Positions 1 to 64,000 of a stretch of 64,000 bases of DNA are shown in pieces; position 1 is the stretch's first letter, and each line of letters starts with the position of its first letter. The position numbers and the translations under genes are program-made. The stretch is from Bdellovibrio bacteriovorus (GTDB taxonomy: Bacteria; Bdellovibrionota; Bdellovibrionia; Bdellovibrionales; Bdellovibrionaceae), in assembly GCF_001592755.1 (NCBI RefSeq), contig NZ_LUKF01000019.1, forward strand, positions 124,001 through 188,000, written 5' to 3'. The notes under the pieces are model-generated. The model saw only the letters and a program-made list of their open reading frames with translations. It made no database searches and was not told where the DNA came from.

Positions 1-3000
1 ATCTTGTCCTTGAAGAGCGATAGCCACGATACGGAAGCTCGTCGTGGAGTCATTCAATGGAACATCAACCTTCGCCTCACCTTGCGCATTGAGTGTGATT
101 GAAGGATTCCAATAAAGAAGTGTATCAAAAAGTTCACGCCTTAAAGCCCCGCCTCCATCACCGCCAATCGGCAAAGCCTTAAGACCGAAGTGACGTTTAC
201 CAATCACAAAGGTTTGAGACGTCGCGGTCTGCAGCGTGTGAGCACGCATTTTCATCATCGCTTTTAATAAATCCCAAGAGTTATTATCGCGAAGTTCTAG
301 CAAACCTTCATCCACTGCTACCAATGCCACTTCACCTTGAGCGGCCAGCTTTCCGTTGGCGTCTTTAACTTGAACGCGCACCTGTGCTTTATCGCGAGCT
401 TTATAGGATTTGCGGTCTGTCGTCACATCGACTTTTAAAGAATAATCTTTCCAGCCGACTTTGATATTAGTCATGCCCAGTTTAAATGCGGGCTTACCTA
501 AATCAACCAGAGCCGTGGGCTTTGGATCATTAAGGCGTCCGCGAATGGCAAAGGCCGAAACCACAACATTAGGTGAATACTCCTTTTTGATAGGAAGACG
601 AATCACGGGGTTCTCGCCTTTAACATCCACCACTTCAGAGTAAAGAACGGAGTCACGTTCCACCGTTAAAAGTACTTTGGCTGAGGGAAACGGAGTGCGC
701 AATTGAAATTCTGCAGTTTCTCCCGGCTCGTAAGTTTTCTTAAACGGAATCAAATCGGCACGGTCATTGTCGTTTGAACCGAACCATTGAGTTTCTCCGG
801 GTGCAACGATCCATTGGTTCACGTTTGCCAAGGCCTCTTTGCCGTTCGCATCTTTTGTTGAAACAACCGCTAAGACGGAACCGGTCGCTTTTGTTTTACC
901 AGCGCAACTAAAAATGCCCTTGTTATTTGTTTCGCCACGACAAAGTTCGCCGATTTTTTTAAATTCTCTGAAATCTTCGTAAGCGTAGAAACCACCGACA
1001 AGACGTTTACGATGTGAATAGTACTGACTTGTATAAAGATCGACTTGAACCTTTTGTTTCTTAAGAGGTCGCTGTTGTAAATCCAAAGCCACGACATCGA
1101 ACTCGACAAGATTTGGAGTCGCCCACCACGATTTTGCTTTAATACCCAGAATGACTGAAGAAGGCCACATACCAAAGGACCGAATGGCCGTCTGGATTTC
1201 TCCATTAGGGTCTTTAAATTCGACCTCCGTGCGAAGGCGCTGTGGTCCCCCGCCATACTTTAAGTTTTTAACCGGCACTTCCGCGCTTCCCTGAGGGTTG
1301 AGCTTGAATTCAATAACACCACTTTGTGGAATATGACGAGCCCCCTCGTCTTCACCGCTGCGAAAAAGGCCTTCTTTAACCGAACCATTTGCGAACGAAA
1401 AATCCTGGAAGTCATCGTCCTCTGGCAGGAAGGTGTCAGGCTCGACACTCCAACGCATCTTCATCGGAAGACCGGCCGCGGGGCCTCCAGAAAAATAAGT
1501 CCCGCTGACCTGTACTGGAACTTGGGACTCTAAAACATAGTTAGGTTGCGGACTTGATAGACGCACTTGCAAAAGAGGCACGCGGAAGCTCTCGATAGAA
1601 AATTCTCCTACGGACATCGAAATGAGCGGTGTCTCTTTTTCAGCTATCATCGTCCAGCGACCCATTTTTACACCCGAAGGAATGGGCCATTTAATTAAAG
1701 CCGTGCCATTTTTTTTATTCCACTTTAATGGAAGTTTGAAGGATTGCAGACCGGAGTCATGAGAAAGAACCAACGTCGTCGGCCACTCTTTTTCCGTTGG
1801 AAGCGACAAGCCCGACTGGTTTGGTTTTCTGATTACGATCTTTGAAGACAATGTTTCTTCAGGTTTAAATAGCGTACGGTCCAAGATAGCATGCGCGATA
1901 AGAGGCGATGCCGAAGTATTAAACCCTAGTTGGAAGCGCCAAGATTCGATACCGCGGTCCCAAGAAGAATGTGTGAAAGTGAAGTCATCACCCTTTTCCG
2001 CGACGGCAAAAAAGCCGTCATTGTAAAACGAATCGTACTTTTGGTTGGTCGGAAAAGATTTTTTGAACTTGAAATAGGCAAGGCCTTTTGAGTCGGTTTT
2101 ACCTTCGGCCACAGCATTCCCGTGGATATCAAAGATTCGCACTGTCGCTTGAGAAACAACTTGGGTATTTTTCAACTCTGTCACCCACACCCAAGCCTCA
2201 TCACCGGAATGCTTAATATGTGTCGCCATATTGGTTACTAAAGCAGATGTGCGCACAAAGAAGGGGGCCTTCTTATCTAAGAGACTTTGTCCCAGAAGAG
2301 CGCTTTGCATTTCGACGACGTAAAAACCTTTTTTCTTAAGAGGAATACCGACGACTTCCATGTCAGACGCCTTCAGCGGCTTTTGCACTTGGATCTTTTC
2401 AACAGAGGCCTTGCCAGCCAGAGATAGTGAAGTTTCACCTGTAGACTCTTTTTGAACTTTATTGAGGTTGGCAATCACCTCTTTAAACTGCGCCGCTGAA
2501 AGCTGTCCCGTCCAACCCACAAATTTCGTCTGAAGACTTTTTTCAACACGACGTAAAGTCACAGGCAAAACGGCTTGCTCAGCCTCAATCACTCCAAAGT
2601 CAGCGGCAAATTTCAATAAAGAAGGATCATCGCCGGTTTTAATTGTCAGTGGAAACTGTGACTTATTCGTCAAAGATCTGCCGTCTTCGTCTTTGATATC
2701 TGCAGGAACAATCAACTGAAATTGCGCGTTCTGCGGAAACGGACCTTTAAAGTTCAGATATCCAACTCTTTCTTTTTCCGCCGTTCCTTCAAGGCTTGAA
2801 GCAAATATCTTCTGTTTTTCTTTTGTCTCGATATAAATTCTTTTTGCATCGGCCACCGCAATCGACGCATTGAAGGTCACGCTCATACCTAAAAGAGGAA
2901 TACACGGTTTTCCAGGGGCTTCTCGTTCACAAGAAAACTGGGCTTTAAAAGCTTCTGCTACCGTGAATTCAAATGTCTCTTCTTCCGGTGAAGAATATCC

Positions 3001-3630
3001 CGCAATAGATTGAACACCTCTTCCCCAAATCAGACTGACTTTTGCTCCCGCCGGGAAAGTGCGAGTCGCTTTAACGACAATGAAGTCACCTTTAAAGCTG
3101 TCTTTTTCGAATTTATATTCTTCTTCGGCAGAGGCCTTAATCTTTTTTGCCTCTCCGTCCGAAACCACTTCTGCAGGAATACGATCACCTAAACCCTCAA
3201 CGACGAAGTAAGCTCCTGACGACACACTTTCTTTTTTTACCGGCGCATCCAGCATCAAGAGAAAACTCTGCTGTGGGTCAATATTGCGATACACACGAGG
3301 AAAAATTTCCGTCACGTGAGGGCCGCCTGTGTTGAACTGAAAATTTTGACCGGCCACTTCAATAGTACAAGCACTGCCGCCAGGAAGAGGTTTTTTAAAA
3401 TCGAAGACCCAGTTTTTTGTGTCGATCCATCGACCTTGTCCATCCTTAAAGCATTCACTCCGTGCTGGTGCATCTAACTTGATTTCTCCGAAGCGCACCA
3501 TAGGCTTTGCAAATTCAATTCGCACCTGATCCACAGACTTTACAAAGCCTTGAGGTGTCAGAGTTTTAATCTGGATTTTTTCTTGAGCATAAGAGGATGA
3601 AACGAGTGAAGCCAGAAGCAGGGCGAACAT
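1..3630 (-). CDS. Alpha-2-macroglobulin-like secreted protein (3' end beyond the left edge)
   Basis: An open frame of 1210 codons runs without a stop to base 1, so the C-terminus is missing. It starts at ATG 3630 behind TAAGGAG and opens with a short signal peptide ending near SYA-Q (residue 15). Successive beta-rich MG-type domains follow; LFKPEETLSSKIVIRKP matches the MG2 'FxPGET' motif. Near the left edge LNDSTTSFRIVA matches the start of the A2M domain, so the thioester region (CLEQ in active family members) would lie outside the window. Known bacterial members are periplasmic or lipid-anchored and trap proteases or protect the envelope. The family is clear; whether the thioester is present cannot be judged here. 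Confidence 0.88.
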   Translation of the reverse strand, partial: MFALLLASLVSSSYAQEKIQIKTLTPQGFVKSVDQVRIEFAKPMVRFGEIKLDAPARSECFKDGQGRWIDTKNWVFDFKKPLPGGSACTIEVAGQNFQFNTGGPHVTEIFPRVYRNIDPQQSFLLMLDAPVKKESVSSGAYFVVEGLGDRIPAEVVSDGEAKKIKASAEEEYKFEKDSFKGDFIVVKATRTFPAGAKVSLIWGRGVQSIAGYSSPEEETFEFTVAEAFKAQFSCEREAPGKPCIPLLGMSVTFNASIAVADAKRIYIETKEKQKIFASSLEGTAEKERVGYLNFKGPFPQNAQFQLIVPADIKDEDGRSLTNKSQFPLTIKTGDDPSLLKFAADFGVIEAEQAVLPVTLRRVEKSLQTKFVGWTGQLSAAQFKEVIANLNKVQKESTGETSLSLAGKASVEKIQVQKPLKASDMEVVGIPLKKKGFYVVEMQSALLGQSLLDKKAPFFVRTSALVTNMATHIKHSGDEAWVWVTELKNTQVVSQATVRIFDIHGNAVAEGKTDSKGLAYFKFKKSFPTNQKYDSFYNDGFFAVAEKGDDFTFTHSSWDRGIESWRFQLGFNTSASPLIAHAILDRTLFKPEETLSSKIVIRKPNQSGLSLPTEKEWPTTLVLSHDSGLQSFKLPLKWNKKNGTALIKWPIPSGVKMGRWTMIAEKETPLISMSVGEFSIESFRVPLLQVRLSSPQPNYVLESQVPVQVSGTYFSGGPAAGLPMKMRWSVEPDTFLPEDDDFQDFSFANGSVKEGLFRSGEDEGARHIPQSGVIEFKLNPQGSAEVPVKNLKYGGGPQRLRTEVEFKDPNGEIQTAIRSFGMWPSSVILGIKAKSWWATPNLVEFDVVALDLQQRPLKKQKVQVDLYTSQYYSHRKRLVGGFYAYEDFREFKKIGELCRGETNNKGIFSCAGKTKATGSVLAVVSTKDANGKEALANVNQWIVAPGETQWFGSNDNDRADLIPFKKTYEPGETAEFQLRTPFPSAKVLLTVERDSVLYSEVVDVKGENPVIRLPIKKEYSPNVVVSAFAIRGRLNDPKPTALVDLGKPAFKLGMTNIKVGWKDYSLKVDVTTDRKSYKARDKAQVRVQVKDANGKLAAQGEVALVAVDEGLLELRDNNSWDLLKAMMKMRAHTLQTATSQTFVIGKRHFGLKALPIGGDGGGALRRELFDTLLYWNPSITLNAQGEAKVDVPLNDSTTSFRIVAIALQGQD

Positions 3631-3782
3631 AGAAAATCTCCTTATCGCTTAAGCTTCGTTGGCGTGACTAAGCACTGTCACTCGATGATGCCCTCGGTTA
3701 TATAGGACCTAGACTCTCGTATTGATACACCCAGAGTTTTTATCTATGTATGCATTAGCAATTATCTATTGGAGAACCCTTT

Positions 3783-3798
3783 TTGTCTCGTGAGACAA
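3783..3798. promoter_or_regulatory. Inverted repeat ahead of small membrane gene
   Basis: Seven-base arms TTGTCTC and GAGACAA are separated by two bases, about 12 nt before the ribosome site of the next small gene. It could be an operator or a 5' UTR hairpin; no promoter boxes around it are convincing. The rest of the gap 3631-3820 shows nothing else I can name. Confidence 0.25.
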
Positions 3799-3820
3799 TG
3801 AGGATACAAGGGAGGTCTAT

Positions 3821-3943
3821 ATGACCACACTCGCAACAAGAGCCCTTCTAGCCAATAAAATCCGCATAGGACGCGTGGTGCTTTTCATTTACCTTTCGAC
3901 TTTTACTTTCGTCGGACTTCTGACTTACTTTGCGAATAGATAA
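3821..3943 (+). CDS. Small single-pass membrane protein (40 aa)
   Basis: ATG 3821 follows GGGAGG at a good distance and the frame closes at TAA 3941-3943. The peptide has a basic N-terminal part (residues 1-18, with NKIRIGR) and one hydrophobic stretch (about 19-37, VVLFIYLSTFTFVGLLTYF) ending in ANR. This suggests a single membrane span. It has no recognisable family. The ribosome site and clean membrane-protein composition are the support. A similar small gene lies at 7723-7833. Function unknown. Confidence 0.6.
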   Translation: MTTLATRALLANKIRIGRVVLFIYLSTFTFVGLLTYFANR

Positions 3944-4002
3944 ATGACATTTTCATCGTCGCAGGTAAAAATGCTCCTGTAGAACTTTGCAAAGGAGATC
4001 CG

Positions 4003-4584
4003 ATGAAAAAATTATTGCTTGTTGCACCCGTTGCTTTGATGTTTGCCGGCTGTGGCTTGTTTCAGAAAAAGACTTCAGATTCAACGACTTCGACAACCTC
4101 AGAACAGACTTCGTCTCAAGACGCCGCAGCGTTGGCGCCTACACGCGCGCAAGCTGTCCTCAAAGCTTCTCACGATTCAAAAGTGAAAGGCATCATCCAC
4201 TTCACTGAAGATGGAAATTTGAAAATTGAAACTATGGCAGAAGGTTTAAAGCCAGGTCCCCATGGTTTTCATATTCATGAAGTTGGTGACTGCTCTAAGG
4301 GAGATTTCTCTTCTGCGGGTGGCCACTTCAATCCAACACAAGGACATCATGGGTCTACAGATTCTAAACACCGTCACGCCGGTGATTTGGGAAATCTAAT
4401 GGCGAACGGCAAAGGAAAAGCCAACGTAACAATGACGGTAGAAGGCCTGACGTTAAAGCCAGGACCTAACAGCATCATTGGTAAGGCTGTCATTATTCAC
4501 AAAGATAAAGATGATTTGAAATCTCAACCTGCGGGTAATTCCGGTCCACGTATCGCGTGCGGAGTTATTGAGGCTGTAAAATAA
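4003..4584 (+). CDS. sodC: Cu/Zn superoxide dismutase, lipoprotein
   Basis: This 193-residue protein would convert superoxide to oxygen and hydrogen peroxide in the envelope. The signal peptide ends in lipobox MFAGC, with Cys17 as the lipid anchor, followed by a Ser/Thr-rich linker. The full SodC metal set is visible: H90 and H92 (HIHE), bridging H108 (GGHFNP), H116, H125 and D128 (HAGD), and H166. The disulfide pair C97/C186 and the active-site Arg in GPRIACG (R183) are also present, so the enzyme should be active. The start follows AAAGGAG. It faces the FAH-family gene with only 8 bases between stop codons. In a predator it may counter oxidative stress during prey entry (inference). Confidence 0.93.
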   Translation: MKKLLLVAPVALMFAGCGLFQKKTSDSTTSTTSEQTSSQDAAALAPTRAQAVLKASHDSKVKGIIHFTEDGNLKIETMAEGLKPGPHGFHIHEVGDCSKGDFSSAGGHFNPTQGHHGSTDSKHRHAGDLGNLMANGKGKANVTMTVEGLTLKPGPNSIIGKAVIIHKDKDDLKSQPAGNSGPRIACGVIEAVK

Positions 4585-4607
4585 GTGAAGGCTTAAACAG
4601 CCTTCAC
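4585..4607. terminator. Hairpin between convergent sodC and FAH-family genes
   Basis: Perfect 9-bp stem GTGAAGGCT/AGCCTTCAC with a 5-nt loop, covering the stop region of both convergent genes. Neither strand has a strong T run, so termination would be weak or need a factor. Confidence 0.4.
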
Positions 4608-5573
4608 CTTCTGAGAAATCTTTCCAAAGATACTTTGACCTTGAGCATCCGACATCTGCATTTCAATGGTGTCGCCTGCTTTCATAAACGGCGTCTTAAT
4701 GGCGCCGTTTTCAATTTGTTCAATCATGCGCTTTTCAGCTAAACAGCTTGAACCACTGCTGTGATCATCGTTTGAAACAGTTCCACTGCCGATCAATGTG
4801 CCCGCTGCCAGATTGCGTGTCTTCGCCGCGTGAGCAATCAACTGACCAAAATGGAAGTGCATGGCACCTGCATTCGCTTTTCCGAAAAACTGACCATTGT
4901 AAGTCACATTCAACGGCAAATGAATTCGACCACCTTTATAGGCTTCACCCAACTCATCCGCTGTTACGGCAAACGGAGAAAGCGCCGAAGCGGGCTTACT
5001 TTGGAAGAAACCAAAACCGCCTGCGAGCTCTTCAGGGATCAAACCGCGTAAAGACACGTCGTTAATCAAAACAAACAAACGGATGTACTTTAAAGCTTCA
5101 TCGGGAGTAACGCCCATTGGAACAAAATCTGTAACCACACCCACTTCGCCTTCGAAATCAGTGCCGTGCGCGAAATCACGCTGCGGAATATCTTCGGTCG
5201 GCGCTAGGAACTGACCACACTCCCCTTGATACATCAAAGGAACTGTTTCCAGTGTTTCAGGCAAAGCCGCTTTACGAGCCATGCGAACTAGTTTGATGTG
5301 ATAGATAAAAGCAGAGCCGTCGGCAAAAAGCCATGTGCGTGGAAGCGCTGAATGGAAATCGCTTTCCTTTACAGGAAAGGCATTCGCGGCTTTCCCTTCA
5401 TTCAAATCCGTATAAAGCTTCTGCAAAGAAGCTTCTTTGTCCTTCCACGACTCCAGCGCTTCTCGCAAATTCGGAGCAATGTGTGTCGCTTTGACCGCCA
5501 TTTTTAAGTCACGGCTGACAACACACAATTCACCATCTTTACTTAGCGCTGATTTTAAAGAACCCAGTTTCAC
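4593..5573 (-). CDS. Fumarylacetoacetate hydrolase family protein
   Basis: This 326-residue protein has an N-terminal FAH-type domain and a C-terminal hydrolase fold. Candidate metal ligands are the E-x-E pair E141/E143 (FEGEVG) and D172 (NDVSLRG), with K193 in QSKPAS. The family splits carbon-carbon bonds in beta-diketo acids such as fumarylacetoacetate. Maleylacetoacetate isomerase is encoded nearby at 6977, which favours a role at the end of tyrosine/homogentisate breakdown to fumarate and acetoacetate. I see no homogentisate dioxygenase in the window, so a related keto-acid hydrolase is possible. The start is GTG 5573 behind AAGG; an upstream ATG at 5580 is out of frame. Confidence 0.85.
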   Translation of the reverse strand: MKLGSLKSALSKDGELCVVSRDLKMAVKATHIAPNLREALESWKDKEASLQKLYTDLNEGKAANAFPVKESDFHSALPRTWLFADGSAFIYHIKLVRMARKAALPETLETVPLMYQGECGQFLAPTEDIPQRDFAHGTDFEGEVGVVTDFVPMGVTPDEALKYIRLFVLINDVSLRGLIPEELAGGFGFFQSKPASALSPFAVTADELGEAYKGGRIHLPLNVTYNGQFFGKANAGAMHFHFGQLIAHAAKTRNLAAGTLIGSGTVSNDDHSSGSSCLAEKRMIEQIENGAIKTPFMKAGDTIEMQMSDAQGQSIFGKISQKVKAV

Positions 5574-5582
5574 GATTCATCC

Positions 5583-6128
5583 TTAGTCAAAAGTAATCTG
5601 CAGATTCGCACCGACGGCACGATAGTCTTTCAAACCATCAGCCACTTCACCGCTTGCAGATTCATAGTACAATGCAATTCCGAAGTCAGGAGCAAACTTG
5701 AAGCTTGCACCGATCAAAAGTGGAACCAAAGGAGATTTGACTCCTGTCACGTTTCCGATGTCCGCGTTCTTATCCAAGTTCATACCCAAAGAAACGCCGG
5801 CAAAGACACCCGCATATTCTTCAAACTTATACATAAGCGCTACTGGGATATCCAAATAGTTCATAGTCACTTTGTTTTCAGGAGGACCGTCAACAGTTAA
5901 AGGTCTTTGAGTGTAAAGAAGACCTGTTCTTAGGTGCAAAGGGCCTGACAATGGAAAGTGCGCTGTTGCTCCGAATTGGAATCCTATTTGTGAGCTTGTA
6001 GAAGCGCCTGAATCCACATCACCAGATTGGCTACGAATACCCACTTCTAATCCATAATCGATATCGGCCAACGCTGAAGAGGACATCAATCCCACAACTG
6101 CCATCAATGAAAGAGCTAACTTTTTCAT
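5583..6128 (-). CDS. Small outer-membrane beta-barrel protein
   Basis: This 181-residue protein has a clean signal peptide (MKKLALSLMAVVGLMSSSALA). The rest alternates polar and aromatic residues in short strands, typical of an 8-stranded barrel of the OmpW/PorT-like type, and ends in LQITFD. It lies 9 bases upstream of the FAH-family gene and 57 downstream of the orphan membrane domain gene on the same strand. Exact family and function are not recognisable. Confidence 0.7.
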   Translation of the reverse strand: MKKLALSLMAVVGLMSSSALADIDYGLEVGIRSQSGDVDSGASTSSQIGFQFGATAHFPLSGPLHLRTGLLYTQRPLTVDGPPENKVTMNYLDIPVALMYKFEEYAGVFAGVSLGMNLDKNADIGNVTGVKSPLVPLLIGASFKFAPDFGIALYYESASGEVADGLKDYRAVGANLQITFD

Positions 6129-6185
6129 CCTTAAATCCTCCTAAAATTCTTCTTACGAAGTGGGAAAATCCTCCCACAACTTCAA

Positions 6186-6911
6186 TTATTTATCAAAACA
6201 CCACACAGCATTCAGCGCCATCTCATTTATAGCCGTATTCGAGGACACTTCGCTGTGCTCCAAAGCTAAATGATGAGGTTCCACTGTGCCTCGAGCGGCC
6301 AAAACGATAAGGACTAGTGGAAGCAAGATACGTAGAGCTGTCTCCAAGGTCGAACCTCTTTGCGGAGAATACTCATCCTTCCACTCGCCAAATTTAAGAC
6401 TTTTAATCAGCATATAGCCTAAGCTAAATAACAAAACCGTAATAACTACGAAGATCCAAGTTTGATTCGGTTGAAGTCCTTGCGCTTGCTCGATAAAGAC
6501 TTGCGGATGCCAAGACATGTATTCTTCAAAACGCATGCGGCGCCCGTGCTTAGCAAAATAAAAGAAATCAATAAAGCTCATCACGCAGATCAAAAACCAA
6601 ATGACCGTAAAATAGCTTTTGTAAAAGACGAACATTCCACGCGGCCATTTCTCTGTGACGGCTTGAATCAGCAACAGGAAATAAAGTGGAATAAATAAAA
6701 AGCCAAAGATCAAAAGATCAAATCTTAAACCCGCAACGAAAGATTGAAGAACTTCCGTAAAAGGCACCTCTGCCGTCGCATGAAAGACGGAAAGGAAATA
6801 TAAATTCATGCGGAACAAAGTCATGAAGACGATCATGGCTAAAGCCAGCATGCATAATTTCAAGAAAACTTTTGTGGAAAAACGCAGTGAAAAGATAAAT
6901 CTATTAGGCAC
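6186..6911 (-). CDS. LtaS/sulfatase-type membrane domain without catalytic domain
   Basis: This 241-residue protein has about five hydrophobic segments (roughly residues 14-43, 66-87, 96-115, 150-170 and 190-207). FDLLIFGFLFIP and the C-terminal AARGTV...INEMALNAVWCF resemble the membrane half of LtaS-like phosphoglycerol transferases/sulfatases, including the exit to the extracytoplasmic catalytic domain. The protein stops there, and only 57 bases separate it from the next gene, so the sulfatase domain is absent. It may be a truncated remnant or a stand-alone membrane protein. The start is GTG 6911 behind AAGGA. Family placement is from memory of the motif layout. Confidence 0.6.
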   Translation of the reverse strand: MPNRFIFSLRFSTKVFLKLCMLALAMIVFMTLFRMNLYFLSVFHATAEVPFTEVLQSFVAGLRFDLLIFGFLFIPLYFLLLIQAVTEKWPRGMFVFYKSYFTVIWFLICVMSFIDFFYFAKHGRRMRFEEYMSWHPQVFIEQAQGLQPNQTWIFVVITVLLFSLGYMLIKSLKFGEWKDEYSPQRGSTLETALRILLPLVLIVLAARGTVEPHHLALEHSEVSSNTAINEMALNAVWCFDK

Positions 6912-6976
6912 CGAAAAGTCCTTTGACTGATCTAAAAATCGGGAATGAAATAAGCCATCTCACTAGGAGTAAGTAT

Positions 6977-7636
6977 ATGTCCTCAATGACACTTTACAAC
7001 TACTTTCGAAGTTCCACTTCGTACCGTGTTCGTCTGGCTTTGAATGTGAAAGGCCTGGATTTCGAATACAAGCCGATCAATCTTTTGAAGGCGGAACAAA
7101 GATCGGAAGCATACTTAAAGATCAATCCCCTAGGTGGTCTTCCAACTTTGGTTCACGGCGGAAAAAATATTCCTGAGTCCTTTGCGATCATGGAATACCT
7201 AGATGAGGTGTTTCCAGAGCCCGCACTCTTCCCCAAAGATGCTTACCTAAAAGCCCGCGTTCGCCAAGTCTGTGAAGTGATCAATTCTTTCATGCACCCT
7301 ATGTGCAACTTAAAGACGTTAAATTATCTAGAAAAAACTCACGGCTATGACCAAGCCAAAAAGGAAGAATGGGCCGGATTCTGGTTGCCCCAAGGACTTG
7401 AGACTTTAGAAAAAACTTTGCAGGAATTTTCTGGTACTTACAGTTTCGGCGACACGATCACCATGGCGGATTTGTTCCTAGTGCCACAGCTACTTACTTG
7501 CCAACGCTTCAAGGTCGACATCACAAAGTATCCAACACTGATGAAGATCAACGAAAACTGCAAGAAACTTCCCGCATTTGAAAAGGCTCACCCTTTCAAA
7601 CAAATCGACACGCCTGACGAATTCAAAAACAAATAG
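6977..7636 (+). CDS. maiA: Maleylacetoacetate isomerase (zeta-class GST)
   Basis: This 219-residue protein isomerises maleylacetoacetate to fumarylacetoacetate with glutathione. The signature SSTSYRVRLAL is at residues 11-21, in the thioredoxin-like N-domain, followed by an ESFAIMEYLDE motif and a helical C-domain with FGDTITMADLFLVPQ. The start is ATG 6977 behind AGGAG (6965-6969); an upstream in-frame ATG at 6923 has no comparable ribosome site. With the FAH-family enzyme encoded at 4593 it would complete the last two steps of tyrosine degradation. Confidence 0.9.
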   Translation: MSSMTLYNYFRSSTSYRVRLALNVKGLDFEYKPINLLKAEQRSEAYLKINPLGGLPTLVHGGKNIPESFAIMEYLDEVFPEPALFPKDAYLKARVRQVCEVINSFMHPMCNLKTLNYLEKTHGYDQAKKEEWAGFWLPQGLETLEKTLQEFSGTYSFGDTITMADLFLVPQLLTCQRFKVDITKYPTLMKINENCKKLPAFEKAHPFKQIDTPDEFKNK

Positions 7637-7650
7637 GCTTTAAAAATGCA

Positions 7651-7685
7651 AAAGAGGATCTCGCCTTCGCTAGATCCTCTTTTTT
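7651..7685 (+). terminator. Rho-independent terminator after maiA
   Basis: 11-bp stem AAAGAGGATCT/AGATCCTCTTT with a 10-nt loop, followed by a T run. Confidence 0.85.
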
Positions 7686-7722
7686 AGACTCCTTTGTCCG
7701 TTACCTTTCAAAGGAGTCCGAT

Positions 7723-7833
7723 ATGCGTAACAAAACCTTACGTACTATTCGGAAGATCTTAAAAGTTACTAAAGCTTTTTTGATAGTAGTTCTGCTCTTG
7801 CTAACTATTATCGCGAAGCTTAAGTCTTTGTAG
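7723..7833 (+). CDS. Small single-pass membrane protein (36 aa)
   Basis: ATG 7723 sits 6 nt after AAAGGAG and the frame ends at TAG 7831-7833. The peptide begins with a strongly basic stretch (MRNKTLRTIRKILKVTK) followed by a hydrophobic span (AFLIVVLLLLTIIA) and the tail KLKSL. The layout resembles the small gene at 3821. Candidate roles are a membrane regulator or a toxin-like peptide, but nothing in the sequence decides this. Bases 7834-7946 hold no feature I can support. Confidence 0.6.
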   Translation: MRNKTLRTIRKILKVTKAFLIVVLLLLTIIAKLKSL

Positions 7834-7946
7834 GTGTCTCTATTTGAAGCGTTCCCAACGGTACAAGTGACTAAAGAACCAAGGTCGGGACTTAAAATCC
7901 AACGGCGAAGAAGTCACGGATGAGGCCCTCTAGCGAAGGCACTTCT

Positions 7947-8825
7947 TTAATTGGAATGAATGAACAGGAAGTTCCATTTATCGATCACCGGAATCACAAT
8001 GAAGACCAGCATCGAAACATTCAGCCACATAAAGAAAGCCAACCAGCGCTCTGTGCCGTTTGATTTATAGTAGCGATAGAATTCTTGAAGAACTTTAAAG
8101 CAGAACGGGAATGTCAGAAGAACGAACATCCAGCTTGCATGCACAAACATCGGTGCCGCTAAAGCCACGCCCACATATACAAATGTATAAAGACCGATTT
8201 GAAAAAGAGTGCGTTCCATCCCTAGTGCCACCGGCAAAGTCGGAACTCCCCCGGCCGCATAATCGTCTTTGAACTTGATCGCCAAAACCCAGAAGTGCGG
8301 CATTTGCCACAAGAACATAATCAAGAATAGATACAGAGATTCAGGATTTAAGATGTCAGGATTAGCGACCGCATAACCAATCGTCACCGGCAATGCTCCA
8401 GGAATCGCACCCGGAACTGCGGCATAAACCCAGCGGCGCTTCCAGTACATGGTGTAGGCGACATTGTATAAGAATACACAAACCAAACCCACCCAACCTG
8501 CAACAGGCTCAAGGGTGAACAAGAAATTCAAACCAACAACTAAGAAACTGACAGCCAAAATTCCTGCTGCTGCTGGCTTAATTTTTCCAGCCGCAATCGG
8601 GCGCTTGGATGTGCGAGGCATTTTTTGATCGAGTTTCCACTCTTGAACTTGGTTTAAAGCCAAAGATCCAGAAGCCAGGAAGTAAATCCCCAACAGAGTT
8701 TCTAAGAACTCTTTCCAGCTAAATGTTTGTTCGATTTGAAAACCAGTGGCATAGCCGGCTAATCCCGCAAGAACCGAGAAGACGACTATGCCAAATTTGG
8801 TAAGATCGGCGTATGTTCTAAGCAC
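7947..8825 (-). CDS. ctaB: Protoheme IX farnesyltransferase (heme O synthase)
   Basis: This 292-residue polytopic membrane enzyme of the UbiA prenyltransferase family attaches a farnesyl group to heme B for the terminal oxidase. The conserved aspartate-rich region is NQVQEWKLDQKMPRTSKRP (about residues 59-77), and YTMYWKRR and WQMPHFWVLAIKFKDDY are typical of CtaB/CyoE. It is the last gene of the oxidase operon, 4 bases after subunit IV, which fits supplying heme for that oxidase. Confidence 0.93.
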   Translation of the reverse strand: MLRTYADLTKFGIVVFSVLAGLAGYATGFQIEQTFSWKEFLETLLGIYFLASGSLALNQVQEWKLDQKMPRTSKRPIAAGKIKPAAAGILAVSFLVVGLNFLFTLEPVAGWVGLVCVFLYNVAYTMYWKRRWVYAAVPGAIPGALPVTIGYAVANPDILNPESLYLFLIMFLWQMPHFWVLAIKFKDDYAAGGVPTLPVALGMERTLFQIGLYTFVYVGVALAAPMFVHASWMFVLLTFPFCFKVLQEFYRYYKSNGTERWLAFFMWLNVSMLVFIVIPVIDKWNFLFIHSN

Positions 8826-8829
8826 GATC

Positions 8830-9165
8830 TTATAAAGGACTTACCTCAATCACACGTGTTGCGATATCAACAACGCTGAAGAGGAGAAGAACTACCAGGA
8901 AGAAGAAACCAGACGCGAAGATAGCGCGATTCATGTTTGTGTCGTCTTTCAAGTGCATGAAGTACAACAAAACCAGAGACGCCTTCACCGCCGCAATAGC
9001 AAACGCAACAAATGCTGCGAAAGCGCCAAGCTGAGCGTTGAATTGATGCGCGATCACGGTCAAGAAAGTCAAACCAAACAAAGCGCCGCCCACTTTAAGG
9101 TAAGTGGACATCGGCGTGATGTGTGGATGCAAAACATTTGGATCGTTTTGAGTGTTGCTAGCCAT
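8830..9165 (-). CDS. ctaF: Cytochrome c oxidase subunit IV (prokaryotic type)
   Basis: This 111-residue protein has three hydrophobic segments (about residues 25-43, 48-71 and 83-103) and the family-typical VLLYFMHLKDDTNMN after the second. These small subunits accompany caa3/bo3-type oxidases. It lies 6 bases after subunit III in the operon. The symbol follows the caa3 convention. Confidence 0.85.
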   Translation of the reverse strand: MASNTQNDPNVLHPHITPMSTYLKVGGALFGLTFLTVIAHQFNAQLGAFAAFVAFAIAAVKASLVLLYFMHLKDDTNMNRAIFASGFFFLVVLLLFSVVDIATRVIEVSPL

Positions 9166-9171
9166 TTTTAA

Positions 9172-9840
9172 TTACCCCACCAAATATAGAAGAGGGAACA
9201 AGAAGATCCAGATCAAGTCGACGATGTGCCAGAAGATTCCAACACCTTCTACTGGGATCCAGTATTGAGAGTGGAAATCGCCGCGAATCGTACGAATCAA
9301 CAACCAAGCGATCAAGCCCATACCGATCAACACGTGAAGACCGTGAAGACCTGTCATGCAGTAGTAGAAACCGAAGTACATACCAAGGTTTGCGTGTTCT
9401 GCACCGACTTTTGCTACATCCAAGAAACGGCCTGGGTAAAGACCCAAGTGGAATTTATGGCTGTATTCAAAGTACTTGATACACATGAAGATCGCACCGC
9501 AAAGGATCGTCGTTGCCAAAGCAATCGCCGCCTTTTTCTGTTCATTTCTTTGCACGTAAGAGATCGAGATCGCCATTGTGAAAGAAGAGAAGATCAGAAC
9601 CAGCGTATTTACGAATCCCATTCTCCAGTCCAAAGTTTTCGCGCCTTCAGCGAACATCTCAGGATAGATATTGTGGAAAATCGCGTAACCAACCAAGATC
9701 GCCCCGAACATCAGGATCTCAGTTACCATGAACAACCAAATACCTTGCTTACCGCTATCGTACTCTTGTTCCGCTGTTTTAAAGTGGTGAGATACGTGAG
9801 CTGAACGGACTCCGCCGTGTGTAGTGCTATCTGTACTCAT
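9172..9840 (-). CDS. ctaE: Cytochrome c oxidase subunit III
   Basis: This 222-residue subunit has five to six predicted spans. GIWLFMVTEILMFGAILVGY near the N-terminus and GLHGLHVLIGMGLI and YWIPVEGVGIFWHIVDLIWI near the C-terminus are diagnostic for subunit III. Its start overlaps the end of subunit I by 14 bases, indicating translational coupling. It is the lipid-binding, non-redox core subunit. Confidence 0.94.
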   Translation of the reverse strand: MSTDSTTHGGVRSAHVSHHFKTAEQEYDSGKQGIWLFMVTEILMFGAILVGYAIFHNIYPEMFAEGAKTLDWRMGFVNTLVLIFSSFTMAISISYVQRNEQKKAAIALATTILCGAIFMCIKYFEYSHKFHLGLYPGRFLDVAKVGAEHANLGMYFGFYYCMTGLHGLHVLIGMGLIAWLLIRTIRGDFHSQYWIPVEGVGIFWHIVDLIWIFLFPLLYLVG

Positions 9841-11437
9841 ATGGCCCCGCTGTTACAATTGGTTCAACTGCAAAGTTATCGTGTGGAGGAGGAGACGAAG
9901 TCTGCCATTCCAAAGTTTTTGAGTTCCAAGGATTCATAGAAGCTTTTGGACCTTTTCTGATACCTTGAACGATCGCATAGAGACCAAACAAGAAACCAGT
10001 CAGGATCAACCAAGAGCCCACTGTTGAAACCTTATTCAAAGTTTCATACGCCGGGATGTAGTCGAAATAACGACGTGGCATACCCATCGCACCCAAGATG
10101 AATTGAGGGAAGAACGTCACGTTGAAACCGATGAAGATGAAAACGAAAGAAAGGCGAGCCAAGTTTTCGTTGAACATCTTTCCGAACATTTTTGGGAACC
10201 AGTAGTAGAAGCCACCCATCAACGCCATCAAAGTACCACCCACCATCACGTAGTGGAAATGCGCCACTACGAAGTAAGTATCGTGGAAGTGAACGTCGAT
10301 TGGAAGAGTTGCAAGCATGATACCTGTCACACCACCGATAGCGAACAAGAACAAGAAGCCCAGTGCGAACAACATCGGAGAATCAAAAGAGATGGAACCT
10401 TTGTAAAGTGTCGCAACCCAGTTGAACATCTTGATCGCTGTTGGAACCCCAACCAGCATCGTTATGAATGAGAAGAGGATGCCCGCAGTTTCAGATTGAC
10501 CAGATACGAACATGTGGTGACCCCAAACGAAGAAGGACACCGCTGCGATACCTAGTGAAGAGTACGCAATCGCTGTGTAACCGAAGATCACTTTGCGAGA
10601 GAATGTTGTGATCAATTCAGAAACCACACCCATCGCTGGGATGATCATGATGTAAACCGCTGGATGCGAATAGAACCAGAAGAAGTGTTGGAACAAGACC
10701 GGGTCACCACCCAGTGCCGGATCGAAGATACCCACACCGAAAAGTTTTTCCGCTGCCAACAACAACAAAGTGATCGCAAGTACTGGAGTCGCCAACATTT
10801 GTAGGATCGCTGTTGAATAAAGAGCCCATACGAACAATGGCATTCTGTGCATTGTCATGCCTGGAGCTCTTAGTTTGTGAACTGTCACGATGAAGTTCAA
10901 ACCCGTAAGAACTGAAGACATACCCATGACGAACGCACCTAAAACCATCAACACTGTCGCAGTGCCAGTTCTGATGGAGTATGGAGTATAGAACGTCCAA
11001 CCAGTGTCGATTTTATTAAAGAAGAAAGTCAAAATAGCCAAAGCCGCACCCGCCATGAAGCAGTACCAGCTCAACAAATTGATTTTCGGGAAGGCCACGT
11101 CTTTTGCGCCCAAGTGAAGAGGCAAGAAGAAGTTACCCAAGATCGCCGGGATACCAGGAACGATAACCATGAAGACCATGATCGCGCCGTGATAAGTAAG
11201 GACTTGGTTGTAAACGTCTCCGTTTTTTAAAACTTGTCCTACGTTCGCTGTCGCGTTCGGAGCAAAAAGTTCCAAACGAAGAAGCAAGGCCATAACCCCG
11301 CCCACGAAGAAGAAGAACATAACAGAGATCATGTACATAAGACCGATACGTTTATGGTCAACAGTCGTTAACCAAGACCATAGGCCTTTTTCAAAATTAA
11401 TGTAGTTGTCACCGTGATGAGCTGATTTTGTAGCCAT
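9827..11437 (-). CDS. ctaD: Cytochrome c oxidase subunit I (A2-type caa3)
   Basis: This 536-residue catalytic subunit carries low-spin heme a, high-spin heme and CuB. H83 (YHGAIM) is a heme ligand; CuB/heme ligands include H258 and the HFHDTYFVVAHFHYV region. At residues 256-262 the sequence is YSHPAVY rather than the GHPEVY of mitochondrial-type enzymes. The D-channel glutamate is therefore replaced and the YS pair of the A2 subgroup is present, with Y262 as the cross-linked tyrosine. It lies 11 bases after subunit II. Confidence 0.96.
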   Translation of the reverse strand: MATKSAHHGDNYINFEKGLWSWLTTVDHKRIGLMYMISVMFFFFVGGVMALLLRLELFAPNATANVGQVLKNGDVYNQVLTYHGAIMVFMVIVPGIPAILGNFFLPLHLGAKDVAFPKINLLSWYCFMAGAALAILTFFFNKIDTGWTFYTPYSIRTGTATVLMVLGAFVMGMSSVLTGLNFIVTVHKLRAPGMTMHRMPLFVWALYSTAILQMLATPVLAITLLLLAAEKLFGVGIFDPALGGDPVLFQHFFWFYSHPAVYIMIIPAMGVVSELITTFSRKVIFGYTAIAYSSLGIAAVSFFVWGHHMFVSGQSETAGILFSFITMLVGVPTAIKMFNWVATLYKGSISFDSPMLFALGFLFLFAIGGVTGIMLATLPIDVHFHDTYFVVAHFHYVMVGGTLMALMGGFYYWFPKMFGKMFNENLARLSFVFIFIGFNVTFFPQFILGAMGMPRRYFDYIPAYETLNKVSTVGSWLILTGFLFGLYAIVQGIRKGPKASMNPWNSKTLEWQTSSPPPHDNFAVEPIVTAGPYEYR

Positions 11438-11448
11438 AGGTGCGCTCC

Positions 11449-12405
11449 TTATTTCAATTCCTTGATGTACTCAACAAGTGCGCTGAGTTCATTTTCATTC
11501 AACTGACCCTGGAAGGTAGGCATAACACCTTTAGGGAAACCTTTAACGATGTGCTTGTTCGGCTCTAAGATAGATTCACGAATATAGTTTTCGTCGAACT
11601 TAAGCTTTTCACCGTTATCCATCTCTTCTTCATGACCAAACTTTTGGAACAAAGAAGGACCGACTTTAACCGCTGGAGAATCTACAGAGTGGCAAGAGGC
11701 ACAAGCTTTAACGGCAAAAAGTTTTTCACCTTTTTTAGCAAGTGGAAGGTTTCTTTCTTCCTGCCCTTGTTCCAAGTAACGATCAAAATCTTCACGAGAA
11801 ACAACTTTCAGCTTACCGATCATGCCTGAGTGAGAAGTACCGCAGTACTCAGTACAGAAGATGTGGAAGTCACCCAATTTTTCAGCGCGGAACCACAAAG
11901 CTGTGTAACGACCTGGAACCGCATCTTGTTTAATACGGAAAGAAGGCACGAAGAAAGAGTGGATCACGTCGCTAGAAGTAAGAAGAATTTTGACGTCTTG
12001 ACCGATAGGTACAACGACTTCATTTACGGTTTTATAACCGTTTTTGTATTCAACTTCCCAAGCCCATTGCTTACCTAATACGTTAATCTCTAACGCATTC
12101 TTCGGCATTGCGCGCATGTTGTGGTAAATGTACCAACCCCAAACAAACACCGCCAAGAAGATCACAAGTGGAATGAATGACCACAAGAACTCCAAGAAAG
12201 TATTGTGAGAGATATAGGCTGTTTTATCGTTAGGAGTTTTACGTCTGTATTTCCAAACGAAATAAATCATCCCACCGATAACAAGAACGCAGGCGATGAA
12301 ACTTGTAATCAGCAAGAAACCGTACAGATTGTCCACCTGCTTTGCAATCTCGGTCCCCTGCGTTGGCATGAAGGATTGGGCCTTCGCAATATTAAACCAC
12401 ATCAT
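11449..12405 (-). CDS. ctaC: Cytochrome c oxidase subunit II with fused cytochrome c
   Basis: This 318-residue subunit has two N-terminal membrane helices (about 28-50 and 74-96) and a periplasmic cupredoxin domain with CuA ligands H149, C184, C188, H192 and M195 (CTEYCGTSHSGM). A C-terminal class I cytochrome c has heme motif CASCH at 235-239. The fusion defines a caa3 oxidase, which takes electrons directly from cytochrome c. It is the third gene in the operon, 6 bases after the Sco gene. Confidence 0.95.
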   Translation of the reverse strand: MMWFNIAKAQSFMPTQGTEIAKQVDNLYGFLLITSFIACVLVIGGMIYFVWKYRRKTPNDKTAYISHNTFLEFLWSFIPLVIFLAVFVWGWYIYHNMRAMPKNALEINVLGKQWAWEVEYKNGYKTVNEVVVPIGQDVKILLTSSDVIHSFFVPSFRIKQDAVPGRYTALWFRAEKLGDFHIFCTEYCGTSHSGMIGKLKVVSREDFDRYLEQGQEERNLPLAKKGEKLFAVKACASCHSVDSPAVKVGPSLFQKFGHEEEMDNGEKLKFDENYIRESILEPNKHIVKGFPKGVMPTFQGQLNENELSALVEYIKELK

Positions 12406-12411
12406 GTACCT

Positions 12412-13287
12412 TTATCTCCCCGCCGTCTTGTTCTTCGATCTGCGAGAACGAATATAAAACGGCAATAACCATAATACCATCACCAGAACCATCACGGCTC
12501 CGCCGACCTTCATAAGATTGAAAGCCGCCAAAGTGTACTTGCTCTGATGTGGGTCATACTTAAAACAATAGAGCACTAAGTTGTCGACGATGCTTCCGAT
12601 TTTACCTTCGGTCGCTTCGTTCAATGCCAACTTGATATCTTGAGGATTGAACATAATCCCCGGAAGATAGCGAGAGATTGTTCCGTCAGGCGTGATAATC
12701 ACGGCTGCAGAAGCATGTGCCCATTCTTTCGCTGCCTCATCCCATTTAAATTTAAAACCTAAAGACTGAGTGATCGCCTGAACCGCAGATTCATCTGCCG
12801 TCACAAAGTGCCAGCCCGAAGCTGCTTCAGGACGCTCATAAAGCTTGATGTAAGTCTCTTTTTTCTTCGCGGCCAAGTCGGGAGTTTCTTTTGAGTCAAA
12901 ACTCATAGAAAGAATTTTGTACTTCTTCCCCACCGTCCAATTCTTATCCATCAATTTCAATGCATCTGTAAGACCATTCAAATGGAAGTTACAAAGACCC
13001 GGACAAGAAAAATAAACCGGAGAAATAATCACCGGATGTTTGCCATCAAAGAAAGATCCTAGAGTAACTTCCTGACCGTTGTCGTCTTTCACTTTTAAAG
13101 ACAGGTCAATCTTGCCACCTAGTTTCTCGTCGATACCAACGCCCTCCAACTCTTTCGGCGCTTCACTTGCGACCTTCGGAGCTGGTTTGCCATCGTAAGC
13201 GCGTGCCGTTGAAAACAAAACGAGAACGCTTGCAGAGAGCAGCATTCCCATTGTTTTCATTTTAAAAACACGCGCGTTCGTTAGCAT
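12412..13287 (-). CDS. SCO1/SenC-family copper chaperone
   Basis: This 291-residue protein has an N-terminal signal/anchor (about 10-30), a thioredoxin-like domain with copper ligands C95 and C99 (SCPGLC) and H191 (AHASAAVIITPDG), and a second hydrophobic segment near the C-terminus (about 262-280) followed by a basic tail. Sco proteins insert or reduce the CuA site of oxidase subunit II, encoded just downstream. The C-terminal anchor is an extension beyond the common ~200-residue form. The start at 13287 has AAAGG upstream; the internal Met10 lacks one. Confidence 0.9.
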   Translation of the reverse strand: MLTNARVFKMKTMGMLLSASVLVLFSTARAYDGKPAPKVASEAPKELEGVGIDEKLGGKIDLSLKVKDDNGQEVTLGSFFDGKHPVIISPVYFSCPGLCNFHLNGLTDALKLMDKNWTVGKKYKILSMSFDSKETPDLAAKKKETYIKLYERPEAASGWHFVTADESAVQAITQSLGFKFKWDEAAKEWAHASAAVIITPDGTISRYLPGIMFNPQDIKLALNEATEGKIGSIVDNLVLYCFKYDPHQSKYTLAAFNLMKVGGAVMVLVMVLWLLPFYIRSRRSKNKTAGR

Positions 13288-13301
13288 TTATAAACCTTTA
13301 A

Positions 13302-13838
13302 TTACTGTGCAGTTTTTGCGAACTCAGCAACTTTAGCAGGATCGTCTTTAGATTTATTTTGAGTGATAGAATCAATGTAATGAACTAGAGCCCAACGATC
13401 TGCTGGCTTGAAGTGAGCGTAAGCAGCCATGGAAGTTCCTTTGATACCAACAGTAAGAACTTTAAAGTGAGCGATAGCGCCTTCACCTTGTGTCCATTTA
13501 CCTTCAACAAGGTTGCGAGGTTTTGGATTCAAGCCTGCACCCGCAGCACCGTCACCTTTACCTTCATTACCGTGGCACATTGCACAGTTCGTCATGAATA
13601 CCTTTTGGCCGTAAGCCACAAGCTCAGGAGAAGACACCCAAGGTTCTTTAACTTTAGTGATATCAAAGACTGGAGCTGCGCCCTCTGCTGCTGGAGCATT
13701 AGGATCGATTACGTTCTCAGCCAAATCGACACCTTTGTTGATAGCAACTAGGTAGAAGAAGAAAGCAAAGCAAAACGCCATTGAAAAGGCGAACGCAAGC
13801 AAACCGGCACGATTATACTCATCTCTATTTTCAGACAT
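13302..13838 (-). CDS. Membrane-anchored monoheme cytochrome c
   Basis: This 178-residue protein has an uncleaved N-terminal membrane helix (about residues 11-33), an acidic Ala/Pro linker, and a cytochrome c domain with heme motif CAMCH at 85-89. A likely axial Met lies in KGTSMAAYAHF. It is the first gene of the oxidase operon, 14 bases before the Sco gene, so it probably shuttles electrons to subunit II. A stretch of 136 bases upstream (13839-13974) lacks a gene and probably contains the operon promoter. Confidence 0.9.
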   Translation of the reverse strand: MSENRDEYNRAGLLAFAFSMAFCFAFFFYLVAINKGVDLAENVIDPNAPAAEGAAPVFDITKVKEPWVSSPELVAYGQKVFMTNCAMCHGNEGKGDGAAGAGLNPKPRNLVEGKWTQGEGAIAHFKVLTVGIKGTSMAAYAHFKPADRWALVHYIDSITQNKSKDDPAKVAEFAKTAQ

Positions 13839-13974
13839 AGGTGGGCACTCCCTAGGAGACGCAAAATAGTTTTGTCACAATATTGTAATGTATTGTTCTA
13901 AGTATCTTAAAAGACTAAGGTCGGCAACTAATTAAGCCGACCCAGTCGAGGTTCTACTGATGCGACACTAGGCA

Positions 13975-14760
13975 TCAAAGAGGGTGAAACAAAAAGTTGC
14001 GGGTGATACTCACAAACTTTTCTGGAGATTCGATGTTGGGACAGTGGCCCAAACCTTCAATAACTTGAAATTTTCCTCGCGAAAACAAAGAAGCTAGAGC
14101 TTCAGAATCCGACATCGGTAAAAGCTTATCGTGCTCTCCGTGAAGAACGAGCACTTCATTCTTAATTTTTTGAATTTCTTCGCGAATATCCAATCCATCT
14201 AAGGCTTGAAGAACCCAGTGACCGACGGTTTTTACCGCGTGAAAAGCATCCTCCACCAAGACGTCTTTAAAGAATTTCGACTCGGGATTATTATTATGAA
14301 TCGTAGATCCCAGAACGACGCCCGTTAAATTTCGATCCTGCTTCATTTGTTCAAAAGCAGAGATCATCGATGTGTCGAATGTCACACCTTGCGCACCCAC
14401 GGAGTCTAAAAGAACCGCTTTTCCAAAAAGTTCTGGAGCTTTAGCCATCATCAAAGAGGCAATCAGCCCCCCCGTTGAGTGACCAACCAAATGAACAGGC
14501 CCCTTTTTTAAAGAGCGAACGACTTCAATAAAGTCTTCCGCAAAAAGATGCATGTTCACTTCATCAGAACTTTGCGGAGCCGTACTTCCGCCACAACCGC
14601 GAAACTCAGCGTAAATCAAAGATCCTTGATAGTTCTTACCTTGAGCTTCTTTTTTCCAGATCTCTTCAGAAGGCAGCCACCAGCGATTTGAAGCCAGGTT
14701 GCCGTGGATAAAGAAAACATCTTCAGGAGCTAAGCCGGGTTTTACTTCAACGTGAATCAT
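13975..14760 (-). CDS. Alpha/beta hydrolase (cytoplasmic)
   Basis: This 261-residue hydrolase has oxyanion motif HGN (19-21), nucleophile elbow GHSTGG (Ser95), acid D211 (GEHDKLLP) and H239 (GLGHCPNIE). There is no signal peptide. Its ATG overlaps the stop of the upstream hydrolase by four bases (ATGA), so the two are coupled. The substrate cannot be read from sequence. The neighbouring reductase, condensing-enzyme homologue and acyl-CoA ligase suggest an acyl-ester or thioester (inference). Confidence 0.85.
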   Translation of the reverse strand: MIHVEVKPGLAPEDVFFIHGNLASNRWWLPSEEIWKKEAQGKNYQGSLIYAEFRGCGGSTAPQSSDEVNMHLFAEDFIEVVRSLKKGPVHLVGHSTGGLIASLMMAKAPELFGKAVLLDSVGAQGVTFDTSMISAFEQMKQDRNLTGVVLGSTIHNNNPESKFFKDVLVEDAFHAVKTVGHWVLQALDGLDIREEIQKIKNEVLVLHGEHDKLLPMSDSEALASLFSRGKFQVIEGLGHCPNIESPEKFVSITRNFLFHPL

Positions 14761-15758
14761 TCGCGACCCACTTTGATATTTTCCTGGCCCGCACGAACTT
14801 CGCCACGGAAAGGATAACCTTCAAAGTCGTCACCTTTATAAAGACGTTTATTCCCCGTCACAATTTCATAAACCCAAGCCGCTGTGAAGTAAGGAACCGC
14901 TTCCACCATTTTGTGTTCAGAACCGTTGATGTAAAGACGGCTGGCACGCGCCTCTTCAGGGACTGCATCCCAATACTCATCAAGAACACTTGTATTGATG
15001 TACTGATCTTGACGAGCAATCATCAAATGCAAAGCACGATGGGGAATCGTGTGAGTGAAATCAATCGGACGAGCTTTACGAATTCCCTGCACCAGACGAT
15101 AAGTGGCTTCAAGCTTAAACGGATTTTCTAAAACAATCGGCTCGGCTTGCGGGTAAGTCGCGTAAACGATTTGATGAAGATAGTAATCATACAAATCATC
15201 ATCCGACATTTTATTGAATGGGAAAATCTGGCGAGTCGCCCAGATCTGTGCCTTAATCCAATTGTCTGTTCCATCCAAAGGACGTGTGAATGGCGCCATC
15301 AACACCAAGTTTTTAACGAGCGTTGGATAAGCAGCGGCAAAACCTGCGGCAATGCCGCCACCGTAAGACAGCCCAACTAAATTATAAGGGCCTTTAATTT
15401 TCATTTTTTCTAAAAGAGCTTTCAGGTCAACGATCTGATCCTGATAAGAAATCGGAGCAAGAATCGGCGCATACTTCAAAAGCGTCTGACCCTGTCCAAT
15501 CGGATCGTAACGAAGAACGCCAACACCCTTCGCCACAAGATTGTCAGTAAAGTTATCCCACTGACGAGTGCTGTAAGTAAGGCCATTGATCAAAATAACC
15601 GTCGGCTGCTTTGCTTCGGCAGGAACATAATCAACATAAAGTTCCTTCGTCGCCGAAAGTGCCACAAACCCTTTATAAGCTTTCGACTGAGCCACAGACT
15701 CCATCGAAACAAACAAAGCAGAGACCACTACAAAAACCGCTAACAAAACTGATTTCAT
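14757..15758 (-). CDS. Alpha/beta hydrolase, secreted
   Basis: This 333-residue protein starts with a signal peptide (MKSVLLAVFVVVSALFVSMESVAQ) behind GGGGGAATT. The hydrolase core has nucleophile elbow GLSYGG (Ser131), a likely acid in ARQDQY, and His in GSEHKMVE. It should act in the periplasm or outside the cell. It is coupled to the following cytoplasmic hydrolase gene and lies 48 bases after the FabG-like reductase on the same strand. Substrate unknown. Confidence 0.82.
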   Translation of the reverse strand: MKSVLLAVFVVVSALFVSMESVAQSKAYKGFVALSATKELYVDYVPAEAKQPTVILINGLTYSTRQWDNFTDNLVAKGVGVLRYDPIGQGQTLLKYAPILAPISYQDQIVDLKALLEKMKIKGPYNLVGLSYGGGIAAGFAAAYPTLVKNLVLMAPFTRPLDGTDNWIKAQIWATRQIFPFNKMSDDDLYDYYLHQIVYATYPQAEPIVLENPFKLEATYRLVQGIRKARPIDFTHTIPHRALHLMIARQDQYINTSVLDEYWDAVPEEARASRLYINGSEHKMVEAVPYFTAAWVYEIVTGNKRLYKGDDFEGYPFRGEVRAGQENIKVGRE

Positions 15759-15806
15759 AATTCCCCCAGAACAGTTTCAAGCCAGATCAAAAAAGGGCCT
15801 AATTAC

Positions 15807-16556
15807 TTACAATACAATTCCACCATCAACGCTCAAGACCGTGCCGTTAATATAGCTCGCTTGTTCACTTGCCAAGAACAAACATGCGTTTGCAATATCT
15901 TCAGTTTCACCAAGGCGAGTTACAGGAACTTTGGCAGCCATACCTTCAAGAACTTCTTTCGGCATTGCTTTCGTCATCGCTGTCATAATGAAGCCTGGAG
16001 CGATGGCATTCGAAGTGAAGCCCTTACGGCCCAATTCTTTTCCCCAAGTTTTTGTCATACCGATCACGCCCGCTTTTGCCGCCGCGTAATTCGTTTGACC
16101 GAAGTTTCCATAAAGTCCAACCACGGAGGAGATATTGATGATGCGTTTGTGGTTAGAGCTTGCGTTGAATTTTTCTAATAACGTTTTTGTAACGTTGAAA
16201 AGACCTGTCAGATTTGTACTGATAACAGCGTCCCAATCTTCCGGTCCCATTTTCGCAAAAGATTTATCGCGCGTGATACCGGCGTTATTCACAAGGATAT
16301 CCACAGCCCATGGCAATGAAGACGCCGCTTTTGCGACAGAGTCACGATTCGTCACATCGACTTGTGCAACGTGAACTTGCGCTCCGTATTTAGCGAATTC
16401 AGTTTTTGCCGTTTGCAAAGCTTGTTCAGAATAATCCCAGATAGAAACGTTGCCGCCGGCTTCTAGGAATTTTTGTGTGATTTGAAAACCGATACCGGCA
16501 GCGCCACCAGTAACGATTGCATTTATATTTTTAAAATCAAAATTAATATTTGTCAT
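15807..16556 (-). CDS. FabG-like short-chain dehydrogenase/reductase
   Basis: This 249-residue classical SDR has the nucleotide motif TGGAAGIGF near residues 16-24, NNAGITRDKS (about 87-96), catalytic Ser in NISSVVG and YAAAK, and NGTVLSVDGG at the end, as in 3-oxoacyl-ACP/CoA reductases. It diverges from the KAS III-like gene at 16702 with 145 bases between. A 7-bp stem (GGGCTTA/TAAGCCC, 16562-16581) lies just before its ATG, and no separate ribosome site is seen. It may be a pathway-specific reductase rather than the housekeeping FabG. Confidence 0.85.
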   Translation of the reverse strand: MTNINFDFKNINAIVTGGAAGIGFQITQKFLEAGGNVSIWDYSEQALQTAKTEFAKYGAQVHVAQVDVTNRDSVAKAASSLPWAVDILVNNAGITRDKSFAKMGPEDWDAVISTNLTGLFNVTKTLLEKFNASSNHKRIINISSVVGLYGNFGQTNYAAAKAGVIGMTKTWGKELGRKGFTSNAIAPGFIMTAMTKAMPKEVLEGMAAKVPVTRLGETEDIANACLFLASEQASYINGTVLSVDGGIVL

Positions 16557-16701
16557 TCAATGGGCTTAACTCAATAAGCCCCCATCCCGTCAAAGAAAAT
16601 CGCACTTTTTCGCTCTGTGAATAGAGCAAATGCACTAAATTTCTTTTCTTGCCAAATCGATAAAATGGTTTGTAGTTAAGCGAATTCGCAAAGGAAAAAC
16701 A

Positions 16702-17706
16702 ATGAGCAAAAGAACAGCGACAATTGTAGGAACAGGGATGTACGCGCCTGAGCGTGTGATTACAAATCAGTACTTTAATGATTTGTATAAAAAAGATATC
16801 GGCACTTTCTTAAGCGAAAGCCGCAATATACGCGAGCGCCGCTGGATGGAAAAAGATCAGCGCACTTCAGATCTCATTATTCCCGCAGCGGAAGAGGCGA
16901 TGAAAAATGCCGGTATTACGGCGAAAGATTTAGATCTTATCATCGTATCCACCGACACTCCCGACTATCTTTCTCCTTCCACCGCTTCGGTTGTTGCTTA
17001 TCGCATGGGTGCCGTGAATTCAGGAACTTATGACATCAATACGGCGTGTGCTGGTTTTGTTGTGGGTTGTGATATTGCTTCAAAATACATTGCCGCTGAC
17101 GAAAAATATAAAAACGTTCTGGTCGTTGGTGCTTACGGCATGAGTAAGTATTTGAACTTTGACGATTACAAAATTGCTTCGTTGTTTGCCGACGGAGCAG
17201 GTGCTGTTGTTATCCAACCCGCAAAAGACACGCGTGGTTTTATCGATAGTCAAATGTACACCGATGGGCAATATCACGACTACATGGGAATCTACGCCGG
17301 TGGTACAGCTCAACCTGTGACTCATGAAGTGGTTGAAAACAAAGGCCACTTGCTTGCTTTCCCGAAACGCATTCCTCCAGAAACAAATGGCATTCACTGG
17401 CCGCGTTTGACGAACATGCTTTTAGATCGTCAGCGCATGAAACCTGAAGACATTAAGCATTTCTTTATCACTCAGTTTAACGTTCAGAGCATTTACGAAA
17501 CGATGGATAAGTTAAACCTTTCTCGTGAACGCGCGCATTACGTGATGGATCGTTTTGGCTATACCGGTTCAGCCTCTATTGGAATGGCTTTGGCCGATGC
17601 CGCCCGCCAAAAGAAGATGAAAAAAGGTGATATGGTCTTTATGTTGGGCTCTGGCGGTGGTATGAGCATGGCCGCCCTCGCACTTGAATGGGGATACGAC
17701 ACATAA
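16702..17706 (+). CDS. KAS III (FabH)-like protein lacking catalytic His and Asn
   Basis: This 334-residue thiolase-fold protein keeps the nucleophile Cys116 (NTACAGF) and the Gly-rich end GSGGGMSMAA. Aligned by eye with E. coli FabH, the PHQAN motif is ITQFN, so the catalytic His is Thr257. The GNTSAAS motif is GYTGSAS, so the Asn is Tyr287. These two residues normally drive decarboxylative condensation, so standard fatty-acid initiation is unlikely. Acyl transfer or another chemistry is possible. The start has AAAGGA. The stop overlaps the next ATG by one base (TAATG). Confidence 0.8.
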   Translation: MSKRTATIVGTGMYAPERVITNQYFNDLYKKDIGTFLSESRNIRERRWMEKDQRTSDLIIPAAEEAMKNAGITAKDLDLIIVSTDTPDYLSPSTASVVAYRMGAVNSGTYDINTACAGFVVGCDIASKYIAADEKYKNVLVVGAYGMSKYLNFDDYKIASLFADGAGAVVIQPAKDTRGFIDSQMYTDGQYHDYMGIYAGGTAQPVTHEVVENKGHLLAFPKRIPPETNGIHWPRLTNMLLDRQRMKPEDIKHFFITQFNVQSIYETMDKLNLSRERAHYVMDRFGYTGSASIGMALADAARQKKMKKGDMVFMLGSGGGMSMAALALEWGYDT

Positions 17707-19205
17707 TGGAACTGGATTGGCTGAAACGCTGGAAACTTTATTCGCCTCATAATATCGCTATCAAAGATGGCGATACGGGCCGTGAATTTTCTTACGCCAA
17801 GCTTTTTGATTTAGCCAATCGCGGAGCTCATTACCTGCACAATCAGTTTGGCATTCGCAAAGGGGATCGCGTTGCGGTCCTTGCCACAAATGAACTGGAA
17901 TACGTTTTCCTTTTCTTTGCTTTGCAACGCCTGGGCGCCATCATGGTGCCGGTGAACTTCCGTCTGACTCAGCGAGAAGTGGATCACATCATCTCTGATT
18001 CATCTCCAAAGTTAGTTCTATTTCAAGAAGCCTATCGTGAAGTCGTTGAAAACCTGCCTTCGTCGTTAAAGCCCGAGCTTTTAAAACTTCAAGGCGATAA
18101 TAGCTTTGCAAGTTTTTTGGAATCTAGCGGTTCTGCCGAAGAGTATTCTTTCACATCACAGGAAAATGACCCTGTGATGATTATGTACACTTCGGGTACG
18201 ACGGGTTCTCCTAAAGGCGCCATCTTGACTTACAAGATGATCTTTTGGAACTCGATCAACACGACCCTGCGCCTGAATATCTCGCAAAATGATTGCACAG
18301 TGATCTTCCTCCCCTTCTTCCACACGGGAGGCTGGAATGTTCTGACGACACCATTCATTCATCGCGGCGCTAAAGTGGTTTTCTTGAAAAAGTTTGAGGC
18401 GGACCAAATCCTTCATTTGAGTGCCCAAGAAAAAGCGACTTTGCTTTTCGGTGTACCAACGACCATGGATATGATGGCTCGCTCTGACCTTTTTAATAAA
18501 GTAAATCTTTCTAATATTCGCTATGCCATCGTGGGCGGCGAGCCAATGCCCATCGAGTTGATTCGCGTCTGGGATAAAAAAGGAATTCCAGTTCGTCAAG
18601 GTTACGGCCTGACTGAGTTTGGCCCGAACGTCTTTTCTTTAAATGAAGAAGATGCGCTTAGAAAAATCGGCTCTATTGGGTTCCCGAACTTTTATATCGA
18701 AGCCAAGGTGGTCGATATGGAAGGAAAAGAGCTTAAAGACAATGAGGTCGGTGAACTAATTCTGCGTGGACCGATGTGTATGCAAGGGTATTGGCATAAT
18801 GAAAAAGCCACCAATGAAACCATCAAAGAGGGTTGGCTTTACACGGGCGATTTAGTACGCCGTGATTCTGAGGGCTATTACTACGTGGTCGGACGCAAAA
18901 AAGACATGTTCATCTCAGGCGGAGAAAATGTATATCCTCCGGAGATTGAACAAATTCTGCGCACTCATCCTTCGGTATTGGAAGCGGCCGTCATTGGCGT
19001 TCCTGACGAAAAATGGGGCGAGGTGGGTAAAGCTTTTATTGTGGCAGGCCAAGGAAGCCTGACCGCGGATGAGCTGCACCAACACTGCGTTCGAAATCTG
19101 GCAAAATTCAAAATCCCTAAGCATTTTGTGTTTTTACCGTCCTTACCTAAGGGCGATAGCGGCAAGATTCTGAAGCGCAAATTGATGGAATTGGCTCCCA
19201 ACTAG
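17706..19205 (+). CDS. Acyl-CoA synthetase / AMP-dependent ligase
   Basis: This 499-residue adenylate-forming enzyme has A3 motif YTSGTTGSPKGA, GYGLTEFGP (A5), YTGDLVRRDSEGYYYVVGRK (A7/A8), SGGENVYPPEIE, and the catalytic Lys region PKGDSGKILKR at the C-terminus. It activates a carboxylic acid with ATP and probably transfers it to CoA. The start is the ATG that shares its A with the upstream stop; an earlier in-frame start (17688) would overlap. It is coupled to the KAS III-like gene and likely supplies its acyl substrate. Confidence 0.9.
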   Translation: MELDWLKRWKLYSPHNIAIKDGDTGREFSYAKLFDLANRGAHYLHNQFGIRKGDRVAVLATNELEYVFLFFALQRLGAIMVPVNFRLTQREVDHIISDSSPKLVLFQEAYREVVENLPSSLKPELLKLQGDNSFASFLESSGSAEEYSFTSQENDPVMIMYTSGTTGSPKGAILTYKMIFWNSINTTLRLNISQNDCTVIFLPFFHTGGWNVLTTPFIHRGAKVVFLKKFEADQILHLSAQEKATLLFGVPTTMDMMARSDLFNKVNLSNIRYAIVGGEPMPIELIRVWDKKGIPVRQGYGLTEFGPNVFSLNEEDALRKIGSIGFPNFYIEAKVVDMEGKELKDNEVGELILRGPMCMQGYWHNEKATNETIKEGWLYTGDLVRRDSEGYYYVVGRKKDMFISGGENVYPPEIEQILRTHPSVLEAAVIGVPDEKWGEVGKAFIVAGQGSLTADELHQHCVRNLAKFKIPKHFVFLPSLPKGDSGKILKRKLMELAPN

Positions 19206-19287
19206 CTTTCCGTTGATAATATCATTCCAATTTTGCATTGCACTTTTCGATGTGATGGCGTTTATATTCGGCCATCTCGGAGGATAT

Positions 19288-19809
19288 ATGAAGAAGTTTT
19301 TAGGCTTCCTGGTTATCGCGACTCTTTCTTTGACGGCTCAAGCTGACGAGTACTTCGTTGGTGGCCGCGATTTCTACGATACGATGGAACAATACAACCA
19401 GGCTTGCGACGATGTTTGCGAAAAACCTTTTTTCCACACGGTTGTTTACTCAAACGGAAAATCATCTGGTTTATTGACGAAGTACGACCTGGATCGTTTG
19501 AATAAGATCATGATCCACCAATCCAATATCTGGGCGGACACTATTCTTGAAGGCGACTATCAATCCGAAGGTGACACGCGTTTAGACGAAGTGGTTGCGA
19601 TCTTTAAGTCTTCAAATCTTATTGGCTACAAAATCACATATTCTGAAAAAGCCTGGGATACGGCTTCTTGTGACTTCGACTATGAAGATGAAAGCGAAGA
19701 CAAGTACCAGGATTGTACTGAAGGTCGTATTGTAGAAAGTTCTTTCGTCAGCAAGGATTTCAAAACTTACTTCCGCGACGACAATGCCATGGCAGAGTTC
19801 TTTGAATAA
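19288..19809 (+). CDS. Secreted acidic protein of unknown function
   Basis: This 173-residue protein starts at ATG 19288 behind CGGAGGA, with signal peptide MKKFLGFLVIATLSLTAQA. The mature protein is acidic (YEDESEDKYQD) and has four cysteines (in QACDDVCE and ASCDF...DCTEG), which suggests disulfides. It recognises no family. It lies 82 bases after the ligase gene and has its own terminator. Confidence 0.75.
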   Translation: MKKFLGFLVIATLSLTAQADEYFVGGRDFYDTMEQYNQACDDVCEKPFFHTVVYSNGKSSGLLTKYDLDRLNKIMIHQSNIWADTILEGDYQSEGDTRLDEVVAIFKSSNLIGYKITYSEKAWDTASCDFDYEDESEDKYQDCTEGRIVESSFVSKDFKTYFRDDNAMAEFFE

Positions 19810-19822
19810 GACTCGACTTTAG

Positions 19823-19846
19823 AAGGAGGCTGAAAAACCTCCTTTT
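19823..19846 (+). terminator. Rho-independent terminator
   Basis: 7-bp stem AAGGAGG/CCTCCTT with an 8-nt loop, then TTCT; it follows the 173-residue secreted protein gene. Confidence 0.7.
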
Positions 19847-19952
19847 CTGTTCTCAGCCCCTTCTGAAAATTTAATCTAAAATCACTGTCTCAATTTTAGA
19901 ATTCCCTCCTGAAAACCTAAACTTTTTCGAATAGATAACCGAATTACAAAGA

Positions 19953-22163
19953 ATGAAACGTCTCTCCGTTTTATTCGCAATAATTTTGGTAGTGTCGGCA
20001 TGTACTAGCGCTCAGCGAACACCGAGTTCTGTCGTCTATGATGATCAACGTGTGAATCGCATCCAAGAAATCGATTTGGAGCTTTCTAAGTTCTGGAACA
20101 ATGATTGGAGAGCGAATCAAGAGTTCTTCCAGACACAAACAGGTCTGAACGCGCCTCAAGCTTTTGATGGTCGTATGTATCAGGATCCGCATGTGCGCGA
20201 TCAAGTCGAGCGTCTTTGGAAAGAACGCCAACAAGAAGTCGATGTGCTGTCATCAAAACTTTCTCTGCGAGAATGGGACGGCTTAGGGCCTTGGTTTTCA
20301 GCGTCTTTCCGTTCCCCGCTCTTTGAAAAAGAAGAGATCGTTGAAATCACGAACATGAACGAATTTAAGAGCGAGGATATTAAAGAGACAAACGCTTTCC
20401 CGCTTGAGCATCGCTTTTATTCCAACTATTCACTGCGCCTGATGAACAACTTGCCGGTCGAAACGACACCGTTTGCTGGCGACAGACAGGACCAGCGTCA
20501 AAAGTATCTGAAGGCTCGATTAGATTGCGATGGCGATATTATCTATAAGTCAGGTTTTCTCTTCTTCCAAAACGAAACGCGCGGTCGTGTTTATGAATTC
20601 AATTGGTATTTCAATAAAGAAAACGGCCAGCGAGTTTCGGTAAAACTTTCTTCGGGCGTAAGAAGCTGTCAGCTTAGATACTATGATCCAGATAAAGATC
20701 GTAAGTGGACTCACACGATCAAGCTTGTCGACATTGCGATGACGACACCAGAGTGGATTAAGCTCACAAATCAGATCGACGTCTGTGCTCGTCCTGTTGG
20801 AAATTTTGGCGGCAACAATGTCACAAATTTCTTCTGGCAGCAGGATTATCTGTTTACGACTTGCCCACAAAGCTTTGATAAGTTGATCAACTTGCGCGAT
20901 CCGTATCTTTCGATGAATCGTCGTGTGCTTTCATTGACCGGATCACCTTTAGCCCGCAAAGATTTTAATGAAAAGAATCCCATGGCGGCTTTGAATTTCG
21001 ATAAAGCTCCCAAGTTTGATATTATTTGGGTTTCTTCTTTGAATTTCTCTGCTGACTTCTATGGAATGGTTCTGGCGCGGGCCCTTCGTCATCACGCAGA
21101 GCGCGGCACACAGATTCGGGTTCTAGTGCCTGAAGTGACCATGACCAAAAAGGATAAGCGTATTCTTGAGTGGTTGGCGTTTGGAATGCCTAACGTCAAG
21201 GTTCAATACTACAAGTATCGTTTGTCGGAAGCGAAAGATGGTTCATGGCTTGATAAATTTCATCGCGTGAACCACACGAAGATTGTTATGGGTTATTCTT
21301 CAACGAACTGGAAGGACAGCTTCTTGATCACGGGTGGAAGAAACATTCGTGACTCTTATATCTTCAGCGATACTCCGTTTTACAAAGCCTATAAGTATTT
21401 AAAAAACTACGGTGAAGGCGAAGAGCCTTACATTTACTATAACGACTTCGAAGTTGAAATGCGCGGTCACCCGTTCATTCAATCCGTAATGGCACAGATG
21501 CTGTCATTCTGGATGCGTGATCCGGTTTCAAATCGCTTTCGCTCTACGAACGTGAATATTCCACAAGCGGCTTCGCAAAGTCAGGTCTTGCGTTTGACGG
21601 CTTTACCAAATTTATATCCTTTGGTTCGCCATGTGATGTCGCTTCCTTTCTTTGATGGCTTCCAGCTCGAGAAGTTCTACATCAATATGATTGATTCCGC
21701 TCAATCCGAACTGTTATTGACGACACCTTATTTCCGTCCTTCTGTGGCGATCAGTGCGGCTTTGGATCGTGCCGTCCAACGTGGAGTCAAAGTGAAGATT
21801 TTGACTCGCATCCACTTGGCGGGTGACGGTACTCCTCAGATCGCGGAAGACGTAAATAAAGAAGGAATCAATCGTCACTTAAAGAATGTCGAAATCTACG
21901 AGTGGACGGATTCGCGCTCAATTATGCACGCGAAGATTTTGGTGATTGATAAAAAGCTGAGCTTTATCAGCAGCGTGAATTTGAATCGTCGAAGCTTTAT
22001 TCACGACACCGAAAGTGGAGCTTTGATTTTGCACGAACCTACCGCGCTTGATATGCGTAAAGAAGTCTTAGACTTCCTGAAAGGTGGTCGTCGCATCACT
22101 CAGACGGAAAAAATTTCTTGGATCAATGGCACCTTGATCGACTGGGCGGATTCGTACTTCTAA
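19953..22163 (+). CDS. Phospholipase D-family lipoprotein
   Basis: This 736-residue protein has lipobox VVSAC with Cys17, so it should sit in the envelope. The C-terminal half has two PLD repeats. The first (H441-T-K443, then GYSSTNWKDSF and TGGRN) lacks an Asp four residues after the Lys. The second is canonical, H659-A-K-I-L-V-I-D, followed by SSVNLNRRS. The layout resembles cardiolipin synthases and secreted PLD hydrolases acting on phosphodiesters. Residues 1-350 are unassigned and Trp/Phe-rich. It could hydrolyse prey phospholipid or transfer phosphatidyl groups; sequence cannot decide. Confidence 0.85.
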   Translation: MKRLSVLFAIILVVSACTSAQRTPSSVVYDDQRVNRIQEIDLELSKFWNNDWRANQEFFQTQTGLNAPQAFDGRMYQDPHVRDQVERLWKERQQEVDVLSSKLSLREWDGLGPWFSASFRSPLFEKEEIVEITNMNEFKSEDIKETNAFPLEHRFYSNYSLRLMNNLPVETTPFAGDRQDQRQKYLKARLDCDGDIIYKSGFLFFQNETRGRVYEFNWYFNKENGQRVSVKLSSGVRSCQLRYYDPDKDRKWTHTIKLVDIAMTTPEWIKLTNQIDVCARPVGNFGGNNVTNFFWQQDYLFTTCPQSFDKLINLRDPYLSMNRRVLSLTGSPLARKDFNEKNPMAALNFDKAPKFDIIWVSSLNFSADFYGMVLARALRHHAERGTQIRVLVPEVTMTKKDKRILEWLAFGMPNVKVQYYKYRLSEAKDGSWLDKFHRVNHTKIVMGYSSTNWKDSFLITGGRNIRDSYIFSDTPFYKAYKYLKNYGEGEEPYIYYNDFEVEMRGHPFIQSVMAQMLSFWMRDPVSNRFRSTNVNIPQAASQSQVLRLTALPNLYPLVRHVMSLPFFDGFQLEKFYINMIDSAQSELLLTTPYFRPSVAISAALDRAVQRGVKVKILTRIHLAGDGTPQIAEDVNKEGINRHLKNVEIYEWTDSRSIMHAKILVIDKKLSFISSVNLNRRSFIHDTESGALILHEPTALDMRKEVLDFLKGGRRITQTEKISWINGTLIDWADSYF

Positions 22164-22171
22164 GTTCCACC

Positions 22172-22204
22172 GCTCGGCCTAGGGCCTAGGTCGAGCTTTT
22201 CTTT
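22172..22204 (+). terminator. Rho-independent terminator after PLD gene
   Basis: 12-nt arms GCTCGGCCTAGG and CCTAGGTCGAGC pair with one G-T position and are followed by TTTTCTTTT. Confidence 0.8.
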
Positions 22205-22257
22205 TCAGCACTTTCTATTCACAGATTTGAAAATAAAGTTCGTGTAAACTGAGGACT

Positions 22258-22896
22258 ATGTATAAATTGTTTTTCCTCATTTCCGCTGCCATCGCCCTTG
22301 TGTCTTGCCAGCAAGGTCCTTCGTTGGGACCCGGAGATGATGATCATTTGGCCAGTGCCGCCGAAACCGATTGCGGCTTCATTCAAAATAGTTATGGTCA
22401 ACGCGTATCCTGGAAACTCAATATTCCCGTCGTTTTACAACTTCATAGCGAATACCCGCCCGAGTATGACGAGGTGATTAAGCGGGCCGCTCAGCATTGG
22501 AATGATGCTGCCGGCATGACGCTTTTCCGCTTTGATAGAACAGGGGCTAATCTTGGCGCCGAAGTTACTCGGAACGCCACGAATACTGTTCACTGGATGA
22601 AGACGTGGCCGGAAACCCAAAAGACCCTGCAAGCCGTGACGAATCTTTATTGGCGGGGAAATCAAATTTATGAATCTGATATTGCTGTTGATCATAAGTA
22701 TTTTAACTTCTTCGTAGACAACGCCACAACACCCTATGATGTTCATTTGGAAAGTCTTTTGATCCATGAATTAGGGCACGTGCTCGGATTAAAACATCGC
22801 ACTGTACCTAGTGTAATGTGGTCTACATTAAACGGCGCCGTGAAACGAGATTCATTAACTACAGCCGATCGTGAAACGATCAAGTGCGAGTATTAA
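22258..22896 (+). CDS. Matrixin-like zinc metalloprotease lipoprotein
   Basis: This 212-residue protein has a signal peptide with lipobox ALVSC (Cys17). Residues 170-180 are HELGHVLGLKH, the complete metzincin zinc motif, followed by the Met-turn SVMW (Met187). Matrixin-type peptidases cut proteins outside the cytoplasm. The small size means little beyond the catalytic domain. The next gene begins 1 base after the stop, so they are probably co-transcribed. Confidence 0.9.
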   Translation: MYKLFFLISAAIALVSCQQGPSLGPGDDDHLASAAETDCGFIQNSYGQRVSWKLNIPVVLQLHSEYPPEYDEVIKRAAQHWNDAAGMTLFRFDRTGANLGAEVTRNATNTVHWMKTWPETQKTLQAVTNLYWRGNQIYESDIAVDHKYFNFFVDNATTPYDVHLESLLIHELGHVLGLKHRTVPSVMWSTLNGAVKRDSLTTADRETIKCEY

Positions 22897-22897
22897 G

Positions 22898-23590
22898 ATG
22901 AAAAAAGAAAAAACGAATCTGCAAAAAATGTCGCGCATGATAAGCCTGGTGCTTTTAATGGCCGCATTGCCTTTCGGTGTTTTACTTCTTAATAAAAAAG
23001 TGAATCAGCTCCGTGGTGTCGCCTCTTCGGAAGAGGGTGCCGCTGTCAACGTTACGACGTTTGATTATGATTTGACTGAAGCGTCCCCTGAACAATTTAA
23101 AAAAGCGTTTAAGTACCAAGTTTTAAAAGAGGCTTCGGTCATTTCAACGCCCCAAGGACCGGCAATGCGTCTGGGACTTTTCTTGATGAAGAATGAATCC
23201 GGAAGCAAGGTTTTTGCCTGCGAACAATATCCTACCGTGGATTTGATTTTCGCCGCTGAAGGAATCGCGTTTTCTGGAGAAATTCCGCAAATGATCGTGC
23301 GTGTGCCCTGCACGGTCGCCGCCGACCAACGCCACATTGATACTTTGCCGATTCCTTTTGCAAAGATCATTAAAAGTCCGACCTCGCAGTATGAGTTTTC
23401 AACTTCTGCCGAAGGTTCCCGAGAAGAAGGAAAGATTTTTTTCCGCCACGTTGTCGAGTTTTGGCCGACGGAATGGACCTGGACAGGTGTGAAGTTTTAT
23501 GGAGTGAATCCCGAAGATACTTTGCAGATCAACGGGTACGAAGTCATTTCGGTTCTGGGCGAACCACTTATCTTAAAAGTTAGCGAATAG
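22898..23590 (+). CDS. Membrane-anchored protein of unknown function
   Basis: This 230-residue protein has a basic N-terminus, one membrane span (about residues 14-33, ISLVLLMAALPFGVLLLNKK), and an extracytoplasmic beta-rich remainder. The start is ATG 22898, just after the metalloprotease stop; an in-frame start 27 bases earlier inside that gene is possible. The position suggests it could partner with the protease. The 3' end overlaps the convergent BamE-like gene by 11 bases. No family recognised. Confidence 0.7.
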   Translation: MKKEKTNLQKMSRMISLVLLMAALPFGVLLLNKKVNQLRGVASSEEGAAVNVTTFDYDLTEASPEQFKKAFKYQVLKEASVISTPQGPAMRLGLFLMKNESGSKVFACEQYPTVDLIFAAEGIAFSGEIPQMIVRVPCTVAADQRHIDTLPIPFAKIIKSPTSQYEFSTSAEGSREEGKIFFRHVVEFWPTEWTWTGVKFYGVNPEDTLQINGYEVISVLGEPLILKVSE

Positions 23591-24023
23591 ATTCAAATTC
23601 AGGTACGTAGCGGACCTTGTCTTCACCGCGAGCTTTCGCTTCGTAATCGCTATACTCTTTGCGGTGTTGTTCCACTTCTTTAGCGATTTGCTCATCGATT
23701 TCTTTATTCTTCTGATCATTGATAGCGTCAACGGCCATCGCCGTTTTCGTGACTTCGGGTTGAGAGATATCACCTACATAAATGGCGTTGCCGTTAAAGA
23801 ATTGAACTTCTTTTTCAAAGCGGATGCGATCGTCATAGAAAACATAGGTCCAACGATCTTTGCCATGATAGCGTTGGGTGCGAGAGGGACTTCCCATTAA
23901 ATCAAGAACGTCATCTTTTTCCATGCCGGGTTTTACTTCGCCAAACTGCTTTAGCATTGACGTCTGACAGGCTGTCGTCAAAAGACCGATTATCACGACA
24001 GGAATAGCCAAATAACGGAGCAT
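23580..24023 (-). CDS. BamE/SmpA-like lipoprotein
   Basis: This 147-residue lipoprotein (lipobox LTTAC, Cys19) has the SmpA/OmlA pattern: FGEVKPGMEKDDVLDLMGSP, then WTYVFYDDRIRFEKEVQFFNG. Family members stabilise the BAM complex for outer-membrane protein assembly or fold as BLIP-like modules. A charged helical tail (about residues 95-147) extends past the usual domain. It is either BamE or a paralogue. The start follows GGGGGA. Confidence 0.75.
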   Translation of the reverse strand: MLRYLAIPVVIIGLLTTACQTSMLKQFGEVKPGMEKDDVLDLMGSPSRTQRYHGKDRWTYVFYDDRIRFEKEVQFFNGNAIYVGDISQPEVTKTAMAVDAINDQKNKEIDEQIAKEVEQHRKEYSDYEAKARGEDKVRYVPEFESIR

Positions 24024-24126
24024 AGTTCCCCCATCCTTCTATGCTACTAGTTTACTAAGAAGCTTGAAAGGCCGCCACTTTCTTTTGTCTCATTTTAATA
24101 CAAAAAGAAGCGGCCGAAGCCGGGGG

Positions 24127-25215
24127 TTAGATTTCCCCCCGGCTCTTTCTTGCCATATGAACTTTGGCGTCCAGATGTATTTTCTTCCATCTTTTCTTTT
24201 CCTCCGCCATTTTCGCGGGATCCAATCGACGCTCCTGATAAGACGCTTCCTTTTGCAGTTTCAAATAGCTTTCCCATCGGTCGGGATCTAAATCTCCGTT
24301 GGATAAAGCATTTTGAATAGCGCAACCGGGTTCTTGATTATGGGCGCAGTCCCGGAATTTACATTGCGCTGAAAGGGACAGGATATCCGAAAATAATTCC
24401 TGCACGCCTTCTTCTTGATCATGCAATCCCAACTGCCTCATACCCGGAGTGTCCATCAAAACAGCGCCTTCTTTCAGTCGAAACAAAGCACGAGATGTGG
24501 TGGTATGGCGGCCGCGATCGTCGTCTTCCCTAGCGCTTTGAGTTTTAAGAACTTCTTCACCCAGAAAGAAGTTCGTTAATGTGGATTTTCCAACCCCGGA
24601 AGATCCCATAAGAACGGCCGTTTTTCCTGGTTTAAGATATTTTCTTAAGCCCTCACACGTCTGCGGTTCAAAAACACTGACGGCGTAAATCGGAACGCCG
24701 ATATAAGTATTTTCAAGATCATGCAAAATACTTTCGGCATCTTCCACCAAGTCCGCTTTGCTTAAAACAATCACCGGCGAAGCCCCGCTATCCCACGCAA
24801 TACTCAAGTATCGATCCAAACGATTGACGTTCAGATCGCGATTGAGCGACGTCACGATGAAGACAACATCGACATTGGCCGCGACGACTTGCACCCCCTG
24901 CCCCGGATCGCGACGATAGAAACACGTGCGACGATCTAAGACTTTTTGGATAAGTGCTTTATCTTGATGCTCTTCCATACGGCAAAGCACCCAGTCACCC
25001 ACTGCGGGAAATGCGCCGGGCGCATGGGCGAAATCATGACGAAAGCGTCCTGATACTTGCGCCAGAAGACTGGTCGATTCACCGAATGTCACACGGTAAA
25101 GGTCTCTTTCCTGACCGATCACACGCGCCAGCTTCAGTTCGTCTTCTTTGTTTTCAATTTGTAGTTCAAAAAATAAATCCCATCCCCAAGAATTGAGGTG
25201 TGAGTACGAATTCAC
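24127..25215 (-). CDS. rsgA: Ribosome small subunit-dependent GTPase A
   Basis: This 362-residue circularly permuted GTPase matures the 30S subunit. After an N-terminal OB-like domain, the motifs come in the order G4 (VLSKAD), G1 (GSSGVGKST), G3 (DTPGMRQ). The C-terminal zinc site is C-K-F-R-D-C-A-H...C. The start is GTG 25215 behind TTGGAG with 7-nt spacing; a TTG at 25239 has no ribosome site. A GC-rich stem (24118-24143) covers the stop and may act in termination. The upstream gap 25216-25429 shows nothing certain. Confidence 0.93.
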   Translation of the reverse strand: MNSYSHLNSWGWDLFFELQIENKEDELKLARVIGQERDLYRVTFGESTSLLAQVSGRFRHDFAHAPGAFPAVGDWVLCRMEEHQDKALIQKVLDRRTCFYRRDPGQGVQVVAANVDVVFIVTSLNRDLNVNRLDRYLSIAWDSGASPVIVLSKADLVEDAESILHDLENTYIGVPIYAVSVFEPQTCEGLRKYLKPGKTAVLMGSSGVGKSTLTNFFLGEEVLKTQSAREDDDRGRHTTTSRALFRLKEGAVLMDTPGMRQLGLHDQEEGVQELFSDILSLSAQCKFRDCAHNQEPGCAIQNALSNGDLDPDRWESYLKLQKEASYQERRLDPAKMAEEKKRWKKIHLDAKVHMARKSRGEI

Positions 25216-25429
25216 GCAAAAACTCCAATAGTTTTTCAAGTTAATAGAAAAATGGAGCTCTCGTGGATTTGAATTGTCTTAGGAATTTAAAACTAAGCGA
25301 ATAGACCCAGAGAGCTGTTGTTTGATTTATTGAATTTTACAATCATAGGCCCTCCTGGTTCGTGAATATGAATCTATCTTGCGGGAAGACGGCCTCTTCG
25401 TCAAGCGGGCGTCCCATTCTATGTCATAA

Positions 25430-26392
25430 TTACTTCAATAAAGAATAAAACCTGCGGAAGGCCTGAGGTGCTTGGACCAGACCCTTTTTGGGATTGATGG
25501 CATCGCCAAACTCCGCTGGATCAGCTTTTTCTCCATTAATGTAAAGTTCTGTCTGCGTGTTCGTAGTGACCGCGACAATGCGAAGAGCTCCCCGCAAGGT
25601 TTGCAGATCCATTAAATACTGCATCTGCATTTCGCCAGTGGCACTATTTACACTCATCTGTAGTTTCAACGGACCACTGACTGTGTCGCCATCAGCAAGT
25701 TTCACGGCCACTCGTCCCGCGCCGCTGATCTTCATCACCATCGACATTTTTTCTTTTTCAATTTTAACATCGGCATTACCTACGGAGATCAGCTCTAAAA
25801 CATACTGATCCACCTTTGTGGATTCGCGTAGCACAGGATCTTGAATAACACTGGACACTTTCTGTTTGAGGGTCACTTGATTAGAGATCTCCGCAGTTTG
25901 CGATGACTTATCAGCGCGTACGCTATTGACTCGGGTGATAGCTTCACCTTCTTCGACAAAACTAAGAGGACATCCTTTTGCTGCAATCGACATTTGCGCA
26001 CGCTCGCCAGAAACTGATCCCTCGCGAATTTGTGTATCTCCCCACTGCGCTCCGAAAGCAGGAAAGACTTCACATTCTTTTTTTATTTTCTTTAAAAGAG
26101 CCACACCTTCTGGTGAAAGCTTCTCGATGGATTTCTGTCTTTGTTCGACTTCCACTGTTTTTGCGGAAGCTCCACTGACAACGGAAGTGAAGATAGCATT
26201 GGGCGCTGGAATGATTTTGACTAAAGCTTTGTTGAGATCTGTGTAGTAAGTGACATCCGCCGCCGTCATCGCATTGGCGGGCTTTTCAAAAGGGCGAAAC
26301 TGATCGACAGGTGTATCGGGTCCGTCACCGCCTCCGCCTGAACAAGCTGTGATTGTTAACGCCGATACAATTAAAAGAGTAAATTGTTTCAT
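25430..26392 (-). CDS. Lipoprotein of unknown function
   Basis: This 320-residue protein has lipobox TITAC (Cys17), followed by SGGGGDG, a flexible tether typical of surface or periplasmic lipoproteins. The remainder is mixed alpha/beta with two Cys (CEVFPAF and KGCPL) and no recognised domain. It is flanked by 66 bases upstream of no clear coding content. Function unknown. Confidence 0.7.
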   Translation of the reverse strand: MKQFTLLIVSALTITACSGGGGDGPDTPVDQFRPFEKPANAMTAADVTYYTDLNKALVKIIPAPNAIFTSVVSGASAKTVEVEQRQKSIEKLSPEGVALLKKIKKECEVFPAFGAQWGDTQIREGSVSGERAQMSIAAKGCPLSFVEEGEAITRVNSVRADKSSQTAEISNQVTLKQKVSSVIQDPVLRESTKVDQYVLELISVGNADVKIEKEKMSMVMKISGAGRVAVKLADGDTVSGPLKLQMSVNSATGEMQMQYLMDLQTLRGALRIVAVTTNTQTELYINGEKADPAEFGDAINPKKGLVQAPQAFRRFYSLLK

Positions 26393-26458
26393 TGAAACCC
26401 CTCAGTGTCCCTGAGGAGTATTAAATAACGTCTAAAACCAGAGTCAATATGGGAACTA

Positions 26459-27058
26459 TTACTTCTTTAGGATGACGGGATCGACGATGCTGGGCGCGGA
26501 CTCTTGGGACTTTTTCTTTTCTTCGGCAACCGTGTGTCCCATTTCATTTTTGTTAGGCTTCTCGTACTGAATGCGCACCTTTTGCAAAGTCTTTTTCACT
26601 GAATTTCCTAAGCTCATCTGAGTTTCCATTTCTTCAATGGATTTCACTTCGATGCGCTCGTATTCGCGCTTTTCAGTTTGGCCTTTTTCAGGATAGCGGT
26701 ATTTCAAAAGCGCCCGCTGCTGATCGTATTCTTTAACATTTGTGTTCAGATCTTTATGCAAAGCTTTCATCTGATTGATGATCTCGGCAACACGAGCAGA
26801 GTCTTTTGTTTGTTGTTTCTCAGTGATGAGCTTTTGAATTTCTGTTTCGGCGGAACGCACTTTGGCTTCTAAAGCCTGCACGCGCGCTTGTACAACGGCA
26901 TAAGAATCTTCGCTGGATTTGATTTCTTTGGGAGGAGCTTCGGCCTTCGCACCCTCTTTAGGGGCTTCGCCATGTTCAGCCGCCGGAGCTTCATTAGCCA
27001 CCGCCACTGACGAAAGTGTCAAAAAGCTCAACGAAATTTTAAGAACCAGAGAGTACAT
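26459..27058 (-). CDS. Secreted coiled-coil protein
   Basis: This 199-residue protein starts behind GGAGG with a signal peptide ending near AVA-N (residue 22). A Pro/Ala/Glu-rich linker comes first, then a heptad-rich helix (about residues 55-120, AVVQARVQALEAKVRSAETE onward), then a charged tail ending VILKK. It has no catalytic motif. Its 5' end overlaps the zinc-ribbon gene by 20 bases, so it is probably translated from the same mRNA as secA. Confidence 0.7.
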   Translation of the reverse strand: MYSLVLKISLSFLTLSSVAVANEAPAAEHGEAPKEGAKAEAPPKEIKSSEDSYAVVQARVQALEAKVRSAETEIQKLITEKQQTKDSARVAEIINQMKALHKDLNTNVKEYDQQRALLKYRYPEKGQTEKREYERIEVKSIEEMETQMSLGNSVKKTLQKVRIQYEKPNKNEMGHTVAEEKKKSQESAPSIVDPVILKK

Positions 27059-27914
27059 CTTGCCTCCAAGAAATTTTAAAAGGCAGATATTTAATTCGGT
27101 TGATTAAGACGCTGGCTTTAGCCGGAGACAGCCCTTTTAGGACCAGTCTTCCTTGCCCGATTTGATTTAGAAGTTCTGTCACATCCCAACCAAAACGGGA
27201 GTCCGTCATAGCTTCTTTAAGCTGCATAACCAGGTGACTGGACTCAATACCTTCGATGATCACCGCATAGGTCATTGGACCAGCTAAAGTGTCGGCATTT
27301 GCAAATTCAGTCACATCTGAAAAGTCCGCCGTATCGGGGGTCGCCACATTCGTCGTCGATTCCGGCATGCGATCTAAAGTCTGAGAAAAGTCGTAGGGAG
27401 CTTCTTCAAGAGGTACGGAAGGTTCTTCTAAAGCTGTCTCGACAGGTGCATCCACAGGCGTATCGTAAGAAGAGTCCGATGTTTGATAATGATCACCACC
27501 GGGAACTTCAAATTCACTGCCCGGTGGAATCTCATCCGCGGGAGTTAAATAAGGATCTTCCTGAGGCGTATTTTCTTCGGGAACTTCTTGAGGAATTTGC
27601 CCTTGATAAACAGTCGGCTCAGCGCCGGCAGAAAAATCTTGAGCAGGCTCGACGGGATTTACACCATAGGCATTAAAATCTTGCGGCGTCGGATTTTCGA
27701 AAGAAGTGCCCGCTTGAAAATCAGCGCCACCTTCGAATTCTGTACCAGATTGTATTTCAGGTTCCGGCGGAGCTTCAGGTTCATGCTCCGCCATTTCAGG
27801 CTGTCCGTTCCAATCGATAAAGTAAACTGCGTTGCAATGGGGGCACGTAAATAACGTCCCCAAATGCTTATCAAGAATCTCTACCGGTGACTGGCAACTC
27901 GGACAAGGGATCAA
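27039..27914 (-). CDS. Zinc-ribbon protein with long acidic linker
   Basis: This 291-residue protein has an N-terminal zinc ribbon with cysteines 4, 7, 24 and 27 (CPSC...CPHC). An acidic low-complexity region (about 40-205, rich in Glu, Pro, Asp, Thr) leads to a folded C-terminal domain (about 210-291). The start is TTG 27914, directly after the SecA stop, with AAAGGA inside the end of secA, so it is coupled to SecA. It resembles MJ0042-type zinc-finger proteins at the N-terminus. A link to protein export is inferred from position only. Confidence 0.7.
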   Translation of the reverse strand: MIPCPSCQSPVEILDKHLGTLFTCPHCNAVYFIDWNGQPEMAEHEPEAPPEPEIQSGTEFEGGADFQAGTSFENPTPQDFNAYGVNPVEPAQDFSAGAEPTVYQGQIPQEVPEENTPQEDPYLTPADEIPPGSEFEVPGGDHYQTSDSSYDTPVDAPVETALEEPSVPLEEAPYDFSQTLDRMPESTTNVATPDTADFSDVTEFANADTLAGPMTYAVIIEGIESSHLVMQLKEAMTDSRFGWDVTELLNQIGQGRLVLKGLSPAKASVLINRIKYLPFKISWRQDVLSGS

Positions 27915-30590
<2,676 letters not shown>

Positions 30591-30706
30591 AGTCTTAGAG
30601 AATAGACCCAAATCCATTAAGGCGGCAAGGTAACGTGCCATAACTAGTCTGCGTCATTCATTCGGAAAAGATACATTTCCTCGACGAAAGGTTGGCTTCG
30701 GACGAC

Positions 30707-30861
30707 GCCTTCTTGGAGGGGAATTTAGGTGGTGTTTCTCGCTTCGTTCGGCACGCCATCCGGGCTCAGTTGCCGCCGCACTTCGTGCGGTTCGCGCCAT
30801 CGTGGCGCCGGCAAAGGCCTCTCTTCGGAGACACACCACCTAAATTCCCCTCCAAGAAGGC
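30707..30861. repeat. Palindromic element A (29-bp stem, multi-hairpin core)
   Basis: The arms 30707-30735 and 30833-30861 are a perfect 29-bp inverted repeat (starting GCCTTCTTGGAGG). The 97-base interior holds smaller hairpins: CCGCAC/GTGCGG, GCGCCA/TGGCGC with a 3-nt loop, and TCTC-TTCG-GAGA. Read on the minus strand, its core matches element B, with 22 identical bases at 30788-30809. It lies in the presumed leader region of secA. It could be a dispersed repeat family member, a structured leader or a processing signal. Confidence 0.85.
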
Positions 30862-31141
30862 TCGCATAAGCTAACTTTGTGGAACTTTATTTTTCCTCTT
30901 CATTCCCCGTCTTCGTCTTTGCGTCAGAGGTAGCAGCAAATAAATCATGGGATATTTTGATGACTAAAATTAAGTTGGTTTCGTCTTTTAAAAATTTTTA
31001 ATTAATACTCATAGCGCTTTTTAGAAAACGCCGAAGGCCAGAAAAACCACACACGGAAGCTTTCAAAAAACTCCTACGCATTTCTTAATTTCCGCATACA
31101 AGTACATCAGTTCTTTTCCGAACAAGATTTTCTTTACACCA
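30862..31141. other. AT-rich spacer between two palindromic elements
   Basis: These 280 bases contain no ORF or RNA gene that I can support. It is much more AT-rich than the flanking elements (for example TTTTTAAAAATTTTTAATTAA around 30980-31000). It probably includes the minus-strand promoter of secA, but no box pair is convincing. Confidence 0.5.
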
Positions 31142-31312
31142 GATTTGCGCTTGGAAGTGGGCTTAGCCTTAAGCGATGAGTCCGAAGAAGGGCCTTCGGT
31201 GGCGCCACGATGGCGCGAACCGAGCCAAAGGCTCGGCACCGACTGAGCCTGGAAGGCGTGCCCGCCGAAGCGACTCAGCGGTTAAGGCTAAGCCCACTTC
31301 CAAGCGCAAATC
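31142..31312. repeat. Palindromic element B (31-bp stem, multi-hairpin core)
   Basis: The arms 31142-31172 and 31282-31312 form a perfect 31-bp inverted repeat (starting GATTTGCGCTTGGAAG). Inside are CCGAAG/CTTCGG, GCGCCA/TGGCGC, CCGAGCC/GGCTCGG with loop AAA, and GCCT/AGGC stems. The core resembles element A in opposite orientation; 22 identical bases are at 31201-31222. It starts 20 bases after the trmL stop, so it may also end that transcript. Confidence 0.85.
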
Positions 31313-31331
31313 CGTCGTGCGAAGGACAACT

Positions 31332-31817
31332 CTATGTCGAGTAATTAACCTGACGAACCCCTTCGTAAGCGGCAATAGCAACGCTCGTAGCGAGGTTTAG
31401 GCTGCGCGCTCCTTGGCCTATCATTGGGATTGTTACTGTTTGGTTTGGGTATTTTAGTAAGAGGTCGGGATCTAGGCCCTTGGTTTCTTTTCCGAAGACG
31501 AACCAGTCGCCTGGTTGGAATTTGGGTTCGAAATACGTGCGTTTTGTTTTTGTTGTGAAGAGCCAGATGCGGGATGTGTCTTCGACTTTGCTCCACCAAT
31601 CTTCGAATGTGGCGTGGCGGTGCCAGGAAAGATGGGGCCAGTAATCAAGGCCGGCGCGTTTTAAGTTGGTGTCGTTGATTTCAAAACCCATTTTGCCGAC
31701 CAAGTGCAGTTCGCAGTTGGTGGCAACACAGGTGCGCCCGATGTTTCCGGTGTTTTGCGGAATTTCGGGCTCGATCAGAACAATGCGGAAAAGTTTTTGC
31801 GAATCAGAACTAGGCAA
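31332..31817 (-). CDS. trmL: tRNA (cytidine(34)-2'-O)-methyltransferase
   Basis: This 161-residue SPOUT methyltransferase modifies the wobble base of certain leucine tRNAs. Diagnostic motifs are IEPEIPQNTGNIGRTC at the N-terminus, FGKETKGL, and the knot region IPMIGQGARSLNLATSVAIA. I prefer TTG 31817, which overlaps the upstream stop by 8 bases and follows GAGG. Another in-frame TTG at 31841 would add eight residues before the family's usual start. Confidence 0.9.
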   Translation of the reverse strand: MPSSDSQKLFRIVLIEPEIPQNTGNIGRTCVATNCELHLVGKMGFEINDTNLKRAGLDYWPHLSWHRHATFEDWWSKVEDTSRIWLFTTKTKRTYFEPKFQPGDWFVFGKETKGLDPDLLLKYPNQTVTIPMIGQGARSLNLATSVAIAAYEGVRQVNYST

Positions 31818-32412
31818 GATGCTTATAAACCTCTTGGCCAAGTTTGGATAAAGCTAAACGACGACCTTTATCGACGATCAGCTCTAAGTTCATGAGTTCG
31901 CGATACAAAGTCAGGTCAATAGGAACAATCTCTCGGCCAGTCGATTTTCCTAGCTTTTGAATGTACGTGACTTGCTTTTCTGAAAGCTTCGACGTCAAAG
32001 ATGGATGTTCTTCCAGAGAACGTTTCCAATCTCCGCCAGGAATCACAGCGGCATTCACCGGAAGTTTTAATGGATTTAGGAAGTAAATCCAAGCGCGGAC
32101 TGGAGCCGATGAGCCTTCTGGATACACATCCACTTCTTCTCTAGAATAAAGACTCTGATCTGGATCGTGGCGGTTGTAGCCGTGGAACTCATCCATGAGG
32201 CTCAAAAGCAACTCTGAGCTTTTCAGTTCCACAAGCTGACCTGGAACCAGGTCACTGCCGGCTTTAACGATAGCCGGAAAGCCTACTTTTAAACGGTAGG
32301 CCGTCGCTTTAACGCGCGCAAGTACTGAAGATTCCAAGAAATTTTGGATCTTGTTGAAGTGAACCATGCCTTCACAAAAAGATCCGTAGACGAAAAAACG
32401 TGTTGTAGTCAT
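31810..32412 (-). CDS. AIG2/gamma-glutamylcyclotransferase-like protein
   Basis: This 200-residue protein begins TTTRFFVYGSF, the VYGSL-type substrate loop of the GGCT/AIG2 fold, and continues with a typical beta-barrel core (FPAIVKAGSDLVPGQLVELKS). Members act as gamma-glutamylcyclotransferases or related amide-cleaving enzymes. A C-terminal helical part (about 130-200) is extra. The start is ATG 32412 behind GGGGGG. It is coupled to trmL. The exact substrate is unknown. Confidence 0.75.
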   Translation of the reverse strand: MTTTRFFVYGSFCEGMVHFNKIQNFLESSVLARVKATAYRLKVGFPAIVKAGSDLVPGQLVELKSSELLLSLMDEFHGYNRHDPDQSLYSREEVDVYPEGSSAPVRAWIYFLNPLKLPVNAAVIPGGDWKRSLEEHPSLTSKLSEKQVTYIQKLGKSTGREIVPIDLTLYRELMNLELIVDKGRRLALSKLGQEVYKHLA

Positions 32413-32571
32413 TATCCCCCCCGAGTACGACAACAATAGTGGCTTTTCCTAAAAGAGGTCCCGTGTGTACCAAAAACCACAGGGCACCGCAAGCCGCTTT
32501 CTGAGCAGTTGCTCTTTTTTTCCAAGAAGTGACAGTTTCTGTTTTGCGTTATTAGCAATTAAAAAAATTAA

Positions 32572-32985
<414 letters not shown>

Positions 32986-33018
32986 GATTGTTTTTTTAAG
33001 CAAGGCTCGGAGGCCCAA

Positions 33019-34443
33019 ATGACCCAGATGACTGGTAAAGACGTACTGAAGTTCGCCAATGAAAAAGGCGCGAAGATGGTAGATCTCAAGTTCTGTGACA
33101 TGATCGGAACTTGGCAACATTTAACTGTTCCCCTTCATCAATTGACTGATGAGACTTTCGAAAACGGCTTTGGCTTTGACGGAAGCTCCATTCGCGGATG
33201 GAGAGGCATCGAAGAATCTGACATGATCATCTTGCCGGATCCAAACACGGCGATGATGGATCCTTTCATGCAGGTTCCGACACTTTCAATCATCTGTGAC
33301 GTTTGTTTGCCAGAAACTCTTCAGCCTTATAACCGCGATCCACGTCAGCTAGTTAAAAAAGCCATTGCTTATATGCAATCAACTGGAATTGCTGACACTG
33401 CTTATTTCGGTCCAGAAGCTGAGTTCTTCATCTTTGATGATGTTCGTTACGAACAAACTAGCAACTCTGCTTTTTACATGATTGATAGCGAAGAGGCTGC
33501 TTGGAATACGGGCCGCGATGAAGGTGGCCGTAACTTGGGTTACAAAGTACGTAGTAAAGAAGGTTACTTCCCTGCTCTTCCGACAGACACGCAACAAGAT
33601 CTGCGCACAGAAATCTGCTTGGAACTAGAAAGATGCGGAATGCAAGTGGAGCGTCATCACCACGAAGTCGCTTCTGCGGGTCAAGGCGAAATCAATTTCC
33701 GATTCGATACCGCTTTGAACATGGGCGACAAAATGATGTGGTTCAAATACATCGTTAAGAACGTGGCAAAACGCTACGGTAAAACAGCGACGTTCATGCC
33801 AAAACCTGTTTTCGGCGATAACGGATCTGGAATGCACATTCATATGTCATTATGGAAAGATGGAAAAAATCTTTTCGCGGGTAACAAGTATGCGGGTCTT
33901 TCTGAAATGGCGCTTTATTATATCGGCGGCGTTTTGAAACATGCTCCTGCTCTTTGCGGTATCATCAATCCAACGACAAACTCTTACAAACGTTTGGTTC
34001 CTGGATTTGAAGCGCCAACAAAATTGGCTTACAGCTTTAAGAACCGTTCTGCAGCAATGCGTATCCCGAACTCGGGACCAAATCCTAAAGCACGTCGTAT
34101 CGAGTTCCGTACTCCAGATCCAACAGCAAATATCTATCTTGCTGAGGCAGCGATCTTGATGGCGGGTCTTGATGGTATCATCAACAAGATTCATCCAGGT
34201 GATCCGCTTGATAAAGATATCTACGGTCTTCCTCCCCAAGAGGCGGCGGCTATCCCGTCAGTTCCAGGAACTTTGGAAGAAAGCTTGAATAATCTTCGCG
34301 ATAACTGCAGCTTCTTGAAAAAGGGTGATGTCTTCAGTGAAGATCTGATCGAAACTTGGATCCAGTACAAAATCGACAAAGAGGTGCGTCCGGTACAGCA
34401 AAGACCTGTTCCGTACGAATTCCACTTGTACTACGACTGTTAA
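33019..34443 (+). CDS. glnA: Glutamine synthetase type I
   Basis: This 474-residue dodecameric enzyme makes glutamine from glutamate, ammonia and ATP. Motifs include [58 protein letters not shown] and [14 protein letters not shown]. The loop [12 protein letters not shown] carries the Tyr that is adenylylated in GSI-beta enzymes, so activity control by adenylylation is likely. The ribosome site is CGGAGG. Confidence 0.97.
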
Positions 34444-34460
34444 TTGCGCTATTCAAAAGA

Positions 34461-34488
34461 AGTGGGGGCAAGCTTGCTTGCTCCCACT
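34461..34488 (+). other. Stem-loop between glnA and the GcvH-like gene
   Basis: The 13-base arms AGTGGGGGCAAGC and GCTTGCTCCCACT pair with a single G-T position around a 2-nt loop. There is no following T run, so it is more likely an mRNA-stability or partial-termination signal than a strong terminator. Confidence 0.5.
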
Positions 34489-34546
34489 GGACATCTTTCC
34501 GTGGTTAGGGAATAATCTCTAAAAATACACAACTTAGGAAAAGACA

Positions 34547-34948
34547 ATGGCATCAGACGACGTAAGAAATTTTATGGGTTATCTTTGGATCCGTCAGGAA
34601 GATGGTGTGATCACTATCGGCATCAACGAAGACGGTTTAGAAGATTTTGAAGAAATCTCTTCGGTAGAACTTCCGGCTGAACAAGAAAAAATCGACGCTG
34701 ACGTTGTCATTGGTACTTTAGAGACAGACGATGGTCCATTGGATATTTATTCTCCTGTTTCTGGAACCGTGATCGAAGTGAACACTCAAGTCGTTGAAGA
34801 TCCCTCTATCATTGTTGAAGATCCCTATGAAGAGGGTTGGTTGATCCGCATCGAGGCTGATGAAGACTACGATGACGAGGATGAAGACGAAGATGATGAT
34901 GACGACGACGATGAGGATGATGAAGATTACGAGGACGATGAAGACTAA
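34547..34948 (+). CDS. GcvH-like domain without lipoyl lysine, acidic tail
   Basis: This 133-residue protein matches the fold pattern of the glycine-cleavage H protein: SPVSGTVIEVN, PSIIVEDPYEEGWLIRI. In the E-S-V-K position the sequence is ETDDG (E59-D62), so the lysine that carries lipoate is Asp62. Residues 104-133 are nearly all Asp/Glu. It therefore cannot act as a normal lipoyl carrier. It follows glnA by 103 bases and ends at a strong terminator. A binding or regulatory role is possible; function unknown. Confidence 0.75.
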   Translation: MASDDVRNFMGYLWIRQEDGVITIGINEDGLEDFEEISSVELPAEQEKIDADVVIGTLETDDGPLDIYSPVSGTVIEVNTQVVEDPSIIVEDPYEEGWLIRIEADEDYDDEDEDEDDDDDDDEDDEDYEDDED

Positions 34949-34965
34949 AAACCTTCGTTAAAAAG

Positions 34966-34992
34966 AAAAAGCCCCATTCCTGGGGCTTTTTT
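34966..34992 (+). terminator. Rho-independent terminator of the glnB-glnA region
   Basis: Stem GCCCCA/TGGGGC with loop TTCC, A-rich before and six T after. It follows the GcvH-like gene and probably ends the glnB-glnA transcript. Confidence 0.9.
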
Positions 34993-35014
34993 AATTTTTA
35001 AGCTAACAGCTTCG

Positions 35015-35191
35015 TCACCTGTGTCCCCGTTTCCCACCAATAAGGTTGATAAGGAAAGTGATTACCGCCAAAGCCAGGAATACCATCAATAGAAGGCGGC
35101 CGATTTCCATCGACATACCTGCGATTCCTGAAGCTCCGAAGATAAAAGCGACGATTGCGATGATGAAGAAGATAATCGCGGCTCTAAGCAT
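35015..35191 (-). CDS. DUF1328-family small membrane protein
   Basis: This 58-residue protein has two hydrophobic helices (about residues 2-22 and 33-50) and the family pattern RAAIIFFIIAIVAFIFGASG then LLLMVFLALAVITFLINLIGG. The start ATG 35191 follows a very strong AAAAGGAGGT. DUF1328/YtjA proteins are small inner-membrane proteins often linked to envelope stress; the function is not established. It faces the preceding gene tail-to-tail. Confidence 0.85.
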   Translation of the reverse strand: MLRAAIIFFIIAIVAFIFGASGIAGMSMEIGRLLLMVFLALAVITFLINLIGGKRGHR

Positions 35192-35334
35192 TGGGACCTC
35201 CTTTTAATATTTCTACAAACGAAACTCACTTACATTATGGCTTGAGTAAATACCCAGTTAAAGATCGATTGAACGCGTGTGTTCACATACAAATGCGAAG
35301 TGACCCCGAAGTCCGTTTTTGTTACATATAGTTC

Positions 35335-36225
35335 ATGAAGACCGCACGATTCGATAACTTAATTCTGTATACCATCTGCACGTTGATCTGGGGCTCTACG
35401 TACCTAGTGATCACATTCCAAGTCGATGCGGCCTCTCCGATAACTTCGGTCTTCTGGCGATTCTTATTAGCCGCGGCTCTGCTCTTTGGTTTTTGCTTCT
35501 TTAAAAAACAGAATCTTAAGTATCAGCGTCGAGAACATGTTCTTTTCGCCCTTCAGGGAATTTTCATGTTTTCCGTGAACTACATGCTGACCTATATCGC
35601 GGAAACAATGATCAGCTCTGGGATGGTGGCGCTGACCTTCACGCTTTTGATTTATTATAACATGTTCGGCATGAGGGTTTTCTTCAAAAAACCCATTAAT
35701 CGCAGTGTGATTGTGGGCTCACTCTTAGGTGGCCTAGGAATTGTTTTTATTTTTCTTAACGAGATTCTGCATTTTGATACGAATTCAAAAACCATTCTTG
35801 GTCTTGTGATCGGATTTTTTGCGACCATGTCCGCTTCGATTGGAAACATGGTCGCGCAAAAAAGTTATCAATTGCGTATTCCCGTCTTAATCACAAACAC
35901 CTGGGGAATGCTTTACGGAAGCATTTTCACGTTACTCGTAGCACTTATTCATGGCGATAGCTTAGCTATACCACTGAACGCACGTTTCTTAAGTGCGCTT
36001 CTTTACTTGGCGCTATTCGGCTCAGTCATCGCTTTTGGGGCTTATTTATCTTTGGCAGGAAAAATCGGTGCTGAAAAAGCGGCCTACACCAGCGTTATTT
36101 CTCCGGTGATCGCGATCACTCTTTCCAGTTTTTTTGAAAACTTTGTGTGGACGCCGTATATTATTACCGGCGTCGTTCTTTGTCTTTTAGGAAATATTCT
36201 TACTCTGACCAAGCGGGCGGGTTGA
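35335..36225 (+). CDS. EamA/DMT-family permease
   Basis: This 296-residue protein has about ten membrane helices arranged as two repeated EamA halves. Characteristic segments are TLIWGSTYLVI at the start, FSVNYMLTYIAETMISSGMVAL in the first half, and GAYLSLAGKIGAEKAAYTSVISPVIAI in the second. Family members export amino acids, nucleosides or other metabolites. The substrate cannot be inferred. Its end overlaps the convergent gene by 26 bases. Confidence 0.88.
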   Translation: MKTARFDNLILYTICTLIWGSTYLVITFQVDAASPITSVFWRFLLAAALLFGFCFFKKQNLKYQRREHVLFALQGIFMFSVNYMLTYIAETMISSGMVALTFTLLIYYNMFGMRVFFKKPINRSVIVGSLLGGLGIVFIFLNEILHFDTNSKTILGLVIGFFATMSASIGNMVAQKSYQLRIPVLITNTWGMLYGSIFTLLVALIHGDSLAIPLNARFLSALLYLALFGSVIAFGAYLSLAGKIGAEKAAYTSVISPVIAITLSSFFENFVWTPYIITGVVLCLLGNILTLTKRAG

Positions 36226-37399
36226 TTCCCGGCGGTAAAAAGAAAACGCCTGACTGATACATCATAGACAGCACACGAGCACTGGATTTGCGAAGATCCT
36301 TTCCCTGAGGTGAACCATTATCAACGACAATCATTCCGTCTTCACCTGCGGATATGTATGTGTGGCCTGGTGATTTTCCAACTTGGTGCATGATAAAGCT
36401 ACCAGTGATGGGACGATAAACAGAAGCATCCCAAGGAATCCAGCCAGCTCGATAAAGTGCTGCGGAGAAGTGCACCACCGCCGCCGTGTGATGCCAGATC
36501 AAAGGATTCTTTTTGTTTTCATTAAAGTCATCAGTGACCCGATAACCTGCGCGTTGATAAGCCTGTCTTAAAACTTCGGATTGAAACTCGGCACACGGAA
36601 CACTTTCAAAACCATGACGAACAGCCGTGGCTCGAGTGGCGATGGTCCAAGCCCCCCGCGTAGAGATGGCACCCGTTTTTTCAAACTGGGCTGAAAGACG
36701 CTGAGCCAGTTTAGAATCAATCATCATATAGGACTTTTCTGAAGGCTCTGTACGTGTCGCCGCTCTTTTTAGTTCAGAGTAAATGCTGCGCCACTTTTCT
36801 CTTTCTTCGGAAGATAACGATTTGCCATCCACCATGTGATTCAGTCGTGAGCCAAATCTTTTACGAATGGATTTTGAATAGCGAAATTTCGGCCTCCCGT
36901 CGGCATGAAAGTACTCAAGAAATGCTTCATTAGGTTCTGACGTGGTATGAATGGCGAAGTGGCCTTCGGTCCCTTCAATATCTTCAATAATAGAAGCAAA
37001 GATAGATAAACCACCGGCCGTGGTATTGAAGTCATTGATCTTTTCTACGGTGAACTCATCTTGATAATCTGCGGGCACAGAAAGAATGCGAATGGGATGG
37101 ATGAAACCCGTGCTAGATCTTTCTAGGTTTCCTTTAGAATTTCGAAAAGGCAGATACTTCTTTGTGTACTCTAGCGGAATTTCAATTTGCGCGCCGGCAG
37201 GGAGTTCCGCCTTTGCTTCAAGAATGCCATTCACCTCATAACGAATCATTTTTCCTTCGCTAAGAATAATTTTTTTCGTCGGAATGCTCTGGCTCGATTC
37301 CGGAATGGGAAGCAGTATCTGTGGCTTAACTTCAACTGCATGGACGGCATTTGAGTTGAAAAGAAAAAATGCGGTCACAAGAATGGATTGTGCTGGCAT
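36200..37399 (-). CDS. Secreted protein with possible papain-like domain
   Basis: This 399-residue protein has a signal peptide ending near AVHA-V (residue 21), behind CGGAGGA. The C-terminal part has SVPCAEFQSEVLRQAYQRAGY and, further on, SPGHTYISAGEDGMIVVDNG. This Cys-helix then His-strand order resembles NlpC/P60 or amidase-type cysteine peptidases that act on peptidoglycan. The N-terminal two thirds are unassigned. The assignment is tentative because no full family motif is visible. Confidence 0.5.
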   Translation of the reverse strand: MPAQSILVTAFFLFNSNAVHAVEVKPQILLPIPESSQSIPTKKIILSEGKMIRYEVNGILEAKAELPAGAQIEIPLEYTKKYLPFRNSKGNLERSSTGFIHPIRILSVPADYQDEFTVEKINDFNTTAGGLSIFASIIEDIEGTEGHFAIHTTSEPNEAFLEYFHADGRPKFRYSKSIRKRFGSRLNHMVDGKSLSSEEREKWRSIYSELKRAATRTEPSEKSYMMIDSKLAQRLSAQFEKTGAISTRGAWTIATRATAVRHGFESVPCAEFQSEVLRQAYQRAGYRVTDDFNENKKNPLIWHHTAAVVHFSAALYRAGWIPWDASVYRPITGSFIMHQVGKSPGHTYISAGEDGMIVVDNGSPQGKDLRKSSARVLSMMYQSGVFFLPPGINPPAWSE

Positions 37400-37474
37400 G
37401 GGCTCCTCCGAAAAGATCCATACTGAAGAAGCTTTTCGGAGGGGTCATCTTAAGGACTGTTAATTTGTGCAAAC

Positions 37475-38893
37475 TCAAGTTTGCTGACCGACTAAATCCT
37501 TCAACTCAACCACTAAGTCCTGCATACCTTGGGACAAGTGTGACATTTGATCGCTGGTCTGCGCGACCTCCTGAGCCACTTGAGCATTTTTCTGCGAAGC
37601 CTGATCTAGTTTATTCATAGCTTCACTGATTAATGAGATACCGCGGGCTTGTTCATGACTGGCGCCAGCAATTTCATTGTTAATTTCTAAAACTTTTTGA
37701 GCCGAAGCTAAAAATTTATTTAAAAGCTCACCACTTTGATTCGCGATCTCGCCGCCTTCATGAATCTGGCGCACGCTTTCTTGAATCATCTTTGAAATAT
37801 TTTTTGCAGAATCCGCACTTCTTTGCGCAAGGCTGCGAACCGCATCCGCAACAACGGCAAATCCTTTTCCCATTTCTCCGGCACGGGCGGCCTCCACAGA
37901 GGCATTCAAGGCTAAAAGATTTGTTTGGAAAGCAATGTCGTCAATGACTTGGCTGACTTCCTCGATCTTGGTTGCTGAAGCTCTTAATGCATCCATCGAA
38001 GTGATAAGCTTTTGCACGGATTCAGCTCCCGCTTTGGAAGCATCAAAGCTTTCTTGAGATAATCCCGAAGCCGCTTTGGCATTTTCAGAGTTTGACTTCA
38101 CCATGCTGGACAGTTCTTCAAGCGAAGCGACTGTTTCTTCAAGTGAAGCTGCCGACTGGGTCGCCCCTGAAGCCAGATCCTGGCTGGCTTTATTCAAATG
38201 CGTGCTCGTGTTTTCTAAAGAATTCCCCGTGCCTTCAATGCGTGTAGCAAAGCCGGTCATTCGGCGCACCAAGCTCACTGTCACCCAAACACCCATCACC
38301 AAACAAAACAAACCGCCGACAATCGAAATCATTAAGTTGATCATACGAAAGGCTGCACCCGATTCATGCGCCGTGGCTGCGTCTTTTTCAATGAGCTCAC
38401 CCAAAGTTTCCATTTTCCCTTCGAGAACTTTGAACGAGGCTTCGAACTTGGGCAGCTCTGCCAACGCTGCACGATAACCTTCGGCAATGGCTAGATCCAC
38501 AATCTTATTTGTGGATGCAATGTAGTTCACCATTTCGGGCTTGGTTTCTAGAATCGCATTTCGCGTGTTATTATTTAACGGAAGCTTTTCTAGTGCTTCG
38601 AGATATTGTTGAAATTCCTCGGACTTTTCCTGCGCTTCTGTTTTGATCTCTTTCAACTGCTCCGGATTGTTTTCAGCGGCAAGCAATGACGCCAAAACTA
38701 CAGACCTCAATCCATCATGCATCATATCCGCTAACGTCATATTGCGAACTGCAGGCAGTTGCACATTGGCGACGTTATCAAACTGATTCATCAGCTTGGT
38801 GGAGTTAACGAAAGAAAGTGTAGCGACGCCAGATAGTACAATCAAAAATCCGCCACACAGCAACCAAAGTTGTTTTTTAAGGGTTAAACCCAT
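37475..38893 (-). CDS. Methyl-accepting chemotaxis protein
   Basis: This 472-residue receptor has TM1 (about 8-29), a four-helix-bundle ligand domain (30-180), TM2 (about 184-209), a linker/HAMP region, and the cytoplasmic signalling hairpin with [20 protein letters not shown] and [18 protein letters not shown]. It would signal to CheA/CheW. The start is ATG 38893 behind AAGGGTGAT. No CheB/CheR pentapeptide is seen at the C-terminus (LKDLVGQQT). It follows the beta-barrel gene by 7 bases, so ligand passage and sensing could be linked (inference). Confidence 0.94.
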
Positions 38894-38900
38894 ATCACCC

Positions 38901-39707
38901 TTACCAGAGTTTTGATTCGATTGATAAATAAACAATCACACCAGTTTCGTGTTCTTCCGCGGAAGGGCCAATTCCCAACAAAGCACCGATGCCAGGAACG
39001 ATTTCAGTTTCTTCTCCAGCCTCAAAAGCTGTACGGATGCCCGGCACCACGTAATATGTTGATGCGGCGGCTTTCATATCAGGACCGATCACAGATTCAT
39101 TGCTGTTAAATACAAACTCACAAAGCAGGTTTGTTTTTGGAGTGTAATTGTAAACTACGCTGGATCCAAAGTTGAACCCAAAGGTCGTTGCCGTGTCTCC
39201 GTTGACGTCTTTAGCATCAGGAGTGAAGGTGAAACCCGCATTCCAATGATTTGTCCAGCGATCATTGATCGTGATCGAAACGGCCTGGTTGAACTGTAAT
39301 CCTGCAACGCCTGTCCCGAATCCCTTTTTGTAATCACCTGTTGGCGCAATTAAAGTAAAGCGCGGAGCCATAGCAAGAGTCGGCGTGTTCAAAAGTTGAT
39401 AGCGATAGTTCAGTAGAATGTCGCCGACCTGAGTTTGATCGCTTTCACCCGCCTCGCCCGTTTGTTTCATCACTGGAACAACAAAAGAGAATTGATGAGT
39501 TTCATCCGTTATAGGGATTTCACTTGTGAAGTTATAAGTCCAATCATGCGAAGGATTTAGATACTGATAAGTTTGAATAAATTGAACAACACCCGGCTCT
39601 TGATTGTAAGCCTCTTCCATAAGAAAAGAGTTGTCCTTCACGACCTCTGCTTGCGCAAAAGACGCCATCATTAAAACCAAAACGTTCAAAATTCCGAATT
39701 TATGCAT
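38901..39707 (-). CDS. Outer-membrane beta-barrel protein (MetA-pathway type)
   Basis: This 268-residue protein starts at ATG 39707 behind GGGGGA with a signal peptide ending SFAQA. The mature part is full of amphipathic strands, with [16 protein letters not shown] in the middle as in the putative phenol-pathway outer-membrane family, and ends with [10 protein letters not shown]. It probably forms a pore or transport barrel. It is in an operon with the chemoreceptor. Confidence 0.7.
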
Positions 39708-39809
39708 GTATCCCCCGAGAGTGTTTCGAATATCTTTTCTCGAACCTCGGCGAAAATCTACGGAGTACGTATTTCCCAACAAAGAACAAAACTTTGGGAG
39801 GGGTTTTCT

Positions 39810-40082
39810 TTAGGCAGTGCGCTTAATTATATGAAAGCCAAAACGTGTGCGCACAGGCTTAGACGATATTTCCCCGACCTTTAGAGCAAAGGCCGCATCT
39901 TCGAAGTCTTCATCCATGCGACCTGGACCAAAAGTTCCAAGGTCTCCACCCTGGGCCGCAGAAGGGCACGTCGAATAACGTTTCGCCAATTCCTCAAAAC
40001 TTTTTCCGGAACTCAAGGCGCGAAGAACATCTTCGGCTTCATACTGATGCTTCACAAGAATGTGGCTGGCGCGGATTTTCAT
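39810..40082 (-). CDS. Parvulin-type peptidyl-prolyl isomerase
   Basis: This stand-alone rotamase domain is about 90 residues and catalyses proline cis-trans isomerisation. It has the parvulin signature RASHILVK, SFEELAKRYSTCPSAAQGGDLGTFGPGRM, and RFGFHIIKRT at the end. With no signal peptide it should be cytoplasmic, like PpiC. ATG 40082 is preceded in frame by a GTG at 40088; neither has a clear ribosome site. Confidence 0.92.
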   Translation of the reverse strand: MKIRASHILVKHQYEAEDVLRALSSGKSFEELAKRYSTCPSAAQGGDLGTFGPGRMDEDFEDAAFALKVGEISSKPVRTRFGFHIIKRTA

Positions 40083-40204
40083 GGTCACACACTACTTGTC
40101 GTTTTCAAAAATGTCACCCGAAAGCTTTTTTTCGCCTTATCCAAAGTATAAGAATTTTTTTGGAAGATCATCACCCTTCGTTATTTGCGACTTGGGTTTG
40201 TGCT

Positions 40205-40221
40205 TGTTTCAGGCTGAAACA
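40205..40221. promoter_or_regulatory. Perfect palindrome upstream of clpP
   Basis: TGTTTCAG and CTGAAACA flank one central base, 66 bases before the clpP start. Size and position suit a repressor operator or an upstream activator site. It is not the CIRCE or CtsR motif. The remainder of 40083-40287 shows nothing else certain. Confidence 0.4.
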
Positions 40222-40287
40222 GGCTCTTCGGACTGAATGTTCGGCCCCAGTTCTGCAAAAGAAATTTAAAAAAAGAAGGGAAATACT

Positions 40288-40902
40288 ATGCCTATCAATC
40301 CGTACGTAATCGAACAAACATCCGCTGGAGAACGCAGTTACGATATTTATTCTCGCCTGCTCAAAGACCGTATCATCATCTTGGGCTCGGCTGTCACCGA
40401 CGAGGTCGCAACCTCTTTGATCGCCCAGATTTTATTTCTGGAGGTGAACGATCCAGATAAGGATATCCATCTTTATATTAATTCCCCGGGTGGATCCGTC
40501 ACTGCTGGGATGGCCATCTACGACATCATGCAATTCGTAAAATGCGACATTGCCACATATTGTTTGGGTTTGGCGGCAAGCATGGGTTCTTTGCTCTTAA
40601 CGGCAGGCACCCCAGGGAAACGCTTTGCGATGCCCAACAGCCGAATTTTACTGCATCAACCGCATCTGGGTGATGGAGGGTTGGGCGGACAAGTGACCGA
40701 TATCGAGATCCACGCAAAAGAGTTGGTCCGTACGAAGAAAAGGATGACCGAGATATACTCCCTTCACACCGGTAAGAAGGCAGATTTCCTGGCAAAGACG
40801 ATGGAGCGAGATCATTATATGAGTGCGGAAGAATCCAAAGTCTTTGGAGTCATCGATCACGTCATCCCTGCCCGAAAAAAGCTTTTAAAAGAAGCTGGCT
40901 AA
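40288..40902 (+). CDS. clpP: ATP-dependent Clp protease proteolytic subunit
   Basis: This 204-residue serine protease forms the tetradecameric chamber used with ClpX/ClpA. The catalytic triad is Ser98 (LAASMGS), His123 (LLHQP) and probably Asp175 (ERDHYMS). The N-terminus ([23 protein letters not shown]) is close to typical ClpP and the ribosome site is AAGGGA. There is no clpX next to it in this window; the next gene is a PilZ protein. Confidence 0.97.
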
Positions 40903-40912
40903 TCTCATGTTC

Positions 40913-40938
40913 GCAAGGAGAGCTTCGGCTCTTCTTGC
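40913..40938 (+). terminator. TTCG-loop hairpin after clpP
   Basis: The arms GCAAGGAGAGC and GCTCTTCTTGC pair with one G-T around a TTCG tetraloop, 11 bases after the clpP stop. There is no strong T run, so it may stabilise the mRNA end or terminate weakly. Confidence 0.5.
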
Positions 40939-41064
40939 TTCCAACTTTGGGCCTGCCGCCGTCTCAGAAAAAGAAAGCGCTTGTGAATTAACAGGAAGAT
41001 GCCTCAAACTTAAAGATAGCGACACTCCACTTAATTTGAATGTCTTGGGACTGGGGGAAGCGTC

Positions 41065-41913
41065 TTGGCAGCCAACTACTACCTAACTACAGGTAAACAA
41101 AAACTAGGGCCGTTATCAGAGAAGAATATCATTGATGGCGTTCGCTCTGGAAAAATCAGTTTGTTTGATATGATTTTGAATAATCAGACGGGCGAATGGA
41201 TGATGCTAGCCCAGCATCCTGATTTTTCCGACTTAGATCCTTCAAATGAATCTAACACTTCATCTGAGTATGGCGATCATCTCGCGGTTGGCTTAATATC
41301 GGATCAAGAATCGAACGAGAAATTAGATCTCCCTGAATTTATCACTCCCGATAATTTTCCAATTTTAACTCCCGTTTACTGGTACGAAAAAGACCACTCA
41401 GACCAGCGTTTAAAATACTTGGATGTGCTTGAACTTATTCGTTCTCAAAAGCTTTCTGAACAGAGCTTGATCTCGAAGAATCCGCACGGCCCTTGGCAGC
41501 CCGTTATCAATTGGGACGAGTTCTCGCCGAAATCATTAGAAGATTATAAAAGAGCTTCAAATGAAGATCTTCCCGATGTCCATATTCGTCGAAAATCGCA
41601 ACGCTTTAACTGTGGAAAGGTTTTCGTCGCCCTTTCAAAAAAGGGAACAGGTTTCCAGGTCTTCTGTGCCGATATCTCTAAAACCGGCTTAGGCTTTTTG
41701 GTTCGCGCCGCTAAGTGTGACTTAAATGACGAGCTAATGATTAAATTTGACGACAAACTGCAAGACAGTAAGTTTGACGCCAAAGGCATTGTGGTTTCAG
41801 TTCGAAAAGTAAAACTGCCGGGCGCCAACGATATTTATATCCGCTACGGCGTGCGTTTCACTGCACTTTCCGAAGCGGGTAAAAAATTTATCTTGTCTGT
41901 CACGAAATCCTAA
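41065..41913 (+). CDS. GYF_2-GYF_2-PilZ domain protein
   Basis: This 282-residue soluble protein starts at TTG 41065 behind GGGGGAAG. The first GYF_2-like domain is at about 4-53 (YYLTTGKQKLGPLSEKNI...GEWMML) and a second at about 103-152 (VYWYEKD...GPWQPVINW). A PilZ domain at about 175-280 has the c-di-GMP motifs R176-K-S-Q-R180 and D203-I-S-K-T-G208. It probably binds cyclic di-GMP and relays it through the GYF_2 domains, which bind protein partners. It converges with the dehydrogenase gene with no gap. Confidence 0.8.
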   Translation: MAANYYLTTGKQKLGPLSEKNIIDGVRSGKISLFDMILNNQTGEWMMLAQHPDFSDLDPSNESNTSSEYGDHLAVGLISDQESNEKLDLPEFITPDNFPILTPVYWYEKDHSDQRLKYLDVLELIRSQKLSEQSLISKNPHGPWQPVINWDEFSPKSLEDYKRASNEDLPDVHIRRKSQRFNCGKVFVALSKKGTGFQVFCADISKTGLGFLVRAAKCDLNDELMIKFDDKLQDSKFDAKGIVVSVRKVKLPGANDIYIRYGVRFTALSEAGKKFILSVTKS

Positions 41914-43584
41914 TTACTTTTGCAACGTATTGATGAAGGCCTCTACCTTGGGAAGAACTTCATCAAAGTCTTTATCGTGAAAGTTCAGCGTGGGACGAAT
42001 CATTTCTGGTGGCATCTCTTTGGCCTTCATTCTGAGCCAGAAAGAACTTTCCGCAGGGCTTGAAAGATTGAGCATGGTGCCCTTCATCTCAAGGACCATT
42101 TCTTTTGCGGTCGCCTTCTGAAATTGCGAGTGGCACATAGCACAGTTCTTTTTCACAAAGGGGACAAGTGGCTCAAAAGCCTGCAAAGTTTTTTCGGAAA
42201 TATGCGACTTAGACGGATCTTCAGAAATCTCATCTGCTTTTTTACCAGAGGAAATTCTTAAGAGAGCTCCGTTTTTATCATCCAAAACAAGAACCGAACC
42301 GTCATTCAAGGCAGTTAGGCCTGTGGGGGCTCCGCGAGGACGAACTCCCTCTTGTGCCTTCCAACCAAATACCACCTCTTGGTATTGGCTATCGGTCGGC
42401 GTTCCCAATTCATCAACGGGATAAGCGACGATTCGCTGACCGTATTTCTGATATCCGTGCCATCCGACTAAAAGTTTGTTCTTCAATTGAGGCAGCAGTT
42501 CCCCTTTGTAGTAAAGAAGACCCAGAGGAGCCGTGTGGGCAGGCATAAAGATTTTTGGTAAAGCGAAATTCTTCGCACACATTTCACCAGTAACTTTATT
42601 TTTAAATCCTGGAGCGACTTCCCCGCGCGAATGGCAATAAGGCCAACCGTAGTGTTTTCCTTCTTCTAGAATATTTAACTCTTCATAAGGGCGTTCTTCA
42701 TCCGGAAGATCCAAGCCGTTTTCACCTTGAAGGACCAGGCCTGAAATTGGATGCACGGTTAACGCCATTGAGTTTCTTAAGCCGCGCGAAAAAGGAACGA
42801 CCTTCACCGCTTTTCTTTGAGTGTCGTTACTGAGTGTTACTTTCCAAACGGCGGCACTCGCAAGGGCACTTTCAGACTGAATACATTTTCCATTTTCGTC
42901 GATGGTTTTTATACCAGAACCGCAGTCATCTGAAGGGGCACCGACATTTATATACATTTCCGTGAAGTCCCGATTGGCGGCCATTTGAATAAGAGGATGT
43001 TTGTTCTTCAAGCGATTTTCCAAAGCGTTATAGCTGCCCGCACTTGCGTATTCTCCTTTACGGAAAATAGACTGAGCAAAGTCATTCACGACAACTTCAG
43101 TTGCGGTATCAATATTAAATTGTCCCGTCTTTGGGTCTCTGGGTTGAAAGCGCACCACGGCTGTCGGCGTTCCAACATAAAGGCGTCCCTCGGGATCAAT
43201 AATGATCCCATTAGGCATCGTGAGTTTCTTTGTAGGAAAAAGATTAACCACCCCTGTTTTTTCGACGCCAGAAGAATCTTTTCCACGATAAACAGCATAC
43301 ACAGTTCCGCGACCGAAAGCCCAGCCACCCATTTCAGTGACATAGATCACGCCTTCTTTAGATTGCACGGCGTAACGAGGCATTTTAAATCCCTCTTTTT
43401 TTCCAGCTAGAACACCAACACACAATCCCTCTAGAGTCGCCACCGGGGCTTGGGGAAGACCGTCACAGAGCACAGAAGTATCAAGACGGTATCCCGAATT
43501 TTCAAAAACTTCCGCGTTCGCTTGAACCGCCGTCAGTGCTGAAAAAACTATGATCCATTTTGAGACAACCGCTTTTGCTTTCAT
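41914..43584 (-). CDS. PQQ-type sugar dehydrogenase with C-terminal cytochrome c motif
   Basis: This 556-residue secreted protein starts at ATG 43584 behind GGAAG with a signal peptide ending VQANA. The central part is a beta-propeller of the soluble glucose/sorbosone dehydrogenase type (MPRYAVQSKEGVIYVTEMGG, RNSMALTVHPISGLVLQGENG, GWPYCHSRGE, PRGAPTGLTAL). Near the C-terminus CAMCH at 481-485 can bind heme c, and RMKAKEMPPEM may give the Met ligand. Electrons from sugar oxidation could pass directly to the respiratory chain. The cofactor is inferred; PQQ synthesis genes are not in view. Confidence 0.82.
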   Translation of the reverse strand: MKAKAVVSKWIIVFSALTAVQANAEVFENSGYRLDTSVLCDGLPQAPVATLEGLCVGVLAGKKEGFKMPRYAVQSKEGVIYVTEMGGWAFGRGTVYAVYRGKDSSGVEKTGVVNLFPTKKLTMPNGIIIDPEGRLYVGTPTAVVRFQPRDPKTGQFNIDTATEVVVNDFAQSIFRKGEYASAGSYNALENRLKNKHPLIQMAANRDFTEMYINVGAPSDDCGSGIKTIDENGKCIQSESALASAAVWKVTLSNDTQRKAVKVVPFSRGLRNSMALTVHPISGLVLQGENGLDLPDEERPYEELNILEEGKHYGWPYCHSRGEVAPGFKNKVTGEMCAKNFALPKIFMPAHTAPLGLLYYKGELLPQLKNKLLVGWHGYQKYGQRIVAYPVDELGTPTDSQYQEVVFGWKAQEGVRPRGAPTGLTALNDGSVLVLDDKNGALLRISSGKKADEISEDPSKSHISEKTLQAFEPLVPFVKKNCAMCHSQFQKATAKEMVLEMKGTMLNLSSPAESSFWLRMKAKEMPPEMIRPTLNFHDKDFDEVLPKVEAFINTLQK

Positions 43585-43892
43585 AAGTCTTCCTTTCAAA
43601 GGAATATCCAGCTTATGAAAGAGCAAAAGGTACGCCCTGTTATCTGCAACTCCATCGGTATTAGCGAACCAAGATGAGAATCAAAATGGCCAAGGACAAA
43701 TTTGGCTGACACCTTTTGTACAGCTATTCGTCCTGTAAATTTAACGCAGGCGCTCTTGGGTTTTAGCTTCAGATCGAAATGGCCTCATTACTTTCCTTTT
43801 CGTAACCAAAGCACAAAAAGGTGCGTACTTCCAATATTTTAGATTTCAACTATCCTTCAGAAAGCGACTCACTAAAAGAAAGGATACCGCAC

Positions 43893-44345
43893 ATGAAAAC
43901 AAAAAACGAATCAATCAGAACAAAAGCGCAAGAGACTTTCGAAAAGCATCTTGAGTATCTTTCTACAGGGAATATCAGTGCCTGGATGGCTCTATGGAAC
44001 GAAGGCGGCGTCTTGGAATTTCCCTTCGGCCTTAAGGAATACCCAGCCCAGGTCAGCGGCAATGAAGCAATTCACGAATACATCCGCCACTTCCCGAATT
44101 ACTTGAAGATTGAGTTTACAAAACCCACATATCATCTGACTGAAGATCCAAACCTTGTGATTGCTGAATTTAAAGGTTTTGGTAAGATGGTCACGAACGG
44201 ACGCCCGTACAATCAGACGTATATTTCCGTCGTGAAAACAACAAACGGAAAGATCGACACCTACAAGGATTTTTGGAATCCACTGGTTTTACAAACGGCG
44301 CTCGGAGAGAACAATAAATACGACGGGGCTACAGCAAATATGTAG
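43893..44345 (+). CDS. SnoaL/NTF2-like protein
   Basis: This 150-residue protein starts at ATG 43893 behind AAAGGA. It has the NTF2-like fold pattern of PhzA/B and SnoaL relatives (STGNISAWMALWNEGGVLEFPFG, FKGFGKMVTNGRPYNQTYISVV, YKDFWNPLVL). These proteins bind or isomerise small hydrophobic molecules. It lies 20 bases before an HxlR regulator on the same strand and is probably its target. The upstream gap 43585-43892 has no other gene; AGGTGCGTACTTCC at about 43819-43832 could be part of an operator. Confidence 0.78.
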   Translation: MKTKNESIRTKAQETFEKHLEYLSTGNISAWMALWNEGGVLEFPFGLKEYPAQVSGNEAIHEYIRHFPNYLKIEFTKPTYHLTEDPNLVIAEFKGFGKMVTNGRPYNQTYISVVKTTNGKIDTYKDFWNPLVLQTALGENNKYDGATANM

Positions 44346-44365
44346 CGTGCCCAGGGGTTTTTTAA

Positions 44366-44764
44366 ATGAACAAAAGAACTGAAAAAGAAGTGCTTAACCA
44401 TAAGGTTGAAACGACCTTAGAGCGTGTCATTAAAAAACCTCTGTTCGATGAAACATGTATCTTTAGCGTAGCGGCACGATTCCTGGGCGACAAATGGACA
44501 ATGATTGTTCTTGTCGCCCTTCTTGAACGGACCAAACGCTATAATGAGCTTCAAAAGCAAATACCGACCATCTCGCCAAAGATGCTCGCTCAAACTTTAA
44601 AGTCTTTAGAAGAGTGGGGCTTTATTTCACGAGAGGTCTATCCCGAAATCCCTCCCCGAGTGGAGTACTCGCTCACACCGTTCGGTCGAAGCCTTATGCC
44701 CACACTTTCCGTGCTGTTTGATTGGGCCATAGAAAATGAGAGCAAGCTGCGCAAAATTAAGTGA
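44366..44764 (+). CDS. HxlR-family transcriptional regulator
   Basis: This 132-residue winged-helix repressor has the family pattern FLGDKWTMIVLVALL, RYNELQKQIPTISPKMLAQTLKSLEEWGFISREVYPEIPPRVEYSLTPFGRSL. Cys31 (DETCIFSV) is at the position used for redox or electrophile sensing in several HxlR/YodB proteins. It probably controls the SnoaL-like gene in front of it. Confidence 0.92.
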   Translation: MNKRTEKEVLNHKVETTLERVIKKPLFDETCIFSVAARFLGDKWTMIVLVALLERTKRYNELQKQIPTISPKMLAQTLKSLEEWGFISREVYPEIPPRVEYSLTPFGRSLMPTLSVLFDWAIENESKLRKIK

Positions 44765-44946
44765 TTTGCGCCATTCTAATTGCGAGACACCCTAAAGACG
44801 GATAAGTCCTTAGCAAAACTAAGAAAAAATCTTTCGTGAAACCCCGACTCAAGATGAGGCTATTCACTTTTTTTACGAGTAGAAAATCTCATTCTTTGCA
44901 AAAATAAAAATAGATCTTTGCAGAACTGAGCCAGGGAGTTCATGGA

Positions 44947-45081
44947 ATGAAAAATAATAAGATAAGAGGCTTTCTGGCTCTATCCGTGATTTATTTGGTT
45001 CTTTGCTTTTTCTATTCAAATTGCGCCCGCACCGAAGAAGCCCGTTCGCCGGCCTCTATGGGTATTATCGGAACTCAATAG
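44947..45081 (+). CDS. Small lipoprotein-like peptide (44 aa)
   Basis: ATG 44947 follows AGGGAG at a good distance and the frame ends at TAG 45079-45081. It has a basic N-terminus, a hydrophobic stretch FLALSVIYLVLCFFYSNC and a short Ala/Glu/Ser tail. Cys26 after YSN could be a lipid-attachment site, although Asn at -1 is unusual. It converges with infA. Function unknown. The gap 44765-44946 shows nothing else certain. Confidence 0.55.
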   Translation: MKNNKIRGFLALSVIYLVLCFFYSNCARTEEARSPASMGIIGTQ

Positions 45082-45091
45082 AATTTCACCA

Positions 45092-45313
45092 CTAGAATTT
45101 GTGACGGTGAAGAATCAGCCCGTGACTAGGATCGTAAGGCGACACCCCGACACTGACGCGATCGCCTACGACAACCTTGATATTGAATTTTTTCATTTTT
45201 CCACAAAGGCGTGCCTTGACCAAGACTCCATTTTCCAGAGTCACTGAATAAACACCACCGCCAGAAAGATCGACGACTTTACCTTCGACATTTACTAAAT
45301 CATCTTTTGCCAT
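45092..45313 (-). CDS. infA: Translation initiation factor IF-1
   Basis: This 73-residue OB-fold protein binds the ribosomal A site during initiation. It begins MAKDDLVNVEGKVV and contains GVYSVTLENG and GDRVSVGVSPYDPSHGLILHR, matching IF-1. The start is ATG 45313; an upstream in-frame start at 45355 would add 14 non-conserved residues. It is single, not in a ribosomal-protein cluster. Confidence 0.95.
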   Translation of the reverse strand: MAKDDLVNVEGKVVDLSGGGVYSVTLENGVLVKARLCGKMKKFNIKVVVGDRVSVGVSPYDPSHGLILHRHKF

Positions 45314-45387
45314 AGTACCTTGCTTTACGAATAGAAAACTAGCCGGTGGCAACACCGACTAGGAAATTAATTTTGAAATTTCCGTGA

Positions 45388-45693
45388 CTAATAAGAACGG
45401 CGAGACCCGAAGGCGCCACCACGTCTATTAGACGAGAAACGATTTTCTTGAGGGCGCGCTTCAGAAACATTCAAGGGACGACCTGACAAGGCAATACCGT
45501 TTAATTTATGAATCGCGTCCTGTGCTTCTTCATCTGTCGACATCTCGACAAACGCAAAACCTTTGCTTCGACCTGTTTCACGATCGGTCAGTACATTGAC
45601 CGAAGCCACGCTTCCGGCCTCTGAAAAGACAGTGCCTAGTTGCTCTGAATCCACTGTGAATGAAAGGTTTCCGACGTATAATTTTCTTCCCAT
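45388..45693 (-). CDS. RRM-domain RNA-binding protein
   Basis: This 101-residue protein has one RNA-recognition motif with RNP2 (KLYVGNLSF) and RNP1 (SKGFAFVEM). It ends in an Arg/Gly/Ser-rich tail (RRGGAFGSRRSY). Bacterial proteins of this type are often cold-induced RNA chaperones. The start is ATG 45693 with GGAGG five bases upstream; an ATG four codons earlier is less well placed. Confidence 0.93.
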   Translation of the reverse strand: MGRKLYVGNLSFTVDSEQLGTVFSEAGSVASVNVLTDRETGRSKGFAFVEMSTDEEAQDAIHKLNGIALSGRPLNVSEARPQENRFSSNRRGGAFGSRRSY

Positions 45694-45746
45694 AATTGCC
45701 TCCATAAAAAGCTAGGGGCCATTCGCAAAAGACAAAAGGGAATCTA

Positions 45747-45857
45747 ATGAAGGATGTGAACGACTTGTTGCCGTTAGTAGAACACACTCCCCCTCAATTA
45801 GATATAACCAAAATCGAAACGTTCAAATCGAGCTCAGATCGAAGAGGACGTGTTTGA
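45747..45857 (+). CDS. Possible small protein (36 aa)
   Basis: ATG 45747 follows AAAGGGAA closely and the frame ends at TGA 45855-45857. The peptide is hydrophilic (KDVNDLLPLVEHTPPQLDI and a basic tail DRRGRV). Only the ribosome site supports it. The rest of 45694-45989 shows nothing else clear. Confidence 0.3.
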   Translation: MKDVNDLLPLVEHTPPQLDITKIETFKSSSDRRGRV

Positions 45858-45989
45858 GACGAAAAATATTCAGTCTCATGTTATTTGTGCGAAAACAAAG
45901 TCGAGTCCGGCACTAAGTCTTTTCGCAACCCCTCTGTTTCTGAAGATTTCATGATGTTATAAAAAAGTGTGAAAGGGAGACATGATCAG

Positions 45990-47102
45990 GTGAGAGAGAC
46001 TGAAACAATTAAGAAGAATGTAACGAACCGACTGACGGAGATGCTTTCAAAAGAATCATCTGTGATGAACAACTCTGATGCTCTTCTGGATGCTGTTCCT
46101 CCCTTTCTGGATGATCTACTTAGCTACATAAACTCAGACAGTCGTTTCACATTCCGTCATTTAGAAACCGATGGCATGTCGGCACCCTACGGAAGAGCGA
46201 AAGCCGCACTGACTAGTTTTCCTCTTCCACAACTTTTAAAAGAATTCAGTCTGCTACGCAAAGCCGTTAATGAAGAACTGCAAAAACAAAATGAGCTCAG
46301 CTATGAGGCTAGAAATAAAGTCGATGAAGCCATCGACGCCGTGATCTCGCTGGCAGTCACAGAGTTTGTGACCACAAAAGGCCAAAGAACCGAAGATGCC
46401 CTGACGAAGGCCGAAACCAGTAATAGAAGTCTAGAACAGTTTGCTGGTGTTGCAGCTCATGATCTTAAGTCTCCGCTAGCGACAATTTCAGGGTACTTAA
46501 GTTTGTTGGAAGAAGAGTTAGGACAGGCTTTGCCTGGTAACGAATATATTCCAATTATTGAGGGTGCCGCAGAAAGAATGCGCAAGCTTATCGACCGCTT
46601 GTTAAGCTATGCTCGCCTTTCGGGAAAAAACATTCCTTTTGAGAAAGTGGATCTCAACGATGTCCTAAAAATTTCAATTCAAAACTTACACAGCGCCATT
46701 CTAGAGACACAAACTCAGATAGAATCTGATGAGCTTCCTTCTGTGTATGGTGATTTTGAACTTCTGGTGCAGGTATTCCAGAATATTTTTTCTAACTCGA
46801 TCAAGTTTCGAGGTACAAAGCCTTCACGTATCAAAGTCACAGTGCAAAGCCGACCTGAACAAAGTTCGTGGGTATTTTGCATTAAAGATCAGGGAATCGG
46901 ATTCGACCCAAAGGAAAAGGACACTATTTTTGGTCTGTACACGACATTGAACTCGGGCAAACAGCTCTCTGGCTCAGGAATTGGACTGGCCACGTGTCGC
47001 AAAGTCGTCGAGCTGCACGGAGGCCAAATATGGGCCGATTCCAAACCTGATCACGGAACATCGATCTTCTTTTCTTTGCCCGTAATTAACGCAGAAAACT
47101 AA
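45990..47102 (+). CDS. Cytoplasmic sensor histidine kinase
   Basis: This 370-residue kinase has no membrane helix. Residues 1-140 are helical and resemble RsbRD-type N-domains (PLPQLLKEFSLLRKAVNEEL). The HisKA box has the phosphorylated His157 (AAHDLKSPLATISGYLS), followed by HATPase_c with N-box NIFSNSIKFRG, DQGIGF and GSGIGLATCRKVVELHGG. The start is GTG 45990 behind AGGGAGA; an in-frame GTG at 45969 lacks a site. No response regulator is adjacent, so it is an orphan kinase. Confidence 0.9.
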   Translation: MRETETIKKNVTNRLTEMLSKESSVMNNSDALLDAVPPFLDDLLSYINSDSRFTFRHLETDGMSAPYGRAKAALTSFPLPQLLKEFSLLRKAVNEELQKQNELSYEARNKVDEAIDAVISLAVTEFVTTKGQRTEDALTKAETSNRSLEQFAGVAAHDLKSPLATISGYLSLLEEELGQALPGNEYIPIIEGAAERMRKLIDRLLSYARLSGKNIPFEKVDLNDVLKISIQNLHSAILETQTQIESDELPSVYGDFELLVQVFQNIFSNSIKFRGTKPSRIKVTVQSRPEQSSWVFCIKDQGIGFDPKEKDTIFGLYTTLNSGKQLSGSGIGLATCRKVVELHGGQIWADSKPDHGTSIFFSLPVINAEN

Positions 47103-47212
47103 TACGGGTTTTCTCAGACTGTAAATTTTATTCTCTCTGCCCCAAATCTTGCGCTTTCAGAGGGCTCTGAGTAAGTTCCCCAGGGCATTATAAACACAAT
47201 TAAGGAGATCCC

Positions 47213-47452
47213 ATGAAAGCTCTTATCGCTTTGGCTTTGGTTTTGTCTGTATCCACTTCTCACGCTTACGGCCTTTCTTGCGGCCAACTAGTAGACTACA
47301 AAAGCAATCTTGCAAAAGAATTGAACTGGTTGAGAGAGAAAATGAGAGCAACAAGAAACTCTGACACTCTTGAGCTTTACATGGGCCAATACGAAGAGCT
47401 TTACGCTAAATACCAAAACGCAGAAAAAGCTATCAACAGCGACTGCAAATAG
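47213..47452 (+). CDS. Small secreted helical protein
   Basis: This 79-residue protein has a signal peptide (MKALIALALVLSVSTSHA) behind AAGGAG. The mature part is a charged helix (LAKELNWLREKMRATR onward) with Cys near each end (SCGQ and SDCK), possibly joined by a disulfide. It has its own terminator. No family recognised. Confidence 0.7.
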   Translation: MKALIALALVLSVSTSHAYGLSCGQLVDYKSNLAKELNWLREKMRATRNSDTLELYMGQYEELYAKYQNAEKAINSDCK

Positions 47453-47478
47453 TTCTTTCCTAAAAAATGGAATGAAAT

Positions 47479-47510
47479 AAAAAAGGCTGCGCGCTCCGCA
47501 GCCTTTTTTT
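47479..47510. terminator. Bidirectional terminator
   Basis: Stem GGCTGCG/CGCAGCC with loop CGCTC, A run before and T run after, so it can act for both the secreted-protein gene and the convergent YdeI-family gene. Confidence 0.9.
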
Positions 47511-48069
47511 ATACGATAGGCTCGCCCTGTTCTAGCTTCTCTATAAACCTTTGAATCATTCGATCGCGGGTTTCCTGCTTTTTGGCGTTCTGCAGGCGAT
47601 ACGCAATGGAAAAAAGATTTCTTCTATCTAACTTTTTGAATGTCGCACTCGCCTTCTTATTCTTTTTGAGTTGTTTAAGAAACTCTTCAGGCACTTCGGA
47701 ATTTTTCGGAGAAGCATAGGCCGCATCCCAACGACCATCTGCTTTCGCCGCATTCACCGCCGCTAAGCCTGCAGGCTGTATCAGGCCGTCTTTCATCAAC
47801 CTTTGTACATGTTCGGTATTAATCTTAGACCACTTACTGCGCGTCGTACGCGGAGTGTATCGATTGCAGTAGCTGATCTCGTCGACGGCCTTGCGAATCC
47901 CATCAATCCATCCGAAACAAAGCGCTTCATCCAAAGCCTCTTGATTCGTAATGCCTTTCTTGCCGGAATCCTTTTTATAAAAACCAATCCAAACCTCAGA
48001 AGCCTTGTCGTGATTCTTCTGAAGCCACTTATGAAATTCATTTTTGCTTTTAAAGAATTTAATCTGCAT
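47509..48069 (-). CDS. YdeI/OmpD-associated family protein
   Basis: This 186-residue protein has the family's opening KNEFHKWLQKNHDKASEVWIGFYKK, followed by EALDEALCFGWIDG and YTPRTTRSKWSKIN. The C-terminus is a helical KxD-type module (EEFLKQLKKNKKASATFKKL). Proteins of this family are reported in bacteriocin or peptide tolerance, but the biochemical role is unclear. It lies 5 bases after the DUF1697 gene and is likely co-transcribed. Confidence 0.85.
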   Translation of the reverse strand: MQIKFFKSKNEFHKWLQKNHDKASEVWIGFYKKDSGKKGITNQEALDEALCFGWIDGIRKAVDEISYCNRYTPRTTRSKWSKINTEHVQRLMKDGLIQPAGLAAVNAAKADGRWDAAYASPKNSEVPEEFLKQLKKNKKASATFKKLDRRNLFSIAYRLQNAKKQETRDRMIQRFIEKLEQGEPIV

Positions 48070-48074
48070 CGGGT

Positions 48075-48614
48075 CTATCCAACCAACTCGCGCGCCATTT
48101 CAAGAAGCTTCGACATCGTATTAAAATTCCGAGTCGTCGCCCGCACCGAAAGTTTCTTTTCGAAATAGTTGTTATTAAATTTAGATTCACTGATCAGAGT
48201 GCGATACTCCGCATAGACCACTTTTTTCTTAAGCACGATCTTATCTGGAGAGAAATCAATTTCAGAAAACGCTTTCTGAGCCGAAGCACTAGGCACATCC
48301 GAAAGCAAAGTATAGTAGTGAGTCTTTCCATCCGGCTTTTTAAAAGGACTGCCCTTAAGAACCAGCGCCAACTCGTCAGGAGTCAGAGCAAAAGTATCCA
48401 AATCCCCACCAAAATTCTTTTTGATAAGAGCCCGAACCGTTTTCTCAACTTCACGAGCACCCAAAGAGGTCTTAAGAATGACATTCCCACTAGCAATATA
48501 AGTTCGAACATCAGAAAACTTATTCTGCTCAAGAAGCTTGCGAAGCTCCGCCATAGGAACTTTATTTTTCCCGGTAGGAGTCACCGCTCGTAAAAAGACT
48601 ACGTAATATCCCAT
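48075..48614 (-). CDS. DUF1697-family protein
   Basis: This 179-residue protein matches the DUF1697 pattern: YYVVFLRAVTPTGKNKVPMAEL, FSDVRTYIASGNVIL, and RATTRNFNTMSKLLEMA at the end. Its function is unknown in general. It forms an operon with the YdeI-family gene. Confidence 0.87.
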   Translation of the reverse strand: MGYYVVFLRAVTPTGKNKVPMAELRKLLEQNKFSDVRTYIASGNVILKTSLGAREVEKTVRALIKKNFGGDLDTFALTPDELALVLKGSPFKKPDGKTHYYTLLSDVPSASAQKAFSEIDFSPDKIVLKKKVVYAEYRTLISESKFNNNYFEKKLSVRATTRNFNTMSKLLEMARELVG

Positions 48615-48688
48615 ACTTCAGTTGTAAGAAGTTTAAGAAGGAACTTCAAGGCCAACGAAGACGGGATCATTAAATTTGATAAGAAATA

Positions 48689-49030
48689 TTATTGAACAAC
48701 ACCCGGAGAAGCACAGCTTTCATCAACGCTAGCTTTTTCAGAGAAAGAAACCGCATCCCCATTAGCATTACAGCAAACAAAGCGTTCCCGCTTCACAATG
48801 TCGTTTCTAGACTCCATCGAAGCCGTATACTTACAACTTCGGTACTTCCCAGACACCGCCCCACAAGCCGCCGCCTCCAAAGAAGTCCCCCCCGACTGCT
48901 GAGGATCCGCAGTACAAGTAGCAGTCCCATTAGCACATTTAATAGTAGTCGAACACAAAGCCCTAACCGGATCCGCCTGAACCACCAATGAACTAAAAAG
49001 AACAACAACAGCAAGAATCAGAGTTTTCAT
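48689..49030 (-). CDS. Small secreted cysteine-rich protein
   Basis: This 113-residue protein starts at ATG 49030 behind GGAGGGG with a signal peptide ending VVQA. The mature part has eight cysteines (LCSTTIKCANGTATC, ACGAVSGKYRSC, VCCNANG, SCASPG), suggesting a disulfide-stabilised fold. No family recognised. Longer in-frame starts run into the hairpin region upstream and are unlikely. Confidence 0.7.
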   Translation of the reverse strand: MKTLILAVVVLFSSLVVQADPVRALCSTTIKCANGTATCTADPQQSGGTSLEAAACGAVSGKYRSCKYTASMESRNDIVKRERFVCCNANGDAVSFSEKASVDESCASPGVVQ

Positions 49031-49104
49031 ATCACCCCTCCAAGAAGCACCTTTACGCCCAAGAAAAAAGGAGTCAATTTTCAACCCAAAAACAAATCCA
49101 AAAC

Positions 49105-49307
49105 CGCCCCCTAAAAAAACCCAAGGGAGCGCGAAGAGGGGGCGAGGTTGTGCCCGCGGTAAAAAGCTCCGGGGGAGCTTTTTAGTGCGGAGCATGCGGG
49201 AGGCCCTCGCCGCGAAGGCGGCGAACGTCGACCGCCTAGGAATATTGGGCTCAACGCCCAATATTCCGCGTCCCGAGATGCCACCAAGCAACCAATAAAA
49301 AAACCCA
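49105..49307. repeat. Chain of hairpins between a secreted-protein gene and a tRNA
   Basis: This non-coding stretch holds four inverted repeats in a row: CGCCCCCT/AGGGGGCG (49105-49144), 11-bp TAAAAAGCTCC/GGAGCTTTTTA (49160-49184), CGCCGC-GAAG-GCGGCG (49208-49223), and a 12-bp perfect stem GGAATATTGGGC/GCCCAATATTCC (49239-49267). TAAAAAAACCCA occurs at 49112-49123 and again at 49296-49307 as a direct repeat. It may be an inserted palindromic element or a structured RNA. Confidence 0.6.
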
Positions 49308-49338
49308 AAACCATCGGCAATAAAAAGAAAAGGATAAA

Positions 49339-49415
49339 TGGTAGGGGGCGAGGGACTTGAACCCCCGATCCCAGTGTTATGAGCACCGTGCTTTAACCAA
49401 CTAAGCTAGCCCCCC
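49339..49415 (-). tRNA. tRNA with CAU anticodon (Met, possibly Ile2)
   Basis: The 77-nt minus-strand gene folds as a cloverleaf with acceptor GGGGGGC pairing GCCCCCT (G1-T72 wobble), D-arm GCTTAGTTGGTTAAAGC, anticodon stem CGGTG/CACTG with loop CTCATAA, T-arm with GGTTCAAGTCC, and CCA encoded at 49341-49339. The anticodon stem lacks the three G-C pairs of initiator tRNA, so it is elongator Met or the Ile2 tRNA modified by TilS; sequence alone does not decide. Confidence 0.93.
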
Positions 49416-49493
49416 GGAAGTCTGAGATGACTTTACCGTATCAAACCTAACGAACACTATCAACCGCACATGATGGCAGCGAACGTTTAAAAA

Positions 49494-49522
49494 TAAAAAA
49501 GGGTCCCGATGGGAACCCTTTT
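49494..49522 (-). terminator. Rho-independent terminator
   Basis: GGGTCCC-GAT-GGGAACCC stem with one bulge and A/T runs on both sides; on the minus strand a long T run follows, so it ends the gene at 49553-50014. Confidence 0.8.
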
Positions 49523-49552
49523 GACGCTGTGTAGAGTTAAATCAGCGATAAA

Positions 49553-50014
49553 TTAAAACTTCGTGTACGAACAAGCCAAAGCAAAACGACCTGTCAGACC
49601 GGCAACACCCAAGTAAACTCCGTTCTTGGCCTTAGAATCTAAATCCAAGCGCACAAGAGAGCCGCCTTCATAGCAGGTCAATTCATAGTGGGCACGTCCG
49701 ACAAAGGATGAAGCACGAGAGCGATACCAAAGTGTCGTACAAGCGACGTCACGAACCGTGATCACGCGATGCTGAGGACCATTGCCCGTCGTTGCCCAAA
49801 ACTCTTCGCTATAATTGATACGTAATGGCTCGTCAGGGGTCGCACGTTCTGCTTTTAGATACACGGTCGCCACCGTGTCGTTGCCTGTGTATTGAACCAA
49901 ATCAGGCGTTTTTTCAGCGGAACATTCAACGGACTTAATGACTTTGTCAGCGGAATCGATAGCGAAAGCGGAGTGAGACAAAAGCAAAGCAGCCACGAAA
50001 AGAACTGATTTCAT
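49553..50014 (-). CDS. Small secreted protein of unknown function
   Basis: This 153-residue protein starts at ATG 50014 behind GGAGG with signal peptide MKSVLLFVAALLLSHSAFA-like (visible as MKSVLFVAALLLSHSAFA). The mature part is beta-rich with four cysteines (VECSAE, VACTT, LTCYEG, LACSY). No family recognised. It has its own terminator. Confidence 0.7.
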   Translation of the reverse strand: MKSVLFVAALLLSHSAFAIDSADKVIKSVECSAEKTPDLVQYTGNDTVATVYLKAERATPDEPLRINYSEEFWATTGNGPQHRVITVRDVACTTLWYRSRASSFVGRAHYELTCYEGGSLVRLDLDSKAKNGVYLGVAGLTGRFALACSYTKF

Positions 50015-50103
50015 TTTAACCTCCAGTTTTAAAATTGGAGGGATCATACAAGAAAATTTCCGAACGATTTGTCAGGATTATTAAAGATGAAAAAGATTCT
50101 AAA

Positions 50104-50136
50104 AAAAAGGGGACTTTCCGAAAAAAGTCCCCTTTA
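50104..50136 (-). terminator. Terminator of the rpsU-yqeY-dnaG-rpoD cluster
   Basis: 11-bp stem AAAGGGGACTT/AAGTCCCCTTT with an 8-nt loop and a T run on the minus strand, 31 bases after the rpoD stop. Confidence 0.85.
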
Positions 50137-50166
50137 AAGAGTTTAAATCAGTTTTGAGAACGCGCT

Positions 50167-51996
50167 CTAGCTATCAACGAAAGCCTTAAGCTTGTTCGAG
50201 CGTGAAGGATGACGAAGCTTACGAAGAGCTTTCGCCTCGATCTGACGGATACGTTCACGGGTTACGTTGAAGTCTTGACCTACCTCTTCAAGAGTGTGGT
50301 CGGATTCTTCACCGATACCGAAACGCATACGAAGAACTTTTTCTTCTCTTGGAGTCAAAGTCGAAAGAACACGGCGAGTTTGCTCAGCCAAGTTCAGGTT
50401 CACAATCGCTTCTGCAGGATTGATAACCTTTTTGTCTTCGATAAAGTCACCCAAGTGCGAATCTTCTTCTTCACCCACTGGAGTTTCCAAAGAGATTGGT
50501 TCTTTCGCGATTTTCAAAACTTTGCGAACTTTATCAACCGGCATGTCCATCTTATCTGCGATCTCTTCAGGGGTCGGCTCACGGCCTAGTTCCTGAATAA
50601 GATAACGAGATGTACGTACAAGCTTGTTGATGGTCTCGATCATGTGCACAGGGATACGGATTGTACGAGCTTGGTCGGCAATCGCGCGAGTGATCGCTTG
50701 ACGGATCCACCATGTCGCATAAGTCGAGAACTTATAACCACGACGGTATTCGAACTTATCAACGGCTTTCATCAAGCCGATGTTACCTTCTTGGATCAAA
50801 TCCAAGAATTGAAGACCGCGGTTCGTGTACTTCTTCGCGATAGAAACCACAAGACGCAAGTTTGCTTCAACCAATTCAGATTTCGCTGCATCGGCCTCAC
50901 GCTCACCTTTCCAGATCGCTGTGTAAGTTTCCTTAACCCAGTTGTGGTTCATCTCAGTCTCAGAGTCCAAACGCTTGATACGTTTTTCAGCTTCTTGAGC
51001 CTGTAACACGTAAGACTTGAACTTTTGATAGTTCAAACCCGTGTCGCGAGTCATTCTTGTTAATTCTTTTTCGTTCGCATCGATCAACTTCATACGCTCA
51101 GCCATAGCTGCAACGTCTTTAGAGAACGTACGCTCAACACCGTCTTTGATACGACGACGAAGAGTTCCGATACGGTTCACTAAGTTTTTGAACTTGATCA
51201 CAACACGATTGATAGTTTTACGGTTGAAGTTCACAGACTCGAAGTTCGCCATCAACTTATCGTTCATCACAACAAGTTCTTTCATAGCGGCTTGACGAGC
51301 TGGAGTATTGGTTTCTTCTTTACGAAGAACCATGAAAAGCTTCTCAGCACCTTTTTGGTACTCAGTCACTTTACCGATAAGTTCATGAATCTTATCGATG
51401 TACTCTTTTTCATCGTACTGAGTGTCTTCGTCCTCAAGACCACGGAAGATCGATTTAACTTTGATACGGCCTTCATCAAGACGTTTACCAAGTTGAATGA
51501 TCTCGTATGTACCTAGAGGTGACAAAAGGATCGCACGAACGATTTCACGCTCCCCTTTTTCAATACGACGGGCAATCTCAACTTCACCCTCACGAGTTAA
51601 AAGAGAGACGCTACCCATTTTACGCAAATAAAGACGAACGGGGTCGTTACCCTTTACGTCTTCGCTTTCGGCTTTTTCTTCATCATCTATTTCTTCGTCT
51701 TCAGAATCCGGGCTTTCAAGGAATGCTCCTTCGCCCTCTTCTTCTTTCGAAGTTTCAGACAAGTCTGAAATTACTACACCACCACCCTCAAGCGCGTGCA
51801 TGAATGCATCGAGCACCGAAGGAGCGATAATTTCAGGCGGAAGAAGGTCGTTGATCTCTTCAATAGTCAACGCACCTTTTTCCTTTGCAAGCTTCAGAAA
51901 TCGTTGAATTTCTTCTTTAATCAACGTTTCTTGTTCTTGCAGGGAAAGAACCTTTACGGGCTCTTTCTCTTGTTTGTTTGGTAGGTTCGGTTTCAT
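50167..51996 (-). CDS. rpoD: Primary sigma factor sigma-70
   Basis: This 609-residue factor has region 1.1-like N-terminus, an acidic linker ([20 protein letters not shown]), region 1.2 ([21 protein letters not shown]), a non-conserved region of about 200 residues, regions 2.1-2.4 ([42 protein letters not shown]), 3.x, and region 4.2 ([20 protein letters not shown]). It directs RNA polymerase to housekeeping promoters. ATG 51996 is preceded by a TTG codon in frame. It is the last gene of the macromolecular-synthesis cluster. Confidence 0.97.
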
Positions 51997-52010
51997 CAAT
52001 ACCCCGCCTT

Positions 52011-53870
52011 TTACCCTTTATTCAGAGAGATTCGGTTTCTCTGAATATTCATAATCTGTTCCAACTTTTCCGAACTAGGTTCGTTTTTAAGATCTCGCGC
52101 CAATTGCTTTGCTTGCTCTCTTAAGAAATTTTCACGCACGCGTTTAAAGCAATCACGCAAGAGCTTCATCTCTGCCTCTTCGTCGAACCCTGGCTCGGTT
52201 TCAGCTTGTGGACCGGCTTGAAATAAATATTCAGGCTGATCGACGTAAGAGACAAGCAGACTGGTCAACTTATCAAACTTATTAAGATCTTGTCTATACA
52301 CATCCGTCGCCTTTTCTAGGATCTTTTTCACTCCGTCGTGAGCGACGCTCTCAAGCAATTTTTCATTCACAAATTGATCAAAATTGGCACGACTTTTGAG
52401 TACCAATCCTAATAGCAGAAGCTCGGCTTTTGAGCCTCCTTTAAGGGAGATTTTGCCACCCTCTACTGATTGGGACACCGGTGCCGGGCCTTGAGGGTTA
52501 GTCTGTGGGCCTGGCTGCACCGTCCTAGTCATAGCCGGGCGATTTTGCGAATAAACAGGGCCACTTCCCTGTATTCCGACAGCTTGACGCAACCAGGGCA
52601 GAGTTACGCTCATTTTTTGAGCGGCCTCAGCCAAATACAGATCCCTTAAACGAAGATCAGGAATCACCTCAAACAAAGGCTTTAGCTTATCTGCTAGCTT
52701 CACTTTTTCCGAAGCGTCGCCACGATAGCCTTCCATCCAACGCGCTAAAATCATCACAAAAAGGTCGGGAGCCTTATCCAGCTCGGCCTTCAGGGCTTCA
52801 GCGCCGTACTTTTTCACGTAGTCGTCAGGGTCCATGCTGTTCGGAAGCGTCAGGCCCTTGGGATACAAATCGGCAGCCAATAAAATCGGAAGACTGCGCT
52901 CGGCAGCTTCCATCCCCGCAGAGTCCCCGTCAAACATCGCCACCACGTTTTTGGTCATGCGTTTAAGCATTTTCCCATGGTCTGGCGTCAAAGCCGTTCC
53001 CATTGTGGCAACCACGTTACGAATACCCGCTTGATACAAGGAAACTAGATCCATGTATCCCTCTACAATAAGGGCCATGTCATCACTGCGAATATAACGA
53101 GCGGTCTGAGAAAGTCCGTAAAGCACCTTTCCCTTAATAAAGACCGGCGTTTCTGGAGAATTCAGATATTTCGGTTCATTTTCTTTTTTCTCTAAATAAC
53201 GTCCACCGAAAGCAATGGGCTCTCCCATCGCCGAGAAAATCGGGAACATCAAACGATCACGGAAGATATCAAAGTAGCCAGATTTATTCGTGCGAGCCTT
53301 TACTAGACGCGCTTCTTCGGCCAAGGCCATCGAGATGTTGTGAGAAGCTAAATGCTTTTCTAGCCCATCCCATTCCGCAACCGCGTAGCCAATCCCGAAA
53401 GTCTCGATGACTTCTTTAGAAAGGCCACGGCTGGCGATATATTTTTTCACCGGATGATCGTTAGGAACACGGTGAAGTTGCTCTGAAAAGTAATGAGCTG
53501 CGAGCTTATTTACTTTTAACAACAACTTCTTTTTTTCAGCGACTTGGTCTTGAGCCGCTTCGTTCTTTTCAGGAGCTGGCATCGGAATGCTAGCGCGATT
53601 GGCAAGATACTCGACCGCTTCCGGAAAGCTCATGCCCTGGTAGTCACGTAAGAATGAAAACATGTTTCCACTCTTGTGACAGCCAAAGCAGTGATAGACT
53701 TGTTTTGTCTCAGAAACAGAGAACGACGCCGTTTTTTCGACGTGATCAGGAAATGGACAGCGGCCCATAAGGCCGCTACCACTTGGTTTTAACTGAGTGT
53801 ATTGAGAGATGATATCGACGAGGTTATTGGCCTCGGAAACTCTCTCGATAAAGTCTTGAGAAAATCTCAT
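52011..53870 (-). CDS. dnaG: DNA primase
   Basis: This 619-residue primase makes RNA primers at the replication fork. The N-terminal CHC2 zinc ribbon has C38, H43, C61 and C64 (RCPFPDH...HCFGCHKSG). The TOPRIM core includes [17 protein letters not shown] and [15 protein letters not shown] with the acidic DGD residues. The C-terminal helicase-binding part is helical. It lies 14 bases upstream of rpoD. Confidence 0.97.
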
Positions 53871-53878
53871 GAACCTTC

Positions 53879-54325
53879 TTACGCAAGTTTAGATTTGATT
53901 ACTTCGCTTACTACTTTGTTATCAGCCGCACCACCAGAACGAGCGATGACTTCTTTCATCACAGGTCCCATGTCTTTCACCGTTTTCGCGCCCGTAGCTG
54001 CGATCACTTCAGTCACTAGAGCTTCGATTTGTTCACGGCTCATTTGTGCAGGCAAATAAACTTCAAGAACTTTCAACTCTGCAGATTCTTGATCTACAAG
54101 GTCTTGACGACCGGCTTGTTGAAACTGCTCGATAGATTCTTTTCTTTGCTTAACAAGTTTTTTAACCACGCCAAGAACTTCATCACCTGTGATTGGGTTC
54201 GGGCGCATGTCGATTTCACGGTTTTTGATCGCGGCTTGGAGCATACGAAGAGCTCCCAACTTAGCACTGTCTTTCGCGAGCATCGCGGCTTTGATATCCG
54301 CAGTGATTTGATCTTTGATTTCCAT
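53879..54325 (-). CDS. yqeY: GatB/YqeY-domain protein
   Basis: This 148-residue protein has the YqeY pattern: DQITADIKAAMLAKDSAKLGALRMLQAAIKN, LVKQRKESIEQFQQAGRQDLVDQE, LEVYLPAQMS and a tail rich in Lys/Ala. The domain is shared with the C-terminus of GatB (tRNA-dependent amidotransferase) and may bind tRNA. It stands between rpsU and dnaG, a common arrangement. Confidence 0.93.
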   Translation of the reverse strand: MEIKDQITADIKAAMLAKDSAKLGALRMLQAAIKNREIDMRPNPITGDEVLGVVKKLVKQRKESIEQFQQAGRQDLVDQESAELKVLEVYLPAQMSREQIEALVTEVIAATGAKTVKDMGPVMKEVIARSGGAADNKVVSEVIKSKLA

Positions 54326-54472
54326 CGATACCTCCGAGAGTAAGACTGTTCAAAAAGGCGCAGCCGCAAGAAGTTCAATGAAGTCGGATGGGTCTTATTC
54401 AACAGTCTGTCTGTAAGAACAGAGGCGACCTTTTGGGCCGCCTCTTGAAAAACTATCTTCGCAAAAGAAGGA

Positions 54473-54667
54473 CTAGTCGTTCCAGCCTTTTCTCGATTTT
54501 TTTACAGCGCGTTTACGAGCTGCAAGAGACTTCTTTTTAAGTCTTACTGAGGGCTTTTCAAAGTGTTCACGTTTTTTAACTTCAGAAAGAATTCCTGCTT
54601 TTTCGCAAGATTTTTTGAATTTTCTGAAAGCAGATTCAAAAGACTCACCGTCTTTGATCTTAACCAT
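54473..54667 (-). CDS. rpsU: Ribosomal protein S21
   Basis: This 64-residue basic protein reads [20 protein letters not shown] and continues in a Lys/Arg-rich helix ([14 protein letters not shown]), typical of S21. The start is ATG 54667; an earlier frame start at 54742 encodes an unrelated hydrophobic stretch. S21 helps the 30S subunit bind mRNA. It is the first gene of the rpsU-yqeY-dnaG-rpoD cluster. Between rpsU and yqeY, 147 bases include a GC-poor palindrome-free stretch with no gene. Confidence 0.95.
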
Positions 54668-54837
54668 TGCCACGACAATCACCTGCCCTTCGATGTGGAA
54701 AATGAGAGATGAGTGTATAACAAAGCAGCATAAAAGGCGCAAGTCTCGGGGTCTTAACGCGATGAATTATTATTTCCCATGTGCTTTTTTATTGCGCAGC
54801 CAAGGAAAGCACGGGAAAAATTCATCGAGGGGTGTTT

Positions 54838-55899
54838 ATGAGAAATCTTATCTGTCTGATATTACTGGGCTTATCCTTAACTCCAGCGGCCTATGCGTGG
54901 GAGGACTTTTACATCCTAAAGCCTTCGGAATTCCAGATTGAACGCACCCCTGGTCAAAGATTCACTCCCTTGAATTCAGTCAGCTGCCGAGACCGCATCA
55001 AACAAGTGATCTGTTTGGTGGATAACTCATCTTCACCAAATGGTCCTCGAAAATGCCTCAGCGGGTCCGAAAACTTCGCACCCCCCATTGAAAAGATCTA
55101 CGATATTTTGCCCGAAAAGCTGCAAAAGGCTTTTTGCGGACTTGATGCTATTTTCGTTGAAAGCGATGTGGAATCTTTAGCCTATGCGGGCATTATTCGC
55201 GCGAACGAAAAAGGCGAAGTCGAAGGTTCTTTTATCGGCGTTCGTCGCACACTTTTAGAAAGAGCTTACGACGCCACTTCGGTCTTTGGCTGGAAAGAAC
55301 AAAAAGCTTTCGGTATCGTGGCGCCTCCGTTTGTGCACTTACCAGACGGACCGCGAGTCGAAGTCATTCTGCCTAATACCTTGTCCGCGCTTCAATATAT
55401 TTTCATTCACGAAATCGGCCATATTTTGGATTTTGCAAATTCTGCGAATGAATTTGTCTGCCCTCCGAATGAAACTTGCGACTTGAGTAAATGGGATCCG
55501 ACAGAGTTTGGAAAAATGGTGCCGGCTGCAAATTCTTTTAGTTCTTTAAGTTGGAAAAACCCGATGTATCCACAGGATGCACAACGTTTTTCACTTTGGG
55601 ATAAACTTTGTTTTTATGGGTGTAATGAACGCCTGACAGTTTTGGATATGGAAGGGTTCTACCAACAGCTTGGTCAGACAAACTTCGTTTCTACCTATGC
55701 CGCTGTTTCTCCTTATGAGGACTTTGCAGAGAGCTTTGCGTTTCATGTGCTTAGCCTCCAAGGTGAATGGAACTACCGGATTCAAACACCGAACATGGCT
55801 TACTCTTTAGAAAAGAAGTGGGACGTTTTGTTTTCTAAAAAATCTTGGCTTGAAGCGTTCTATCAGCGAGATCTTAAATACCCAAAAGCCACAAAGTAG
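54838..55899 (+). CDS. Secreted HExxH metalloprotein
   Basis: This 353-residue protein starts at ATG 54838 behind GAGGGG with a signal peptide ending AYA-W (residue 20). HEIGH at 191-195 is a zinc-binding motif, and SPYEDFAESFAFHVL near 291-305 supplies a likely third ligand Glu298 in the gluzincin manner. Ten cysteines suggest disulfides. The family is not recognised beyond a zinc peptidase fold. It is a plausible prey-directed protease. Confidence 0.75.
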   Translation: MRNLICLILLGLSLTPAAYAWEDFYILKPSEFQIERTPGQRFTPLNSVSCRDRIKQVICLVDNSSSPNGPRKCLSGSENFAPPIEKIYDILPEKLQKAFCGLDAIFVESDVESLAYAGIIRANEKGEVEGSFIGVRRTLLERAYDATSVFGWKEQKAFGIVAPPFVHLPDGPRVEVILPNTLSALQYIFIHEIGHILDFANSANEFVCPPNETCDLSKWDPTEFGKMVPAANSFSSLSWKNPMYPQDAQRFSLWDKLCFYGCNERLTVLDMEGFYQQLGQTNFVSTYAAVSPYEDFAESFAFHVLSLQGEWNYRIQTPNMAYSLEKKWDVLFSKKSWLEAFYQRDLKYPKATK

Positions 55900-55938
55900 T
55901 TTATAAACTCCTTTAGCTCATAAAGGAGTTTTACCACT

Positions 55939-56691
55939 ATGATGGAAATGCTTTCGAACCCTCAAATCTGGATTGCCTTCGGTACTTTGTTCGCTTTGGA
56001 ATTAGTACTAGGAATCGACAACGTTATCTTTATTTCGATTCTTGCCGGCAAACTTCCTAAAGACCAACAGCAAAAAGCGCGCATGACGGGCTTGGGGCTT
56101 GCGGTTTTGACTCGTATTTTGCTTTTGTTTTCTTTGTCTTGGATCATCGGTCTTACCGAGCCTATTTTCTCTGCCTTGGGCCAAGAGATTTCAGGTCGTG
56201 ACTTGATCCTTCTTCTCGGTGGTCTATTTCTTATCGTTAAAAGTACGGCCGAAATTCATCACAAGCTTGAGGGCGTTGATGGAAGTCAGTCTAAGAATGT
56301 CGCGCACTCTTTCGGCGCGGTGATCGTTCAGATTCTTCTTTTGGATATCGTATTCTCTTTGGATTCTGTGATCACGGCCGTGGGTATGGTGAAGGAATTG
56401 TCTGTGATGATCGCGGCGGTTCTAGCTTCGACAGCGGTGATGATTTTCTCTGCGAAAAGCATCAGTGATTTCGTGGATTCTCATCCTTCATTGAAAATTT
56501 TGGCGTTGAGCTTCCTTCTGATGATCGGTTTTACTTTGATCGTTGAAGCTTTAGAAGTTCATATTCCCAAAGGATATGTCTACTTCGCGATGGCTTTCTC
56601 TGTCGGTGTTGAGATGTTGAACATTCGCATGCGTAAAGCGAGTGTGAAAGATCACGTTAAACTTCGTGAAAGAGTGGCAGAGGAAAAATAG
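55939..56691 (+). CDS. TerC-family membrane protein
   Basis: This 250-residue protein has seven to eight hydrophobic helices and the TerC motifs LELVLGIDNVIFISILAGKLP and LLDIVFSLDSVITAVGM, with the paired Asp residues characteristic of the family. TerC proteins are linked to tellurite and metal ion handling (manganese export). It overlaps the following gene by one base. The start has AAAGGAG at 55922-55928. Confidence 0.9.
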   Translation: MMEMLSNPQIWIAFGTLFALELVLGIDNVIFISILAGKLPKDQQQKARMTGLGLAVLTRILLLFSLSWIIGLTEPIFSALGQEISGRDLILLLGGLFLIVKSTAEIHHKLEGVDGSQSKNVAHSFGAVIVQILLLDIVFSLDSVITAVGMVKELSVMIAAVLASTAVMIFSAKSISDFVDSHPSLKILALSFLLMIGFTLIVEALEVHIPKGYVYFAMAFSVGVEMLNIRMRKASVKDHVKLRERVAEEK

Positions 56692-57623
56692 TGTCCTCTC
56701 TCCTCCAAGAAGACTCATATTGGATGCGCAAGGCTTTAAATCTTGCGCGTAAAGCAGCGGACAAAGGAGAAGTTCCTATTGCCGCTCTTCTTGTTGGACC
56801 TGAGGGCCTGATTTCTTGGGCCATCAATACTCGTGAACGACAACAAACTCCTTTGGGCCACGCTGAACTCTTCGCCCTTCATAAAGCTTCTCAGAAAAAA
56901 CAAAGCTGGCGACTGAGTGACTGCACTTTGTATGTCACCCTGGAACCTTGTGTGATGTGCGCGGGAGCAATTCAACAGGCCCGATTAAAACGCGTTGTTT
57001 ATGGGGCTTCTGATCCCAAGGGCGGCGCGGTTCAAAGTCTTTATCACGTGCTGAACGATCCCCGCTTAAATCATCAAGTAGAAGTTACAAGCGGAGTTCT
57101 TGCCGAAGATTGTGCTGCTCTTCTTCAGGGTTTTTTTCAAGATCGCCGTGAAGAAAAAAAGACTGAAAAATCTGAAAAGGTCTATCGCGAACGCACTTCC
57201 GTTGTGGTGGTTCACAAAAATCAAATTCTTGGATTTCACGCGATTGATCCGACGTCAAAAGCCCCCTATTTCTTTTTACCTGGCGGCGCGATTGAACCGG
57301 GAGAAAGCATTCCTGAAGCGGCCGCTCGTGAATGCCTTGAAGAGACCGGCTATAAAGTCCGCGTGCTAGAAGAAACGGCTTTTGAAAGAAAGTATGATTT
57401 TCCGTGGAATGGGAAGATTCATGCGTGCCGAACCGTGTTTTACCTCGCTGTACTCGATCAAGAATGGACTCCGCCTCACAACGTCCAGGATGCCGATTAT
57501 CACAAAGGTGTTGCATGGATGAGCACGAAAGAGGCTGCGCAGGTCTTTTCATATAACAAAGACATCCTCTGGGCCGTGCAAAAATTGCTGAAAACCGCCC
57601 AAAAGAAATCCGCCTTGCGCTGA
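56691..57623 (+). CDS. TadA-type tRNA adenosine deaminase fused to a Nudix hydrolase
   Basis: This 310-residue protein starts at GTG 56691. Residues 1-150 are a TadA-like deaminase: H57-A-E59 and P86-C87-V-M-C90 bind zinc and catalyse A34-to-inosine conversion in tRNA-Arg. After a Lys/Glu-rich linker (about 152-166), residues 167-305 form a Nudix domain with a full box G199...E205...R213-E-C-L-E-E-T-G-Y221. The reading frame is continuous, so it is a true two-domain protein. The Nudix substrate is unknown. It shares an operon with TerC. Confidence 0.88.
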   Translation: MSSLLQEDSYWMRKALNLARKAADKGEVPIAALLVGPEGLISWAINTRERQQTPLGHAELFALHKASQKKQSWRLSDCTLYVTLEPCVMCAGAIQQARLKRVVYGASDPKGGAVQSLYHVLNDPRLNHQVEVTSGVLAEDCAALLQGFFQDRREEKKTEKSEKVYRERTSVVVVHKNQILGFHAIDPTSKAPYFFLPGGAIEPGESIPEAAARECLEETGYKVRVLEETAFERKYDFPWNGKIHACRTVFYLAVLDQEWTPPHNVQDADYHKGVAWMSTKEAAQVFSYNKDILWAVQKLLKTAQKKSALR

Positions 57624-57652
57624 AGGCCTTAAGGCTGTTACAACGGCCTTTC

Positions 57653-59239
57653 ATGACAACGACAAAATTTACCGATCTTCCCTTAGTTGCCCCTCTTCAA
57701 TTTGCGTTAAAAGAAGCAGGATATGAAAATCCAACACCAATTCAGTTGGCAGCCATCCCTATTCTTTTGCAAGGGAAAGACCTTTTAGGTATCGCTCAAA
57801 CAGGAACTGGAAAAACAGCGGCGTTCAGTTTGCCGATTTTGCAGAATTTAGCAAAACATCATTCGCGTCCGGAAGCAAAGTGCCCACGCGCTTTGATTTT
57901 AACTCCAACTCGTGAGCTGGCGATTCAGATTCACGAAAACATCGAAGCATACAGCAAGCATTTAAAGCTTAAGCACGCGGTGATCTATGGTGGCGTGGGA
58001 CAAAATCCTCAAGTTCGAGCTTTGCAAGCCGGCGTGGATATTCTTGTCGCGACTCCGGGTCGCTTGTTGGATTTATTCTCTCAAAAGTTTTTGCGTTTGG
58101 ATAAAGTGGAAATCTTTGTCTTAGATGAAGCCGACCGTATGCTGGATATGGGATTCATGCAGGATATTAAACGCATTCTGCCTTTGCTTCCTAAAAAACG
58201 TCATAACTTGTTCTTCTCCGCAACAATGCCGCCAGAGATTTCTAAACTTGCTCACAGCATTTTAGTAAATCCAGAAAAAGTAGAAGTGACACCCACGTCT
58301 TCGACAGCAGAAAAAGTCGATCAAAAAGTCATGTACGTTGAGAAGAAAGACAAATTGGATCTATTGATCCATCTTCTTAACGACAACGATCTTTATAAAG
58401 TTCTGGTTTTCGTGCAAATGAAACACGGGGCAAATCGTGTCGTAGATAAACTCGTTAAAGCGAACATCACGGCTGCTGGAATTCATGGCGATAAATCTCA
58501 GAATGCGCGCCAAAGAGCTTTAGAAGATTTCCGCAACGGAGACGTTCGCGTCCTTGTTGCTACGGATATTGCCGCTCGTGGTATCGACATTGAAGGCATC
58601 ACTCACGTTATCAATCTTGAAGTGCCACATATTCCTGAAAGCTATGTTCACCGTATTGGAAGAACAGCGCGCGCCGGAGCATCTGGAGCCGCGATCTCTT
58701 TCTGTACGGCAGAAGAGAAGTCTTTCATGTTTGCGATTGAAAAGGTCACTCGTCAGCCGGTTCCGGTTGTGAAGAACCAACCTTATCACTCAGAAGCCAT
58801 TGAAAAAGCTCAAGTGATGAGTGCGGGTAAAGCCAAAGCCATTCTTGAAGGGCAACGCTTAGAGAACAAAGCGAAGAATCGCGCTGGCCAGAAACCGAAG
58901 CGTTCATTCGGCGGCGGCAGCGGCGGTGGTAAACCGAAAAGCTCTACTCACGGTGGTGGCAACAAGCCGCACCGACAAGATTCAGCGAAGAGCCCTGCGG
59001 CTCACGGTGAAAGCCATAAACCACACAGGCACGAGTCAGGAAAAAGCGACGCTTCTCATGGGGGAAACAAACCTCACAGAGCGGAAACCCCAAAAAGTGG
59101 AAGCTCTCATGGTGGAAGCCACAGTGGAAAACCTGCTAAGGCAACTCCGCACAAAAACAACGGACCTAGCGGTGGTGGAAAAAAATCAGAAGGTCAAAAA
59201 CCGAAAAGAAGATTTTTTGGATTCGGCAGAAAGGGCTAA
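57653..59239 (+). CDS. DEAD-box RNA helicase, RhlE-like
   Basis: This 528-residue helicase has Q motif (PTPIQLAAIP), Walker A (AQTGTGKTAAF), PTRELAIQI, DEAD (VLDEADRMLDMGF), SAT, and HRIGRTARAG. After residue 410 the tail is low-complexity, rich in Gly, His, Lys and Ser, with three repeats of 17-18 residues starting HGGGNKPHR, HGESHKPHR and HGGNKPHR. Such tails bind RNA. Likely role: ribosome assembly or RNA turnover. Confidence 0.95.
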   Translation: MTTTKFTDLPLVAPLQFALKEAGYENPTPIQLAAIPILLQGKDLLGIAQTGTGKTAAFSLPILQNLAKHHSRPEAKCPRALILTPTRELAIQIHENIEAYSKHLKLKHAVIYGGVGQNPQVRALQAGVDILVATPGRLLDLFSQKFLRLDKVEIFVLDEADRMLDMGFMQDIKRILPLLPKKRHNLFFSATMPPEISKLAHSILVNPEKVEVTPTSSTAEKVDQKVMYVEKKDKLDLLIHLLNDNDLYKVLVFVQMKHGANRVVDKLVKANITAAGIHGDKSQNARQRALEDFRNGDVRVLVATDIAARGIDIEGITHVINLEVPHIPESYVHRIGRTARAGASGAAISFCTAEEKSFMFAIEKVTRQPVPVVKNQPYHSEAIEKAQVMSAGKAKAILEGQRLENKAKNRAGQKPKRSFGGGSGGGKPKSSTHGGGNKPHRQDSAKSPAAHGESHKPHRHESGKSDASHGGNKPHRAETPKSGSSHGGSHSGKPAKATPHKNNGPSGGGKKSEGQKPKRRFFGFGRKG

Positions 59240-59515
59240 TTAAGGCCCTTTCACGTCAATAATTTTGCGCGTGTGTTGTTCCACTGAAAACTTAACGGGC
59301 TTTTTCAGTTTCAAACTTTGTTTAAGATTATCCATAAACGGTTCGTTACCCGTCAGTTCATAAACGCTGGGATGAAGCTTAAAGGACACGCGCACTTTCT
59401 CGTTCACGTTTTCAATCTTATACACTTTATCAGTAAATGACTGCGACTTCGGCGCGGATGTCTGCGCCCATGAGATGTGAGAGATCATTAATAACGTCAT
59501 CAGAATGAATTTCAT
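59240..59515 (-). CDS. Small secreted protein next to a protein-glutaminase-like gene
   Basis: This 91-residue protein has a signal peptide ending ISWA-Q (residue 17). The mature part is basic and beta-rich (VYKIENVNEKVRVSFKLHPS, VKFSVEQHTRKI) with no recognised domain. It lies 1 base after the glutaminase-like gene, so both are made together. It could be an inhibitor, chaperone or independent. Confidence 0.65.
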   Translation of the reverse strand: MKFILMTLLMISHISWAQTSAPKSQSFTDKVYKIENVNEKVRVSFKLHPSVYELTGNEPFMDNLKQSLKLKKPVKFSVEQHTRKIIDVKGP

Positions 59516-59516
59516 C

Positions 59517-60455
59517 TTAAAGTCCCTTTTCGCGCTTTAACTGCTCTCGCTCATAAGCCAGCATACTTTGTTCTTCACGTCGGGCATCTAATTCCTGCTC
59601 TGCCTGCACTGTGTCCGCGGCATGCCACTTCAGACGATTCGGTTCGTTCTTCGCGGATGGCAAAGTTTCACCACGCAAGGGCCCGAGGTTAAAGCGATCG
59701 GTGATATAGGCCAAAGCTTCTTTCTTCGCTTTTGGCGTTGTCAGAAGTTTATCCGTCCACTGTTTGACAGGAACGGGCTTGTCATAAAGAGCGGGATCTA
59801 GAATATGCAACTCAATCCCCTTTTTTGTCTGAACGGCAACAACAGGGGCGACATGGTAATTCCACATGTAGTTTTCAGGATATTGGCGCTTGTCTTCGGG
59901 AATGATAAGTTCCCCTTCTAAAAACATCTTGGCGACACGGATGCCTTTTTTTTCCATTTGCTGTGCAAAAATATGAGCACGAGCGTAACAACCATTCTGA
60001 GTTGCACCGAAAGCATATCTTTCATCTTTCGCAAACTCTGAGAATATTTTTTTCGCTTCATCTTCCGTCAACACAGACACCGGAATATTCCCGGCAGCCG
60101 TTTTCGCTAAAGTCATCGTCGGATAAACGACACCTTTCGGAGCGCTTTCCTTCGGGTCACAGATCTCGGGTTTATTTAAATTATTTAAGGACTTTGAAAG
60201 TGACTGATAAAACTCGGAATAATCCGTCATCGCCGCTGATGTGCCGACTTTTTTTGAAGCGTTTTGATCCGGTAGCAGAGGTTCTTCGTAGTGACCAGCG
60301 GCACTGCATAGTTCTTCGGCCATCATGCGATCACGGGATGAAAAATCATCCGGCGCCGCTTGGACGGCTTCCTTAAACTGGCAGGCTTCTTGGGGGGTGA
60401 GGGCCCAAGAAAAGTGGAAACTAAAAAGGAATAACAATACGTACATAAAACGCAT
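59517..60455 (-). CDS. Secreted protein-glutaminase-like enzyme
   Basis: This 312-residue protein has a signal peptide ending SWA-L (residue 18) and a helical pro-like region to about 125. The catalytic domain has C156 (NGCYARAH), H201 (NYHVAPVV) and D220 (HILDPALYD), matching the Cys-His-Asp order of protein-glutaminases, which deamidate Gln side chains in proteins. A charged helix closes the C-terminus. It could modify prey proteins. Similarity is from motif memory, so the exact activity is tentative. Confidence 0.72.
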   Translation of the reverse strand: MRFMYVLLFLFSFHFSWALTPQEACQFKEAVQAAPDDFSSRDRMMAEELCSAAGHYEEPLLPDQNASKKVGTSAAMTDYSEFYQSLSKSLNNLNKPEICDPKESAPKGVVYPTMTLAKTAAGNIPVSVLTEDEAKKIFSEFAKDERYAFGATQNGCYARAHIFAQQMEKKGIRVAKMFLEGELIIPEDKRQYPENYMWNYHVAPVVAVQTKKGIELHILDPALYDKPVPVKQWTDKLLTTPKAKKEALAYITDRFNLGPLRGETLPSAKNEPNRLKWHAADTVQAEQELDARREEQSMLAYEREQLKREKGL

Positions 60456-60567
60456 GCTTCTTTTTCGGAATTTTTACGCTCGCGCCAAAGGGGTCTGACC
60501 TGGACTTTCGCCTGTTTTCACGAAAGAAAATGTGGCTCTTCAGAGGGGCGTTTGCTTTAGTTTTTAT

Positions 60568-61584
60568 ATGAATCAAAAAGAAGCTCTATTAAAACTCGAC
60601 GAAGTCTTAGATCAATGGATTAGCACCCCAATGGGAAGAAGAACTTTTTTAAGTTCTCTTCCTCTTTTGATGGCAGCATGCGCGACCGAACAACACCGTC
60701 AGCGCGAAGGAAATCTGCGTGGTGATGAAACAACTTTGACCTATGATCAAGAAAGAAACCTGACGAAGGAAGCTTTGCCACAAATGCGTAAAGACTATCC
60801 ACCGGTGCAAAACCCCCAGCTACAATCTTATATTTCTCAATTGGGTCGTAAAATCGTGACCGCGAACAATCTTCAAGGAAATCCCTACAACTACAACTTC
60901 ACGGTGGTGGATGTAGGATACGTGAATGCCTTCGCACTTCCTGCGGGAACTATTTTCGTGACGGCTCCCCTCATCGCAATGGCGGATTCCGAAGCAGAAC
61001 TTGCCGGAGTGATCGGGCACGAAGTAGGTCACGTCAAAGCACGTCACACGGCTCAACGCATGGATGCAGCTAAAAAAGCCGAAGGTAAATCTTGGATGTA
61101 TGCCGCAGGCGGAGGAATCCTGGGTGGAGCTTTGGGTTACGGCATCGGCAAACTGCTATGCAATCAAGGTGATGATCAATGTATGCAGAAAGCCACCGCC
61201 TATGGACTTGCTGCAGGAGCAGGTGGTGGTTTGCTGGTGCAGAAGTATGCGTTTATGGCGAACTCTCGTGAAGATGAAATGGAAGCAGATCGTATCGGCT
61301 TTAGAACTTCCGTAGCTGCTGGCTACGATAAAGACAAAGTCGGTCTTTTCTATGAAAAGCTTCTTAAGATGGAAGAACAGTCCAAAGGAGAACAGAATAA
61401 AATGCTTTCCTCCTTAGCAGACGCTATGAGCACACACCCACCAAGTCGCGAACGTGTTGTGCAGATGAATCAAATGGCCGCCGAGCAAAGAAACAGTCCA
61501 CGTACCATTGTTTCTACGAAAGAATTTGATCGCATGAAGTTACTTTGCGGAGAACTCACAAAGAAGAAACAAAAGACAGGATAG
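60568..61584 (+). CDS. M48-family metalloprotease lipoprotein with Tat-like signal
   Basis: This 338-residue protein has a long n-region, then MGRRTFLSSLPLLMAAC, a twin-arginine plus lipobox signal with R24-R25 and Cys38. HEVGH at 151-155 and the Glu in EDEMEADRIGF form the M48 zinc site; AFALPAGTIFVT is also typical. Members such as BepA and LoiP act in outer-membrane quality control. A Gly-rich hydrophobic stretch (about 174-190) is unusual. The start is either ATG 60568 or GTG 60532; neither has a good site. Confidence 0.88.
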   Translation: MNQKEALLKLDEVLDQWISTPMGRRTFLSSLPLLMAACATEQHRQREGNLRGDETTLTYDQERNLTKEALPQMRKDYPPVQNPQLQSYISQLGRKIVTANNLQGNPYNYNFTVVDVGYVNAFALPAGTIFVTAPLIAMADSEAELAGVIGHEVGHVKARHTAQRMDAAKKAEGKSWMYAAGGGILGGALGYGIGKLLCNQGDDQCMQKATAYGLAAGAGGGLLVQKYAFMANSREDEMEADRIGFRTSVAAGYDKDKVGLFYEKLLKMEEQSKGEQNKMLSSLADAMSTHPPSRERVVQMNQMAAEQRNSPRTIVSTKEFDRMKLLCGELTKKKQKTG

Positions 61585-61593
61585 TTTGAAATT

Positions 61594-61620
61594 AAAAAGC
61601 CGGAGTTCATCCGGCTTTTT
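61594..61620. terminator. Bidirectional terminator
   Basis: 11-bp perfect stem AAAAAGCCGGA/TCCGGCTTTTT with loop GTTCA; serves the M48 gene and the convergent response regulator. Confidence 0.9.
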
Positions 61621-61641
61621 CTTTTAATTTTTTTAAAGAAC

Positions 61642-62361
61642 TTATTCCGGTGATTCCAAACGGTAACCGAGTGAAGGCACCGCCACAATACGACCATTGA
61701 ACTTACTGATCTTACGTTTCAAATAGTTGATCTGAGAATCCACGTTACGAGAAGTCACTTCGGTGTCTCCCCATATTTCCGTCAGACATTTTTCGCGCGT
61801 AACCAGATTGTTTTTAGCCGCCACCAGCATTTTCAGAATATCAAATTGCTTCGGCGTTAAACCAACCTCTTCACCATCTACGAAAACCTGACGAGACAAA
61901 AGATTCATTTTCAAATTAGAAGCCGTCAATTCAGAAGCCGCTTCAGGTTCTTTTTCCGATAAACGAGCTTTGATTCTCAGAATCAATTCTTTCACGTGGA
62001 ATGGCTTAGAGATAAAGTCATCCGCACCTGTTTCAAAAGCTTTGATTCTTTCATCGATGGTCGCCGCGCCAGATACGAAAATGATCGGTGTGTTTTTCGT
62101 TGTTGCGCTTTCACGCACCATGCGACATACATCCACACCCATCAAACCAGGCATTTTGTAATCTAACAAAATCAGATCAGGTCTTTTTTCATTAATAAGT
62201 TTTACCGCAGAGTTGCTGTCAGAAGTGTAGGTGCACTCATACGTCGCACTGAGAATTTCAGCCAAAAGCTTACAGCTCTCTTCGTAGTCATCAACTATAA
62301 CAATCTTTTTTGCTGCCAAATCCGCACCTCGCAAAGGATTGCTGGAAGTAAACATGTTCAT
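61642..62361 (-). CDS. OmpR-type response regulator
   Basis: This 239-residue regulator has a receiver domain (18-135) with acidic pair D24-D25, phosphoacceptor D67 (LLDYKMPG), Ser97 and K119 (SKPF). A winged-helix DNA-binding domain follows (LTPKQFDILKMLVAAKNN... SRNVDSQINYLKRKI... VPSLGYRL). No kinase is adjacent; the orphan kinase at 45990 is too far to pair by position. It starts at ATG 62361; an ATG two codons later is possible. Confidence 0.93.
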   Translation of the reverse strand: MNMFTSSNPLRGADLAAKKIVIVDDYEESCKLLAEILSATYECTYTSDSNSAVKLINEKRPDLILLDYKMPGLMGVDVCRMVRESATTKNTPIIFVSGAATIDERIKAFETGADDFISKPFHVKELILRIKARLSEKEPEAASELTASNLKMNLLSRQVFVDGEEVGLTPKQFDILKMLVAAKNNLVTREKCLTEIWGDTEVTSRNVDSQINYLKRKISKFNGRIVAVPSLGYRLESPE

Positions 62362-62416
62362 ATTTGAAAACTATCTCCCGATCAAATTGAAAAGACAAGC
62401 TGCATGGGGTCCAGTT

Positions 62417-62779
62417 TTAAACACCCTTATATTTAATGCGCTTGGACTCAAGTATTTTCTTAAGTTGATCGCGTTTGTCACCCTGAATTTCGATTATACC
62501 ACTTTTTGGGGAAAGAATGTGAGTACCGCCAACGCCGCACTTTGCTTTGAGTTCCTTAGTTAGGTTTTTGAGGAACTCCTCGTTTCTGGGAAAACCATCC
62601 ATCACCGTGACCGTTTTTCCGCCTCTGCCGCCTTTTTCAATGCGAAAGACAACAGTGTACTGCCCGTCAGTTACAGAGTCCTCAGGCACGCAGGTACACT
62701 CGGCCTGAAGCTGTTTACATTTAGGACAACGGATGTTCTCTTTTGGATCAGTGCTAAAAACTAAGCGAGTATTTTTCAT
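62417..62779 (-). CDS. SUI1/eIF1-like translation factor
   Basis: This 120-residue protein has an N-terminal zinc knuckle (C18-x2-C21, C28, C30) and a SUI1 fold with FRIEKGGRGGKTVTVMDGFP, LTKELKAKCGVGGT and IEIQGDKRDQLKKIL. Bacterial YciH-type proteins affect fidelity of initiation. It overlaps the upstream SpoVR gene by four bases, giving coupled translation. Confidence 0.92.
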   Translation of the reverse strand: MKNTRLVFSTDPKENIRCPKCKQLQAECTCVPEDSVTDGQYTVVFRIEKGGRGGKTVTVMDGFPRNEEFLKNLTKELKAKCGVGGTHILSPKSGIIEIQGDKRDQLKKILESKRIKYKGV

Positions 62780-64000
62780 GAACCGGAGCTTTCTGAATTC
62801 GATGGATTCGGAGTGGGCTCTTCACCCAACTTATGCTGTGTATACTCCTTTCCGTCGAATCTAAAAAGCTGCGGGGTTTCATCCATGATTGTCGCTAGGT
62901 TTACCGGGCGTTTCCACATTTTGAAGACGTTTTTAAGGGTCTCGCTCATGAAATCCGGCTGCATATCGATGCCCTCATGCAAATGTGTCAGCAAAAGCTC
63001 GCCGCGATTTTCAAAGTTCGCATCTTCGATACGAATGATCGGCTGACCGAAGTTTGTCATATGGAACAGCAACTGAGCTTTAATAGCCTTGAAGTCTTTG
63101 GTATCGACCTCAAACTTACCGGTCTTCTTATTGAACTTGTATACAAACAATTTGTTACGAGCGCAGAAGTCTTCCGTCAGGAATTGGTCAATGAACGTAA
63201 CGTCGTTACAGACTTTACGAACTTCAAAGATTTTTTCACGTCCTAAACGCAAATCCTTGTTCCAATTCTTACGTTCACGAACGTCATCGCATTCTTCCCA
63301 TTCGCGACCGAATTGACCTTTGTTCCATCTTTCTTCGATATCACGGAACAGTTCAATACCCACTTTATACGGATTGTATCCATTCGGTGCCATTGCCATC
63401 GTTCCACTATGGTGATCAGCAAAGTCGATGATCTCTGAATCATTTAAGATCTTCGTCGTCATCAAATGCGAATGCCAATACGAAGCCCAACCTTCATTCA
63501 TGGTTTTCGTCATTCCCTGCGGAGAGAAGTAATAAGCTTCATCGCGGATGATCGAAAGCACGTCTTGCTGCCAGTCTGTTAACGGAGCATGGTGAATAAA
63601 GAAATTAAGAATGTCTTTTTCAGGCTCTTGCGGGAAGCGTTGAGCGCGGTGTTGCGCTTCTTCCTCCGCCTTCTTTTTTTGTTCTTCGACAAAAGATGGC
63701 GGATTGATGTAGTCACGCATGTAAGAGCGATCCACGCGCAAAAGATAATTCGGCTCTTGCGGACGTGACTCTGTCGGCTTAGCCACAGACTTTTCCACAT
63801 ACGGACTGTAACGATCGATTAAATTTTCTAAACTAAGGCAAACATCAATGAAGTTTTCCACAGTTTCATATCCGTAACGATCCATGTAGCGACGAATGCG
63901 TGTCGCGTGGTTCGCCATCTGGTCCATCATTTTACGATTCGTTTTTGAGAACCAGATATTGTTCTTAAAGAAATCGCAGTGACCATACACGTGAGCCATC
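62776..64000 (-). CDS. SpoVR-family protein (5' end beyond the right edge)
   Basis: The 408 visible codons match SpoVR: MAHVYGHCDFFKNNIWF at the edge, then WQQDVLSIIRDEAYYF, GWASYWHSHLMT, and PNGYNPYKVGIELFRDIEERW. The MAHVYGH motif is normally internal, so the true start lies right of base 64000. SpoVR is reported in spore-coat formation in Bacillus and stress or dormancy in other bacteria, often with PrkA and YeaH. The C-terminus has a Ser/Pro tail (PTPNPSNSESSGS). Confidence 0.92.
   Translation of the reverse strand, partial: MAHVYGHCDFFKNNIWFSKTNRKMMDQMANHATRIRRYMDRYGYETVENFIDVCLSLENLIDRYSPYVEKSVAKPTESRPQEPNYLLRVDRSYMRDYINPPSFVEEQKKKAEEEAQHRAQRFPQEPEKDILNFFIHHAPLTDWQQDVLSIIRDEAYYFSPQGMTKTMNEGWASYWHSHLMTTKILNDSEIIDFADHHSGTMAMAPNGYNPYKVGIELFRDIEERWNKGQFGREWEECDDVRERKNWNKDLRLGREKIFEVRKVCNDVTFIDQFLTEDFCARNKLFVYKFNKKTGKFEVDTKDFKAIKAQLLFHMTNFGQPIIRIEDANFENRGELLLTHLHEGIDMQPDFMSETLKNVFKMWKRPVNLATIMDETPQLFRFDGKEYTQHKLGEEPTPNPSNSESSGS

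Follow-up and report, generated by a model that had tools for sequence, protein, structure and literature searches.

The gene directly downstream of glnA in the window, by which we mean the whole 64,000-nucleotide stretch of Bdellovibrio bacteriovorus DNA analysed here, encodes an H-like protein that has the known glycine-cleavage H-protein (GcvH) fold but not the lipoyl lysine. It is a clear bacterial example of a swinging-arm carrier domain that has outlived its arm. The gene is retained class-wide, under purifying selection, and independently of type I glutamine synthetase (GSI, the product of glnA) and of P-II (the product of glnB). On balance we lean towards regarding its product as a non-carrier 'pseudo-H' binding module whose partner is neither GlnA nor GlnB and which would act through protein-protein binding.

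The open reading frame begins with ATG, and because its orthologues are kept throughout the class with dN/dS of ~0.05-0.1, it is evidently a genuine gene and no chance ORF. Its product scores 83.5 bits against Pfam GCV_H (PF01597; E 1.4e-23, cut-off 22.2, residues 14-109). An AlphaFold2 model built from 40 sequences has pLDDT >90 over the domain, and its top PDB matches are H-proteins (3klr, 1htp, 3ab9 and others, TM ~0.73; E 2.1e-9 for 3klr). Both lines of evidence give the barrel-sandwich H-protein fold. Aligned with canonical GcvH, the site reads E59-T60-D61-D62, with Asp62 in the position of the lipoyl lysine. A true gcvH is present elsewhere in the genome (G000 C14:155369-155725), beside gcvT and with ESVK at its site; it is the only other GCV_H gene there, and its product is ~44% identical to the H-like protein across 92 residues. 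The same genome also has gcvP and GlnE. The acidic tail is predicted to be disordered, and the protein carries a net charge of ~ -50. The initial annotation of the window had already named the H-protein fold, the ETDD site with Asp62 replacing lysine, the nearly unbroken Asp/Glu run of residues 104-133, and the placement after glnB-glnA with a common terminator; each of these observations is confirmed (Table 1).

Table 1. Features of the window at and around the H-like gene (positions are those of the window)
Feature	Position	Strand	Basis	Remark
secA	27915-30641	-		ancestral-locus marker, conserved order
trmL	31332-31841	-	PF00588	ancestral-locus marker with GGACT gene and secA
GGACT-type gamma-glutamylcyclotransferase-like gene	31810-32436	-	PF06094	divergent
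glnB, P-II	32647-32985	+	PF00543	
glnA, type I glutamine synthetase	33019-34443	+	PF00120, PF03951	
Perfect inverted repeat	34461-34488	+		in glnA to H-like gap; no T run; not conserved across genus
H-like, lysine-less GcvH-fold protein	34547-34948	+	ORF, PF01597, AlphaFold2 model	133 aa
Former lipoyl hairpin	34721-34750	+	alignment with canonical GcvH	residues 59-68 (ETDDGPLDIY)
Acidic tail	34856-34945	+	composition, pLDDT ~50	residues 104-133, 27/30 Asp/Glu
Intrinsic terminator after H-like gene	34965-34992	+	prediction	first one past glnB-glnA

In the E. coli H-protein, E12, H13 and E14 hold the aminomethyl-lipoate arm (PMC7733448). We compared such positions along a pea H-protein sequence that served solely to number them; all counts were made on retrieved sequences. 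At the alignment columns H13, E14, S61, K63, G36 and Y120, canonical GcvH is invariant (20/20 each), and the H-like proteins hold the canonical residue in 7, 7, 4, 0, 3 and 0 of 49 cases, respectively. The window protein itself lacks the arm-cavity pair His13/Glu14. On this alignment, the lipoyl lysine, the arm-cavity His-Glu pair and the C-terminal Tyr are lost jointly. Lysine occurs at the site in 20/20 canonical proteins and in 0/65 orthologues, which carry Asp (41), Gln (14), Glu (5), Asn (3) or Ser (2) at position 62 and so lack the ESVK-type lipoyl-lysine hairpin of GcvH. The former hairpin is of average conservation (weighted entropy 1.74 vs a mean of 1.72); the same stretch is mostly invariant in GcvH. 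Gly63 is kept, for a tight turn, and conservation is highest at W14, E28, Y68, E77, N79, D92, E96 and W98.

These data bear on whether the protein could still be a carrier that uses a different residue or cofactor at the tip of the hairpin, which we regard as highly improbable. Most orthologues have D, Q or E at position 62, next to the conserved Gly63, and homologues in another class (family f22) have lysine there; but the spread over D, Q, E, N and S is the pattern of a turn and of no catalytic site, and the cavity residues are gone. Nor does the protein belong to the curated H families. It scores 72.8 against TIGR00527 (cut-off 115.85) and 78.5 against NF002270 (cut-off 117), the two gcvH models, and it is likewise below the cut-offs of TIGR03077 (not_gcvH; 52.1 <144.05) and NF045810 (GcvH_rel_desulf; 41.6 <150). 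The marks of LbpA, a lipoyl lysine and two conserved Cys, are also missing: there is no lysine at the site, and the window protein contains no Cys at all.

Orthologues are found throughout the order and in a neighbouring order of the same class (f11), the named matches being from Bdellovibrio (including B. bacteriovorus kdesi and Bdellovibrio sp. qaytius), other Bdellovibrionaceae and Pseudobdellovibrio. In a tree of 86 rows the H-like proteins are monophyletic (99/96), apart from GcvH and from HX, a second lysine-variable family of other Bdellovibrionota classes. Most HX families have Q, N, D or S at the site, and Lys predominates among the f22 members; because most of the latter carry this lysine without an ESVK motif, their lipoylation is uncertain. 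Within the H-like clade, dN/dS is 0.076 in the GSI-bearing genus and 0.054, 0.106 and 0.044 in three groups without GSI, figures that are rough because dS is high. Purifying selection thus appears equal with and without GSI, at dN/dS of ~0.05-0.1.

Two side observations concern other members of the superfamily. HX-type proteins of f22 adjoin a HEAT-repeat protein (L125, L127, L133, L141, L142, L145), a linkage seen in f22 only. Third GCV_H copies occur in scattered genomes (L097-L101), two of the five without Lys (leucine in L098, arginine in L101), and the lysine loss in these two is a more recent degeneration from gcvH.

At the locus itself, glnA and the H-like gene are separated by 103 nt without an intrinsic terminator. 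Across the genus Bdellovibrio, 22/23 adjacent loci have no terminator in this gap (21-109 nt), and 22/23 have one after the H-like gene. The three genes are therefore probably co-transcribed in Bdellovibrio, and the dose of the H-like protein may follow nitrogen status. A terminator does lie between glnA and the H-like gene in 9/44 adjacent loci overall, one in the genus and the rest outside it, with clear examples in several other genera. The inverted repeat in the gap was considered as an attenuator and rejected, its sequence not being conserved among relatives, and promoter-like matches (4 found vs 4.1 expected) show no excess over chance. Farther along the window, a 399-aa ORF on the reverse strand (36200-37399) matches no Pfam family.

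The broader locus is marked by secA-trmL-GGACT on the opposite strand, and glnB-glnA lies between these genes and the H-like gene in some cases and not in others. In deep lineages, SpoVR-DUF444-PrkA genes converge towards the H-like gene (e.g. L086 5118-9499); E. coli expresses its relatives of these, YeaG/YeaH, during nitrogen starvation. Conserved neighbours were rejected as a guide to function, since secA, trmL and GGACT point away from the H-like gene and SpoVR, DUF444 and PrkA converge on it, and the conserved-neighbour comparison revealed no constant operon partner besides glnA. Most likely, the glnB-glnA transcription unit is a secondary, lineage-specific placement of the H-like gene.

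Co-occurrence was scored in 103 genomes of at least 90% completeness and at most 5% contamination, 90 of which carry the H-like gene. It is found together with GSI in 58/103 genomes and with type III glutamine synthetase (GSIII) only in 30/103; among these 30, there is no P-II match at all in 24 and a distant P-II-like match only in 6. Two genomes (G074, G075) have it without GSI or GSIII, with a 350-aa GS-like protein only and no P-II match. GSI and P-II occur without it in 5/103 genomes and GSIII without it in 1/103; a further 7/103, six of them reduced, have neither synthetase nor the H-like gene. GSI is missing from 32/90 carriers, 26 of which also lack any P-II match.

Where GSI is absent, the H-like gene still sits at its ancestral place beside secA-trmL-GGACT; where the H-like gene is absent from a GSI genome, glnB-glnA is kept, in four of the five cases still beside secA-trmL (trmL only in the retrieved stretch of G097). 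The nearest outgroup order has the H-like gene and GSIII only, with no type I GlnA, and for that reason the H-like gene probably predates the arrival of glnB-glnA at the locus, the alternative being loss in the outgroup. The gene is thus not retained only with GlnA or GlnB. Co-occurrence, the loci, the outgroup and dN/dS together indicate that the H-like protein needs neither of them, and a function dependent on GlnA or P-II is rejected as a general account.

It is worth setting these results against the initial annotation, which had proposed a repurposed carrier fold, perhaps one that binds or modulates GlnA or P-II. The repurposing holds: none of the orthologues seen in the class has lysine at position 62, the residues of the arm cavity have gone, as has the signature of the C-terminal helix, and selection is strongly purifying. 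The proposed partnership fails as a general function, given the GSI-less carriers, the five glnB-glnA loci without the H-like gene and the GlnA-less outgroup. Synteny with glnA gave a mixed answer, being kept in many genera and absent in about a third of carriers.

Some link to glutamine synthesis may nevertheless be real. If so, the H-like protein would be a modulator or partner of GlnA (of GSIII where GlnA was lost) or of P-II, which we consider unlikely. The order glnB-glnA-H-like persists in many genera of several families, in G028 (L107) GSIII directly follows the H-like gene on the same strand after a 104 bp gap, and most genomes that lack both GSI and GSIII are also without the H-like gene (7/9). 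These points count against our preferred reading, and the terminator arrangement in the genus speaks for the modulator. Because the G028 arrangement is a single case and the pattern in genomes lacking both synthetases is confounded by genome reduction (six of the seven genomes are reduced), we keep the link as a rival. Against it stand the carriers without GSI or P-II, including G074 and G075, the five loci with GSI and P-II but no H-like gene, the unchanged dN/dS where GSI is missing, the terminators that split glnA from the H-like gene mostly outside the genus, and the GSIII-only outgroup. Moreover, the source genome has GlnE, so the usual regulator of GlnA is already at hand. Retention across the class, in species without the type I glutamine synthetase and P-II genes among others, means that the protein is not simply a glutamine synthetase regulator.

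Two local configurations were also seen. In family f5, three genomes from two genera (G071-G073) keep glnB-glnA without the H-like gene and the sister genus (G074-G075) has the H-like gene without glnB-glnA, an either-or pattern. At L042 (G005), the glnA shares just 67% identity with the genus type, and P-II matches are missing from the genome, as if glnA had been replaced and glnB lost while the H-like gene stayed.

A different possibility is that the protein is a decoy that regulates enzymes of lipoylation or glycine cleavage (GcvT, GcvP, LipA, ligase), following the precedent of BADC, a group of lysine-less plant proteins in competition with BCCP for acetyl-CoA carboxylase (PMC7712654). By analogy, a carrier paralogue without the attachment function could work in the same way, the fold is retained, and GcvP is present in 130/141 genomes, including nearly all H-like carriers. 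Glycine-cleavage genes are so common, however, that this co-occurrence does not discriminate. The hairpin read by GcvT and ligases has relaxed to average conservation, which weakens a decoy acting through it; the arm-cavity residues are lost; gcvH and gcvP persist in reduced genomes that have no H-like gene; and G051 (94% complete, hence possibly incomplete here) has the H-like gene without gcvH and gcvP. We therefore judge a decoy improbable. More doubtful again is a bolder reading, in which a dedicated class-wide pseudo-H regulator, possibly BADC-like, ties nitrogen assimilation in these predators to lipoylation or to glycine/one-carbon metabolism, with equivalent lysine-less, acidic-tailed regulators evolved separately in Desulfobacterota.

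Under the preferred reading of a non-carrier binding module, the H-like protein is a GcvH-family descendant that keeps the barrel-sandwich fold. With no lipoyl lysine, and without the elements that secure the arm and display it, it would be neither lipoylated at the usual site nor able to shuttle aminomethyl groups. Binding may proceed through a conserved face that includes F9, W14, E28, Y68, E77, D92, E96 and W98, and the obligatory partner would be something other than GlnA or GlnB. The acidic tail, probably lengthened in Bdellovibrionaceae, could serve as a disordered electrostatic or solubilising appendage. In Bdellovibrio, the amount of protein may track nitrogen status by way of the probable co-transcription with glnB-glnA.

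Our literature search found no publication on this protein and no paper linking Bdellovibrio, P-II and glutamine synthetase; glycine cleavage, glutamine and lipoyl all go unmentioned in the main text of a Bdellovibrio Tn-seq study. Because it exceeds the Pfam GCV_H cut-off, the protein is likely mislabelled as a glycine-cleavage H protein. It is class-wide in predatory bacteria, under strong purifying selection and below the cut-off of every matching curated NCBIfam model. What an H fold does without lipoate is directly testable in Bdellovibrio.

Losses of the carrier arm recur with acidic tails in several lineages. In Desulfobacterota we found GcvH-like proteins that lack the lysine and end in a long acidic tail (Ca. 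Adiutrix, Desulfobacca, Thermodesulfatator; L185, L187, L188, L190, L195, L199, L207, L211-L213, L218, L220). They share lysine loss and the acidic C-terminus with the H-like protein but form a separate clade nearer GcvH, and neither glnA nor glnB was found at their loci. The Thermodesulfatator protein (L213), with Gln at the site, even passes the NCBIfam gcvH cut-off without a lipoyl lysine. H paralogues of this lysine-less, acidic-tailed kind have arisen separately both in Desulfobacterota and in other Bdellovibrionota classes.

Among known systems, GcvH (PF01597, TIGR00527) shares with the H-like protein its fold, core length and framework W, G, P and N residues, but the H-like protein has no lipoyl Lys, ESVK motif, arm-cavity HE pair or C-terminal Tyr helix, and it has instead an acidic tail, a clade of its own and a place outside the gcv operon. 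The chlamydial 'not_gcvH' family (TIGR03077) and NF045810 are similarly GcvH-derived and, by name, not glycine-cleavage carriers, although by score the H-like protein is a member of neither. LbpA of sulfur oxidation (PMC6067878) is another GcvH paralogue repurposed outside glycine cleavage; it is lipoylated, where the H-like protein has no lipoyl Lys, and no hdr or lplA genes were seen among the identified neighbours. BADC, finally, belongs to the biotinyl family rather than to GcvH, and its partner and mechanism are known; it is likewise a non-catalytic paralogue of a carrier-domain protein, and a similar mode of action is possible.
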